From Solen grandis (lineage: Eukaryota; Mollusca; Bivalvia; Adapedonta; Solenidae), in contig CM037783.1 in the NCBI GenBank assembly GCA_021229015.1, positions 53,714,647 to 53,778,646 on the forward strand: a stretch of 64,000 nt of DNA, given 5' to 3'. The notes beneath the pieces were generated by a model, which was not told the origin of the DNA, made no database searches, and saw nothing but the letters and a program-made list of their open reading frames with translations. The position numbers and the translations under genes are program-made. This document shows, piece after piece, positions 1-64,000 of the stretch; the first letter of the stretch is position 1; the number at the start of each line of letters is the position of its first letter.

Positions 1-292
1 TTTTGCATAATGACTGAACATGAAACAACAAACAATAATATGAAATAAAATAAGGTATTGATGGGCTTGATTTTGAGTTACCTTCCTTTGAAAATGACTG
101 AAAAGAGCGAAAATTTCACTTCCAGGGGCAGATAACTCAAAATGAAGAGTGGTGACCCCTAATTTTTTTCCCATTAATTAATTTCTAATGTAATTTTCTA
201 TAATCATGCAAAGTTTTAGAAAATTCTCATGGATAGTTTTAATTTTCCTTCTTTGTCTATACAGAAAATAACTGCATTGTGTGCGTATGCTT

Positions 293-533
293 TTAACCCT
301 TTCCCTCATATAGACTCATTTTGACGCACTCAGTAGGTACCACATAAAGCCTGATCTACAGAAACCACAGTTAAACCTTACCAAATTTAATTACAAAATC
401 CTCATTTCCAGACCACTGAGGAGCAGCGAACAGCATAAAACCTGATCAGCCTGCGAGTTACTCACAGGCTGATCTGGTTTTATGCTGTTCGCATAGGTCT
501 TTTCATGGTTTCCTCTATGAGGGAAAGGGTTAA
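293..533 (+). mobile_element. TTAA hairpin MITE, copy 1
   Basis: The element is about 240 bp, bounded by TTAA on both sides, with inverted ends TTAACCCTTTCCCTCATA and its complement. The centre is a long palindrome whose arms run GCGAACAGCATAAAACC and its complement. No coding capacity is credible. TTAA target duplications and CCCTTT tips fit the piggyBac superfamily, so a non-autonomous piggyBac-like MITE is inferred. This copy is in the orientation whose left half reads AGACTCATTTTGACGC. Confidence 0.85.
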
Positions 534-939
534 GGAAGCAAAATGCATACTCAGTCTGTTTCTAACTTACATAACACAATCCAAGCATGTCTGGAAATAA
601 TTGCATATAACAAGACATGATCTATTGATGGACGTGAGTAAAACTATATGCCTTGGTTTGCTTGTAGTACTGGCAGGAAGTTGGGTGGATATTAAAATGA
701 TAATAAGCTAATTGATGGCCTAACTGAAGCATGTGGAAGAGCCCAATGTTCATGACCTGAATGTTTCTGGTTCCAGACCAAAGACAACCTCTGTGCTATT
801 CAGAAAACTTTCACATCTGGTAAAGTGAGATAGATCTGAACATGGTTTAATATTAAACATCTAAAGATGGTGCAAAACATCAACAAAACACAAGCAATAC
901 AAACAACCTTAAAAATTAAACCAAAAATTTCTTAATGTA
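534..939. other. No recognisable feature
   Basis: AT-rich DNA between the first MITE and a degenerate tandem repeat. I see no coding exon, RNA gene or clear element. Confidence 0.5.
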
Positions 940-1200
940 CATCAACATCTAAGTTCCATGTACCACATAAACATCTGAACTCTATGAACCACAAAAACAT
1001 CTGAGCACTATGTACCAAACCAACATTTGACCACTATGTACCACACCAACATCTGAGATCTATGTACTACACCAACATATGAGCACTATGTTCCAAACCA
1101 ACATTTGAGCACTAAGTACTATACAAACAGCTGAGCACTTTGTATCATACCAACATAATTATCCCACCAACATAATTATGAGCCCCATGTACCACTTCAA
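940..1200. repeat. Degenerate tandem repeat of about 27 bp
   Basis: About nine diverged units follow the pattern AACATCTGAGCACTATGTACC. Units differ at many positions, so the array is old. Short reading frames across it are by-products of the repeat. Confidence 0.7.
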
Positions 1201-2850
1201 CATAAGACCTTCATGACTGACCATGGCCAAAAGTAATAAAACAACAAAATAAATTTTCCTTGACAAAGGCAAGTTTGCCCAAATATTGGTAAAGAGTGAA
1301 TTTAAATGTTTATTATTTCCCTCTGGAAAACCTACATAGGTATATATTAACAAAATTTGTCTTTCTACAGTTTTCAGTCTTGGTTAGTGGTAAATCACAA
1401 ACAGGCATTAATCATAGCAGCCAATCTAAGTATGTTCAGCAGGGTATCAATACATTTTAATTCTGTATATCAGGTTCACTTGTACTGATCAAGTATTGGT
1501 CGTGATTTCCTTAGATATGCAATTAATGAATGGAATCAGATCATTGTAAAGCTCAAGGCATTGAGAGACTGCTAGTGGTGTTATCATGAATCAAAAAGCA
1601 AGTTAGTTCAGCTGTCTTACTAGTAGCAAAACAAGTGGAAATTTTGGTATCATATGACCTTTGTGTCTACACAGTTTAACCTTGCTTAAACACTGGATTT
1701 AGAATTCCAATAATGTAAATCCTGCCAACAGTCTCTAAAGCATTAAGCACTTTGATTGTTTCTTTAGAGACTCAAATAACATGACCTTTTCCTCCTGTTG
1801 TTTCCAAATGTAAACCTGTTACCATACTAAGTCTTCTGTTACTGATGCAATCTGTATGAACAATTATCTAATGACACATCAGTAATTACTTACAACGGAA
1901 CAAACATTTGCACTGCATTACTGTACTGACTTAGTTACAATTGTAGAGCATGCTGAGGTATGCCACAGCACATACAATCAGAATGTACCTTTCCAACTAG
2001 CATTTCTTATCATGATTATCTCTTAAAAAATGTCAGTGGAGTTGGATTTTTGAAGTACAACATTTCATAAAAGAATTTTAATGCAAACTTTCAAAGAAAT
2101 CCCCTATATTTTGAAATACATTATTTTAATCATTTTATACTGTTATGCAGTTAGATATTCTTCTTTTCATATCTAATAAATATACAGGGAGGTTAAGTAT
2201 AGTGCTGCCAGGAAAACTTTGAATTCTATTTCTTCCCAGAAAACTTTTTCTTGAACTTTGAAAAAAAAAAAAAAAAAAAAGAAGCTGCATGGACTATGCT
2301 GACAAAGGATTCTGCACATAAAACAGATGTAAAAGAGACCTCAATAGTTCAATGGAACACAATGAGCTTAAGAAGATACAACATTTTCCCACTGGTAATT
2401 TCAAATGATAATCGCAGCAATTCATGTGGCTGTGATAGATCTCTTGTTATCAGTCCATCTCGGCGGCTCAAACATGTAAAACCACCGGTTTGTAATTTAG
2501 AAATAACACCACTTTCATAATTTTCTATTATTTCAGAAGTTTAGATACAGTTTCTAAGATACTCAAACTAAAAATCAAAAACCTTGTCTGCTATATTTGT
2601 TTACCAGGTTCATAAACAAGACAGCTTGGAAAAGTAGCTTCTTCAACCATAAAAAAATTAAATAACTCCAGTGAAAGTTTTAAAACATTTTGTACAAGCA
2701 CCCCTGTTTTTTTTTTAAAGTTTTTATGCACATTAGTCCCATGCATCAGCCATCAAACTAAAAACCTGATTCTATTTATTAATGGCTACAGTACTATTGA
2801 CATTAACAAGTGCCGGTAGAACCGGAGGATGCTCCCGCACTGCACTTTGT
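1201..2850. other. No recognisable gene
   Basis: AT-rich non-coding sequence with an A-run near 2260-2280. I found no splice-bounded exon or known element. Confidence 0.45.
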
Positions 2851-2854
2851 CACT

Positions 2855-3185
2855 TGATGGGTACTTTATAATATATGATCTCTTGACAAAATTTAAGTAT
2901 GAAAAATACCTAAGGCAATAACTCCTAAATTATGCAAAACAGAATTGTGGTTCTTGTATAATGCACTTTTCTCATGAGATCTATCTACCGTTGATACTTC
3001 TTATAGTTTTTGTGTTTTGCTCGGGACAAAATTTAAATATGAAAAATAATAAAGGGTTATAACCCCTAAATGATGCAAAACAAAGTTATGGTTCTTGTAC
3101 ACTGCACTTTTCCTCACTGAGATTTATCTACCTATTATTAAGTTTCAAGTTGATACCTCTTTAAGGTTTTTTATACTACAAACAA
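2855..3185. repeat. Two diverged units of about 165 bp in tandem
   Basis: Two adjacent segments share the order: ACAAAATTTAA.TATGAAAAAT, a CCTAAAT.ATGCAAAAC block, GGTTCTTGTA, and TGCACTTTTC with GAGAT.TATCTACC. This looks like the tandem core of one of the non-autonomous repeat families found elsewhere in the window. The true element ends are not resolved. Confidence 0.6.
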
Positions 3186-3224
3186 ATTTGATGATGAAAG
3201 GGAAAAGTATTATTCTCCCTTTTG

Positions 3225-3411
3225 CAGAATAACATGTTTGATACATATGTGTGTAAATAAAGTACATGTTATTATTATACACTGCATACAATTGCAGAAT
3301 GAAATGTTTGATTCATATGTGTGTAAATAAAGTACATGTTATTATTATACACTGCATACAATTGCAGAATGAAATGTTTGATTCATATGTGTGTAAATAA
3401 AGTACATGTTT
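3225..3411. repeat. 70-bp tandem repeat, 2.7 copies
   Basis: Copies start at 3225, 3295 and 3365 with CAGAAT and are nearly identical (each has CATATGTGTGTAAATAAAG). The last is cut off after about 47 bp. High identity indicates recent duplication. Confidence 0.9.
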
Positions 3412-6400
3412 TTCAAGAAACAAAACAAATATTCCCAGAATATACTGCATTGCCTTGTGACAGATTTTTACCATCTTCATTATGGTCAAGTTAGAATTTA
3501 ATTTTGATAGTGTTATTGGGCAGTCCAGCAGCTCCATCACAGTGTTATAATCAGGGTTCAAGTTTTACCAAGTTACCACCTTATATTGGTCACTACAACT
3601 GTATGACAGTGTACCTAAAGTTAGCTTTGACATTAAACCACATTATAAAGATTAATTTTGACTTTTTGAGCAATATTGGAGCATGTTTTAATGGATCACC
3701 ACTGTGCATGTATCCAAATTCTATTTGATTGATTATATTTCCCAACTTTAAGTTATAAAATTACCTCAGTGTGGATTCAATTATCTAACAATTTCAAAAT
3801 ATACTTAAATATTTATGAGTTTTAGTAATAAAAGTCAATGTAAGACCAAAAAAAAAATTTAAAAATTGAGTCGCTAAAATGAGACAGGCCATAATTATTT
3901 TATACAATAATTGGCCATTCAAGCACCTGGATGTTCCCAAATGTCTTTTGTATACTTCCTACACTCAGTAGGTCTTGGCAACTGAAAATGCCATGTTTCT
4001 AAGAATACTGAGGATTTGTTGCCTGTTTAGCAGTATTTTAGCTGATTACATCATACATTGAGATGCAATGCTGCTTAATTTGCCTACACGCATATGGCAT
4101 GCAATACCATCGTTAGTCTGGCGAGGCTCTAAATAAGTTCTCGTATGTCAAGGTGCCATTTACTAAATACCTCCTAATACCTTGTGATGCAAGTCCAAAG
4201 ACCTGATATATTTTCAATTATTGTCCCCTGCCTGTCTTAATGAATAGGAAGCATTATCATTCATATATAATGCAGCACATTCACAATGCAGGTGCAGAGC
4301 AGGGAACCATACCAAGGAAATGTCACTGATGACCGATTAACTTTGGCTGCATATCTCTGAGAGATGCATCCTTTAGCATCATACTTGTTACCATGCAAAC
4401 TGATAAAACTGCGTTATCTGTCACATTAAAACTCACGCTTTATGTTACAACTTGCAGTGCCCTTGATTATTATGCACTCTGAAACAGCTATTTTCCCTCT
4501 GGCAGGAATTTGATACATTTGATGACATGTTGATTGTTGACTACAGATGCGTAATCAACTTAAATAAGATGCCCATAATACACTTATTCCATGTGACTAC
4601 AGCACGTCTTGTTAAAAGATGAATTAAGATTCAGTTTTTTATATTGCATGTCTGAAGACCAAGGAACAGCCAGGATTTGTCACAGGAATGTGACTTAGCC
4701 ACTGGAATCCCAATAATCTTAGGGTAACCATGACATTTTCAGCTAAATACCTCACAGATGCAGTAACACACACTGTAAGCATTTCTTATTTCTTGATGGT
4801 AAGTTTGAGAACACTCAGATATGTTGTGAAAAATGAACAGAAATCATGGAACTGTAAACATCAGTAATAAGTGACAAGCCTATAGAATAAGTATCTGCTC
4901 AATATACCTTAAGTACAACATGTAATCAATCATGGCATGTATAATATATATGGGTCCTTAATTAACAACATGTTTGGGGTCGAAACACATTCATCATTAT
5001 GCTGACCAATAGTGTAATGACATGTATAATTATATCAACTGAAGCAAACAATCAAAAGAACTTTGGCGAATGTCTCATATGAAAACATATCAAGGGGTAA
5101 AAGGTCCACCAATATGTAAATATTTAGATTTAAAGCAAGAGAATACTAACCTTTTGCTAAGGTTATCCACCTAACTCAAAATCACAAAAACACAGTAAAA
5201 ACATACATCCTAAGGAAATGAGTTGCAGTAGAATGCTGCAGTGCTGATCGTATATTTGAGAGATATTATCATATTTTCAATAGTATGTTTATAAATGGTT
5301 ATGAGATTAATTGTATAAAAAGAAATTTAGCAATTTAACAAGAAAAATATTCAGACACATTGTTAAAACATCTGCTGGGCACAATGAAGTTCATCTCAGT
5401 TTTATTTCACCATACTGGTGATTCTTTGAGCCCCATGAAACTGAATTCTGACTATTGGTTTTTATAGAAGATGATTTTTGAATTCTGTATATAAGGAAAT
5501 TAGCTGACCCCCTAAAGGACTCAATATTCAGTGGATCAACTTTATTTTATTTTAGCAATTATGTAGATTAGGCTATGAGATGCCAAATGAAGTTAAATTC
5601 TGACAATATGTTTCAAAAATAAAGGATTTTCCAAGTTTTCATAATAAAATTAAAGCAACTTTTTTGAAGGGCTATCCAAGGATCATTCATGACAAGTTTC
5701 ATAAATTTCTACCCAAATTTCTGGTTTCAGAGATGTCTTTTTAAAGCAAACTGTTGACACATGACAGACAACTGAAACATGTATAAGGAGATGACAAAAT
5801 AGCTCACCTTGCACACACTGTGCTCTGGTGAGCTAAAAACAGTCCTGATTGGATATGTACTTTTGCCATTTAATGATGACATTTATTGTTCTTATTATAG
5901 ACTGCAATTTCTGCTAAATTGCTTATTATCAATATTGCTGACTTTCATTAAGATTGACATTATGCACAATAGTACATGCCAGACAAAACTTTGCTGACAT
6001 TTTATATATCTGTCAATTCAGGCATAAATGAGCTATTCTTTCCATTGTGTGAAGACCATTTAATATTTCACCTGTCATTATCATGTCAGCTGATCCTCAC
6101 AGCTTCAGGAGCACACAGCATATAATGAAATATCAGAATGAAAAAAATAATTTTATATTATTTATCAGTCAGAAGTAACTTAATTTCGAACTAGTAAATA
6201 ATTGTAGTGGTGTTATAAATTAAAATCATGGTGCTTGTAGTACAGTTGAAATGGAAGGCAGCTTTGTATGTCAGAGTACAAATATTCAAATATAAAACAG
6301 TTGCCATGGATAACCAATAAGTGCATGAATTACCATAATTTCTGTAAAGATTTTTTTTTTGATAATATTGCAATGTGTATGATGTATAAGATGCTATTGA

Positions 6401-6545
6401 CTAACATTCCTCCTTGGTTTTTTCCACCTTGTTTAAGGGTACTATCTATGTTTACTGTTGGATGGAGCTTTCACTTTTTTCCAAAACAGATTTTTAACAA
6501 AAATAATGCTGATTACTCGAAAATACGCCCATTCTGCTAATTTAT
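3412..6545. other. No recognisable gene
   Basis: About 3 kb of AT-rich DNA. Reading frames of 60-90 codons occur here, but their composition is low-complexity and none shows a domain, splice-site pair or conserved motif that I can support. Confidence 0.45.
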
Positions 6546-7260
6546 CAATTCAAGGGTTGTAACTCTGGAGTGTCTGGAACATTCTGGCTGGTTACTGGCT
6601 TTGGTCGAAATATAGTACCAATACACATTTAGACAAAGTTTAGTAAGGATTGTTTAACATTTGTCAGTGTTAGCGAGAAGACACTGTTAATTTTGCAATT
6701 TCTCATCAAATCAAGGCCAGTGAAGGGTCGTAACTCTTGAGTGTCTGGGTCATTCTGGCTGATTATCTAACTTAATTGACAGAGATATCAAGCCAATAAA
6801 TATTGTGACCAAGATTGGTAATGATTGCTTCGTGTTTGTTTTTTTTAAGTTAGACAGTTGACACTGTTATTTTTAAATTTTTCATCAATTCAAAGGCCAT
6901 TACTCTGGAGTGTCCAAGACTTTTGGCTGGTTATCAAACTTGGCCATACACATTGTGACCAAGTTTGGTAAGGATTGGTTAAAGTTTTATTTAGATTTAG
7001 AGAACAGACATTTTTAATTTTGCATTTTTTCATCAATTCAAGGGCCATAACTTTGAAGTTCCATAGACATTCTGGTATGTTTTATAACTTGGCCGAGATA
7101 TTTTCCCCATACACATCGTGACCAAGTTTGGTGAAGATTGGTGCATGTTTGTTAAAAATATAGAGCAGTCAACCTCAATGGATGCCGCCTGTCCACCCAT
7201 CCACCTGCAGCAGGTGAACCAATAGGTCCTTTCATTTGACAGGTGTATAAAAAGGGTTTT
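6546..7260 (+). repeat. Interspersed element with about 160-bp tandem core, copy A
   Basis: Four diverged units begin near 6552, 6725, 6890 and 7040 with the pattern GGGC.ATAACTCTGGAGTGTC. Each continues with CATTCTGGCTGGTTA, a GTGACCAAGTTTGGTAAGGATTGGT-like block and GAC ACTGTTAATTTT. The unit series ends in a distinctive tail at about 7190-7255 (CCACCTGCAGCAGGTGAACC, then GACAGGTGTATAAA). The same core and tail recur at 34505-35460, so this is a dispersed family. Confidence 0.7.
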
Positions 7261-7890
7261 AACCACACATCAGAGCTACACCTTAACATGGTATTTAGGG
7301 TCAAAGGCTAGATGCCTTGTTATACTGAATAAAATTATAAGATTCTGGTTGTAAAAATGCACCTTAAATACCATTAAGTTATAAAGAAATGATCTGCACT
7401 GTGCCTAATCAAAAAATATGAGTGTAATTCATTTCTCACGAAAGTTTGCTATATCTGCCAGCCAATAACTACTTGTATTTAATATATCATTCCAGGGGCA
7501 CAGTCAATGTCACATGTGCAGTGTAGCAGCTGTGGCCAGCATATACCAATTATCAATGCATAAATCATACATGCAGAACTACAGTCCTGTCACTGGCATC
7601 TGCTAAATATCACCTAACAAATATGCAACATTTCTGGCATCCTGTAATGGCGATACAGTAAAAAAGGGGGACCTTCAAAGAATTTGTCAATTTCAACTTG
7701 TCTACTTCATGAAGATTGACTGAAATATACGATATAACACAGAAACAGTTTCTCAATAGATTTAAATCTATTTATTTTCATATTGATTGGGAAACACAGT
7801 TCTTGGGTTGGACCAGTACTTTTCACTTGGGAAGATCAGGAAAGATTCATGCCCCCATGGTTCTAACATACACTTCTCGTATCTGCAGTG
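7261..7890. other. No recognisable gene
   Basis: Non-coding DNA leading into the 30-bp minisatellite. No feature is supported. Confidence 0.4.
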
Positions 7891-9703
7891 AAGCAAGCAA
7901 TCACTGGACCACAGTGTCTATAGCAAGCTATCACTGGACCACAGTGTCTATAGCAAGCAATCACTGGACCACAGTGTCTATAGCAAGCTATCACTGGACC
8001 ACAGTGTCTATAGCAAGCAATCACTGGACCACAGTGTCTATAGCAAGCAATCACTGGACCATGGTGTCTATAGCAAGCTATCACTGGACCACAGTGTCTA
8101 TAGCAAGCTATCACTGGACCACAGTGTCTATGGCAAGCTATCACTGGACCACAGTGTCTATGGCAAGCTATCACTGGACCACAGTGTCTATAGCAAGCAA
8201 TCACTGGACCACAGTGTCTATCGCTAGCTATCACTGGACCACGGTGTCTATAGCTACCTATCACTGGACCACAGTGTCTATAGCAAGCAATCACTGGACC
8301 ACAGTGTCTATAGCAAGCAATCACTGGACCACAGTGTCTATAGCAAGCAATCACTGGACCACAGTGTCTAAAGCAAGCAATCACTGGACCACAGTGTCTA
8401 TAGCAAGCAATCACTGGACCACAGTGTCTATAGCAAGCAATCACTGGACAACAGTGTCTATAGCAAGCAATCACTGGACCACAGTGTCTATAGCAAGCAA
8501 TCACTGGACCACAGTGTCCAAAACACTGAAAGGTCATAAAAAATAGCAATCATCATGGACCACAGTGTCTATAGCAAGCAATCACTGGACCACAGTGTCT
8601 ATAGCAAGCAATCACTGGACCACAGTGTCTATAGCAAGCAATCACTGGACCACAGTGTCTATAGCAAGCAATCACTGGACCACAGTGTCTATAGCAAGCA
8701 ATCACTGGACCACAGTGTCTATAGCAAGCTATCACTGGACCACAGTGTCTAAAGCAAGCAATTGCTGGACCACAGTGTCTATAGCAAGAATTGGACCACA
8801 GTGTCTATAGCAAGCTATCACTGGACCACAGTGTCTAAAGCAAGCAATTGCTGGACCACAGTGTCTATAGCAAGCAATCACTGGACCACAGTGTCTATAG
8901 CAAGCAATCACTGGACCACAGTGTCTATAGCAAGCAATCACTGGACCACAGTGTCTATAGCTAGCAATCACTGGACCACAGTGTCTATAGCTGCAATCAT
9001 GTCTATAACAAGCAATCACAGGACCACAGTGTCTATAGCAATCTATCACAGGACCACAGTGTCTATAGCTAGCAATCACTGGAGCACAGTGTCTATAGCT
9101 AGCAATCACTGGACCACAGTGTCTATAGCAAGCTTTCACTGGACCACAGTGTCTATAGCAAGCAATCACTGGACCACAGTGTCTATAGCTAGCAATCACT
9201 GGACCACAGTGTCTATAGCAAGCAATCCCTGGACCACAGTGTCTATAGCTAGCAATCACTGGACAACAGTGTCTATAGCTAGCAATCACTGGGCCACAGT
9301 GTCTATAGCTAGTTATCCTGGCCACAGTGTCTATAGCAAGCAATCACTTGACCACAGTGTCTAAGCTAGCAATCACTGGGCCAAAGTGTCTATAGCTAGC
9401 AATCACTGGACCACAGTGTCTATAGCTAGCAATCACTGGACCACAGTGTCTATAGCTAGCTATCACAGGACCACAGTGTCTATAGCTAGCAATCACTGGA
9501 CCACAGTGTCTATAGCTAGCAATCACTGGACCACAGTGTCTATAGCAAGCAATCACTGGACCACAGTGTCTATAGCTAGCAATCACTGGACCACAACGTC
9601 TATAGCAAGCAATCACTGGACCACAGTGTCAATAGCTAGCAATCACTGGACCACAGTGTCTATAGCTAGCAATCACTGGACCACAGTGTCTATAGCTAGC
9701 TAT
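7891..9703. repeat. 30-bp minisatellite, about 60 units
   Basis: The unit is AGCAAGCAATCACTGGACCA followed by CAGTGTCTAT. It contains the short inverted repeat CACTG-GACCA-CAGTG. Because 30 is a multiple of three, several frames stay open on both strands (one reads as the decapeptide SIASNHWTTV). These are artefacts of the period, not genes. Units in the left half mostly carry AGCAAGC; those in the right half mostly carry AGCTAGC. A register break with unrelated sequence lies at about 8519-8555, and short or partial units occur near 8790, 9000 and 9320. Confidence 0.95.
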
Positions 9704-9879
9704 CTATTAAAATCCAAAAGATAGGAGTTCATTCCCCAATAAGAACAAGAATTTTTCAGAGACCTTCGCAGGCATAAAATCCAAGGAGTTAATAAGGAAT
9801 CCTTTATGTTGTAAAAACATACTTCCCTATAGATATAATAAAAAGGTTAGTTTTATAAATATAATATCTTAAGTAAATA

Positions 9880-11163
9880 CTTTGGCGAGTCAATAAATAA
9901 CCAGCCTTACCTATTTCAGGTTGAGATCTACCTCTTCTTTTTCAATATAATTTCACTCCAGGGCTATGCACTTGGACCAACGGTGTTCAAGTGCCATTAG
10001 CCCAGAAGTGAAGAAGTCAGGGTCCTTTCCATGGAAACACTCCTCAATTGCCGCCACAACTTCTTTGTTAGACCAGAAATGACGTCCATGTATATCCTTT
10101 TTCAAATTTGGAAAAAGGAAGAAGTCGCTAGGAGCCAGGTCTGGTGAGTAAGCAGGGTGCGGTATTATTTCATACCCATTTCGCTCCACAGCATCCATCG
10201 CAACTTAAAAAGTGTGGACTCTTGCATTGTCCTGTTGCAGCAAAATACCTTTGGAGAGTTTACCATGGCGTTTCTCGTGGATGGCGTTCCTCAGCTGGTC
10301 TAGCAAGTTTGCATAGTATGCTCCGGTTATTGTACTTCTCTTGGGTAAAATATCCAACAAAATAACGCCCTTTGTGTCCCAAAGTACTGTGGCCATCACT
10401 TTGCCAGCAGATAGTTGAGTCTTGAACTTCTTTGGCCTTGGGGATCCCGGCCCTACGCACTGATGACTCTGGGCTTTATTTTCTGGTTCATAAAAATGCA
10501 CCCAAGTCTCATCCACAGTAACTAGACGCAAAAGGAATTCATCTTTTGACCTCAAACGCTTCAACAACGCACTGCATACTGATGCTCTCGTTGTCATTTG
10601 CTCATTGCTAAGGGATTTTGGGACCCAACAGGCTGTAAGCTTGCGCATCCCTACACGATCATGCAAGATTGTTGAAACGGTACCATGTGAAATGCCTAAT
10701 GCCTGTGTTATTTCTTCAACCTGACTTCGCATATCTGAGTATACCAGATCTCTGACTTTATTACACACTTCTTCGTCAGTGGCATCAACTGGGCGTCCAG
10801 ACCTGGCTTCATCTTCTAAAGACGTTCTACTGCATTTAAACTCCCCAACCCAGAATTTAACTTGAGAATAAGATGGTGCAGAAGACCCATACACATCAAC
10901 TAACTCAGTATGTATGTTCTTACCAGTTTTACCTTATAAATGCAAGTACCGAATTACAGCACGGTACTCCACTTTTGATGAAAAGCTTGTTTTTACAACA
11001 CTAACCATGTTTGACATTCAATATCTGACAAACAAATGACCTTATACATGTGTAGTTTTGTACACAGGTATAGTACATGTATTGAAACAATGTGTGAAAA
11101 TCGTGGATGTCTCGCTTGATCGGAGATGTCATAAGCTGGTTATTTATTGACTCACCCTCGCAC
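9880..11163 (-). mobile_element. mariner DNA transposon, full length but inactivated
   Basis: An element of about 1.28 kb is flanked by TA dinucleotides at 9878-9879 and 11164-11165, the expected mariner target duplication. Perfect 19-bp inverted repeats GAGTCAATAAATAACCAGC lie at 9887-9905 and, as the complement, at 11135-11153. The outermost few bases are less well matched. The minus strand encodes a transposase (see the pseudogene entry). The left end sits just beyond the 30-bp minisatellite. Confidence 0.9.
9953..11008 (-). pseudogene. mariner transposase with two nonsense codons
   Basis: The frame runs 352 codons from an ATG at 11008 to a stop at 9953, the normal length for mariner. It is interrupted by TAA at 10936-10934 (codon 25) and at 10207-10205 (codon 268), with no frameshift seen. 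The N-terminal helix-turn-helix region (VKFWVGEFK, then SLEDEARSGRP) and the WVP linker are present. The catalytic triad is intact: D166 in VDETW, D260 in QQDNARVH, and D295 in YSPDLAPSDF. This gives DD34D spacing. The element encodes everything needed for recognition as mariner, but it cannot make a full protein from this copy. Confidence 0.93.
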
Positions 11164-11234
11164 TATTTAGAATTCACTAGAATTAATTCTGACAGAGACT
11201 CAAGCATCGATCAATTTGACTTTTGGGCCAATTT

Positions 11235-11495
11235 GGTTTGAATGTTCAACATGCCAGTAACCAAAATTTTGTGGGTTTGATCCCTGGCTGTAACTTAAAA
11301 ACTTCATCAAAAATGGTGCTGATATAACTCTCTTGATTCATACTCAGCATGAACTGACTGAGGATAATGTGACTAGGTGTCGTATAATGCCTCATGTCTC
11401 GCTTGACAGCTCAAGTTGACTAAGTCCCCAAAAGACTGAAAAACTGTTAGTGGGTCATTAAACCTGAGCAAACATACAATATGGTTTGACTTACT
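11235..11495 (+). mobile_element. tRNA-derived SINE-like element, copy 1
   Basis: A box-B-like GGGTTTGATCCC at 11274-11285 is followed by CTGGCTGTAACTT. A body follows with ATAATGTGACTAGGTGT and a tail GTCATTAAACCTGAGCAAACATAC. The body and tail recur at 49085-49290. A degenerate Pol III box B followed by a conserved body and an A/C-rich tail suggests a SINE. The A box is not convincing, so the 5' end is approximate. Confidence 0.5.
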
Positions 11496-11559
11496 GAATG
11501 ATATGAATGATCATAAGAAACACTTGATTGTTAAATCATTAGTAATGATCAAAGACATC

Positions 11560-11696
11560 TGTCCTGAAGTTCTGGAAAATACACAAGACAATCTCAGGTT
11601 CAAACTTGAGTAAAATACTCAAATCCCTTGGCATGGTTTGAAAAACTTTATTTAGTTCAATTTTTATTTTTTGGGAACATGGGGCCTAAAACTCAA
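11560..11696. mobile_element. Foldback element family 2, diverged copy
   Basis: The segment begins with a degenerate CCTGAAGTTCTGGAAAATAC and contains CTCAGGTTCAAACTTGAGTA. It ends TTTTTTGGGAACATGGGGCC. It aligns by eye with the clearer copy at 52303-52445. Confidence 0.5.
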
Positions 11697-12003
11697 GATC
11701 ACATCTAAGTAATTTTTGTAACTTTTAGGGACTATTACATTTTGCCAGTAACTATACCTATCCAGATCAGCCTTTGAGCAACGAAGAAGGTCAAAACCTG
11801 TTAAAATTACATGTACTTTTAGTCACATCTGGTTTATATATGATCAAACATTGTGTGAACAAGTAAGACTATTGCGTAGCAATCAAAGTCCCCTACCAGA
11901 AAAGGCCTTGTCGCACTATAAAATAGAACCAAAATTCAAATACTGACTGAAATCAGCAGTCTGTTGTTAATGATACATGGAGGTATGTTTTACACAACAG
12001 ATT

Positions 12004-12245
12004 TTAACCCTTTTCCTCATACAGACTCATTTTGACGCACTCAATAGGTACCACATAAAGCCTGATCTGCAGAAAACCACAGGTAAACCTTACCAAATTT
12101 AATTACAAAATCCTCATTTCAAGACCACTGAGGAGCAGCGAACAGCATAAAACCTGATGAGCCTGCGAGTTACTCGCAGGCTGATCTGGTTTTATGTTGT
12201 TCACATAGGTCTTTTCATGGTGTCCTCTATGAGGGAAAGGGTTAA
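12004..12245 (+). mobile_element. TTAA hairpin MITE, copy 2
   Basis: TTAA flanks at 12004 and 12242, CCCTTTTCCTCAT tip, and the same central palindrome with a few substitutions (GATGAGCCTGCGAG). Same orientation as copy 1. Confidence 0.85.
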
Positions 12246-15200
12246 AGTGTGGATCAGGAGATCAGGTGGTGGTCAGAAATGTCCACAGGCTATGCAACAA
12301 TTTCCAGCCGTGTACTTTGAGAAGGAAATATCCATGAGATTGGAGTAAGGGGCCATTGCTTGCGTTATTTTCTTTTGTTTTTAAAAGGGCTATGCTTTAT
12401 TGTTAGAGAATCTTGTCTCTCTTTTACATTAATGCCCTTACTCTAATTGACTTCAGACAACGGAAGGAAATGTGATCTTGGGGGTAACCTACAGTCCCCT
12501 CTGTGATCATAGGGACAAAAAACAAAATATTACAGTAATTTAGAAGTAACATGAAACTAAAATTTTACACCCTTGTGATCCATGAGGACTATAAATATAA
12601 AGCAAATGCTTTTCAGGGGAATTTAAAGAAGGTTATGCTGAATATAAATGGTAAAATATGTTACTTAATATAAAGCAAAGCTTCAGGAAGTTAGTTTGCT
12701 GATACTGGTTGAATATTAATATGAAATGGTACAAAATTAATGTCCACACTTATAAAATAGTATTGTATATATATGACCCACATGGTCTTCAAGGTCAAGG
12801 TCACAATTACACATTATCCTAAATTATAACTACTCAAATGTATGCACCTTGAGTCAACTAAATAAATCATTAAATTAAGATTTGGGTTCAAAGTTTTTTG
12901 GCTTCCGTGTTATAATGGAGCATGCTGAATGGACTGTGTTTTAATTGAACTACATATACTGTGCACTTTGTATAGGCCTAGCCAGATTTTGATGTAGGTC
13001 AACAAATAAATGGATCCAATAATGCCTTTCCTTCTGATGGAGAACTTGGGATTAAAACTCAATTAAAATAGAGCAATTTCAAATCTCTTCAATCAGGAAA
13101 ATTCAATTTTGAAGATAGAATGTTTCTGGATGCATCAGAGTGTTAGCCTTTTTTATCTTTTATTGCACAATACTTTATCCTAAAATGTTATTCAGATGCA
13201 GTTTTGCAAAAATAAACAATTATAGATACTGTCAATTATTTCTGCACTGCGTTCCTAATTTACAAAATATTAGAAACACATATTGATATATTTCAATTTC
13301 TCAAGAAAATAACTAAATTGATAGATATGGATAATTAGATCAAGGACCCTTCTGGCTTAAGCTGACTTGCATAATGAAGGATGACCTAAATAAAATGATA
13401 CAGAATATTCATAGCCATTAGATTTCTCATCTACGCTTCTGGATAATGCTATAAATATTTGCCTCCTACGATATATGTCCTGAAGATCACATCCCAAAGG
13501 AATCTTTCTTTCACACTCAGTCCAAGGAAATTGTTGGTGACAGGAAACACTAACATTTTTCATTTCCTTAAAGCTCTCCTGGCTATTTCATAGGTGATAA
13601 TAATGGGATTATCATTAATTCATTGATGCAAGGTGAAATAAATGACAGATGTGCAGACTATTGTATTGACCAGCAGACAACTACAGAACCTGGCGTCAAA
13701 TTTTCTGGACATCCAAATGAAGAGCAAAGCTGAGTGATGCCTTTATGAAGAGAATTTATCTGAACCTGGGGTTTCCCATCATAACAACAGTCAAGCTATT
13801 CAGAGACTTTGTTAAACTTTATGGCCATGCTGATCCCAAAATTGTACTAAAGTATAATTGTTCAGGAGTATACTGACAGCTATTACCATTAAAGTCACTG
13901 ACAATTTAGAATATGAGATTAAATTTCACTTAAGTGCTACATACCAAGCAAGAATTTGGGCTACATGAAATCAAAATCTGACCATTGATTTAAAAAACGG
14001 GATTTTGACTATTCTAAAAGATTGTTCAAGGCAACTAGCTGCAACCTCTTGGGGCCTCATAATTATGGTAAATAGCCATAAGGTGATCATTTGTGCAATA
14101 CAAAACTATATTCTGACCATCAGTTTTAGAGAATAAAAATCTGTGAGTAGAACCTGCATTCATTCGGAGAGAAGGAAAAACTAAAACGATCACTGAAGGA
14201 GATTAATACCCTCATTAAACTGCTTTGATACAGAAAAAAGCTTTGCAAATCCTTGACACAATTTTCTAAAAAATCATGCAAATGCTTTAATTCATATATT
14301 GACTGTTCAGATTGAAATTTTCTTTGTTAAAAATTCATAAATAAAAATCTTGCTGTTCAAATTATTTTGGGATTTCAATGATAAAACAAGAGATGGTATA
14401 ATAAGTGGTTCTAGATCAAACAATGTTGTGACATAGACTGACGCAGACGCTTGTATTTAACATTGTTCATAGGTCAGCAAAACCGTACCTCCCCCACACA
14501 TACGATTCAAACAACAGTTTAATCAATAACTCACCAATCCTCAACCAACAAAGACAGAATCCATCTACTATGTAATCAATACATTTGAATATGAAATAAT
14601 TATTGCCACAGGGTTTTGTCTAATAGTGGCAAGTTGTCTATTCAACTAAGTTCACAACACCACCAAGTGGGTTTTACCAGTTTAACAATAACAAAACATC
14701 TTTCAGGGAGAGGGTTGGTTTTCATAGAAAACTGATGTCTACCCCACGCCACACCCATCCCCAAAATCCTGTTTATTTGTAAAAAAAAAAAAAATGAATG
14801 ACTGGTAAAATAAAAGTATTTCTAGTTGTGTGCTAGTTTTAGACACATACACAGACCCAATAGGGAATATGTGGTGTTAAAATACAGGCACAGACTAATA
14901 GATACACTTTCATAACTGTACACTTTCTTCCAAGATGTACTTCTGTGAAGGTGTATAGAATTAATTATTTGGTAACTTATATTATGATTTCAAGTATTCA
15001 TCTGAAGAGAATTTTTTATAGGTAACCTTCAAATGCATCCTCCTTAATTAGAGAATCTGTCCATAATGTAAGGACGGTGCGTATTAGACTTTTTTCGTCA
15101 TTTCTAGACATTTCATTGATTAATCATAATTATTGATTTTTTTTTCAAGTATCGATAATGAATTGATGAAAAAGTATCAACACCATACAGTAACATCGAA

Positions 15201-16225
15201 ATCATTTCTATCGATGGCAGTTACCTACTCCCTTTTTCCTCATTTTCCGTAACACTCCTATATTCTGCAATACTCCTGCTCTACTTATGCTATTGAAATG
15301 AAATTCCATTGATGGACAGAGCTTGACAAGAGAAATTGTCATGCTCAAGGTACATAACTTTGGCATAAATATTTTTGCGTCACCCGTTGTAAGCAGAGGT
15401 GATACATGGGGATTACTTGTCCATACTCTGTCTATCACACTATTTCTGTTGCTTTTTTTGGCAGGTGACAGGTGTGTTCCAAGGAACAATTCTTGTTTTC
15501 TTCAAGAATTCTATAGGAATTTTCAATTCAGAATCTTAATTAAGACAAACAAATCTATAAATTCTGTCTTTCAAAATGAGAAGTAAACAATTCTTTTACT
15601 GAAATTCACAAAGGAATTAATTACAAAAAGTTTGCGGCTTGGTTAACTGTAACAGAAACATAATTAGCCTCACAGTAAATCTGTCTCCTTTCCTGATCTG
15701 CATGGGTAAACTTTTGTTTAAGTCAATTTCCAATCTGGACTGAATTTCACAAATCATCCCCATAATTTGTTATTCTCTTCAAGTAACAAATCTCGAATAA
15801 AAAGCTTGTATAAAAACACTTTATCTCTCAGTTTAGCTAGAAATGTGTTAACTGAACAAGGGTACTTGTATCCCCACTTTGCAACATTTTCACTATATAA
15901 GGGGTCATAATTCTGCAATTATTTAATGAATTTTAACAAAACTTCTCATGCTGGAAAACATTCCTGTATGATTTATAACTCTAAATCATAGAGTTTCAGA
16001 GTTATGTATGGATGGATTGAAGGGTAGGCAGATGAATCAATATGCCCCTAATTCAGGGACATTAAAATTATAGAGGTAATGATCTTCAAATCTTTTACTT
16101 TAGGGGATTTTTAAGTTGAGAAGTTAACTGGGGTCTGAACTAATTTTGAGTGATATATTAGAGGTTTTAGAGCCGTCCAATTAAAGCAGATTAATCAGAG
16201 CTTTTGGAGTGTTCTAACATTAGCA
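12246..16225. other. No recognisable gene
   Basis: About 4 kb of AT-rich DNA. Near 14700-14760 a TAGAAAACTGATGTCTACCCC block resembles the start of the repeat at 29370. At 15208-15489 a short frame matches, loosely, the core of that same repeat type. No host exon can be supported. If the KIAA0513-like gene is intact, this stretch is probably part of its intron. Confidence 0.4.
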
Positions 16226-16592
16226 TCTGGAATTCCTGGAATGGTCTAGTTAAGAGCTCCTGGAATGGTCTAGTTAAGAGCTCCTGGAGGGGTATAGTAT
16301 ACAGCTCCTGGAGTGGCCTAGTTAGGAGCTCCTGGAGTGGCCTAGTTAGGAGCTCCTGGAGTGGTCTAGTTAAGAGCTCCTGGAGTGGCCTAGTTAAGAG
16401 CTCCTAGAGTGGCCTAGTAAAGAGCTCCTGGAAGGGTATAGTTAAGAGCTCCTGGAGTGGCCTAGTTAGGAGCTCCTGTAGTGGCCTAGTTAGGAGCTCC
16501 TAGAACGGTCTAGTTAAGAGCTCCTGGAATGGTCTAGTTAAGAGCTCCTGGGATGGTCTAGTTAAGAGCTCCTGGGTCTAGTTAAGCTTCTG
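16226..16592. repeat. 24-bp minisatellite, about 15 units
   Basis: The unit is GAGCTCCTGGAGTGGCCTAG plus TTAG, with GAGCTC in nearly every copy. The array decays gradually to the right until about 16800 (for example GGTCTAGTTATAGC). The frame that stays open is a result of the 24-bp period. Confidence 0.92.
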
Positions 16593-17799
16593 AAGTAGTC
16601 TAATTACAACTTTAAGAGTGGTCCTATAATGACCTCTTTGAATGGTCTAGTTATAGCTTGTTCTGTGGTCTATTTAGAACTCCCGGAATGATTAAGTGAG
16701 GGTTTCTGGGGTGTTCTAGTTGGATGTTTATATGGTTGGGGCCATCTGTTGTGTTCTAATTCAATCATCTGGAGTGATTTAGTGGTCTAGTTTTGTAGCA
16801 AAAACAATAGAACACTTCAAATTGAAATCTGTAAACCTCATGCAAGAAATAATTGGAATTCAAACAATATACATTAATCAAGATTAAGAAACAAATTGGA
16901 TAATACCTTAAAAAGTTAATTTCATAATAATCTGTGCTTGCTCTTTATGAATTATCTATGAAAGAGCTTGTGTTAGCATGGGTGCTGGGGCAGAAGATAT
17001 GTTTATGACTTGAGACAACAGACACAACAAGAACACCACCTGGGAAATAAGGTCCCCCATTTTGTTTATTCAGATAATTATTCCAGGAAAAAAAAAAAAA
17101 AAAACATTGATAAAATTTCTGACTCTAGGGGCTGAATTTTTACAACCAATGTTGCAGTTTATTATTGTCAAACCTCCCCTGGAAGAGACCTAGATCTGCC
17201 CGTTCATCTGCCCATTGACTAGGATGCATAATACTACAGTAAGTATGATTTCATTCAATTACAAGTTTTAATTAACTGATAATTTCCTCAGACTTTTCTA
17301 CTGAGGACACCTTTTATGTATGCTCACAATTGTACCTCAGTGGTTCCTTAATTAAAACTTAAAATGGCTGAATAAGTCAAAGACTTGGGACAAAAACTAT
17401 TCTAACTGCTTTATAATATTTTGAAATTTTGCACTACGCTCTTTAAGTGTTTATTTTTTTTTATATATTTTTAGACATTCAAATTCTAAACTTATTATAT
17501 GTCATTTTAGCAACTTATTGTGCTGATATTTCAATTCCTTAATCAACTATATCTACAAGCATTTCATTAATTACTAAACAATAAGCACATCCCTTAAGAT
17601 GGCCAAAACAATTTCATGCTCTATCTACTTGCAAACAGCAGACAATACTGTTATTTTTTATTTCAATTGTCTAACATGGCCTTGATTGGTAATCTGATTG
17701 GATGGCGAAGCAGTTACTGCAATCATGATCTATAATAAAAGAGTCAAGTATTAGTAAGCTTTATTAATAAAGACAAATGCTACTGAGGTTAACACTTAC
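16593..17799. other. Probable intron next to the KIAA0513-like exon
   Basis: A decayed tail of the 24-bp array, then AT-rich DNA. It lies downstream of a strong 5' splice site on the minus strand at 17799, so at least the right part should be intronic. Confidence 0.5.
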
Positions 17800-18965
17800 T
17801 TGGTTTTGAAGATCTTGCCTACAAACAATTTCATGAAACTCATGCATTCCAAGGTCAAATCATCTGGTTGGCTATCCAAACTGTAATTAGAACTCCAAGA
17901 CCTTTCAGAGCCAATGGAATCCAGCCTTCTTTTATGTTCATCCTCGTATTCCGGTTCAGACGACTCTACACTGGTCTGATTATTCAAACTACTCTCATGT
18001 ATATCCACTTCAGATGACTCCACGCTACTAACACTTGGATATTTTTCACCTGATTTTTCATTATCCTCGGAACTTTTCAAGTTTCTGCGATTGACAATAG
18101 GTTTTGGGTGGAAGTCCTCTAACTCTGGCTCATCGAAAGAAATGAGATCGCCCATTGGAAGAAGAGTTTTTCTTTTATTAAAAACATTATCATCCTCTGC
18201 CTGAACTTCCGGTTCAAGCTCAGCCTGATAATCATCAAACAGCATTTCATCTACTGTGCTTGATCTACGCTTCGTGGTAGCAAGACTGGGTGCTCGCGTT
18301 CTTTCTTCTCCTGTATTTCTTTCACTGTGCACATATCTCTCTGAATCACTAGAATGTCCACTTGAAATTCGCGGAGAATTTGTTGAACTGCGTGAGCTTC
18401 TTCGTCCGGTTCTGTTAGGGTTATACGGAGGAGGTGGAATGGTTGGTGGGGTGGCACGGTCTTTTGCCCTTGGTCCAGGTCCCACACTTGAAGACCTTTT
18501 TTCTGGAGTAGCGACTTTTGTCGGTGAATATATGGGCTCATCAAAGCTCATGTTGACTCCACTTTTGACAAATTTCTCCTCATTAATACTTCCATTGCTA
18601 CTTGACCCACTGCCATGGCGCTTCATTTGTGATCTCTCCCCCAAGCTATTTCTACTATCATTTGTTTTTGACACTAATTTTTCCTCACTGTTTTCCTTAT
18701 TCACCATAGCTTTCTCTTCAGACATTGGAGGTGTGGTCTTCGTTTCACTGGTGTACTCTTCATCTGAATACCTGGCCGGGGAGCTGTCAGAATCTCCAAG
18801 GCTGCTCCCACTTGGACTACTTTTCATCATTGCTCCAACACTCTCAATTTTATTTGTCAAGTCATTCATTAACCCATTCTTTTTGGCCATCATTGAGCTG
18901 AAGAAACGGGACGTTCCCTCGGAGAAGCTATCCCCGCCTGAAGAAAGTTTTCTCCGAAAATCCAT
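17800..18965 (-). CDS. KIAA0513-like protein, first coding exon
   Basis: The exon encodes 388 codons plus two bases. The ATG at 18965 is preceded by an in-frame TAA four codons upstream, which fixes the start. The exon ends at 17800 in front of a strong donor (CAA|GTAAGT). The protein is highly polar and probably disordered. It has an N-terminal, possibly amphipathic stretch (residues 20-48, FFSSMMAKKNGLMNDL), many Ser-Pro sites, a PPPY motif near 178-181 and acidic blocks. The segment GDLISFDEPE at 272-281 and the last 30 residues (SWSSNYSLDSQPDDL, then FMKLFVGKIF) resemble the region of human KIAA0513 that precedes its conserved domain. That assignment comes from remembered similarity. Human KIAA0513 is a cytoplasmic protein of uncertain role. 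Later exons were not located. Confidence 0.6.
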
Positions 18966-19066
18966 ACTGATGTCTTACCCAGTTTTTCCGCTGAATTTAC
19001 GACAGATTCAACAATTGATTATTTTGTAGTCAGTTTCCCATTCCATCTCTCACATAGCGGAAATTC
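18966..19066 (-). other. Probable 5' UTR of the KIAA0513-like exon
   Basis: On the minus strand, a pyrimidine-rich CACTTGCTTCAG acceptor ends at 19067, and the following bases run without an ATG in frame to the start codon. This would make the exon 19066-17800, with further 5' UTR exon(s) upstream. Inference from the splice pattern only. Confidence 0.35.
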
Positions 19067-19699
19067 CTGAAGCAAGTGAAAGAAAAATAACTGCAAAGAA
19101 ACAATGATTCCAAGGACACACTAAGGATTAAGAAAGCAATGAATAGCATTTTCAAAAGTGCTGAATGTTTAATATCTAAATGACATGTTAATGTGTGAAC
19201 ATTCTTGGAAATACGATCGGATAACTGCAGTGCTTTTTTTAACACTTTGCTAGAGGTTCAACAGTGATGCTAACATATAAACAGTTCAATAACATAAGAG
19301 TAGTTACAGCAATTGACAGTTAACTTGGGCCATAGTAAATCAAATATGCAGAATTTGTTGTAATTAACATATTCTTCAGGTTTTAATATGAAAAGAATAA
19401 ACAGTTTAATTGTAATGTTGCTGTTTTTTTTTTCTTTTTTTTTTAGGGGGAGGGTTTTTGTGGGTGTAAATTTTTTCTTCTCTATGAAAGTCATCTTTTT
19501 ATCACCTGCTATAAATCATTAACCTTACTTGGCACTAAAAATACTTAAAACACTTTGGCATGTATTTCATTATTCTTTGTTCCCAAACAATAGTACCTAA
19601 TTATGACTTCATTTCTAAATAAGCATTGTCAGATAAATACCTGGGAGATGAGGAAAGAACATCATATAAACTATTCAGAGACTGAGTCTGACTTATTAT

Positions 19700-20055
19700 G
19701 GGATGACATGATATCAGACCTTTCTGTGGAATATCATGGTATCAGACTTTTCTATTGATATAACATGGTATCAGACTTTTCTAGGGTGTACAATGATATC
19801 AGACATTTCTATGGTAAATCCTTATATCATACATTCCCATGTTATATCATTTTCTCAGACTTTTCTGATGGTATACCATGGTATAAAACATTTCTATGGT
19901 AAATCATGAAATCAGACATTCCCATGCTATGTCATGGAATAAGTTTCTTTTTTATTTTAATCATTTATCATGGTATCAGACATTTCTGATGGTAAACCAT
20001 GGTATCAGACATTCTATGGTAAATCATGAAATCAGACATTCCCATGTTAGGATGA
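19700..20055. repeat. Degenerate repeat of about 30 bp (ATCAGACATTTCTATGG)
   Basis: About a dozen diverged units follow ATGGTATCAGACTTTTCTATGG. Spacing varies between about 28 and 36 bp. No coding role is seen. Confidence 0.7.
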
Positions 20056-20683
20056 TTGATGGTGTAATTAATGAAATCAAAATAGTATAGGGTTAATTTC
20101 ATTTTATCCCACTTTAATTAGTGCCAAAAGGCTTCTGTCTACTTACTGATATTTAAAACAACTAATAAGTATTCTATTATAAAGCCTGTTTTGTTTGTGA
20201 ATTTTCCAATGGTCAGACAATTTCAGTGATAAAACAACATCCAGCTAATCACAGGTGAAGAAAGACAAAGTTCACCAAGGCCTCCAGATAAAACCACCAA
20301 CCTAGTGCAATCCAGCCATGCCAGGGCTTCCACAAGTGGAAACTCCCGAGTGACCAGACTGGAACTGCAACCAACAGTGGTGGGGGTAACTTACAAATGG
20401 ATCTGGCCCCAAGTTCTTAAAGATAATGAAAAACATACTCAAACTATGAAAGTTTGATACATGAGCCATGTTCACAATATCTTTTAAGCACAATCTCAGC
20501 TAAGTCAAATTTCATACTCAATTATGTTTGAGGCAGTGTTTGAAAACATTCCATATTTAATACTCAAAATAAGGCTTCAGCATGATTTTTGAGAGATTTT
20601 TGTTTTGAGAACACTGCTTTCATATCATTCAACCATTTTCTGAGGCTTAACCTCAAATGATTGAGCATATACCTGAGTATGCC

Positions 20684-20925
20684 TTAACCCTTTCCCTCAT
20701 AGAGGAAACCATGAAAAGACCTATGCGAACAACATAAAACCAGATCAGCCTGCGAATAACTCGAAGGCTGATCAGGTTTTATGCTGTTCGCTGCTCCTCA
20801 GTGGTCTGGAAATGAGGATTTTGTAATTAAATTTGGTAAGGTTTAATTGTGGTTTTCTGCAGATCAGGCTTTATGAGATACCCATAGAGTGCGTCAAAAT
20901 GAGTCTATATGAGGGAAAGGGTTAA
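20684..20925 (-). mobile_element. TTAA hairpin MITE, copy 3
   Basis: TTAA at both ends (20684 and 20922) and the same tips and central palindrome. It is inverted relative to copy 1. One arm has AATAACTCGAAGG, so the stem is slightly degraded. Confidence 0.85.
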
Positions 20926-21067
20926 ATCATACTTAAGGGTTTTATACTGGATATTTAAAAGCCCTTGTGTGATAATGAGTTATATTCCTTAAATACTGAT
21001 ATAGTCATCCTTGTTTCTTACAGCATTTTCGAACACATTGAACAATAAGTCACAGCAAAATACAACT

Positions 21068-21225
21068 TAAATGTCTGATAAACTCTCTTACAAGGCTAAT
21101 TATCTCCCTTGCCTGGCTCATTAACTCCCTTTTCTGACTGATTAACTCCTTTATTAGGCTGATAAATTCCCTGCCAGGGCTGATTAACTCCCTTGCATGG
21201 CTGATAACTGCTTCAGACAAGTTTG
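21068..21225. repeat. Tandem repeat of about 30 bp (GATTAACTCCCTT)
   Basis: Five to six units of CTGATTAACTCCCTTGC.TGG with substitutions. The open frame on the minus strand (repeated ELIS) follows from the period. Confidence 0.75.
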
Positions 21226-22015
21226 ACAATCTGTGTTTATTTTTTCTTAGGCCTTTTAAAGCAACCATAATTTGTTTGTCCCCAGTTGCTCTCAGCTAAG
21301 CCTCCACAAATGGCCAATTATCGCTACCAAGATGTCTGTCACCTGAGAAGGGCCAATAAGTGGGGGGAGAGAGAGAGTATGTGTGGGCTAATTAATGGGT
21401 GAATCTTTCCTTCTCTGTTCTCAACACATTAATGATTGATCTTGTTAGTGAGATACAGCATGGCAGGTGAACAATGGTGCAATAACTAAGGTCTTGCTGG
21501 ACTGTGATGCAGGTACCGTGGGGTATAGATACTGTTAAAATCAATAGAGGTGATTATGGGTAGACAGACTGGGTTTCAGCATACCCGGCCATTGAAGCTG
21601 CAAACCTTGACAGAAAGGTATTGACCATATTCAAACTCAAGACAGAAATTCATACAGCAACTGGCCTGCTATTTGGGGCTCCATGTCTGAACAAACAATA
21701 TTTATTTAAATTTGCATTCACATCCAAATAAAGCAGTTAATACATTTTGAGGACAGACTGCAAATTTATTGTCTTCTACCTATATACACACTTCACTTGG
21801 GATAGTCTGATATACCTGTATATGGATATCACTTCTGTGTTCATACATATTTACATTTTATAATACCATATCTTAGTTTTAATTTTGCAACTCTGATAGG
21901 AAATATCTGTAATTCTTTTACAATAATATTCCTGCTTAAACATTGATTTCTGGTGAATAGGCCCATAATGGTAGGTATGTGTTCTTTCTATTCATCTGGT
22001 TAAATGAATATATAA

Positions 22016-22026
22016 ATAAAAAAATA

Positions 22027-22087
<61 letters not shown>

Positions 22088-22089
22088 AA
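22016..22089. repeat. (AAAT)n microsatellite
   Basis: A near-perfect run of AAAT/AATA units of about 70 bp. Confidence 0.95.
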
Positions 22090-23950
22090 TGAGTGTTTAG
22101 GAAAATAAGGGATTTGTAAAACTTCAACAACATTAACAAATATCTGAAGATGTTTCATGATGAATACAGCTCCTGATCTTTGCAATGAATTGAACTTGTT
22201 CTTAATGGAATTTGTGGTAATTGCATGTTGATTGTTTGTTTGTTTTTGGAATTAAAGTTTAATAAGTTCTCTCTGATACACTTAAGGGGAGAATGGAAAC
22301 AAGAGAAAAACTTTCATCAGGCTAATATTGCTATAAAAGCAACAATTAAACATAATGCATTTCTCTGATTTTCTCTGGCTGTCAATCAAAATTAAAGCTG
22401 TATCATTCTGTTTCAATTAAAACTTCTCTCAGTCCCAAAGATGCAAAGAATTTCAATTAATTTGCATTATATCCTTTAACAAAGAATTAATTCCAGATTA
22501 GATATGACAAGAATCTGGAGTTTTGAGTGAAGTTTACCAAGTAACAAAGATAGAATATTAAAGACATTTTCCTAAAATCCATGAAAAACAGTATAAAATT
22601 AATGATGGTACTGATTTTGCTCTAAAATTATTTGGAAATTATATGAATTTATCAGTTAATATGGAGCAATGTTGTCATTGTGATTAGCAATTAACATGAC
22701 TGATCAGGTGTTGTTGGTTCAAATTTAAGCTTGCCTACTACCTAAATGCAAGTGGAAATTTAGAAATGCGATAACAAATTCATGCACCTGCTTTTTTTTT
22801 GCAAGTGTAAATAGAGTAGTTAATGTTGTGTTAAAAAACTATGGTTACAAGATGGTGGTTTTCTGGAGAAAGACAGAAAAGATTCACCACTCTGCTTTAT
22901 GGGGCCTGAAACTAAAATTACATGCTCAGCTTGTTGTCACTGTATGCTATGGTTCATAGCCTTGCACTGTGTTGTTAAAACTGACACCTGACCCTTTACA
23001 AATAAAGAATTTGAAACTTTAAAACTGCAAGTTGATTTTTCATTTAGCAAGTAAAAAAATTTACTACTTGCTGAAAATAGCACGTGCAAAATCTGGCAAA
23101 ATTCAAACCCTGAAGGTCTGCTTAAATGAACAGCTTTTCAAAGATGCCTTATGAAAATTAAATACAATACAGTGCAATCTTAGGTAATTAAGATTCTAAG
23201 TAAATGAAGCCTGTGTTTGGTAGGGTATCTTTAATATCATATCAATGTGGCTCCTTTGAGTTCATGGTATGATCCTGACGCTCATTCCATCAATCATACT
23301 TAGCACAAAGTAATGTTTGAATACTTAGCAGCAATTTTCATCATTCTTTTTCTTTAATAAAATTACCCCAAAACATTTCATACTGTTAGTTATTAAGCTA
23401 ATAATTTAAGTTAGCTTTGTCATTTACGTAAATAAAACAGGAATAATGGAATGCATTTCTACCTAAGTAAGAATTCTAAGTACATTACTTAGCACTAATT
23501 ATTGTTGGTGGGAATGCAGCCAATTCTGACTGCAAACGAGTCCACTGTAGAAATCTGTAAAAAATTATGACGGCGGGCAAACTTAGGAAAATAACCGATA
23601 ATTACAAACTAATCACATAAGTCTATTACAGAGCTGTAATTGGTTTCTATATAACTTACGGTTTATTGTCACCACTCTAATTAATCGAAAGGCCAGTGGA
23701 GACTGAAAACACCAAGCAGTGATTAGGCACAAACATATATAGGATATTGGTTGATTCTTAAGTAACATCATAGAACAGATCAGAACAGAATCTTTATTTG
23801 ACTTAAGCACAAAGCTCTTCATCACAAAAGCAACAAAATACAAAGCATGCAACATGGTAAACTACATGTATATAGATATATATATATGAATAATAATGTG
23901 AGATATGTGAGAGTGGCATTATAATCAGCTGAATTTAATATCCAGATGCA
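22090..23950. other. No recognisable gene
   Basis: AT-rich DNA. A box-B-like GGTTCAAATTT near 22714 hints at an old tRNA-derived fragment, too weak to call. No exon is supported. Confidence 0.4.
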
Positions 23951-23989
23951 TAATTATTTATCAAAACTACTTAGGTGGTTAGATAGTTA

Positions 23990-24300
23990 AGTAATTATAC
24001 TGAAAAATTAAGTATATTATCTCTAAGCTGAAATCCTTTTTTACAATAAATTGCTAATTTAGTTAATAATTCTTTGTTTTCAGTGCTCAGAAGTTCCAAA
24101 AATTTAGACATATTTGGTCTGTTTGAATAATACTTGGGTAGATACTTTGATCGTAATTATGTATAAAATGGACAAATAATAAGAAAATGAAATTCATCTT
24201 CTATATCATTTCTATTACATAAATTGCACTTCCTGTCATGTCTTGATATGGCGAGAATATCAGCCTTGAATATCACTATTGAGAAGGTCTGATACTGTAT
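23990..24300 (-). pseudogene. LINE C-terminal Cys-His tail
   Basis: Conceptual translation contains CNLCNRNDIEDEFHFL followed by ICPFY, then LLTKLAIYCKKGF. The C-x2-C...H...C spacing is typical of the tail after the reverse transcriptase in many LINE ORF2 proteins. At least one in-frame stop follows ICPFYT. It continues the same element as the reverse transcriptase fragment on the other side of MITE copy 4. Confidence 0.7.
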
Positions 24301-24543
24301 TTAACCCTTTCCCTCATAGAGGATACCATGGAAAAGACCTATGCGAACAGCATAAAACCAGATCAGCCTGCGAGTAACTCGCAGGCTGATCAGGTTTTAT
24401 GCTGTTCGCTGCTCCTCAGTGGTCTGGTAATGAGGATTTTACATTTAAATTTGGTAAGGTTTGAGTTTGACTTTCTGCAGATCAGACTTTATGTGGTACC
24501 TATTGAGTGCGTCAAAATGAGTATATATGAGGGAAAGGGTTAA
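24301..24543 (-). mobile_element. TTAA hairpin MITE, copy 4 (in LINE)
   Basis: TTAA at 24301 and 24540, intact tips and a near-perfect palindrome. It belongs with copies 10 and 11 to a subfamily with GGTAATGAGGATTTTACA and GAGTTTGACTTTCTGC in place of the common GGAAATGAGG/GGTTTTCTGC. It sits exactly where the LINE reverse transcriptase breaks off. Confidence 0.88.
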
Positions 24544-24960
24544 GTGTTTAACTGTAAGTCTAACTTCGTTGTACATAGCTCTAACAACCAACAACAGTTT
24601 TCACCAATCCCATTTTGTAGCAGCTTAAACCACAACGAATTTCTGTCAATGTAGTTGTAGGCTTTGCGAAAATCACCCATGCATGTATACAACTTTTCCT
24701 TCTTACGTATTTGTCTTTCTATCAATGAATTAAACACAAAAATACAGTCAACTGTACTGCTGTTCTGTTTAAAACTGAACTGTGAGTCTTGAATAACCCG
24801 ACTGCTGGTTGACCATTTCTTAAGCCTTTCTTTCACTATGACTGTAAAAAGCTTACAAAAACAAATACCAGTAGTAATTATAATGCCACGGTAATTATTG
24901 GGATTTGAAGTATCACCTTTTTATACAGTGGCTTTATGATGCCAATTGACCAGCTTTGTG
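24544..24960 (-). pseudogene. LINE reverse transcriptase fragment
   Basis: The translation includes KERLKKWSTSSRVIQDSQFS, FKQNSSTVDCIFVFNSLIE and YTCMGDFRKAYNYIDR. These match the early motifs of LINE reverse transcriptases (the QFGF, KK and FVDFRKAFD-like blocks, with substitutions). The frame ends at MITE copy 4. The polymerase active-site motif is not present. Confidence 0.8.
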
Positions 24961-25108
24961 GAAACATATTACTGTAAAGTATATAATTAAACATGATTTC
25001 TAACGGTTTCCCTAAAATATTCATACACTCCTTAAAATATTCATATATAATGCAATCTATGGAACAAGCCTAATTATTATTGCCTAAACTTTCCCCTTAA
25101 GAAGTCAT

Positions 25109-25420
25109 TTATCGCTGAACAAACATTATTCTGTTACTATTACATTTGTCATCATACCATTCTTGTTTGTTTTTATCAAAATTTTCAAACTGACATTGTT
25201 TATCTTCCATTTTTCTTTCCAAATACTTCTTTCCACGTTCATTAAGATAGTTGGTGAATGTTTGTACAAGTACATAGGGGTTTTCAAACTTATCAACATA
25301 ATCCTGTAATTCATTATCTAGCTGTAATATGCTCGTAATTAATTCCATTCTCAAATTATCTCTATATATCGGGTTCCATCTATAAGTAACATTATGACCA
25401 TTATTTGGAGTGTCCATCAA
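25109..25420 (-). pseudogene. LINE linker between endonuclease and reverse transcriptase
   Basis: A 103-codon open stretch with the typical linker order: YRWNPIYRDN, a helical middle, then NKQEWYDDKCNSNR. The W.D.KC pattern is common just before the reverse transcriptase in LINE ORF2. It joins the endonuclease remnant upstream and the reverse transcriptase fragment downstream. Confidence 0.65.
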
Positions 25421-25449
25421 AACAGAATGTGTCTTGATAGAAAAGGTGT

Positions 25450-25895
25450 AGGATTCAAAAACTCATTAAAATTATGCACAGTGAAATCTGTTCAAGTATC
25501 AAAATTACTGCGGTTGGTCAATGAGTAGTCCACGACACTTTGACAATTTTATGTTGTGCATGTAGATACCCATTTACTATTTTTACCCTTGAGGATTAAC
25601 ATATATCGAGGAGATGGTCTCCAAACCTATTGCTAATTGAGTCCTGTGAAACACGTACTAACGGTGTGTCTGTGTCAATGATGTCATCGTGACCTATATT
25701 ACCGTCATGTGGTATATGATCAACTTTCTGTGCAGTACGTGAATCCATTACCACCCACAACAAACACCTACATCTTCATAAATACCTCTACCTCTAATTC
25801 TCTAAAAATATTGGTGTCCATTAAATTATGAAAAAGAGAATTTTCAGGAGCAATATATGCAAAACCATCATATTTCCAAAAACCTATATCAAGCT
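25450..25895 (-). pseudogene. LINE endonuclease, second part
   Basis: Conceptual translation gives a block with VRVSQDSISNRFGDHLLDIC followed by IVNGYL. This is the conserved region of LINE AP endonucleases after the GDFN motif. Another piece, GFWKYDGFAYIAPENSLF, precedes it in a different frame. Frameshifts and stops are present. Confidence 0.6.
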
Positions 25896-26137
25896 TTAAC
25901 CCTTTCCCTCATAGAGGAAACCATGAAAAGACCTATGCGAACAGCATAAAACCAGATCAGCCTGCGAGTAACTCGCAGGCTGATCAGGTTTTATGCTGTT
26001 CGCTGCTCCTCAGTGGTCTGGAAATGATGATTTTATAATGAAATTTGATAAGGTTTATCTGTGGTTTTCTGCAGATCAGGCTTTATGTGGTACCTATTGA
26101 GTGCGTCAAAATGAGTCTATATGAGGGAAAGGGTTAA
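25896..26137 (-). mobile_element. TTAA hairpin MITE, copy 5 (in LINE)
   Basis: TTAA at 25896 and 26134, intact tips and palindrome. It splits the LINE endonuclease region, which continues on both sides, so it inserted after the LINE. Confidence 0.88.
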
Positions 26138-26380
26138 CCAAACTAGGAAATCAATATCAATCAATCACTTCCACTCACGTTTTGCCTGTCTGTGTCTATA
26201 CTTTCTATAAGAGTGTATTGGGTTACTGTAACCCTGTAAATGTATACTTGAGTTTTTATTAGTTCATGTCTCAGATAAACATATAATATCATATTGTGTA
26301 ATTATATTAATAAATTCCTCACATGACTGTTTTTCTTTGGTAAGTCTCTCGACATTCCAACGGAGGACACTTATGGCACT
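26138..26380 (-). pseudogene. LINE endonuclease, N-terminal part
   Basis: Conceptual translation reads VLRWNVERLTKEKQ, then EEFINIITQYDIICLSET followed by a stop, then NKNSSIHLQGYSNP. The WNV...L...DIICLSET pattern is the start of an AP-type LINE endonuclease. Confidence 0.65.
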
Positions 26381-26609
26381 CTCACAACAGTGCTATTGAT
26401 CTTTATACAGGACAGTGAATTTAATGAACAGTTTATCTACACCGATGATTGTGTCCTTCCTGTCCTGCTTTGCTTGTTTCATTATTGGAATGAGTCTCTT
26501 CTGCCTCTCTATCTCTTTACGGGGGAATTGTTCGCTAATTCCATATGGTGTATCTTTCAGATTCTTTGCTGCTCATCGGACAGGCTCCTTGTCTGGATCG
26601 TAGGCAAAT

Positions 26610-26996
26610 TTAGCGACGATTGGTCGTATTTTTCTGTGCTGATGTGGTCCCACCAGGTGGACTCCCTGCAAAACAAAAGATTTTGCATCCTCGACCTTCA
26701 TGCCTTTTTCTATGAATGAAATTATTTTTCTTTATAGTTTTTGTCTTTCTCTTCAGGGATATATCCCTCATGCTTCTACATTTTAGATCTTTAATTTCCA
26801 CTTTCATTTCTTTCTCTCTCTGTCTATATTCTTCCTCATTTCTTTTCATCTGTTTCATCATTGACTCCATCTTGGATTGTTTCTTGCAAACACTATCAAG
26901 AAGATCGCTGTCAAACTCTCGGCTTCTCTCAATTTCACTCAGCTTTTCTTCTATGTTACTTACTTTTGCATCTGTATTTTTCTCCTGTAGTGTCAA
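26610..26996 (-). pseudogene. LINE ORF1-like coiled-coil protein remnant
   Basis: A 128-codon frame with a long heptad-rich, charged helix (EEKLSEIERSREFDSDLLD, then MKQMKRNEEEYRQREKEMK) followed by DLKCRSMRD. A coiled coil followed by the RSMR(D/E)N-like block is the layout of many LINE ORF1 proteins. It lies upstream of the endonuclease in the same orientation. Confidence 0.6.
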
Positions 26997-27077
26997 TGAG
27001 TTTTTGTTGCTGTATGGATTCTAGATTTTTTAATTTTGTGTTCATTACGTCCAGTTGTTTAAGAACTATATATATTA

Positions 27078-27121
27078 TGGCGGCCATTTAGGAAAAATGG
27101 GGCGGCCATTTAGGAAAAATT
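27078..27121. repeat. Short tandem duplication GCGGCCATTTAGGAAAAAT
   Basis: Two adjacent copies of GGCGGCCATTTAGGAAAAAT near the 5' end of the LINE. Confidence 0.8.
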
Positions 27122-27787
27122 GCATCCAATTATTAAATTTGCTGACTAAAATGTTTATTTCTAAAATTACTTATTCAAGATTGAATAACACCGGATTTGC
27201 TTAAATATCACTGGAGTAATATCAGTTACACTTCATTGTAATTACTTTTGGATGAACAATACCGAATCGTCAAGTGTTACTTTGATGTCACTTTATTTCT
27301 AATCTGCCTGGTAAATGTCGCACTGTGTATATGTGACTACAAATCTAATGTATGAAGGTTTGAAACCCACTGGAGGTGCGAATTTTTCTAGATTATACAA
27401 CCCAGGAACTTGTTTTTCAATTGACATAAAAGATAAAAGTTTAAATGACCATACAGGAAACTTATCAGCCATGAAAAAGATCAGATACTAAGTATGATGC
27501 GTGATAATTTCACTATTGTTAACATTTTTTTATCTTTCACAAAAAAAAAAAATTTGAAAAAAAAAAATGATGCCACCAACTTTACTGTAAACTATCCTAC
27601 AGTATTTATTGATAAGATAAACAAAGCACAAAATGTCTCTTTTCTGATCATTGTTTTTCCCATCCAATAGAATGATCAGAAATAAAGAGGCTGAAATAAA
27701 TGTCAGTCTAATACATTCAGCTCTTGTATGACATCACCAATATCCCTCAAAAGAAGTAGTGTTCCTCCTACGCGAAATACAGATTAC

Positions 27788-28027
27788 TTAACCCTTTCCC
27801 TCATACAGACTCATTTTGACGCACTCAATAGGTACCACATAAAGCCTAATCTGCTGAAAACCAGTTAAACCTTACCAAATTTAATTATAAAGTCCTCATT
27901 TCCAGACCACTGAGGAGCAGCGAACAGCATAAAACCTGATCAGCCTGCGAGTTACTCGCAGGCTGATCTGGTTTTATGCTGTTCGCAAAGGTCTTTTCAT
28001 GGTTTCCTCTATGAGGGAAAGGGTTAA
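27788..28027 (+). mobile_element. TTAA hairpin MITE, copy 6
   Basis: TTAA at 27788 and 28024, with tips and a near-perfect central palindrome. A small deletion lies in the left arm region (GAAAACCAGTTAAACC). Confidence 0.88.
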
Positions 28028-28828
28028 TGAATAACACATTCTTTTCAATATCATGTGGCTACTCAAAGACTCAAAGAGAGAAAAAAAAACTCTCAAGAAG
28101 TGGAGCATTAAGCAGTCTCAATAAATTATGCTCCATATCATTGTTAATGAGCAGAATCAATAACTGGATAAGGTAAAAGACATAAAGATTCAGGACATCC
28201 TCAGTACCTTGGTGGATGAAGACTTTCTATTACATTTATACCAGAATAAAAGACTAAACATTATGCAAAAACCCCATAGCTGATAAGAGGGAGTCTTAAA
28301 AAAAAGCAGAATACAGAATACTGAATAAAAAACTTGGATGAACATCTCCCCTAAGCTCATTTCTTCCTTGTGTTGTACTTTCTAATCTTTTATCCGATAG
28401 ATTCAAATGATGAGCACCTGCTGGTATCAGAACCCTGATTTTTGTATTTTCTTATGCACCTGGAAATATTTGCAGCATTTGAAGATTTAGAGACTTAGAG
28501 AGATATTCTACATCAGTACAATGGTGTGGTGGCATATATGACTAAACCAATTAAATAAAATTGGGAAGATTTAAACCAGAATATTAAATTAAAGCTGTCA
28601 TTGTCACTAGTTAAGAGTCCTGATAGAATCAAAACATGAGCAACAGTACTCCAGTGTTCCGTGAAGTTCAGAATTTAGGACCGGGAAGTTTAATTCTTCA
28701 AGAAGGTCTATACTGTAACACTTGCAAAGACTAAGATTGGCTTTTAGTCTGATCTGATGATATATAACTTTATACCTTATGTAGACATGTTTTTGGATGC
28801 CTTGGTTAACACATCAGACCCTACCGAC

Positions 28829-28865
<37 letters not shown>

Positions 28866-29365
28866 GGAGGGGCCATGCCACCAACTATTTCTTTATTGAC
28901 CTTACAGCAAAACATGTTAATTTATGATTAATTTGTGTATGCCTACACTATCTATTTGGTCCACAAGAGAGGAAGAGGCTGGTTGCACTTATGAGACTAT
29001 ACAGTATTGATATTTGCTTCTTTGACACAACAATTAACCTTAAACAATCTCTTTTGTGCAGTCTCCCAAAGTATTGATGTTACACTCACAAGCTTCAAGC
29101 ATCAGCATGCCTTGGACTGATTCATAAATGGACAATTCACTTTGCAGAAATTGACACAAGTCTGAAAACTAGCTGAATTAAGCAATTAGGCTTGGTGCAA
29201 AACTATTGTACCTGATTCTTTATTTATATTTAGTTACTGTGAAATCATTGACTTTTGTGGGACACTAATTTTCATCGTTTTTGTGGAAAGTTTTATCCAC
29301 AAATATTAATACGCACGAAAAATATGTCCTTTATATAGACCTCACACTGTATAGAACATAGATCC
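28028..29365. other. No recognisable gene; (GT)n at 28836-28861
   Basis: AT-rich DNA with a GT dinucleotide run of about 13 units. No exon or element is supported. Confidence 0.5.
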
Positions 29366-30960
29366 ACAACTAGAGATTTGTTTTCGTAGAAAACTGATGT
29401 CTCTCCCCCCCCTTCCTCTCACACACACAGATACACTAAGGCACACAGTGACATATGTGCAAATAGTTAAAGGGCTGACTTATATACTGATAAAGCTTCA
29501 CCCAGAGTCATGGACCTTGAGTGTTAGACTTTCTCTCGCCAGTATCTTTCCAGAACTGAAATTTTGTTTCGATAGCATAAGTAGAACAAGAATTATCTTG
29601 CAGTCAAGAAATTGTAAAAAGGTGGGATAACAAAATACTGAGGCCAGAGTTAAGAACCTTGTGCATGACACTTTCTTTCATTAATTTCTTTCCATAAATG
29701 ATATTTAATTTCAATAGCATCCAACAGAGTCCAACGGGAGTTATCTTAAGGACAGAAAACAAAGTGCAGTAACTCCAAAAAAAGATGTGCAGAGTTACTA
29801 CGGTTCTTGTATATGGGGGGGGGGGGGGACATAAATAAAGGTACCCACCAAATTCCCTTAAATATAGATCAATGAAATTTAATGTCAACAATAATTAATG
29901 ATTTTACAGTACCATAGTTTGGCACCAAGCATAAGTGCACATTTCTAAGTTCAAAAGGTGCTATAATTTACAATAAATTCAGTCATGAGTTATCTGACTT
30001 GATGATCTGATACCTCTGAACACCTTCATAAACTTTAAAAGCAATACAATAAAAGGTTACTGAGATATTGGCTGGATGCAAAACTTTAATCAATGCATGC
30101 TTTCAACTAAAAAGTCTAAGTAAAAAAGTGGTCAAAATTTACATTAAATCTATTCATCTGTCTCAATAGCCTAAATACAATACATGTTAATGACTTTTCA
30201 TATCAATCCTATGCCTGGTTACAGAGGCATGAGCATGATAGTACCTAGCATGCAAACATAAACCAAGTTTCTTAGTTAAAAAGGGTCATGATTTGTAATT
30301 AATTCCATCAAGAGTTTTCTATCTTAATAGGCTGGTACCCTAAGGCATGTTTACCTTTTACCTCATAAATATTCATTAACATTTATGGCTTAATGAGTTA
30401 TAATTTATTTAAACTTTTAATGGTATTAGATAAAGTGGTGTTTCCTTGGTCTTGCAGACTTTTAGAATCTGAGCTACAATTAACCCTTAACCTTCTGAAT
30501 TTCTCAAATGGACTTAGCCAGCAACTTTTTTGGAACTGTCCATTATCAATTTTAGGGGTAACAAGATGGAAACTTGTAGTTGGTCAGCCAACAGTAAAGA
30601 GCCTGGCTCTTTACTGGTGGCAAAGGTTAGCACTTACGGTTCCAGCAGGGTAAGGGTTAAAATGAGCAAAGAGAGGAAATCAAACAGTTCCTGGGTCTGT
30701 TTGCCAAATGGGTCAAAACAAATATGTAAGAGGTAGGGGTTAATGAAGTTTCAAATCAATCCTGTGCCTGGTTAATCAGATATATATAAACATGAAAGAA
30801 CCTTGAATACAAAACTTAAATAAAAAATATCAAAATTTAAAAAAAAAGGTTTTGAAATATAAATCTGAAAGAGACTTGCATGCAAAACTCTAATCATGCA
30901 ATGCTGGTAATGATGCCAAGGCATGGCTGACTGCAATAGCTTTCATATTCTTTGAATTAA
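29366..30960. repeat. Mosaic of degenerate tandem-core repeats
   Basis: It starts with TCGTAGAAAACTGATGTCTC (compare 14727). It holds two diverged units around 29505-29630 and 29645-29770 with AGAACTGAAATTTTGTTTCG-like and ATAGCAT..G blocks. Further units of about 170 bp follow (AAGTTCAAAAGG and TCATGAGTTATCTGACTTGA, with ATACCT..GAACACC). The structure is like the other tandem-core families here. Ends are not resolved. A G-run lies at 29815-29828. Confidence 0.5.
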
Positions 30961-33640
30961 AAGTCAAGCTGAAAAAAATAATAAATGTTCAGCCTTTCTA
31001 AAAAAGAAAAGAAAAATGTGCTAGCCTGCATTAAGGTGCAATTATAAATTCTAATTTGTATGCATTTACAAACTTAATGAAACCTGATCAGTTTCTTATA
31101 AATAACTTACATCAGATCTAAAGCAATCAGAGTAATAAATTCCTTTTGAAATCCTATATACCTAGCGTCATCAATGACTGCGCGAGGACCAACTGAGGTT
31201 ATCTTTCAAAAGAAGTCAATAATTATATAAAACAGGCAATGATTGTGTAAGTGAATTGAATAATTAAATATATTTTTTTTTAAATTTTGTGTCTTCACAA
31301 TATAACTTCATTATAATTTTTTAATAGGGTGCACAATATAACTCATTATAATGCAAGACTAGATACTGCACTGTATTGGAGCACATTTTTACTTGCCCTA
31401 GTGAAATAAACAATTTACAAAACAGAGATTTAGGTAGACTGTGAGGGAGACAGTTATAGTGACACCAGTGTAACATTATGGAGAGAATAAAATGGATCTA
31501 AAATAACACTTGTCATTTTATGCTGAATTTACCATCATACTAAACTCACGGAGTTTTCAACTTATAATACTGATACCACTAAAATGAAGAAAGTAATTAT
31601 ATGTATCAAAGTCTGTTACATCAGTTTATTTTTTTACTAATCAAAACATAATTAAACAATATACATGGGGACTTTCTATATCTGTAAAATCTTCAAGGTC
31701 ACAGCTGACATGTGACCTGTTAATGACTCATGTACAATGATAAATGGTAGCAGAAAAATGAATATAATAGAAACAATATCTAAAACAAAAGTAACAAAGA
31801 AACAAACATTAACCTTACACAAACAATATTTCAATTTAACTCACTCTGTTAATTAGTTTGTGATGTTATTCCCATTCAAAAATTCCCTATCACAGAAATA
31901 GATGGCAGTGATGCTGAGATCAATACAAGTTAAATCCAAGCGTGAATCACCCCGTCCATACAGAGAGAGAAACTGAGGCAAGTAGCAACTCCAGCAACAC
32001 AGAATCTGATCTATTGATGGCTTTTTGGACCCATACACAATAAAAACTCACACTCAAATTGCACACACACCTTCAAATTTTCAACTGCACATCCTCAGAT
32101 TTCTGTACCAACAACATGCACTTTTTTAAGGGAATAGATCTCACTGCCAATTTCCAATAGATTAAGACCTGGACTGTTTTCCCGAAGCTCCAGTCTTTTC
32201 TCATAGATTAATCAATGAACTGTTTGGATCAATTTTTCTGTGGGAGCCAAGAGTAGAGGGGATGGTACAACATAATAGCCCAAGTGCACTACGCCGTCCC
32301 ATCGACAGAAATGAACCCTCTAAAGCTGAATATGGACATATTGCTACTCTGACATGGAGCAATATTCTCTAGCTACAAATGCACACTCAGTAGGCAGACA
32401 AATACAATGCTGGGATTATTGGGAACATAAAATGTTGCATTTACTGAAAAACAGAAAAAATCCATATTTTTGTGGGTGGATGATATTGACATTGCCTTAA
32501 TTGTGTTTTATTTTCTCTCATTTTGTAACATGCCTCTTGGGAGATAAGGTGTGAAAAGGTCAGATAAATATGTTGGGAAAGAAGGGAAAATATAGCTTAA
32601 TCAATATGTACTATAAAAAAGAAACTATCAAGAAAAAAAGCATCAATAAGTAAAAACCTAAAAACAAAGTTGATTATCATATGAATATTGTTACTCTTTC
32701 AAGATCAATCCAAAATGAAAGGTATTCTAGTAGTGAACATTTGAAGTTAAACTAAATACTTTTTACATCAATTAGAAACAAGTTCTTAAGACTTTAAAAA
32801 CTATTCCTCTCGACAATTCCTGGGTTTGACTAGTAGAACTCTGCACCACTTTTGAAGAAAGATTCTTTCATTACTATACTTAGTATACCGGTAGCTGCAA
32901 GCAATATTGGATAACCAGGAACCATCAGGAGGCTAAACCTTGATTCCTTCTCTTTCTAACACTATGCATGCTAAATTTCTTAATTGGGCTTGTCTTTTCT
33001 TCTTTTTGGACTGTACCATTATTTGGTTATGGGGATGCTTGCTGAAAATTGATTGACTGAATAGTGAACAGTGCAGGTCTGCACTGGTTGCAAAGGCAAT
33101 CACAAGTTCCCACAGCATTGTATGGGTTTAAGAAATCAAAAGAGAGAATCCAAAACACATACATATATTTTTCCTTTCACCAAGAATTGTGATTTATAAG
33201 AAGTGAGTATCAAAAGAAAGGTCAAATATTACAAAAAAGAGTTGCCATTTTGCATATTACAGTACCTTTCTTGTCAGTCAGTACATGGGGGATACTTAGG
33301 GGATGTAAACATGAATATAACAGCATAGCTACAATTTTGTTTACCAAATCCCCTTTCTATCCCCCTCAAGCAGATAATTTATGGATCATACCAAAAAGTA
33401 ACCAAAAAAAAAAAGGGCACTGAAATTGATAATTATTTATTAATGTTTACATAATTTTTTATCATGTTTGGGAGTTTCAATTTCATATAACTAAATGGCC
33501 ACATTTGCATGTACCACTAGATGGCTTATTTCTAAGTAAGTTGAGATAGAGACCAATGCACAGTGCCAGGAAAAGATCCTCACCTGCAAATAATTTAAAT
33601 GGTTTGGTATAACTTCAATGAATGATGCTTTGCATAGAAC
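30961..33640. other. No recognisable gene
   Basis: About 2.7 kb of AT-rich DNA. Short open frames at 31853-32038 and 32933-33118 on the minus strand have no recognisable domain. Confidence 0.4.
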
Positions 33641-33773
33641 CTGGCCCTGTGTTCTCAAAAATAAAATGGTACTTAAGTATGATTTTCATAATCAAACTCA
33701 AAATAATTCAATGGGGATTTCAGGATGATACTCAAATTTGAGCCTAAAATCATACTCGAGAACATGGGGCCAG
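33641..33773. mobile_element. Foldback element family 2, copy
   Basis: It begins CTGGCCCTGTGTTCTCAAAA and ends CTCGAGAACATGGGGCCAG. Internal CTCAAATTTGAG and CATACTC blocks are shared with the copies at 52303 and 59623. Confidence 0.7.
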
Positions 33774-34504
33774 ATGTTGACTCATTTCGAAGGCGTGATA
33801 TTACCACAGAAATCATACTACACTAATGAGTCACATAATCAACATTTTGAAATGACTAAAATACTGTGCTTGGACATTGGGAAACAAGTTCTTACAACAT
33901 ATACTAATCCCTCTTGACGTTACCTCAGCTGGACCCTTAGCACCTGAGGTCATGACAATTGTTGCCCCCAATGAGGTAAAACCAACAACCTTGAGATCTC
34001 CAGGTAGATACATTACCATTTAATCACAATGCCTTTTTTCTATCTCAAGCAGCTGTCTGTTATTAAAACTGAATTGACATTTTTGTGAAAGATCAATGTG
34101 CTCTGAATTTTAGGAGATCTAAATTTATCTAGAACTTTTCTTTAATTTAAAAAAAGAGAGAAAAAAATACACATTCAATGGTACCTCTTGAACTGCAAAA
34201 TGATACTATATCCTTTGTACATCATTCTGTAAGGTAGTGAAATGGGTAAAAACAAAACATTCCTCAAAACCAGACCTATCCATACAGTGAATGCCTAAAA
34301 TGTATTTGCATGAACAGGTTAATTTTTTCTCTCCTCAAAACCTGACCTCTTTTTAGCATAAGAACCCATGAAAATATTTAATTTAAATATTTATATTTAA
34401 GTGACTTAAAATGTTATTTGAATAAATTTCAATTTTCTAGGAATATGTGTAAATCAGTAAAATGTAAATTTGCATATTTCAATAAAAAAATTACCTGAAA
34501 TTTC

Positions 34505-35460
34505 TAAATTCAACAAGAGCACTGGTTATCGCAAAGTACGCAAGTTTGGTAAAGATTGGTTCACATTTGTTTGAGTTAGAGAGGAAAAACTGTAAATTTG
34601 ACCATTTTTCATCAAATCAAGTACCATAACTCTATATTGTCTGAAGTAATCTGGCTGGTTATAAAAAGAATCAAGATATTGTGCCCACATACATTGTGAC
34701 CAAGCATGGTCAAGATCGGTTCATTTTTTTTTAAGTTAGAGCGTTGACACTGTTAATTTGACTATTTTTAATCAATTCAAGGCCCATAACTAAAGAGTGT
34801 TTGGGACAATCTGGCTGATTATCAAAAGGAACTCTAAAGTGGGATATTCTGACTGGTTTTCAAACTCAATTGAGATACTGTGCCAATTCAAATTGTGCCA
34901 AAGTTTGGTAAAGATATGTTCATGTTTGTTTGAGTAAGAGAGCTGACACTGTTAATTCAGCAATTTTTCATCAATTAGAGGGCCATTATATAACTCTAGA
35001 TTATTCAAGATATTTTGGCTGGTTACCAAACTTGGGTACAATATCGTGCCCATTCAAACTGTAAAAGAGTTTAGACAAAATCGGTTGATGTTTGTAATCA
35101 AGAGAGTGTACATGTTCATTTAACAAATTTTCATAAATGAAAGGACAATTACTTCAGAGTGTCTAGGACAATCTAGCCAGTTATTAAACTTGGCTGAGAT
35201 CAGTTTATGCTTGTTCAAGTAAGAGAGCTGACACTGTTAATTGGACCATTTTTTCATCAACTCAAGGACCGTAACTCCAGAGTGTCTAGGGCAATCAAGC
35301 ATCGAAAGGAACTGAGATATTGTGCCTATATACATTATGACCAGGTATGGTAAACATCAGTTCATGTTGGCTCGAGTGAGAGTGCAGACAACATCACTGG
35401 AAGCTGCCTACCCACCACAGGTAAATCCATATGTCCCATCTTTGACGGGCGTATATAAAA
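34505..35460 (+). repeat. Interspersed element with about 160-bp tandem core, copy B
   Basis: Five diverged units are marked by CATAACTC..GAGTGTCT-like blocks near 34620, 34780, 34978, 35140 and 35264. Each is followed by ATCTGGCTGGTTA and AAGTTTGGTAAAGAT. The tail CCACCACAGGTAAATCC, then GACGGGCGTATATAAA, matches the tail of the copy at 6546-7260. Confidence 0.7.
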
Positions 35461-37195
35461 TGTATGTTTTACCATTGTCAACATTAATCTCACCTTATGT
35501 CACACCAAAATATTCAACATTCATAAGCATTCTGTATATGATGCATAAAAGCTTTAAAATATGTTTTCATATGCTTCAGTGTGGCAAATGTGTCCACAAA
35601 TTGAAGCTAGTATATTTTGTTCACTGCTGAAAAACAGCGACAACCAAAAAAACTAGCGTCCAGTTTTAAACCTACAAAAAAGGCAGCCATCTCAAAATGT
35701 TACAAGCAATTGCTGTATTATAAAAGATTAGCCTGCAGGTTTTCAAGCAACATGTTTTATATCTGTTTCAAAATGCTACAGGCATTCACTGTATAGATTA
35801 GACAGGTCCCCAAAGGATATCACTAGCTAGGCTCTAAAAAAACAACAGTTGGTTAAAAAGGTAATGAACATCAAAAGTGTTGGTTACAAAAATACCGCTA
35901 ACAAAAGTGTGAGTTAGAGAATCTCATTCACAACAAAAAGTTACAGATATCACCATATCTGTACAATAAGATGTTTTGTCTGCGTAATCTAAAAACATAT
36001 TAGTTTTCTGTGAGGGGCTATAATATAATAGTAATGTCGTCAACGTTATCAAGTACATCATGCCGTGAGTCAATCGTATTACTTGTATCTCTGGAATCCT
36101 CTGAATGATAAGGTGATTGTTAAAGAGAATCTCTGGAAAATATGTTCATATGGCTGTTCTACAAGTGTGGAAATGAATCTGAATAAATTTTACATGAGAT
36201 TTTACATGCTTGTGGAGAATGTAATTCAGATTTACTCATGTAAATTACTTAATTGACCAATTAAAGTTTAAAAAAAAAAAGTGTTAAAGAGGTGTCTACA
36301 TTTATAATATTTCTTACCAATTATATATTAATTATTTCAATAAGGGTCTTATACTGGGCATTTAAATGGTACAGAGTACAAGACCAAAGAGTCAATTAAA
36401 ACCTAAGTTGTCACTTGACAAGCCTTGCCCTAAACATTATCTTTTTCATAATCCAACACTATGACTTGGATCTTCAACAAAACAATGTTACTGTACATGC
36501 ATGCCCTCTCTTCTTCAAAATGGCTTTAACAGATAAAATCTTGCAGATGAAAACAAAACTGGAGTACATTTACAGTCATGACTTAATTAATTTTTCTTAT
36601 GTGTAATTATTGTGTTCTTATATTTCGTTTCGATATGGGAAGTAACACAGAATATCATCGTTATTTGATACTGATGTGTATAATGATGTAAATAGGTGTG
36701 TGTGTTTATTGTGTGCATGTATGCATACTGAATATATATTCTTTACCTTTTGATTGTGTCTTCTGCCATGTTTTGTACACGTTATGTTACATGTATTGCT
36801 GCATGGGTCAGATGACATCCTGGCTTATATACATGTACATTTTAACTTTCAATTAAAGGATATGAACAGAATAGGTTTTATTACAAATTTCTGTTAATAA
36901 AAACATCATTTCAACACATATTTTCATCTCCTTTCAAACCGGATGAAAGACAGAAAATGTATGTATTTTGGTTCTTTCAGATGTTAATTTATTCTGTGGA
37001 ATGCAATTTGTTGCAAACATTGATTGAGTAAAATATGACAGTCAAATTATATTGGATGACTAATCCTATTCACCTGTGCTAGTCAGGTGTAAATCACCTG
37101 TGCTAGTCAGGTGTAAAACTTGAGTATTAAGCATAGATTACTGTCTTCTTCAGCTGAACCTGTATTAGCAGCCACCTGTAGCAGTCAACCTGCAT
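35461..37195. other. No recognisable gene
   Basis: AT-rich DNA. A tandem pair CACCTGTGCTAGTCAGGTGT lies at about 37071-37114; each copy is itself an imperfect inverted repeat. Confidence 0.45.
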
Positions 37196-37297
37196 TTAAC
37201 CCTTTCCCTCATATAGACTCATTTTGACGCACTCAGTAGGTACCACATAAAGCCTGATCTGCAGAAAACTACAGTTAAACCTTACCAAATTTAATTA
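37196..37297 (+). mobile_element. TTAA hairpin MITE, copy 7 (truncated)
   Basis: It starts normally at TTAA with CCCTTTCCCTCATATAGACT but stops after AAATTTAATTA, before the central palindrome. Unrelated sequence (TGCGCGACACGCAATTTTTG) follows. The missing half was not found downstream. Confidence 0.85.
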
Positions 37298-39233
37298 TGC
37301 GCGACACGCAATTTTTGGTACTGGTTGTCTGACGCCTCTGCCATAGAGGATAGCTTCAAACCAAAAGTAGCACACTATCACAAATTACAGGTACACAAAT
37401 GTGGACTAGTGTGCCATCACATTTGCTCATCTTGTATGCGCTCACTCTTCAGACTGAATTTTGCTACATGAAGTGGCTCATTGATGGGACTAATGACACA
37501 CGAAAAATATAATTTCTAAATAAAATTTTATCACTCTAAATATGTGCTCAATGCCATTCATAAAGCTATTGCCTGGGATGGAGAAACAGCCCCTTTTTTT
37601 ACGATCACTAAATGTTGCACTGGGTGACCATGAATCATAAGATGAGTATTGACTGACGTAATTCACAGATAGTTAAAAAGTAATAAAAATTGAATTCTTA
37701 GTCAATAGCCATTTGTGATTGAGTGAATGATAGAAACATTTAGGAACAAAATATACTCTCCCTCATGTATATTGGTGAGTATATTTTACACACCTCTACG
37801 TGAGGAAGAGTAGAATTTTTATTTTTTTTTTAAATTTCAACCAATCATCTATGAACAAACTCCTTTAAATCGTTGTAAAACATTTTTTTTATATCAAGAA
37901 AGCACTGTCAACATGAATGGAAAAAAATAAAATATGAACAAAGGTGCTGGGTTGCATGTAACGATGACTGATATTATAAAGGAAAAGTATAACATCGAAA
38001 CTGCCAGGCATTGAAACTCTATAGTGTTAAAAAAAATATGAAACACAGTTTCTGTAATCTATCTCAGAAGTTCTGTGTAGTGGTATTTAAACAATGTGAT
38101 ATAAACAAGCAACAAATATTTTATAGCAATACCGTATCTTCTTACAGGATCATGTCTAAATACAATTTTTACCTATAATGCAGTATTTTCTGCATATAAT
38201 AATAACACAATTAAAAAGACAAGGTCCAGAAGAAGAAGATGAAGAAAGAAAAAAAGAGGAATAAAATATAGAGAAAGAAAAATGTAATAACACAACACAC
38301 ATAAATAAATGAACAATAATACCAAAACACATTGATTATTGAATATCATATGATAACAAATTGAGAATAATGCCATACACATAACAAAATAAGCACTGAA
38401 ATAGCAAAACCCCTTGTGATGTAAACTACACACTTCTGAAAACTCGTTCATTAAGGTATAACCATCACATTATACATTTTGTGAACAACATTTAATTAAA
38501 ACATATTTTAGCTATCATAATTATAAAGCCTAAAAGAACCATTGAAATTTGTCAATATTAATGAGACAAAATTTCATAAGAAAATATCTGTTGGAACAGT
38601 TAAGCTTTCCATATGTAAATTGCAAATAGGTATATAGATAAATTGTAAAACGTGACTTTTCAACATAGCAAACTACTACTGTACGTAGGGCCTAGTATGA
38701 ATTCATATGTTCTTAACTTCTAGTATATATGGTTTCTTCTAATTCTTATTCGTTGCATCTGCACTCATTCAAACACTGAATATTATGTGCTTTGAATAAC
38801 GGACGGAGAAGAGAAAAACGAATATTAAAATTGACAAACCTTTTTACTGCATATACATGTATACATAGTTCCTATGTACATCTTTGACAGCTGTTACTTT
38901 CATTTTACAGGGAAGGAAACAGAGTTGTTCCCATTTAAAGTACATGACCTTGACCTTTGATATTTGATATGGAAGTGCATCGGTTTCACTTCAATATTGA
39001 GGTTTTATTTTGGAGTTTACAACTAAGATTTTTAAAATTAAACCTTTAGATTGAAATAATATGCCATGATTTGAGTGCATGTTATCGTGTTTACCATGCA
39101 TACATCGCAAAAGCCATACAAATACGTGAAATTCATATTATATGAAGTTGTATTAAATTCGGATATTCCTGTATTTGGATGAATTTTTGTAAACAGTAAT
39201 AAAAGAATGTGTAATGATATCTTATCTTTTCAG
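37298..39233. other. Upstream region of MPPE1; no feature resolved
   Basis: Contains the presumed promoter and any 5' UTR exon of MPPE1. No TATA box, TSS motif or UTR exon can be assigned with confidence. Confidence 0.35.
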
Positions 39234-39305
39234 GAGAAGGTCTCAAATGAATCAGCTAATCAAACTTACTCAAGTTGTCATGTGGTTCTGCCAAATGCCA
39301 TCAAG
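39234..39305 (+). CDS. MPPE1: MPPE1 exon 1 (coding from 39247), predicted
   Basis: A TTATCTTTTCAG acceptor precedes 39234, an ATG lies at 39247, and the exon ends CAAG|GTAAC at 39305. It supplies 19 codons (starting MNQLIKLTQ) plus two bases. Exon 2 begins with the one base needed to complete the codon, so the phase fits. Exon 2 has no in-frame ATG of its own before the membrane segment. No homology supports these residues directly, so this is a splice-logic prediction. Confidence 0.55.
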
Positions 39306-42300
39306 GTAACACACTTTGTCAGCAGGACACTACTGGTACCTCCTTATCATTTTAGACATTTTAGAATATCAATTGATTGGAATATTTGTAATAATATGAA
39401 CGAAAATTAGTACACAGATAAAATATATAAGAAAGAAAACTGTTTAAATTCATTATGATTTTAATGATCATTATGATTTTGAAATCATTTGTTTCTGTGT
39501 AAATTTTTTTCCTTGGCTATGAGAGCTACCTGGGGTTAAATTGGACAATATTTCTATAATCATAATTCATATTTCTGTTCTGTACCACTGGATCATGGCA
39601 CCTCTTGAGGGTTGTTTAATACAGTGCTTGAAGCTAGACTTAATACATCCAAAACCAAAACAAGCTTGCAAGTAAATGTAGTGAAAGTCTGTTAATAAAT
39701 ATTCATTTCATATTCAATCAAACTTTTGACAAATATCACAGTGTCTATAAGAAATATTGGTGAGAGATTTGTGTGAGTGGACAGGTAACTAATCAATATA
39801 GAGCATGCACCTTTAAGAATTGGATCAGGCTTTAGAGTCTCAATCTGGGTGCACATTTTTCACACTTGGTTATATTTGATGCCGAATATTTGCAGCTTTT
39901 AGTTAACTTTTTCAGTTCATTTATTGAGTGTATGTATACCACCCAAGCATTCATCAAGAACATAATAATTTCTTCTCTGTTCTGTTAATTCAGGAACAAA
40001 TTGCTTATTGTCAGGAAAGTATGTAATATGTTACAGAATTTAAGTATTGATGATAGTGTATTGTATAAGTGTATTTAATTTGCCCAGCTTCAAGTTCCAA
40101 TCTAGATGCACATTTTTTCACCTGTTAACATAATTATACAGATACAGGGATTCAGGATTGTAATTCTGAATTTTAATTCTTTTTTATCACTTCTTTACTT
40201 TGGAAAAGGACCAGTTTGTACTAATTCAGGAAAAATAATACAAGTTTCGGAATATAGATAAATTACAATCATTGTAAATACTTTGGGGAGTAGTCCGGTC
40301 CAGTGGAAGGACACATGCTTTGTGATCGAGAGGTCCTGGGTTCAAGTTTTGTGAGAGATACTGCTTATTTCGTCAAGCAAGATACTTACCCTGCATTTTT
40401 TCATCTGATCCAGGTGTTAATGGGTGCCTGAAATGATTTTATTGGCTGGTTTAAGAAGTCTTTTTTTTTTTTTTTTTTATTTAGATGTTTGCTGATTTTG
40501 TATGAAAAATGTGTTTACATTTGAATTTAACTTGAACTTCATTGTTTTCTGTTAATAATTTTTACTCTAAGAACATGACAAGTCAATTTGTTGGCGGCCT
40601 ATTAATGTTTTTCCTTTACTTTCAGATTCTGCTTTTACATCAGGAATGTGCGTACAGTGCGGGTTACATGTGTGGTTCTGTTCCTACTGCTGTACTGTGA
40701 ATTTGTCCATTATTACATAGTGTTATTATGGTGCACCTGGCCTGTCCTGGCAGATGGGGGAGGCAGTGATGTGAAGCCACTACGTGCCATGTTTATAGGT
40801 GATACACACATTCTTGGGTCAGACGCTCACTGGTTTGACAAACTGAGACGGTAATATTCTTAGCTTCAGTCAACCTTACCTTAATATAATACATTTCTTT
40901 TGAGCTCAGAATGGTGTAACCCATTATGACATGGTTTTATAGGATTTTAACTCAAATTCTATTCCTTGGACCTAAAGTACATTTTTCCTCCCAAGGCAGC
41001 TACATCTTTATACATAGGCTGAAGCAGGTCTTGTATTTCCTTCTGTTAAGGAAAAAAAACCCTGTTGTCTGAGAGCTATAGATTCCCGGGGCTCTTACAT
41101 TTTGTGAGCCCTACTGACTCTTATTTATGTGTACCTCTTTCACATTGGAATTCCTAACATAACCGATACATAGGGCCATTGCCTCCTATCAAAAGGTATA
41201 CTTTTTTGATTATGAGTCCAATAAAAATGCTCAAAATATTGAAATATATTAAGATCTCCTAGGTTTCTCTCTGGCCTTCTTGGTGGAGGTACAAATTGTC
41301 ATTTGACTTGAAAACTCGCATTCAGTTTATTTTTATTTACTACTCTTTTTATTGTCATATTAGTTTGAAGCACAAAATACCCTCTCTATGTAAATCATTG
41401 CACTGGGGTCAAAACTGCAGACAGTTTTCAAACAAACAGTTTAATATGCATAATATTACTGAATGAAATGTTTAAATTATTTAATGCATATCAAACTTGG
41501 TAGAAGTTATTCTGTGTTTTTAAATACTAGATACATATTGAGGGCTGAGCATGATGAGATGGTTCCATTTTTTAAGTCCCCTACTGGCATCGCTTACAGA
41601 TATTGATCTAATATTTGGTATGTGAGTCTATCACCATGAGTTACAGATCAAGTTCGAGTTTTGTTCCGGTCTACTGATTTGTAATGAAATTACGGGCCTT
41701 GGACTTATAAAATTTCTTTAAAGTAGCAGTTTTCTTGACTTATTCTTTAAGATAGCAGTTTCCCGGACTTTTTTCTTTACAATAACAGTTTCCCGGACTT
41801 TTTTCTTTACAATAAGTTTTCCGGACTTTTCCCTTTAAAACAGCAGTTTTCCAGACTTTTTTCTAAACGCTTGCAGATATTGATCTAATATTTGGTATGT
41901 GAGTCTACCACCATGAGTTGCAGATCAAGTTCGAGTTTCGTTTTGGTTTGCTGATTTTTGAAGAAAATGTACCAGATTAGCTATTCAGGCTGTTAGGAGT
42001 CTTAGAAGTTGATGTCTATTGTTGTTTTGACTTTCATTAGAAGTATTGATCAAATAATTGACTTGTTTGCAGTGTGATGAAGGGCGGGGGTTCTTAGTTT
42101 TCTATTTGCCGGTAGGGGACTTAGTATTGCCCAAGCAATACTTTCAGAATGCTTGTTCTATTTATATAGACTATAAGTACTGTAATCATATTAACTGTCA
42201 GCCCATCTTGATATTGTATTACATGTTAGAACATAATACATGACAGTGATGTATATATATATTTTTTTTACAGAGAATGGCAAATGGTGCGTTCTTTCCA

Positions 42301-45300
42301 AGCCAGCATGCTCATCCACAATCCAGATGTTGTGTTTGTATTAGGTAATGTAATTTCCCCAGATTTTCCAAATTGAGTCATGTATATATATTCTAGTAGC
42401 ATTTATGCTCGCCGAAAGAATTATGAAGAAGGTTCATTTTTGCAGTTATGTATATCTGTCCAGCCTTTTTCTTTTGCAATCCTTGGTTGTAATTCAATCA
42501 AACCATAATGGGAATCTTACTGGTACCACTAACAGGAAATGCACATATTTGTTGCATCTTCTGGTTCATTTTTTTTTCACAGACTTGTGACTTTTTGTCC
42601 CTTTTATAATTTTACAAGCAGAATCTTCTCAGCAACAACAGATTTGTATTCATGGAAACTTCACTATCAATAGATGATGTGCATACTTCATAGAACCTTG
42701 TGTTTTAATTCTCATCTTGTTAACATTGAAATATTATTATGATCTCCTTTTGTCCGGCGTCCATGCGTCCGGCATCAACAATTTTCTTTAAACCACTGGG
42801 CCAGATTTGGTGAAAATTGCCCGTGTTGTTCCTTGCATGAAAATCTACCAAAGTTGTTCAAATGGTTCGGGTCTGCTGCATATCTGGGTCACAGGAGCTA
42901 AAAAAAGCTTTTTAAAGTGAAATCTTTAAAAATCTTCTTCTCCGAAATCTCAAGGCCTAGAGCTTAGATATTTGGTGTGTGGCATTGTCTTATAAACCTT
43001 TACCAAGTCTATTCAAATCATGACCCTTGGGTCAGAAATGGCCCCGCCCCAGGGGTTACTTAATTTTACATAGGCATATAAATAGGAAAAAAACTAGAAA
43101 AAGCTTCTTGTCAGAAACCACAAGGCCTAGAGTTTAGATATTTGGTGTGTAGCATTGTCTAGTAGACCTCTACCACGTTTGTTCACATCATGACCCTTGG
43201 GTCAAAATTGGCCCCGCCCAAAGGGTCACTTTATTTTACATAGGCTTATATAGGAAAATCTAGAAAAATCTTCTTGTCAAAAACCACAAGGTCTCAAGTT
43301 TAGATATTTGGTGTGTAACATGGCCTTATAGACATCTACCAAGTTTGTTCAAATCATGACCCTGGGGTCAAAATTGGCCCCGACCCAGGAGTCACTCTAT
43401 TTAACATAGACTTAAATAGGAAAACTAGAAAAGTCGTCTTGTCAGAAACTAAAAGGCCTGGAGTTTAGATATTTGGTTTGTAATATAGCCTAGTGGACAT
43501 CTATCAGCTTTGTTTATATTATGGCCCTGGGGTCAAAATTGGCACAGCCTAAGGGGTCACTTGATTTTACATAGACTTATAAAGGAAAAAAAACAACAAG
43601 AAAAATCTTCTTGTCAGAAACCACAAGGCCTTGAATTTATATATTTGGTGTGTAATTCAACCTTACAGACATCTACCAAGTTTGCTCAAATCATGGCCCT
43701 TGGGTCAAAATTGGCCCTTCCCTAGGGGTCACTTGATTTTACAGACTTAAATAGGAGAGTATTTAAAAGATCTTGTCAGAAACCACAAGATCATGGGTTT
43801 GATATTTGGTATGTAACATGGCCTTGTGGACCTGAACCAAGTTTTCAAATCATGGCTCTTGGGTATAAATTGGTCCCACCCTAGGGGTCACTTGATTTTA
43901 TAGCTACGATCATCAGAATATGGACCACAGGTACAGTTTTTGTGTGGAATTATGAATATTTTGCTGTACTTCTGCATGGATTTTCTTTTATGACTGTGTT
44001 ACAAAAAAAAGCAATGAAGGCAATATATTTCAGGTGAGTGATTCAGGGCCATCATGGCCCTCTTGTTTATTATTGTAATATGTTTTAGCTTGATTATATG
44101 GGTATTTCAAGTTATTCTACACACCTAGGTGTTGGTGTCACACATACATTTTACTATCATGCATATATCTTAATTCTGTAACTATAAGCTATGCTTATTG
44201 ATTTAATACTTCACTAAGGTCTTCAGGAGCATTACAAAAACAAGTTAGATAACTCTTGACCAAATTAAATGTAAATATTGGCCCTTTTTGGTCTTTAAAA
44301 CTAAAATTTATGTTTTGCATGCAACATACTTTATTGCTTAATCTCACTTAGAAATTAAATTTTCATTAAGGATTTGCGTGCGACTAAATAAGGTTAAAGT
44401 TTTGCCGACAATTTATTTGGCATTTGTATTGGAACTTCATCTCAAATTCATGTAAGGATTAAGGATGTTAACCTGTCTTCAGTAGGATAAGCTGCTTGAA
44501 CCCAGTTTTGTTTACAGTACTTACCATGTAAGATACTTAGAAGGTGTAGTTTCTTTAATCTTTGCCCCTGTTTTACAAAATAAAGTGGGGGTGGGGTTTT
44601 ATAGGTATCACTCCTGTTGTCCCATCCCATGATGTAGTGGCCCCTTTTACAACATGATTAATATCTTTTATATTGTTGAGTCAAGGCAGTGTTGCAGGGG
44701 TATTGGTCATTTTTAGTGACAGCTCCTGTGTTTATCCTTTATACATGTATAGTATTTCGTATTTCATTTCTGGTCCCATGTATGTTCTGATGAATATCCC
44801 TGATGTGATTTCTGACCCCATGTTTGTCTTGTTGAATTTCTTACTTGATTTCTGACCCCATGTGCTTTATAGAGCATTTCTGGTGAATTTTCTGATCCCA
44901 TGTTTGTCCTGTAGAATATTTCTTTTTTTGATTTCTGACCCCATGAGTACGAGTACCTAAAAAGAATTCCTGATGTAATATCTGACCCTCTTATAATGTA
45001 TTCCAGGTCTGATTTCACACCCCATGTAGTTCCTTTAGAATATTCCCTTTTTTTGATATCTGACACCAGGTGACCTGCTGGACAATGGGAAGGTTTGCTC
45101 AAGACAAGAGTTTGATGGACATGTGCGGAGATTCAAGTCTATGTTCTCAACTCCCCTGTCCACTAAGACTGAGATTATAGTTGGTAACCATGACGTTGGA
45201 TTTCACTATATGTATGTATTTCTTAGATTTAATAGCAATGCTTTTTAAATGTCAGGACAATCTGATCCAATCATGAGTTCACATATAGTACACTGGACTG

Positions 45301-48300
45301 GACATCAGTTGATCTTATTAAAGTTCCTTGTACATAAATGATATTTAAGAGGAGTGTCTGAGCATCATGATATGGATTACAGGAAGTGCAATAGATTTCC
45401 AGTAGGGAAGATACATTGTACTTGAACTTTTTACTGAATTATCTCGACCTGTTTTCCACATTATTGTGTACATTGACAAAAAATCCAATGGTTGTGGGTT
45501 TGAGCCACGGTATATTAGATTCCAACATGGTCTTACCAGCAGAAAGTTCTGGTCCATCCCAGGAACCATTATAAGGGCAAAGCCTGGTATATGTATAAGT
45601 TCTGATAATGAGTTTCAAAATCAATGTAAAAGTAAGTTCAAGATAAACATGTAAATTGATAAACCTAGCATAGGAAAATTATGATATTTGTTGGTTAAGT
45701 TTGTATTCAAATATGCACTTACTACAATACAGTACGTGCTCCATGTGAATCCAGTTCTCATGCCATCCCATTGTATAAAAAATTTAGACCTGAGTCAGAA
45801 TGGTGTAACAGAGGTATTTATCATCTTCAGTGATTCCTCCAGTTTCCAATAGAACGTGGTGTATCAAAATGATATTACAGGATGAGCGACAAGAAACTAG
45901 ATAGATTTATCACTGCCTTTGACTCGCCGTCCGTGCGGATGATACAGATGGGCGGGGCAGTGTTTATCCTGCTGAACAGTATGGCCATGGAGAGGGACGG
46001 CTGCAATATATGTAGGAATGCAGAGGATGAGCTGCTTGATATAAAGTGGAAGTTGAAGTGTGCCAAGGTAATATACTAACGTGCTATTATCCTCTCTCTT
46101 TCCAGTTTTTTTTTAGGGGGTCAAAATATACGGAGAATATAGGCGGCATTCCCCCCTGCCTGGAATATATATTTTTCCCCAAATTTTTTTCATTTCCCCC
46201 TCCATAAGTATGAGTTTACATACCATATTGTGTGCATGGACTCACTGTTGTAGTTAAATGCTATATTCTTAATAAAACAGTGTAAACAGGTAACTATATC
46301 ATTGTTCTTATCATTCTTTTATGCAATAAAACTTCATTACATAAGAGAAAATTACAACAAAATGCCTACATTATACATAGTAGATGAATTCCCCTATTAG
46401 CTTGTTCATGCAATTTTTCCCCCTCCTATGGGCCCGGACCCCTTTACCCCCAAAGTGAAAAAAAAACACTGCTTTCTGTAGTGAAGAAGTGGTATATCAA
46501 ATTCACGTGTATTGTCCATTGCATTATATCACATTACATATTACAAAAAGTCCACTATCATTCTATATTATAAAGTTAAGACCCTGAAGCATTGAATTCA
46601 TCACTTTTAGTCATAGCTCTTGTTTAATCTCTTATGTTATAAAAGAATTATTTCTTTAAGATTTGTATGACACAATCTACATGCTGCATGGAAGTATCAA
46701 TAATTTCATATGCTGGGAAAGCTATGGCTAAATGTCGCCTCTACTTGGGTTTTAAATATAACCTTTAGATCTATATCCCATAGCACTACCATGGGACTAC
46801 AGCACATAGACATACTAAGAAGTATTATAACATGCATGTAGAGAAAGTTTGCTAGAGGAAAACATCATCTTGATTGTCTATCTGTCTGTAGCGGGTCATG
46901 TGTGTATGATCATAATCTGATTGTAATATTTTTATGTAATGCTGAATCATTTCAGGGTAAGCAGGATGGAGAATTTGTGGCAAAGATCTGTGATAAAATT
47001 AAGCCCATGGTATATTCCAGGCCTGTCCTACTGCAGGTGAGGATCAGGATGTGTATTCAATATACATTATATGATTAAGGTAGATCTTAAATGGCTAGAA
47101 TTCTCCTAAAAAATAAGATTGGACTTAACCTTAATGATCTTTCCTTACTTTTAAGAAAAATATTAAGATTCATATTTTCATCTTAGATTGGATTAAGATG
47201 TCCAGGAAATAGGTTCCTTACTACAAGGTATCATTGAAATGTTGACTTGAATTGCCATTTTAACCATGTTCCAGACAGTTAATATTGATTCCTTCAATCT
47301 TTATATGAAACACAAATTAAAAAGGTTCCAATGCAGTCCAGTGTTATTCCATCATTATGAGTTCATATTTTTATCTGATTTTTTTAATGTTTTGCAAATG
47401 TCGGTCGGACTGTCTGTCAGTTTGGTCGGTCTGTCGGTAGACCACTTCATTTGCAATCAATAACTGAAGAACACTTGGGCTCACATTCCTCAAACTTCAC
47501 AGGGTGTTTAGTCATGACTAGTAGATGACCCCTATTGATTTTGGGGTCACTTGGTCAAAGGTCAAGGTCACAGTGATCTCAAACTGTGAAAATTGTTTCC
47601 AATCAGTAACTGGAGAATGCTTGGGCCCACATTCCTCAAACTTCATGATGGTCATGGGTGATGGTCATGACTATTAGATGACCCCTATTGATTTTGAGGT
47701 CACTTGGTCAAAGATCAAGGTCACAGTGACCTCGAATGTGAAAATCTTGCGTAGGGGGCATATGTGTTATTCCGACAACTCTTCTTTTTTTGTATGTTAA
47801 ATTACTAATAAGTAACTGTTATGGTTAAAAAATATTTTCAAGGAAAAATATTTAGAAAAATGACATTTCTGAGGTACCTCAAGATGTATTTTGAATACTG
47901 ACCCTGGTTTGTCTGAAAGAAACGATTATAAAACTTGATCAGTCCACAAATGTCTTTCCATATGTATATCACAAAATCTTGTGTGTTGCATTTGTCTATA
48001 ACTGTACTATTATAAAACTTTTTCAGGAATGTTAACCAACATGGCAAGTTATGAAAGATGGGGTTAAGAAATTACTTTGAGTCATAGTAGAGTTATGGCC
48101 CTTGAAATAGTTACATTCGTGCTGACTGGGGCACTTCTGTGTCAATTTGACACATCAATAGTTTTTACCAGGTTTTAGACAAAACATAGGGTACATAGTT
48201 GGGCAGTTTCAGTTGAATTTTTCCTGTTAGAATAGAGATTCAGTTTTCATACTTGGTAGGTAGATAGGTCAGTAGGGTCAAGGTCACCGTTACTGAAAAT

Positions 48301-51111
48301 AGTTTTTGCCTGGGGGCAACACATGAAAACCTGGTTTTGCATCATTTTTTTATTTTTTTTTGTAAGCAGATCAAGTTTTATTGTAGTTGCAAAGATGCAT
48401 CTTGGAATAATGGTTATCAGGTAAAGGTGCAAGGTCCTCTTCTACATTATGCAACAACCTAGCTACAGCTAAAGATAAAGTTTAAAGTTCATATATCTAA
48501 ACAAGATATACCTTTGGATAAACTGAAATATTTTAGTGTCAAAACATTTATTTCTCCCCCAGCATTTCCCAATGTATCGTGAGTCCGATGCTAATTGCTC
48601 AACACCTGATGCAGTGCCAGAGGAGGAGAAAGACGTCATATTCAGGGAGAAAATGGACTGTCTGTCTCAGGAAAGCTCAAAACTTGTAAGTGTCTGAAAA
48701 TTGACTGTCTGTCTCAGGAAAGCTCAAAACTTGTAAGTGTCTTGTCTATGGTTTTGATCTAAACATTTGCTAGGATAGTGTCTGCATATCATTGCAAGTA
48801 TCTTTTTGTGGTCTCAAAAATGTTCAGTCGTATAACCCTTTCCCTTATATAGACTCATTTTGACGCACTCAATAGGTACAACATAAAGCCTGATCTGCAG
48901 AAAACCACAGTTAAACCTTACCAAATTTAATTACAAAATCCTCATTTCCAGACCACTGAGGAGCAGCAAACAGCATAAAACCTGATCAGCTTGCGAGTTA
49001 CTCGCAGGCTGATCTGGTTTTATGTTGTTCGCATAGGTCTTTTCATGGTTTCCTCTATGAGGGAAAGGGATAACTCCCTTGCTGGGCACTCAGCATATAA
49101 GGGTAGTTTCAGGACTGGTTGGCCAGATGTCAGAATAATGTGACTGGGTGTGGTATTATGCCACAAGTCTATGATATGATACTGCAGTGTGGCAGTACTT
49201 TATCTGTCTTAAGTGGACATTGTCTTTAAATGACTGAAATGACTGAAATGCTGTCGGTGAGGCATTAATCCCAATTAACATACAGACATTTTTATTGAGA
49301 TTTACTTAATTCTTTACCTCATGAATAGTCATTGTAAATATATGATCTGATGAATATTAATTTAAAGAACTTAAATGGTATATGAAACAAGGATTTTTCT
49401 GCTGTGAAGGCTGAATACTGGTAAGAATCCATGCTAGAATATTGTATGAGCAAACAGAGAAGACCCTGATCAGACATCTCCTGGAAGGATCTGTCACAGA
49501 TCTGATTCTACTCTCTTTGTCAATGCATCAAAATTAGTCTGTATGAGGTAAAATGAGGTAAAGGTAAATTATTTAAATTTGTTTGTGTGTGTGTGTGTGT
49601 TTTTTTAATAAAATGACATGTGAACTCAATACTTAATTATCACTTCTATTGATTTTCATCATGTTTTTGTTAGCCTTTTTTATTGATATTGTACTGAATT
49701 TAGGGGCTGTTGTAAGAATATACACTTCTAACAAAAAAAATGTTGCCATATACAAATTCAGTAAAAGTATGTTAACATTTGGGATGGGATTAAAACAGGG
49801 AACAAAAGCTGTAAAGGAAATGGGTCCTGAAAATAATTGTGTCATTAATAAGGTAATTCTTATTCAAAGGTGATCTTTACATGAGGTTTGATTGTACATC
49901 CTCTGTACACGTGCATGTTTTGTTTACATCCTATGTACACGTGCATGTGTTGTTTACTCAGCTATTTGAGTGGCTGGATCCCCGCCTCATCATCAGTGCC
50001 NNNNNNNNNNNNNNNNNNNNNNNNNNNNNNNNNNNNNNNNNNNNNNNNNNNNNNNNNNNNNNNNNNNNNNNNNNNNNNNNNNNNNNNNNNNNNNNNNNNN
50101 CACACACACCACGGCTGTTACAGGGTCCATGATAACAAGGCACCAGAGTACACAGTGGCTTCCTACAACTGGAGGAATAAACAAACACCTACATTTCTGC
50201 TGGTAAGCTATCATTGTTACTCTCATGAATATTCCTTCATGCCATGATCCACTGTGTAGATTCATTCCAAATGATGTTACACTTTCATCCCTGTGTGGGT
50301 GGGGAGGGTATGACTCCCGCTGTCCGTCGTCAAATGCAACAAATTTATGAAACTGGTGTAAGATTTTCTGCTTTGTGAATGTGCTTTGCACAAATGAATA
50401 TGCTGCAGAATTCCCATTCATGAAGGAGAAATCTGTTACTATTGTCATTTGTCATTTAACCCTTTCCCTCATAGAGGAAACCATGAAAAGACCTATGCGA
50501 ACAGCATAAAACCAGATCAGCCTGCGAGTAACTCGCAGGCTGATCAGGTTTTATGCTGTTCGCTGCTCCTCAGTGGTCTGGAAATGAGGATTTTGTAATT
50601 AAATTTGGTAAGGTTTAACTGTGGTTTTCTGCAGATCAGGCTTTATGTGGTACCTATAGAGTGCGTCAAAATGAGTCTATATGAGGGAAAGGGTTAACAT
50701 AATGTACTACAGTATACGGTTGGTTTTTTGTCTACACTGTATATTAAATTAATGGAAAGCACATGCTGTTGGCAGATATATCTGGAGAGCATGCCACTGT
50801 AATCAGTATGTATTAACTTTTCACCTATTTATTACATATTTTGAAGGAATTCTCAAAAGTACTACATCTATGAAATTCTCTATTCTGATTATGAGAACTT
50901 AATCGATCTTTATTTTTTTTTTCCCCTGTTACAGGCAGAAATTACAGGTCAAGATTTTGTGATCAACCGGTGCTATCTACCCAATGAGAAGACTGTGATC
51001 AGTATATATATTACCGGGGCCTTCATCATCGTCATCTGTATATTTCTCCCCAACAAAAAATTTAAGAGGATTTCTAGCAAAGAAATCATTTTCACAAATA
51101 AATCCAACTAG
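39247..51111 (+). CDS. MPPE1: MPPE1/PGAP5 metallophosphoesterase, nine-exon gene
   Basis: The coding exons I place are 39247-39305, 40626-40850, 42274-42344, 45070-45211, 45881-46067, 46956-47036, 48563-48685, 49962-50202 (with a 100-N gap) and 50935-51111. All junctions are GT-AG and in phase. The product is about 401 residues; human MPPE1 is 396. Visible parts are an N-terminal membrane segment (about 33-55), metal-site motifs GDTH (78-81), GD (119-120), GNHD (157-160), a late HFP histidine (256) and the HTHHG motif in exon 8, then a C-terminal membrane segment. In vertebrates the enzyme uses Mn2+ at ER exit sites/ERGIC. There it removes the ethanolamine phosphate from the second mannose of GPI anchors, allowing ER exit. 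The first exon is the least certain. Confidence 0.93.
40290..40485 (+). mobile_element. tRNA-derived SINE in MPPE1 intron 1
   Basis: The head GTCCGGTCCAGTGGAAGG resembles an A box and GGTCCTGGGTTCAAGTTT a B box, about 35 bp apart as in tRNA heads. A body with CCAGGTGTTAATGGGTGCCTG follows, then a long T-run. This is the layout of a tRNA-head SINE. Family name not assigned. Confidence 0.6.
40626..40850 (+). CDS. MPPE1: MPPE1 exon 2: membrane anchor and GDTH motif
   Basis: Acceptor CTTTACTTTCAG ends at 40625; donor ACG|GTAATA follows 40850. It encodes the membrane segment ([20 protein letters not shown]) and the first metal motif, [11 protein letters not shown], then HWFDKLRR. These match the order and wording of human MPPE1 (LLFCEFLIYYL, ADTHLLG, HWLDKLRR). 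Confidence 0.93.
41591..41944. repeat. Direct repeat flanking a short tandem array (intron 2)
   Basis: A 70-bp block containing CAGATATTGATCTAATATTT and GGTATGTGAGTCTA occurs at about 41597-41663 and again at about 41875-41944. Between them lie about five copies of a 30-bp unit (CAGTTTCCCGGACTTTTTTC). Confidence 0.8.
42274..42344 (+). CDS. MPPE1: MPPE1 exon 3: FVLGD strand
   Basis: Acceptor TTTTTTTTACAG ends at 42273; donor TTAG|GTAATG follows 42344. It encodes [20 protein letters not shown] then FVL and the first base of Gly. This aligns with human [25 protein letters not shown]. The GD of the second metal motif spans the junction with exon 4. Confidence 0.93.
42745..44068 (+). mobile_element. 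Non-autonomous element with tandem core and end hairpin (intron 3)
   Basis: It begins near CTTTTGTCCGGCGTCCATGC. Six diverged units of about 165-170 bp follow (CACAAGGCCTAGAGTTTAGA, TATTTGGTGTGTA, then CCTTGGGTCA and CCCCGCCC). It ends GGTGAGTGATTCAGGGCCAT plus CATGGCCCTCTTGTTT. The end palindrome AGGGCCATCATGGCCCT and the tail match the elements at 61534-63541. The architecture recalls bivalve pearl / Helentron-associated elements; that label is inference. The 5' terminal hairpin seen in the other copies is absent, so this copy is probably truncated. Confidence 0.6.
44760..45069. repeat. Degenerate tandem repeat abutting the exon 4 acceptor
   Basis: About six units of roughly 50 bp share TGATTTCTGACCCCATG and TAGAATATTTC blocks. 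The last unit (TTTTTTTGATATCTGACACC) forms the polypyrimidine tract and acceptor AG of MPPE1 exon 4. Confidence 0.75.
45070..45211 (+). CDS. MPPE1: MPPE1 exon 4: GD and GNHD motifs
   Basis: Acceptor TGACACCAG ends at 45069; donor TATAT|GTATGT follows 45211. It encodes [22 protein letters not shown], and [14 protein letters not shown]. This aligns with human GDIFDEGK and VVAGNHDIGFHYEM. GD supplies the bridging Asp and GNHD the Asn/His pair of the binuclear metal site. Confidence 0.95.
45881..46067 (+). CDS. MPPE1: MPPE1 exon 5
   Basis: Acceptor TGATATTACAG ends at 45880; donor CCAAG|GTAATA follows 46067. It encodes [31 protein letters not shown] and a cysteine near the end (LKCAK). Human MPPE1 has VERFEKVF, FVMVNSVALNGDGCGIC and RLNCSRE in the same order. 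The DGC.IC cysteines are conserved. Confidence 0.95.
46100..46480. repeat. Possible interspersed repeat (intron 5)
   Basis: C-rich and T-rich blocks (GCATTCCCCCCTGCC, TTTTTCCCCCTCC, ATGGGCCCGGACCCCTTTACC) stand out from the AT-rich background. This looks like a degraded insertion, but no ends or family can be assigned. Confidence 0.3.
46956..47036 (+). CDS. MPPE1: MPPE1 exon 6
   Basis: Acceptor AATCATTTCAG ends at 46955; donor CTGCAG|GTGAGG follows 47036. It has 27 codons, [17 protein letters not shown] then VYSRPVLLQ, in phase 0 on both sides. SRPVLLQ corresponds to human SAPVLLQ just before the HYPLYR histidine. The segment before it is variable in the family. Confidence 0.92.
47390..47790 (+). 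repeat. Interspersed repeat with two core units (intron 6)
   Basis: It starts with a TCGGTCGG.CTGTCTGTC run. Two units of about 145 bp follow (ACACTTGGGCTCACATTCC, TCAAACTTCA, TAGATGACCCCTATTGATTT, GGTCAAGGTCACAGTGA). The end is GGGGGCATATGTGTTATTCC. It resembles repeats common in bivalve introns. Confidence 0.65.
48563..48685 (+). CDS. MPPE1: MPPE1 exon 7
   Basis: Acceptor TTTCTCCCCCAG ends at 48562; donor AAACTT|GTAAGT follows 48685. It has 41 codons: [37 protein letters not shown] and SSKL. Human HYPLYRRSDANC and FKENYDVLSREASQKLL align throughout. The opening His is a predicted metal ligand. The exon end and its donor are duplicated just downstream. Confidence 0.95.
48655..48740 (+). repeat. 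Tandem duplication of exon 7 end plus 5' splice site
   Basis: TGACTGTCTGTCTCAGGAAA...CTTGTAAGTGTCT occurs at about 48657-48695 (first base differs) and again at about 48702-48740. The second copy carries an identical donor, CTT|GTAAGT. Reading through the first donor meets TGA after five codons. Confidence 0.92.
48832..49073 (+). mobile_element. Hairpin MITE, copy 8, flanked by ATAA (intron 7)
   Basis: Same family, orientation and palindrome as copy 1, but the flanking tetranucleotide is ATAA on both sides (48832-48835 and 49070-49073) instead of TTAA. The matching flanks suggest insertion at a non-standard target. Confidence 0.85.
49080..49310 (+). mobile_element. SINE-like body and tail, copy 2 (intron 7)
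   Basis: CTGGGCACTCAGCATATAAG, GAATAATGTGACTGGGTGT and GAGGCATTAATCCCAATTAACATAC align in order with 11290-11490. The tRNA-like head is missing, because the segment begins just after the MITE. Confidence 0.5.
49897..49956. repeat. 30-bp tandem duplication before the exon 8 acceptor
   Basis: Two 30-bp copies (CATCC.TGTACACGTGCATG plus T.TTGTTTA) differ at two positions. The last T-rich part forms the polypyrimidine tract of the exon 8 acceptor at 49957-49961. Confidence 0.9.
49962..50202 (+). CDS. MPPE1: MPPE1 exon 8: GHTH motif, broken by assembly gap
   Basis: Acceptor TTTACTCAG ends at 49961. [13 protein letters not shown] runs up to the gap at 50001. After the gap, [20 protein letters not shown] then [14 protein letters not shown] continues to donor CTGCTG|GTAAGC after 50202. 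Human WWLQPRLVLSGHTHSACEV and PSFSWRNRNNPSF align across the gap with essentially no missing residues. The 100 Ns therefore replace about one codon, or hide an intron or assembly artefact. The two sides are in different frames if the Ns are counted literally, confirming an arbitrary gap length. Confidence 0.9.
50001..50100. other. Assembly gap of 100 N
   Basis: Exactly 100 Ns, a conventional placeholder. The right flank begins with CACACACACC, part of the HTHH codons. A short CA run may have disturbed assembly here. Confidence 0.98.
50456..50697 (-). mobile_element. TTAA hairpin MITE, copy 9 (intron 8)
   Basis: TTAA at 50456 and 50694, intact tips, and a 67-nt palindrome with a single internal A-A mismatch. 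It is the best-preserved reverse-orientation copy. Confidence 0.9.
50935..51111 (+). CDS. MPPE1: MPPE1 exon 9: C-terminal membrane segment and stop
   Basis: Acceptor CCCCTGTTACAG ends at 50934; TAG stop at 51109-51111. It encodes [16 protein letters not shown], the membrane segment ([16 protein letters not shown]), a basic stretch KKFKR and the end IIFTNKSN. Human MPPE1 has DYTLSKCYLPRED followed by a membrane helix and a basic tail. The terminal residues do not form a KKXX signal. Confidence 0.94.
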   Translation, partial: AEITGQDFVINRCYLPNEKTVISIYITGAFIIVICIFLPNKKFKRISSKEIIFTNKSN

Positions 51112-51446
51112 AATTTGTGTTCACTTTTGTTTACTAGTGTTCATTTCATTACTTTTCTTCTGGTTAATATTAAAAAGCATTCGGAGACTTTATGGACTAG
51201 ATGTTCACCAGTTTAATTATGGTATTCCTATACCAAATATAGACATGATTTGGCAAACAGCGCAGCCTTTGGTCAGACAGGCATCAGTGTCTGATACAAT
51301 AGTATAGCTCAGATTTTGTACAATCTGCATGACTAAGAATATTCCAGTATTTCATATACCTATTTGCATTTAAAAGCATAAGGTAGGAAATTTTTCTAAC
51401 ACTGATACTTTTTCGTTGTATAGTATTTTACAAAATTTTATGGCAA

Positions 51447-51452
51447 AATAAA
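51447..51452 (+). terminator. MPPE1: Candidate MPPE1 polyadenylation signal
   Basis: AATAAA 336 bp downstream of the stop codon. It is the first such hexamer after the coding end that I see in a suitable position. Assignment is by motif and distance only. Confidence 0.45.
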
Positions 51453-52012
51453 AATATAAATATTTTTTATGTAAATAATGAATAATGAAATGATCATACA
51501 AATTATGTATTTCCTAAGACAACAAATGTTAAAAAACATGTGAACTTATAAAAAAATCAACAAATGTATGACTGATTTCATGCCTTTATTTCTGATTTTT
51601 TTTTTCTACTTTGAGTAAAAATATCTCCCTTCAGTGGAGATAATAATATTATTTTTACTGTTGAAGATAAGATTTCTCTCCAGAAAGTATTTGTTAGTTA
51701 TGAACATGACCAGTAAACACAATTCATTGAGTTGAGGGAGGCCTTGGAGACTGATTTTTCATTTCTTATTGGCAAAAGTCTGGATGTTTCAGAGATATGT
51801 TCCCTTGGGTATGGCTGTGATGTTTTAGATAATGGTGCGAACTATTGTCAAGAGATAGTGGTATGTGTAATAATTTAATGTTGAGACTTATAGCCAGTGT
51901 GAATGTACTCACCAATCATAATCTTAAAAGGTTGGTCTCGTTTATGTTGTTGTAACATTGTTTTAGACTTTACGGTTGCTGAATCTGTGTTTTTATCATA
52001 TTGTCCAGCTGT

Positions 52013-52252
52013 TTATCCCTTTCCCTCATAGAGGACACCATGAAAAGACCTATGCGAACAGCATAAAACCAGATCAGCCTGCGAGTAACTTGCTGGCTGA
52101 TCAGGTTTTATGCTGTTCGCTGCTCCTCAGTGGTCTGGTAATGAGGATTTTACATTAAATTTGGTAAGGTTTGAGTTGGCATTCTGCAGATCAGGCTTTA
52201 TGTGGTACCTATTGAGTGCGTCAAAATGAGTCTATATGAGGGAAAGAGTTAA
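52013..52252 (-). mobile_element. TTAA hairpin MITE, copy 10
   Basis: The left flank is TTAT and the right is TTAA, with one substitution in the right tip (GGGAAAGAGTTAA). It shares the subfamily marks of copies 4 and 11. The palindrome has two changes (CTTGCTGGCTGATC). Confidence 0.85.
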
Positions 52253-52302
52253 AGTTAGAGGAGAATCCAAAGTGTTCTATGGCACTTGAAAGGTCATTTA
52301 CC

Positions 52303-52445
52303 CCAGGCCCTGTGTTCTCAAAAATACTGAAGTACGATCTCAGGCTCAAATTTGAGTATCATACTCAAATTCCTATTGAACCTTATAGGCATAGTTTGAG
52401 TATAAGTATGAAAATCATTTTTATTTTCGAAAACACAGGGCCTGG
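52303..52445. mobile_element. Foldback element family 2, best copy
   Basis: The ends CCAGGCCCTGTGTTCTCAAA and, as complement, TTTTCGAAAACACAGGGCC then TGG form imperfect inverted repeats of about 25 bp. Internal CTCAAATTTGAGTATCATAC and AGTTTGAGTATAAGTATG give further self-complementarity. It is about 143 bp, non-coding. Related segments lie at 11560, 33641 and 59623. Confidence 0.8.
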
Positions 52446-52956
52446 TTTGGTATGTGATATCTAAATTCATATTTTTAAGTATATACCTATCTATTTGGTA
52501 CATTTAGCTAAAGATATGCATTGCATATTTACCAGTGTCTACTATGAAAATAAAATGTTGGCACGCTTAATCATCCAGCATGACCATCAGTCTCATTAAA
52601 GACAATCAACACTTATCTCAAGCCACAGTCATTATCTCCACACATTTGACACTTTGTTTATAGAACACAACCAAATTTTACAGTTAAGAACCAGATTGTT
52701 TAAGGCACCTTATTGTATTGTCACAGTGTCATAAAAATTAAAACACAAGCATATGTGCTCTTTGGCAAATATTTTTGGTTTCATTAATAGCTTAAACATG
52801 ATAGGGAAATGAGGCATTTGAATAGCAAGATGGTCATAATTGTGGGACATGAAACCAATCTGGCCATTCAATTTCCACTTTAAATTATTTAGTTCCAAAA
52901 ATTTGTAGCCGGGTACAGGTATTTGGTGATAAATCAATAGGCAATAAGACATGAGT

Positions 52957-53028
52957 GTCTCGATAGCTCAGTGGTAGAGCGCAGGAACAGTAGTCCTGAG
53001 GCCCTGGGTTCGAGTCCCGGTTGGGCCA
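52957..53028 (+). tRNA. tRNA-like gene in left LTR (Thr-type AGT anticodon position)
   Basis: 72 nt. A box TAGCTCAGTGG and B box GGTTCGAGTCC are canonical. The D stem GCTC/GAGC and anticodon stem CAGGA/TCCTG are perfect; the T stem CTGGG/CCCGG has one wobble. The loop ACAGTAG puts AGT at the anticodon, but position 33 is C, not T. The acceptor GTCTCGA/TTGGGCC pairs at six of seven positions, two of them wobbles. TTTTTT follows at 53032. Because it is inside a transposon LTR, it is unlikely to be a working host tRNA. Confidence 0.7.
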
Positions 53029-53031
53029 TGA

Positions 53032-53037
53032 TTTTTT
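53032..53037 (+). terminator. T6 Pol III terminator in left LTR
   Basis: TTTTTT three bases after the tRNA-like gene, the expected place for RNA polymerase III termination. The same run occurs in the right LTR at 53302-53307. Confidence 0.65.
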
Positions 53038-53053
53038 CACCACCTGTTACATT

Positions 53054-53066
53054 TGGCGCCCAACGT
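53054..53066 (+). promoter_or_regulatory. Primer binding site, tRNA-Lys type
   Basis: TGGCGCCCAACGT is complementary to the 3' end, with CCA, of animal tRNA-Lys(CUU) (ACGTTGGGCGCCA, from memory). Placement two bases after the LTR is normal. Confidence 0.8.
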
Positions 53067-53160
53067 AAATAACCTACTGTTTGAAATGACTACTGCTTCG
53101 GCACCTCAAGAACTTTTCACAATGTTCTTTGTCTCAAAGAATTCGGGACGAATTCTAAAT

Positions 53161-53174
53161 TTGGAGGGGGAATA
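53161..53174 (+). promoter_or_regulatory. Polypurine tract
   Basis: TTGGAGGGGGAATA directly precedes the right LTR. This is the standard site for plus-strand priming in LTR elements. Confidence 0.8.
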
Positions 53175-53321
53175 TGTAGCCGGGTACAGGTATTTGGTGG
53201 TAATCAAAAGGCAATAAGACATGAGTGTCTCGATAGCTCAGTGGTAGAGCGCAGGAATGGTAGTCCTGAGGCCCTGGGTTCGAGTCCCGGTCGATCCATG
53301 ATTTTTTCACCACCTGTTACA
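53175..53321 (+). repeat. Right LTR of the TRIM-like element
   Basis: 147 bp, matching the left LTR except for changes near position 25-35, at the anticodon loop and in the 3' acceptor strand of the tRNA-like gene. Confidence 0.88.
53227..53298 (+). tRNA. tRNA-like gene in right LTR (Thr-type GGT anticodon position)
   Basis: Same A box, B box and stems as the left copy. The loop ATGGTAG has the usual T33 and puts GGT at the anticodon. The 3' acceptor strand is TCGATCC, so only five of seven acceptor pairs form with GTCTCGA. T6 follows at 53302. Probably a transposon-borne Pol III unit rather than a host gene. Confidence 0.65.
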
Positions 53322-56190
53322 AATTAGTGGTCTTAATAGCAAGGTGGCCTTAATCCAAAGTGGTATTAAAGCAAGGTTTTACTGTATTGCTTATTTTCTT
53401 GTGCATGATGTATATCTAAGGAGATATATGTTTGTCTATGATTTGCTGTATCTTGTGATTAGTGGACAAAGCAACAACTCTAACAGTGACTGGACAGTAA
53501 TTTTGTAATGGATCCCTCATTTTCTGCCTATTTTCTGGACTGAACTTTGTTAAAAATCAATCATTTAAGATACCTAATATATTGGTGAATGAGGGTGCCA
53601 GCTTAATTGGCCTAAAATGGAGTTCACTGACATAGCAAGTATTTGATTAATTTTTGTCATGCCCATACTTGTAGCACTTGAATATCAGCTCTTCATTGTC
53701 CTGACTCAAATATGTTTCCCAAAGGTCAAGGTCATAGGCAGGCCTATGCACAGTTATGAATAAAACTGCTAAAAAATGCCATGAAAAATTGTACTGCGTA
53801 TATTTAAGTGCAATTTATTTGTGTAATTCTCAAGATAATATAATGTGATTTTACTGATAAAAGTTATGTTGTACATGTATTTTTTTGTTTCCTTGATTTT
53901 TTTAGTAGTTTAATCATAGTAGATTTGACAGTTTTTGTCCATACCTTGTTTTGCTTTATTAACTTAACTCTTAATTGTTTGTTCTATATTTAAGTTGTAC
54001 ATTAAATGCTTACCGTTTTGACTAAACACAATAAAAATAATGTTAAACAAACATTAAAACCTTGAAATACCTTGGGGGGATTTTTGTTTGTTTGAATAAT
54101 TGTTTGTTATAAGTTTCCTTATATACATGTTTTGTGTTTGAAACATCATTTTCGGGAATATTTAAATCTGTTAATAATATAATTAAGTATTAATTGTAAT
54201 GTAGTAAGGAACAATAGTGGTTGTCCTAAAAAAACTTGTTGTTTGGATGATAATTTATACTTTTATTTTTTTAAGAAGAAAATTAAACTCTGCCTTGCAT
54301 ATGTTTTTGAATGCTGGATGAAATTTTCTTGACTCTGTTATTTAACCTGGATATTGTTAATTGATTAATATCCAAGTGATTATTGCATCCCTCTTGGTTG
54401 ACAAGTCTTGAATGTCTGAGTTCTCCATTACATAAGCCAGCAATGGCTACTTACAGTCTGACTCTCATGAGAATCGTGGCCGTCAAAGGTGTTCACTGTG
54501 AAAAGGTAACGGAAATAGAAGTTTTGATTAGGCCTGGCATATTGTTAGTCATGCAAATAACAAAATTATTACTTTCTGCAAATATAGTTTACCATCATAC
54601 TAGCAGCATTCCAGGTGAGTTTAAAAGATCAAATTATGAGGTTCTAATTAAATGCACTGGCGCATATGTTTTCAAAAGGAGAACGTTGGAACCTTTCACT
54701 TGTTTTGAAAATTAGAGGTGTTTGGATAAAACTAATTGGTGGATCAGGGTTCTACTGTATACAAGGTGCATATGTTTCATGTAGTATTTAAATACAAAAT
54801 TAAGTTTGTGCTTAGAAATATCCATTCATGCATGGTAAGCTTAAATATACTGAGCAGTATTTCAAGGTCTTTAAAATTTTAGAAACATTATATGTAGAAC
54901 ATAATATTCTATCAAGATAATGTAACAACCAGTTCAGTATGGAGCATGCATTAATTGTTAATGGAAAAAATCAGACTTAACCATGCATTGTTTCTGGTGC
55001 TGATGTTATGTTTTGTTACTATTCTCTTAGCAACAGAGCTGTGTAATGCACCAACTAATTAAATCATTACTCTTGTTTATAAGATGATAGCAACTTTTAG
55101 TCATCTTCAGTTTTTAAGTAAAGACATTTCCAAATAAGTTTTCATAAAAACAGGAGTACGAACTGGATTCAGGATTACCTTGTTAAAACTGTGTTTGATT
55201 TGAAACAGGATATGCTGCTTAGTTATCTTTAAATAACAGTTATGCTATATATTGCTGATAATGCTATAAGATCGGATGCACTTGTTTTTCTCAGGTATAT
55301 TGTATTCAATTAATTTACTTTGGATAATCTCTAATAGCTGAGGCATTTAGAAAACAATTTGTCCTATTATGAATATCAATATTCATAAAATTGAATTGTA
55401 GCTCAAACTTTCTGATGAGTTTAATTTAACAGGTAGGTTATTTTACATAAATACTCAAGAAAAACATTAAAAATAACCCCAATATCCAGTGGAAGGTCCT
55501 GTAAGGCTTAATGTTGGGGATACATGGGATTTCATTTGAATGCATTCATTAACAAAATAGAATATTCATTATCATCAGTATGTGTACAGAATAAATCTGA
55601 ATTAACATGCAGTAACATAATAATGATGTCCATAATTTATGAACCTTCTAAGGTTTCAAATGCAATATAATAGTGCTCATTTTGTACGCTAGAACATTTT
55701 CTTAGTTTTATATTTGTGGATCAAGAATGTTTTGTAATTTTGTATTTTACATACTTTTTTAATTATTTTTACTAGATTGTGTTCTATAATATTTGTCACA
55801 TAACCAGCATCTGAAGCACACAGGAACAAGCCTTAATTGTTTTCAGCATGTGACTATACCAGTAGTCTTATACAGTTTAGACTGTCTTTAATAAGCCTTC
55901 ACATGCCTAATTTTTTTTCCATTTGTCAGGTTTTCCAATTAAAAACAACTGAATTAAATATTTATCTTCCTTATATAACAAATGACCATAAAAGTCAAAG
56001 TTTGATTGGGGTTACTATGTTTTTAATGACTTTGAAATGGCTGCTCTCATGTTTTTGCATCTTAGAGTTACTATTCTTAATCACTTAGTGAACAGATCAA
56101 TTTATAAGAAAGGCAGTTCTTATCTGCAGTAGGTGAACATCCCAAATAATGAGAAATAAAGGCGGATGATGTTGGTTATGTGTTAGATAG
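53322..56190. other. No recognisable gene
   Basis: About 2.9 kb of AT-rich DNA. A 110-codon frame at 54383-54715 has no domain, no splice context and unremarkable composition. Confidence 0.45.
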
Positions 56191-56875
56191 AATCTCATAT
56201 GAGAATTCATTGAGTACTGAAATTATCAGGTCACATGAGTATTAATTGAGAATGGAAATTACTTGATGATTATTTATTGAGTAATAAAAATACCTGGTAA
56301 TGAATATTTATTGAGTACTGAAATTACCTGGTAATTAATATTTATTATACCCCCAGATGCAAAGTATAGTATATGGGGGCTATATTGAAATCATGTCTGT
56401 CAGTTGGTCCGCCTATAGACAAGATTTGTCCGCCCTATATCTCGGCTACCTTAATTTGATTTAAATGAAACTTCACAGAACTGATAAGTACCAAGCTTAG
56501 TTGCACATGATGTTGGTATGTCATGATTCGCTTGATTTTGAATGAGTTATGGCCCTTTGTTATATTTTTCAAGACTATCTGACACGGTAACATTAGATGT
56601 GACAAAGCAGTATCAGGGGGTAGTCATCATTTTCAATGATAATTTTGTTGAGTACAGAAATTATCTGGTGATGAATATTTATTGAGTACATAAATCATTG
56701 AGATATGCTAGTATTCATTGGGCACTGAACTGGTTTGGTCACATGATAATTTAATGAGAACTGAAATTAATGTGTCGACAAAGAATTGATTGAATAATGA
56801 AATCATCAGGTCACTTGAGAAAACATCAAGTATCCAAATTATTAGGTGATATGAGTAAATAGAGTATGACAGGAG
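56191..56875. repeat. Decayed edge of the 36-bp satellite, split by an inserted repeat
   Basis: Diverged GAGTACTGAAATTA units occur at 56200-56342 and 56640-56870. Between them (about 56343-56636) is unrelated sequence starting TATACCCCCAGATGCAAAG. It includes a self-complementary start (CCCCCAGATGC...TATATGGGGGC) and GTCCGCCCTATATCTCGGC, and looks like an inserted dispersed element. Confidence 0.65.
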
Positions 56876-57668
56876 TATGTATTGAGTACTGAAATTATTG
56901 GAGATTGTATCAAGTCCTGAAATTTATGAGTATGTTTGAGTACAGAAATTATTGGATGACATGAGTATGTATTGAGTACTGAAATTATTGGATGACATGA
57001 GTATGTATTGAGTACTGAAATTATTGGAGTTTGTATCAAGTCCTGAAATTATTGGATGACATGAGTATGTTTTGAGTACAGAAATTATTGGATGACATGA
57101 GTATGTTTTGAGTACTGAAATTATTGGATTACATGAGTATGTATTGAGTACAGAAATTATTGGATGACATGAGTATGTATTGAGTACAGAAATTATTGGA
57201 GTTTGTATCAAGTCCTGAAATTATTGGATGACATGAGTATGTTTTGAGTACAGAAATTATTGGATAAAATGAGTATGTTGAGTACAGAAATTATTGATGA
57301 AATGATAAGTTTATCCGAAATTATTGGTGACATGATAGTTTGATACTGAAATTATTGGATGACATGAGTATGTATTGAGTACTGAAATTATTGGATGACA
57401 TGAGTATGTTTTGAGTACTGAAATTATTGGATGACATGAGTATGTTTTGAGTACTGAAATTATTGGAGTTTGTATCAAGTCCTGAAATTATTGGATGACA
57501 TGAGTATGTTTTGAGTACTGAAATTATTGGATGACATGAGTATGTATTGAGTACTGAAATTATTGGATGACATGAGTATGTTTTGAGTACTGAAATTACT
57601 GGATGACATGAGTATGTTTTGAGTACTGAAGTTATTGGTGACAGGAGTATGTTTTGCGTACTGAAATT
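56876..57668. repeat. 36-bp tandem satellite, about 22 units
   Basis: The main unit is ATTATTGGATGACATGAGTA followed by TGTTTTGAGTACTGAA. A second unit type, ATTATTGGAGTTTGTATCAAG plus TCCTGAA, recurs about every fourth to sixth unit (near 56893, 57018, 57196, 57462), hinting at a higher-order repeat. Open frames across it come from the period. Confidence 0.9.
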
Positions 57669-58490
57669 ATAAGGCAGAGACTGAGCTTCTGACATTTTGT
57701 GTAGCTTCAGCCATGTTGATTAATTTCAATCTCAATGAATGTGCTTGTAAAATCAATTGTACATCCTTTGTATATTCATGTATGATCATTTTATGGTGAT
57801 TTGGGAATAAAAATATAAACACAGGGATGGTGGTATTTGTTTCAGATTTGAAAACCCCATTTACAATCATGGTGAAATTTGCAAAGTCAAGGCTGGAGTT
57901 CCACTAAACATACTTTTCTGTTAGTTATACAGTTTCTTGACAGGGTACGTGACTATTTATTCCCGCCTGAGGGAAGTCATTATAAATTTGGGTCCAAGTC
58001 TAGTTGCTGCACTGTATTAGTGTTGCCTTGCCTCAGTATTGCGCAATAGATAAGTGGCATGTTACCACATCCAGTCATGTCCTGAAACTGGCCCAACTAG
58101 TCCTAAAACAATGATTATAAGCATAACACCATGCAAGGAAACTATACCAATACCATTTTTTATGCTCCCAGAAATTATTTTGGTGGAGCTTATGCATGTA
58201 GTTCCAGCTTCCTTTATTGGGTCAGTTCTTGTCCAAACTATTATTTTTTTGTCAGATAACAAAATGTTTGCAGTTCAATGAATTTTTTTAAGAAGCATAC
58301 CAACAAGTAGTTTCATTAAAAGCACATCAACTACACCACAGCAGTAGCTGCTACATCTTGGTGCATTTGTACATCCCCCTACTCACATTTTCACATTTTG
58401 TCTTAACTAGTGTGTTTTTGTCCACATATTCCTTCAACTAATACCATCTATATGTCAGAAGCATCCATCAGTATTTACCAGTATTCCTTT
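57669..58490. other. No recognisable gene
   Basis: AT-rich DNA between the satellite and a weak SINE fragment. No exon is supported. Confidence 0.4.
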
Positions 58491-58492
58491 AA

Positions 58493-58565
58493 TTTTGGCA
58501 GGTCACTGCTGGGGATTGAACCTATAACCTTTCAGTTATAATGCAGATATTCTAAGTACATGGCC
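58493..58565 (-). mobile_element. Possible tRNA-derived SINE fragment
   Basis: On the minus strand, GGTTCAATCCC matches a B box, preceded by a degenerate tRNA-like segment. No clear A box or tail. Confidence 0.35.
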
Positions 58566-59320
58566 AGCTTAAAGTAAAAGTAAGTTGTGAAAATAATTAT
58601 GATACAAGTTTTATTGCCATGTATTGATCTATTTGAATATCCTATATAATTCTGAATAAATAGAAAGGAAAAACAAAAGCAAGGGAATACACACTTTTTT
58701 ATATAGGCAATTATTTTAATATTTGCTATACTTGCAATTTCAATTTGATGTACCAAATTTAAACAAACATCTTAATTTACTCTGCTGAAAATTCTTTTGT
58801 TTGACTTAACAGTCAATCAGATTTCCCTTGACATATGATAATAGCTCAACCACAATAACACATTTATTTTCTCAATATGCATTTATCAATAAATGCTTTA
58901 GTCATCATCATGACCATTTAACCTTAATTGTTTCATCCTTTTATGGTTTCCTGCTAAAGTTTTCCACATTCTACCTGCAACATCTCTTCACTGTTCCCTA
59001 TGTAGTGATGCTAATCGTTTACCTCATGTATATTCCTGTTAAATCCTTTGACTTAATGAATATTTGTTTCCAAATTTTAGTCACTCATTAGATAAAACTG
59101 CTTCATAATTTGAAATAAATAACTGAATTCAACGTTTGGGAAATTGGATATTACGAAAGTTTTCTGAATGACACTTATTGTGTAGTTCTGTGTACTTTAG
59201 TACCAGGAGAAAACTTGCGTGCTTGAACGAGTGACAAATGCACATGTACTTTCCTTGTTATCTCATATACATACATCTTGATGCTTGGCAAACAGAGTAG
59301 ACCCAAACCAGACAGCTCCT

Positions 59321-59562
59321 TTAACCCTTTCCCTCATATAGACTCATTTTGACGCACTCAATAGGTACCACATAAAGCCTGATCTGCAGAAAGCCAAACT
59401 CAAACCTTACCAAATTTAATTGTAAAATCCTCATTACCAGACCACTGAGGAGCAGCGAACAGCATAAAACCTGATCAGCCTGCGAGTTACTCGCAGGCTG
59501 ATCTGGTTTTATGCTGTTCGCATAGGTCTTTTCATGGTATCCTCTATGAGGGAATGGGTTAA
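59321..59562 (+). mobile_element. TTAA hairpin MITE, copy 11
   Basis: TTAA at 59321 and 59559, perfect central palindrome except for the constant mismatch. One substitution in the right tip (GGGAATGGGTTAA). It carries the subfamily marks of copies 4 and 10 (ATTACCAGACCACTGAGG). Confidence 0.9.
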
Positions 59563-59622
59563 GAAGCTCAAATTTTACACATTCTGCATGGCAAAGAAAA
59601 ATACATTTAAAGCTCATTAATT

Positions 59623-59736
59623 TGACCCTGTAATCTTAAAAATACTTACCACAAGTGTGATCTCAGGCTCAAATTTGAGTATCATACTAAATTTCTATTG
59701 AAACTAATAGTTTGAGTATGAGAACACGGGGCCTGA
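59623..59736. mobile_element. Foldback element family 2, copy
   Basis: It has GACCCTGTAATCTTAAAAATAC at the left, CTCAGGCTCAAATTTGAGTA inside, and TATGAGAACACGGGGCCTGA at the right. It is aligned with the copy at 52303 but shorter. Confidence 0.65.
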
Positions 59737-59847
59737 TGTTCATCAAGTCATAAGATTGTACAGGAATATGTATGAGATAAAGAGTTAATAGTGAAAAGTG
59801 ATATAAAATGATAGTTCTTGGTGACATTTTTAATTTTTTCTTTGCAG

Positions 59848-59920
59848 TTGTGTTTTAAAATCTGTGATGTCCATGTGGATGATCAGAGAGATAAAGAGAA
59901 GGGAAGGAATGATGAATAGG
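59848..59920 (+). CDS. Possible terminal exon, unidentified
   Basis: A good acceptor (TTTTTTCTTTGCAG) ends at 59847. It is followed by 23 open codons (LCFKICDVHVDDQRDKEKG then RNDE) and a TAG. No family is recognised and no partner exon is known, so chance is quite possible. Confidence 0.18.
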
Positions 59921-61533
59921 TCTGATCTGAAAAGTGACAATATGAATTGATGCACTGTTTATTTGTTCTGTATTTAGGTTACCCTTACAAATTGTTTATT
60001 TCTCACTTCTGACCTATCCTTTCTGGGTTTGGTCCATAGGTAGGTATTTACTTTTCTCTCATACACACTCAACTTTAATTCAAATTATTACAATCCCACT
60101 AAAATGAGTGCAAACAAATTTGACAAAAAAAAGTTTTTTAAATCCACGGATTTGGGGTGGATGGGTCAGTTGGAAGCAGCATACAAACAATCAATTTTAG
60201 GCCCTTTGCACAATAGTATCTCATACTGATGAATATTAACATGATTGATCAATGTCAAAACCTTTCTAGTAGGTTGCAGATGCATTTAAATTGACTAACA
60301 TCCTACCTAAAAGCAACACTGTGATAATAGGTAGTCAAAGGTTGATCTGGTTTACTCAAAAAGAACACAAGGTTTTGTTTTTGATACTGTTTGTGAGCAG
60401 ATGACCTAGCAGTGACTGGACAGAGCGTAAACTTTCAGAGATGAAAAATTGGGAGGGTGCCTTGTTTTTCACTTATGAACTTCCATACCATTTTTAAACA
60501 TTTCCCAGGCATCCAACTTTAGACCTCACTAATTTAAGTGCATTTACAGTACACCTGTAATGTTCATGTAAAATTCAGCATCTAAAATATTGAGAGAGGA
60601 TTTCCATTCTGTGATTTCTGTTATTCATTCCACAATCACATGTATATCAGAAAATTATGATTTGCATTATATCTAAAAATATGCATCTACAGATTGTTGA
60701 ATACATTTTTTTTTTAAAAACCAATTTGATGTAAACTTATTGTCCAAAAATGGCACCTTATAAGATATTTTCAGAATACAATCATGAATTTTGTAGGATA
60801 AAAGAATCTAACACTTTGCAACTTTTCCATTATCCAGTATCTAGGTCCTATAATGATCACACATAGAGTCACTAATTCATGTGCCCTGCATTCAGTTAAC
60901 ATAAAACATTCCTTAAGTTAGTGTTTGTATCCCTGCTGTAGCATTTACAGTGCAAGCAGGGTACCAAATCTTGAACACATTTGCTAGCTTTATGCTTAAC
61001 TGAAGGCAGGACATGTAAATCATTGATCACATGATATCCCAGTTATACTATTGGATAATCTGATAAATTAATTGTAATACTCCTGTAAACATTTCATAGA
61101 TCCATGAAGGTTAAGAAACAGAGAATATTTGTTTACTTTTTTGTAATATCTTATTTTCTTTCACACATGGTCATAGAAAATTTTTATGAGAGGCAGAGCC
61201 ATGAGTTAAAATACATACATGTATTTTCTCTGATCACAAAAAAATAGGATTATACCCACCACCCCCAAAAAAGTCATATTCTTTTCAAGCTTCTCTACAT
61301 CTTATTCATATCTTCTTTTTGTTCTCTCATGTCTTAAACTTCCTCATTGGAGTCTCAAATTTACATGGATGTCATTTTCATTGATTTGCTGTCATTGCTT
61401 TTCACTTTTGTCTCTTTAAATCCAGGTTTTACATGAAATATAAAAAAGGCATGCAAGAAACTTTTCAACTATGAAAAAGGTAACTTTTCCCATGGTGTAT
61501 ATGTTTGATCATTTTTAAATATTCTCAGTTTTT
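59921..61533. other. No recognisable gene
   Basis: AT-rich DNA without a supportable exon or element. Confidence 0.4.
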
Positions 61534-63541
61534 AGCTCACCTGAGCACGTGTGCTCAGGATGAGCTTTTAGGATTGATGAATGTCCGTCGTCCGTCCGTC
61601 CGTCGTCCACAATTTGTTCGTTTACACTCTAGCATCTTCATTTTATGAGCAATTATCTGCAAACTTTAAAACAATGTTTATAACCATAAAATCTCGGCCA
61701 AGTTCGATTATGGCTGATATCGGAACATTAGGTCAGGAGTTATGCCCCTTTTAAAATTCAAAAAAGCCAGATTTCACATTGTTTGCACTCTAGCATCTTC
61801 ATTTCATGAGCAATTATCTTCAAACTTTATATCAATGTTTATAACCATAAAATCACGGCCAAGTTTGATTATGGCTGATATCGTACCATTGGGTCAGGAG
61901 TTATGCCCCTTTTAATATTCAAAAAATGCCATATTTCAAGTTGTTTACACTCTAGCATCTTCATCTTTTGAGCAATCTTTTTCAAACTTTATGGCAATGC
62001 TTATGACCATAAGGTCTCGATTGAGCTCGATTATGGCTGAGATTCATCATTTAGGTCAGGAGTTATGCCCCTTTTAATATTAAAAAAATGCCATATTTCA
62101 CTTTGTTTACACTCTTGCATCTTCATCTTTTGAGCAATCATCTTCAAACTTTATGGCAATGCTTATGACCACAAGGTCTCGATTGAGTTCGATTATGGCT
62201 GAGATCCGTCAATTAGGGCAGGAGTTATGCCCCTTTTAATATAAAACAAGAGGGCCATGATGGCCCTGAATCGCTCACCTGAGTACCATTGCTTCAACTG
62301 ATGTCAAGGTTTTTAAACAGACAAGGATTCTGATATAACTTAATCTAAAACATTTTACCCCTGACAATACTACACACCAAATATCTAAGCAATGGGCCAT
62401 ATGGTTTCAGAGAAGACTTGGGCGCAGGGTCATTTATCACCGTAGGGCCAAGACTTTGAAAATCTTTGTAATGAACCATTAGATGCTACTACATACCAAA
62501 AATCTTAGCTCTAGGCCTTATTGATTCATAGAAGAAGATTTTTTTAAGATTTTCCTATTTAACTCTATGTAAAACAAGTGACCCCTGGTGTGGAGTCATT
62601 TATCACCATTGGGCTATGATTTTTACAATCTTTGCAGTGGCCCATAAGATGATGCTTCATACCAAATATCTAAGCTCTAGGCCATATGCATTCATGGAAG
62701 AAGATTTTTTAAGATTTTCCTATATAACTCTATGTAAAACAAGTGACCCCTGGTGCGGGGTCATTTATCACCATAGGGCTATGATTTGTACAATCTTGGT
62801 AGTGGCCCATAAGATGATGCTACATACCAAATATCTAAGCTCTAGGCCTTGCAGTTTTGCAGAAGAAGATTTTCAAAGTTTGCATTTTCAAAATCTATTT
62901 TTAGCTCCTGTGACCTAATTATGCAATGGACCAGAACCATTTATACAACTTTAGTAGAGCTTCATCCAAGGAACATTCCTGCAAAATATTTTTCAAATTG
63001 GCCAAGCCGTTTAGGAGGAGATGTTGTTTGAAGCAATTGTTGACGCCGGACGCACGGACGCCGGACGCTGGACAAAAGGCGATCAGAAAAGCTCACCTTG
63101 AGCACGTTGTGCTCATATGAGCTAAAAAAGCCATATTTCACGTTGTTTACACTCTAGCATCTTCCTTTTTCTAGCAATCATCTTCAAACTTTATGACATT
63201 GTTAATTACCATAATGTCTCGATTGAGTTCAATTGTGGCTGAGATGGGTCATTTAGGTCAGGAGTTATGCCCCTTTTAATACAAAAAATGCAAGATTTAA
63301 CTTTGTTTATTCTCTACCAACTTCATTTTTTTAACAATCATTTTTAAACTTTAAGACTGTTTATGCCCATAATCTCACAATCAGGTTCAATCATAACTGA
63401 TATTGACTTGTAAATTTAGGAGTTATGCCCATTTCACCATAAAAAAAAAGCCAGATTTCACTTTTACACTCAAGCATCTTTATTTCTTAAGCAATCATCT
63501 TTCTCAGGTGAGCGACCAAGGGCCATCTTGGCCCCCTTGTT
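61534..63541 (+). mobile_element. Non-autonomous tandem-core element, outer copy of a nest
   Basis: It starts TTAGCTCACCTGAGCACGTG, containing the perfect palindrome CCTGAGCAC-GT-GTGCTCAGG, then a GTCCGTC run. Units of about 160 bp follow (TTTACACTCTAGCATCTTCA, GGTCAGGAGTTATGCCCC). It ends CAGGTGAGCGACCAAGGGCC then ATCTTGGCCCCCTTGTTTT, with a terminal palindrome. It is split at about 62243 by a related element in reverse orientation and resumes at about 63127. Pearl/Helentron-like by architecture, as inference. Confidence 0.7.
62243..63126 (-). mobile_element. Related tandem-core element inserted in reverse
   Basis: On the plus strand it reads AAACAAGAGGGCCATGATGG then CCCTGAATCGCTCACCTGAG at the left, and CTCACCTTGAGCACGTTGTG then CTCATATGAGCTAAA at the right. 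This is the complement of the same end structures as the outer element. Its core units (ATACCAAATATCTAAGCTCT and ATTTATCACC) match the family at 42745-44068. The outer unit is continuous on either side. Confidence 0.72.
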
Positions 63542-63643
63542 TTCACTGACAGCATGGAACATAATAATAGCTACTGAAAGATTTCATTGCAAGTTTCAGA
63601 TTTCTTAAGAAGGACAAGAACTGTTAAAGTTTAGGAAATTACA

Positions 63644-63653
63644 TTTATTTATT
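63644..63653 (-). terminator. Polyadenylation signals of the VWC-domain gene
   Basis: Two overlapping AATAAA hexamers on the minus strand, about 50-60 bases after the stop codon at 63704. Confidence 0.55.
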
Positions 63654-63703
63654 TCATTACAGAATAATATATATTAACAAAAGTCAAGGTAGAGCTACGC
63701 CCC

Positions 63704-63830
63704 CTACTCTTGAACAAAGTTGGGCGGGTAGTTGATGATGATATTTGGTGGACAATTGGGCACGGGGCAACACTTGCCAGCTGGGGCTGGGTCCATGTGG
63801 CACTCCTGGGGCAGGTTCCATTGGAGACAC
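63704..63830 (-). CDS. VWC-domain protein, last coding exon
   Basis: On the minus strand, acceptor TTGTATTTCCAG precedes 63830. One base completes a codon, then 41 codons run to TAG at 63706-63704. The residues CLQWNLPQECHMDPAP then AGKCCPVPNCP have the spacing C...C...CC.x4.C that closes a von Willebrand factor type C domain. The tail NIIINYPPNFVQE is short. VWC domains occur in secreted matrix and BMP-binding proteins. The rest of this gene lies beyond the right edge, so the family member cannot be named. Confidence 0.7.
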
Positions 63831-63941
63831 CTGGAAATACAAGCAACATTTGATCATTCCCTGATCCTGTTTGTACTGATTAGGATACAAACTGGGATTT
63901 GCACTAATCCTTCATGGCAGTTCCTTAATTGGACCAGTATA

Positions 63942-64000
63942 ATTTTCTTGCCCCTTAATAGGGCTTGAACGTACAACTTCTGGATCCCCAGCATTAGACT
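63942..64000 (-). mobile_element. Possible tRNA-derived SINE at window edge
   Basis: The minus strand has CGTTCAAGCCC, a B-box-like motif, following a tRNA-like stretch that runs off the window. Weak support. Confidence 0.3.

Follow-up and report, generated by a model that had tools for sequence, protein, structure and literature searches.

A Helenus-type TRIM with tRNA-like segments in both LTRs, dispersed in the genome of the clam Solen grandis

Within a 64-kb stretch of DNA from the clam Solen grandis (the whole of which is here called the window), two direct repeats, each containing what resembles a tRNA gene, enclose a short interior. An earlier note on this DNA had read the locus as a terminal-repeat retrotransposon in miniature (TRIM) with a Pol III gene in each LTR, comparable to the plant element Cassandra, and had named ordinary tandem duplication of a tRNA gene as the competing explanation. 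The locus raises the questions of what kind of element this is, whether the kind is already known, and what a tRNA-like gene might do inside an LTR.

The element is a non-coding LTR retroelement of 418 bp on the forward strand (window 52904-53321), overlapped by no open reading frame of at least 100 aa. Its 5′ LTR (148 nt, 52904-53051) and 3′ LTR (147 nt, 53175-53321) have the ends TGTAGC...GTTACA, which recur in the family copies described below, and differ from each other at eight places, seven of them substitutions and one a gap. The interior of 123 nt (53052-53174) runs from TTTGGCGCCCAACGT to GGAGGGGGAATA and includes a primer-binding site, TGGCGCCCAACGT (53054-53066), which we take to be of the tRNA-Lys type, and a polypurine tract, GGAGGGGGAA (53163-53172), each at its proper place inside the LTRs. 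AATT both precedes (52900-52903) and follows (53322-53325) the element as a 4-bp target-site duplication, a match with a chance of about 0.6% given the local composition. These marks, from the TG...CA ends to the duplication, had all been proposed in the earlier note, and they stand.

Each LTR contains a tRNA-like segment of 74 nt, followed by a run of six T residues (T6). That of the 5′ LTR lies at 52956-53029 (Thr AGT in ARAGORN; 48.9 bits against Rfam RF00005), with an A box, TAGCTCAGTGG, at 52964-52974 and a B box, GGTTCGAGTCC, at 53007-53017; the T6, which resembles a Pol III terminator, occupies 53032-53037 and would form the 3′ limit of R. The sequence upstream of the tRNA-like start (52904-52955) would then be U3-like and the last 14 nt (53038-53051) U5-like. 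The corresponding features of the 3′ LTR are the tRNA-like segment at 53226-53299 (Thr GGT; 54.3 bits), the A box at 53234-53244, the B box at 53277-53287 and the T6 at 53302-53307. ARAGORN, Rfam and the motif positions agree on this arrangement, which is as first described. Over the whole window ARAGORN calls two tRNAs, exactly the LTR segments, and Rfam, in which the tRNA gathering score is 29 bits, finds the same two (48.9 and 54.3 bits) and nothing else in the window above gathering score. The B-box pattern GGTTCGANTCC likewise occurs twice in the window, both strands counted, and both occurrences are within the element's LTRs.

Copies of the element were sought in its own genome (1,324,486,009 bases in 811 contigs). 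The full element as query gave 43 rows, 41 of them near full length, from the best 40 scored of 1377 first-look candidates, while querying with only the interior yielded 40 rows, from the best 40 scored of 426; unscored candidates are not counted as confirmed copies. Together these amount to at least 63 distinct interiors on 21 contigs (the 41 near full length and 22 further). The ends of the window copy and its LTR-interior-LTR order are shared by others, and the tRNA-like segment recurs in copies well beyond the one locus. The family of tRNA-bearing LTR elements is dispersed and young, and the window copy is one of its members. An exact 4-bp duplication flanks 23 of the 30 loci taken from the full-element query (window copy included), and the two LTRs are identical at 21 of the 30; with the window copy left out, a single commonest sequence accounts for 36 of 58 LTRs. 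These 30 loci are the best matches to the window copy, and the sample leans toward young copies. The window copy is itself older than many of the rest, its LTRs departing from the commonest sequence at three and five places, none shared between them.

Among the 30 loci from the interior query, nine were repeats (L031, L032, L034, L035, L043, L051, L053, L056 and L058). Seven of the new ones show both LTRs to both ends, five with a 4-bp duplication, and in the other 14 an LTR is missing, cut or foreign, or the locus is rearranged. Duplications are found, in all, at 28 of the 37 two-LTR copies tested, and the nine copies lacking one include the tandem or rearranged loci L003, L017, L018, L025 and L028. 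The 23 duplicated targets from the full-element query lean to a weak palindrome, with A at the second duplicated base in 19, T two bases before the duplicated stretch in 17 and A two bases after it in 19.

For the same 23 loci the flanks were fused, keeping one duplication, and searched against DNA fetched from the same genome. Junction-spanning matches were obtained for six (L005, L008, L009, L026, L027 and L030), all of which represent paralogous DNA and not a second allele. The cleanest is at L030, where the joined flanks align without gaps over 115 nt, at about 90% identity, to uninterrupted satellite units, which resemble an empty site of the kind that the earlier note had called for; L009, a TA microsatellite, carries little weight.

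Several copies are rearranged. L003, L025 and L028 have an extra interior, whole or partial, at the start; tandem arrays have also been mentioned for LTR-11_DR (PMC10886601). L018 and L059 have inverted neighbours. At L050 (1354-1764, minus strand) an LTR of a second family (97.9% identity) is followed by an interior and LTR of the first, without a 4-bp duplication, and recombination between copies is likely here, since two different complete LTRs would not be expected from one normal cycle of reverse transcription. At L018 (1918-2090) an inverted LTR of the family is followed by CTTGGCGCCCAACGTGGGACAAA, a Lys-type primer site longer than that of family 1, which is possibly a trace of an autonomous partner or of another family.

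The second family is represented by an element at L017 (1924-2320, minus strand), with 141-nt LTRs that differ at one place and an interior of 115 nt. The first 22 nt of this interior are those of family 1; the LTRs are different, with TATAAAA at LTR position 12, and the element lacks matching 4-bp flanks. Its LTR segment receives no tRNA call from ARAGORN, nor from Rfam at E up to 0.1; only its A and B boxes identify it. Probably there is also a third family, seen at L004, where a 142-nt LTR (2290-2431) has a tRNA match of 31.3 bits and a T7, and is followed by TTTGGTGCCCTCACAG, which resembles a primer site unlike that of family 1. Within L004 2290-2573 there is a second LTR-like copy with a tRNA-like segment, diverged and incomplete (72% over 102 nt).

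All three families share one LTR plan: the A and B boxes are 43-44 nt apart, a T-run (four or more residues) follows the B box at a distance of 15-18 nt, and between this run and the LTR end there remain 11-14 nt, the putative U5. We infer that R begins where the tRNA-like segment does and reaches to the T-run, and see in the shared plan the strongest hint at a mechanism. Uneven conservation among the parts of the LTR, with fewer changes in the tRNA-like part and U5, had been considered as well and was dropped, as most of the single differences came from one row that was out of register (L017, 147-nt LTR).

Elements of this type are already in print. Helenus, described by Kojima in 2024, comprises TRIMs with tRNA-derived sequences in their LTRs, of which 51 families are reported from five pteriomorphian orders (PMC10886601). 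Those of bivalves have tRNA-Thr-like LTRs and include tRNA-Lys among their primer sites; animal Helenus elements make 4-bp duplications, their mobilisation by Gypsy has been inferred from the primer sites, and Pol III transcription is expected, though unproven (PMC10886601). The window element is short and without coding capacity, with two LTRs that both hold a tRNA-like sequence with A and B boxes, a primer-binding site and polypurine tract just inside the LTRs, and a 4-bp duplication in the window copy (AATT) as in 28 of the 37 copies. Set against the main-text description of Helenus, these features support placing the family within that kind and not in a new one. The main text of PMC10886601 contains no discussion of T-runs or of the limits of R.

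The comparison with Cassandra put forward in the earlier note is one that Kojima also makes for Helenus, and it holds insofar as both are non-coding TRIMs with a Pol III small-RNA gene in the LTR (PMC10886601). Cassandra differs in being a plant element based on 5S rRNA, with reported transcription ends where those of the clam element are inferred (PMC10886601); no 5S rRNA-derived segment occurs in the clam element, in which Rfam shows tRNA only. Ajax, a nemertean TRIM of about 420-434 bp, also has a Pol III promoter in its LTR, but this is 5S-derived, and Ajax has 5-bp duplications and a tRNA-Leu primer (PMC10886601). Bivalves, including heterodonts, also harbour biv-TRIM (Satovic 2019), which, in the portions of that paper available, is described as having no canonical primer-binding site identifiable and as showing tRNA similarity in the inner domain, without mention of a tRNA-like LTR (PMC6934838). 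tRNA-derived SINEs share a tRNA-derived Pol III promoter but have no LTRs, primer-binding site or polypurine tract, and are copied by LINE machinery (PMC10886601); the clam element, with its LTR-interior-LTR order, primer-binding site and polypurine tract, does not fit a SINE, which would have no LTRs and a LINE-type tail. Exact patterns of the element gave no matches in viral_contigs or in genome_contigs, two collections without animal genomes.

The position of the host gives the family its interest. A KIAA0513-like reading frame in the window (17799-18974, minus strand), the one sizeable gene-like frame searched that has homologues in animals, has 81 homologous proteins, the best named matches being to Mercenaria (59%) and Ruditapes (61%), with scallops at 37%. 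A tree was built from the window sequence and 25 of the 81 homologues, 26 rows in all. In it the window sequence pairs with another sequence (100/99) within a group that includes Mercenaria, Ruditapes, Dreissena and Mya (100/98), apart from oysters, scallops, mussels and the ark clam. NCBI taxonomy assigns Mercenaria and Dreissena to Imparidentia, and Mizuhopecten to Pteriomorphia. Judged by this one gene, the host is an imparidentian (heterodont) clam, whereas the bivalves in Table 1 of the Helenus paper are all pteriomorphian (PMC10886601). The words Heterodonta, Venerida and Ruditapes are absent from its main text, which is silent on whether heterodont genomes were searched. Searches of the CC-licensed PMC literature, including the parts available of PMC12859917, PMC8905726 and PMC10294476, brought up no report of Helenus in heterodonts; in what is available of the first of these, a 2026 meeting report, Helenus receives one sentence. 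The host range of Helenus is therefore probably extended to a heterodont clam. Bivalve Helenus has been dated to the common ancestor of Pteriomorphia, more than 470 million years ago (PMC10886601), and its occurrence beyond the listed bivalve lineage means that either its age or its mode of spread must be rethought.

What the tRNA-like segment does can be approached by weighing the readings that the locus permits. Very probably the window element is a Helenus-type TRIM (TRIMp3 in Kojima's terminology), a non-autonomous LTR retrotransposon in whose LTRs the usual Pol II promoter has given way to an internal Pol III promoter derived from a tRNA. That a tRNA gene was duplicated in tandem as a segment and looks LTR-like by chance has nothing in its favour but the two direct repeats. 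At least 63 dispersed interiors in the same order refute such a duplication, as do the 4-bp duplications at 28 of 37 copies and a rightly placed primer site and purine tract, and we give it practically no credence. It is unlikely, though less remotely so, that Pol II transcribes the element from U3, as in an ordinary TRIM, and that the tRNA gene or SINE head is a passenger in the LTR. The TATAAAA at position 12 of the family 2 LTR could serve Pol II in that case; an upstream TATA element can also serve Pol III, and two or three families with different LTRs have kept the A box, the B box, their spacing and the T-run, all of which argues against a passenger. The surroundings of the boxes are, moreover, conserved across Helenus (PMC10886601).

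The segment might also be a working tRNA-Thr gene, the family spreading functional tRNA genes as it moves. ARAGORN does call Thr, the common copies score 55.2 bits in Rfam and are read as Thr GGT, and seven bivalve Helenus families could encode tRNA-Thr (PMC10886601). Nevertheless, the Rfam alignment places a C at anticodon-loop position 33 of the common copies, and their second acceptor pair is mismatched. U at tRNA position 33 is nearly universal and, to our knowledge, the anticodon GGT for Thr is usually absent in animals; in addition, some copies are called as Ser, as AGT or without an anticodon (L020, L026 and L017). A working tRNA is on these grounds highly improbable, and a promoter role for the segment is far more likely, in line with Kojima (PMC10886601). 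Whatever their role, such LTR copies will inflate the counts of tRNA genes in clam genomes.

If the tRNA-like segment is indeed the promoter, the life cycle of a Helenus-type element can be sketched from its sequence. Pol III would initiate at or just upstream of the tRNA-like segment of the 5′ LTR. Since the T6 in that LTR should end Pol III transcription short of the interior, full-length RNA would need read-through: a fraction of transcripts would pass the first T6, cross the interior and terminate at the second, in the 3′ LTR. The RNA would then have the order R (tRNA-like segment to T6), U5 (14 nt), primer-binding site, interior, polypurine tract, U3 and R. Minus-strand DNA would be primed by host tRNA-Lys, strand transfer would proceed via the 80-nt R, and the polypurine tract would prime the plus strand. 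For copying and integration the element would depend on an autonomous LTR element that supplies reverse transcriptase and integrase, probably Gypsy, to judge from the 4-bp duplication and the primer site.

That one Pol III gene per LTR, the tRNA-like gene and its terminator together forming R, sets both ends of the genomic RNA is a tentative proposal, to which we give slightly less credence than doubt. If this reading of R is true, the 5′ copy would yield short tRNA-like RNAs, the genomic RNA would be the read-through product, and the 80-nt R would be the bridge for strand transfer. The same plan in two, probably three, families of a heterodont genome and in pteriomorphians would mean either an old, stable design predating the split of the lineages, or horizontal spread. 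The near-identical young copies make transcription testable, and with it the question of whether a tRNA gene can be promoter, terminator and R at once. Genomic cyclisation through base pairing between U5 and the beginning of U3 was also considered and set aside, the pairing energy being reached by 281 of 5000 U3 shuffles, 749 of 5000 U5 shuffles and 8 of 1627 window 14-mers of like GC, which was judged not significant.

One Gypsy element was examined as a possible autonomous partner. At L040 (1624-3123, with its extension L061) and L028 (with L062), Helenus copies are fused to or lie inside this element, and the joints are short shared stretches. At L040 the Helenus LTR and the first 15 nt of the interior run into Gypsy pol, judged by eye to be close to where RNase H ends, and then into integrase. 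The integrase domains of the Gypsy element are H2C2 and rve. Its LTRs, about 599 nt long, give no tRNA call, and the 5′ one is followed by TTGGTGGCCAGTG, a primer site of another type. As its LTR is unlike that of Helenus and its primer site is different, it was ruled out as the partner.

The remainder of the window contains further repeats. One of about 242 bp occurs in ten places (291-533, 12002-12245, 20681-20925, 24300-24543, 25893-26137, 27779-28027, 48833-49073, 50455-50697, 52012-52252 and 59322-59562); five have TTAA at both ends and inverted ends of the CCCTTTCCCTCATAGA type, as in piggyBac-like MITEs, and in the other five a simple search for the ends failed to delimit the repeat on both sides. 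The stretch at about 50000-50104 is unread, appearing as X in translations. Also present are a reverse transcriptase fragment (24543-24920, minus strand) with RVT_1 at the cut-off score, a 30-bp tandem repeat of about 61 copies (7892-9696) that is open in several frames, and a mariner-like transposase frame of 242 aa (10205-10933, minus strand; Pfam Transposase_1, E 9.4e-23).
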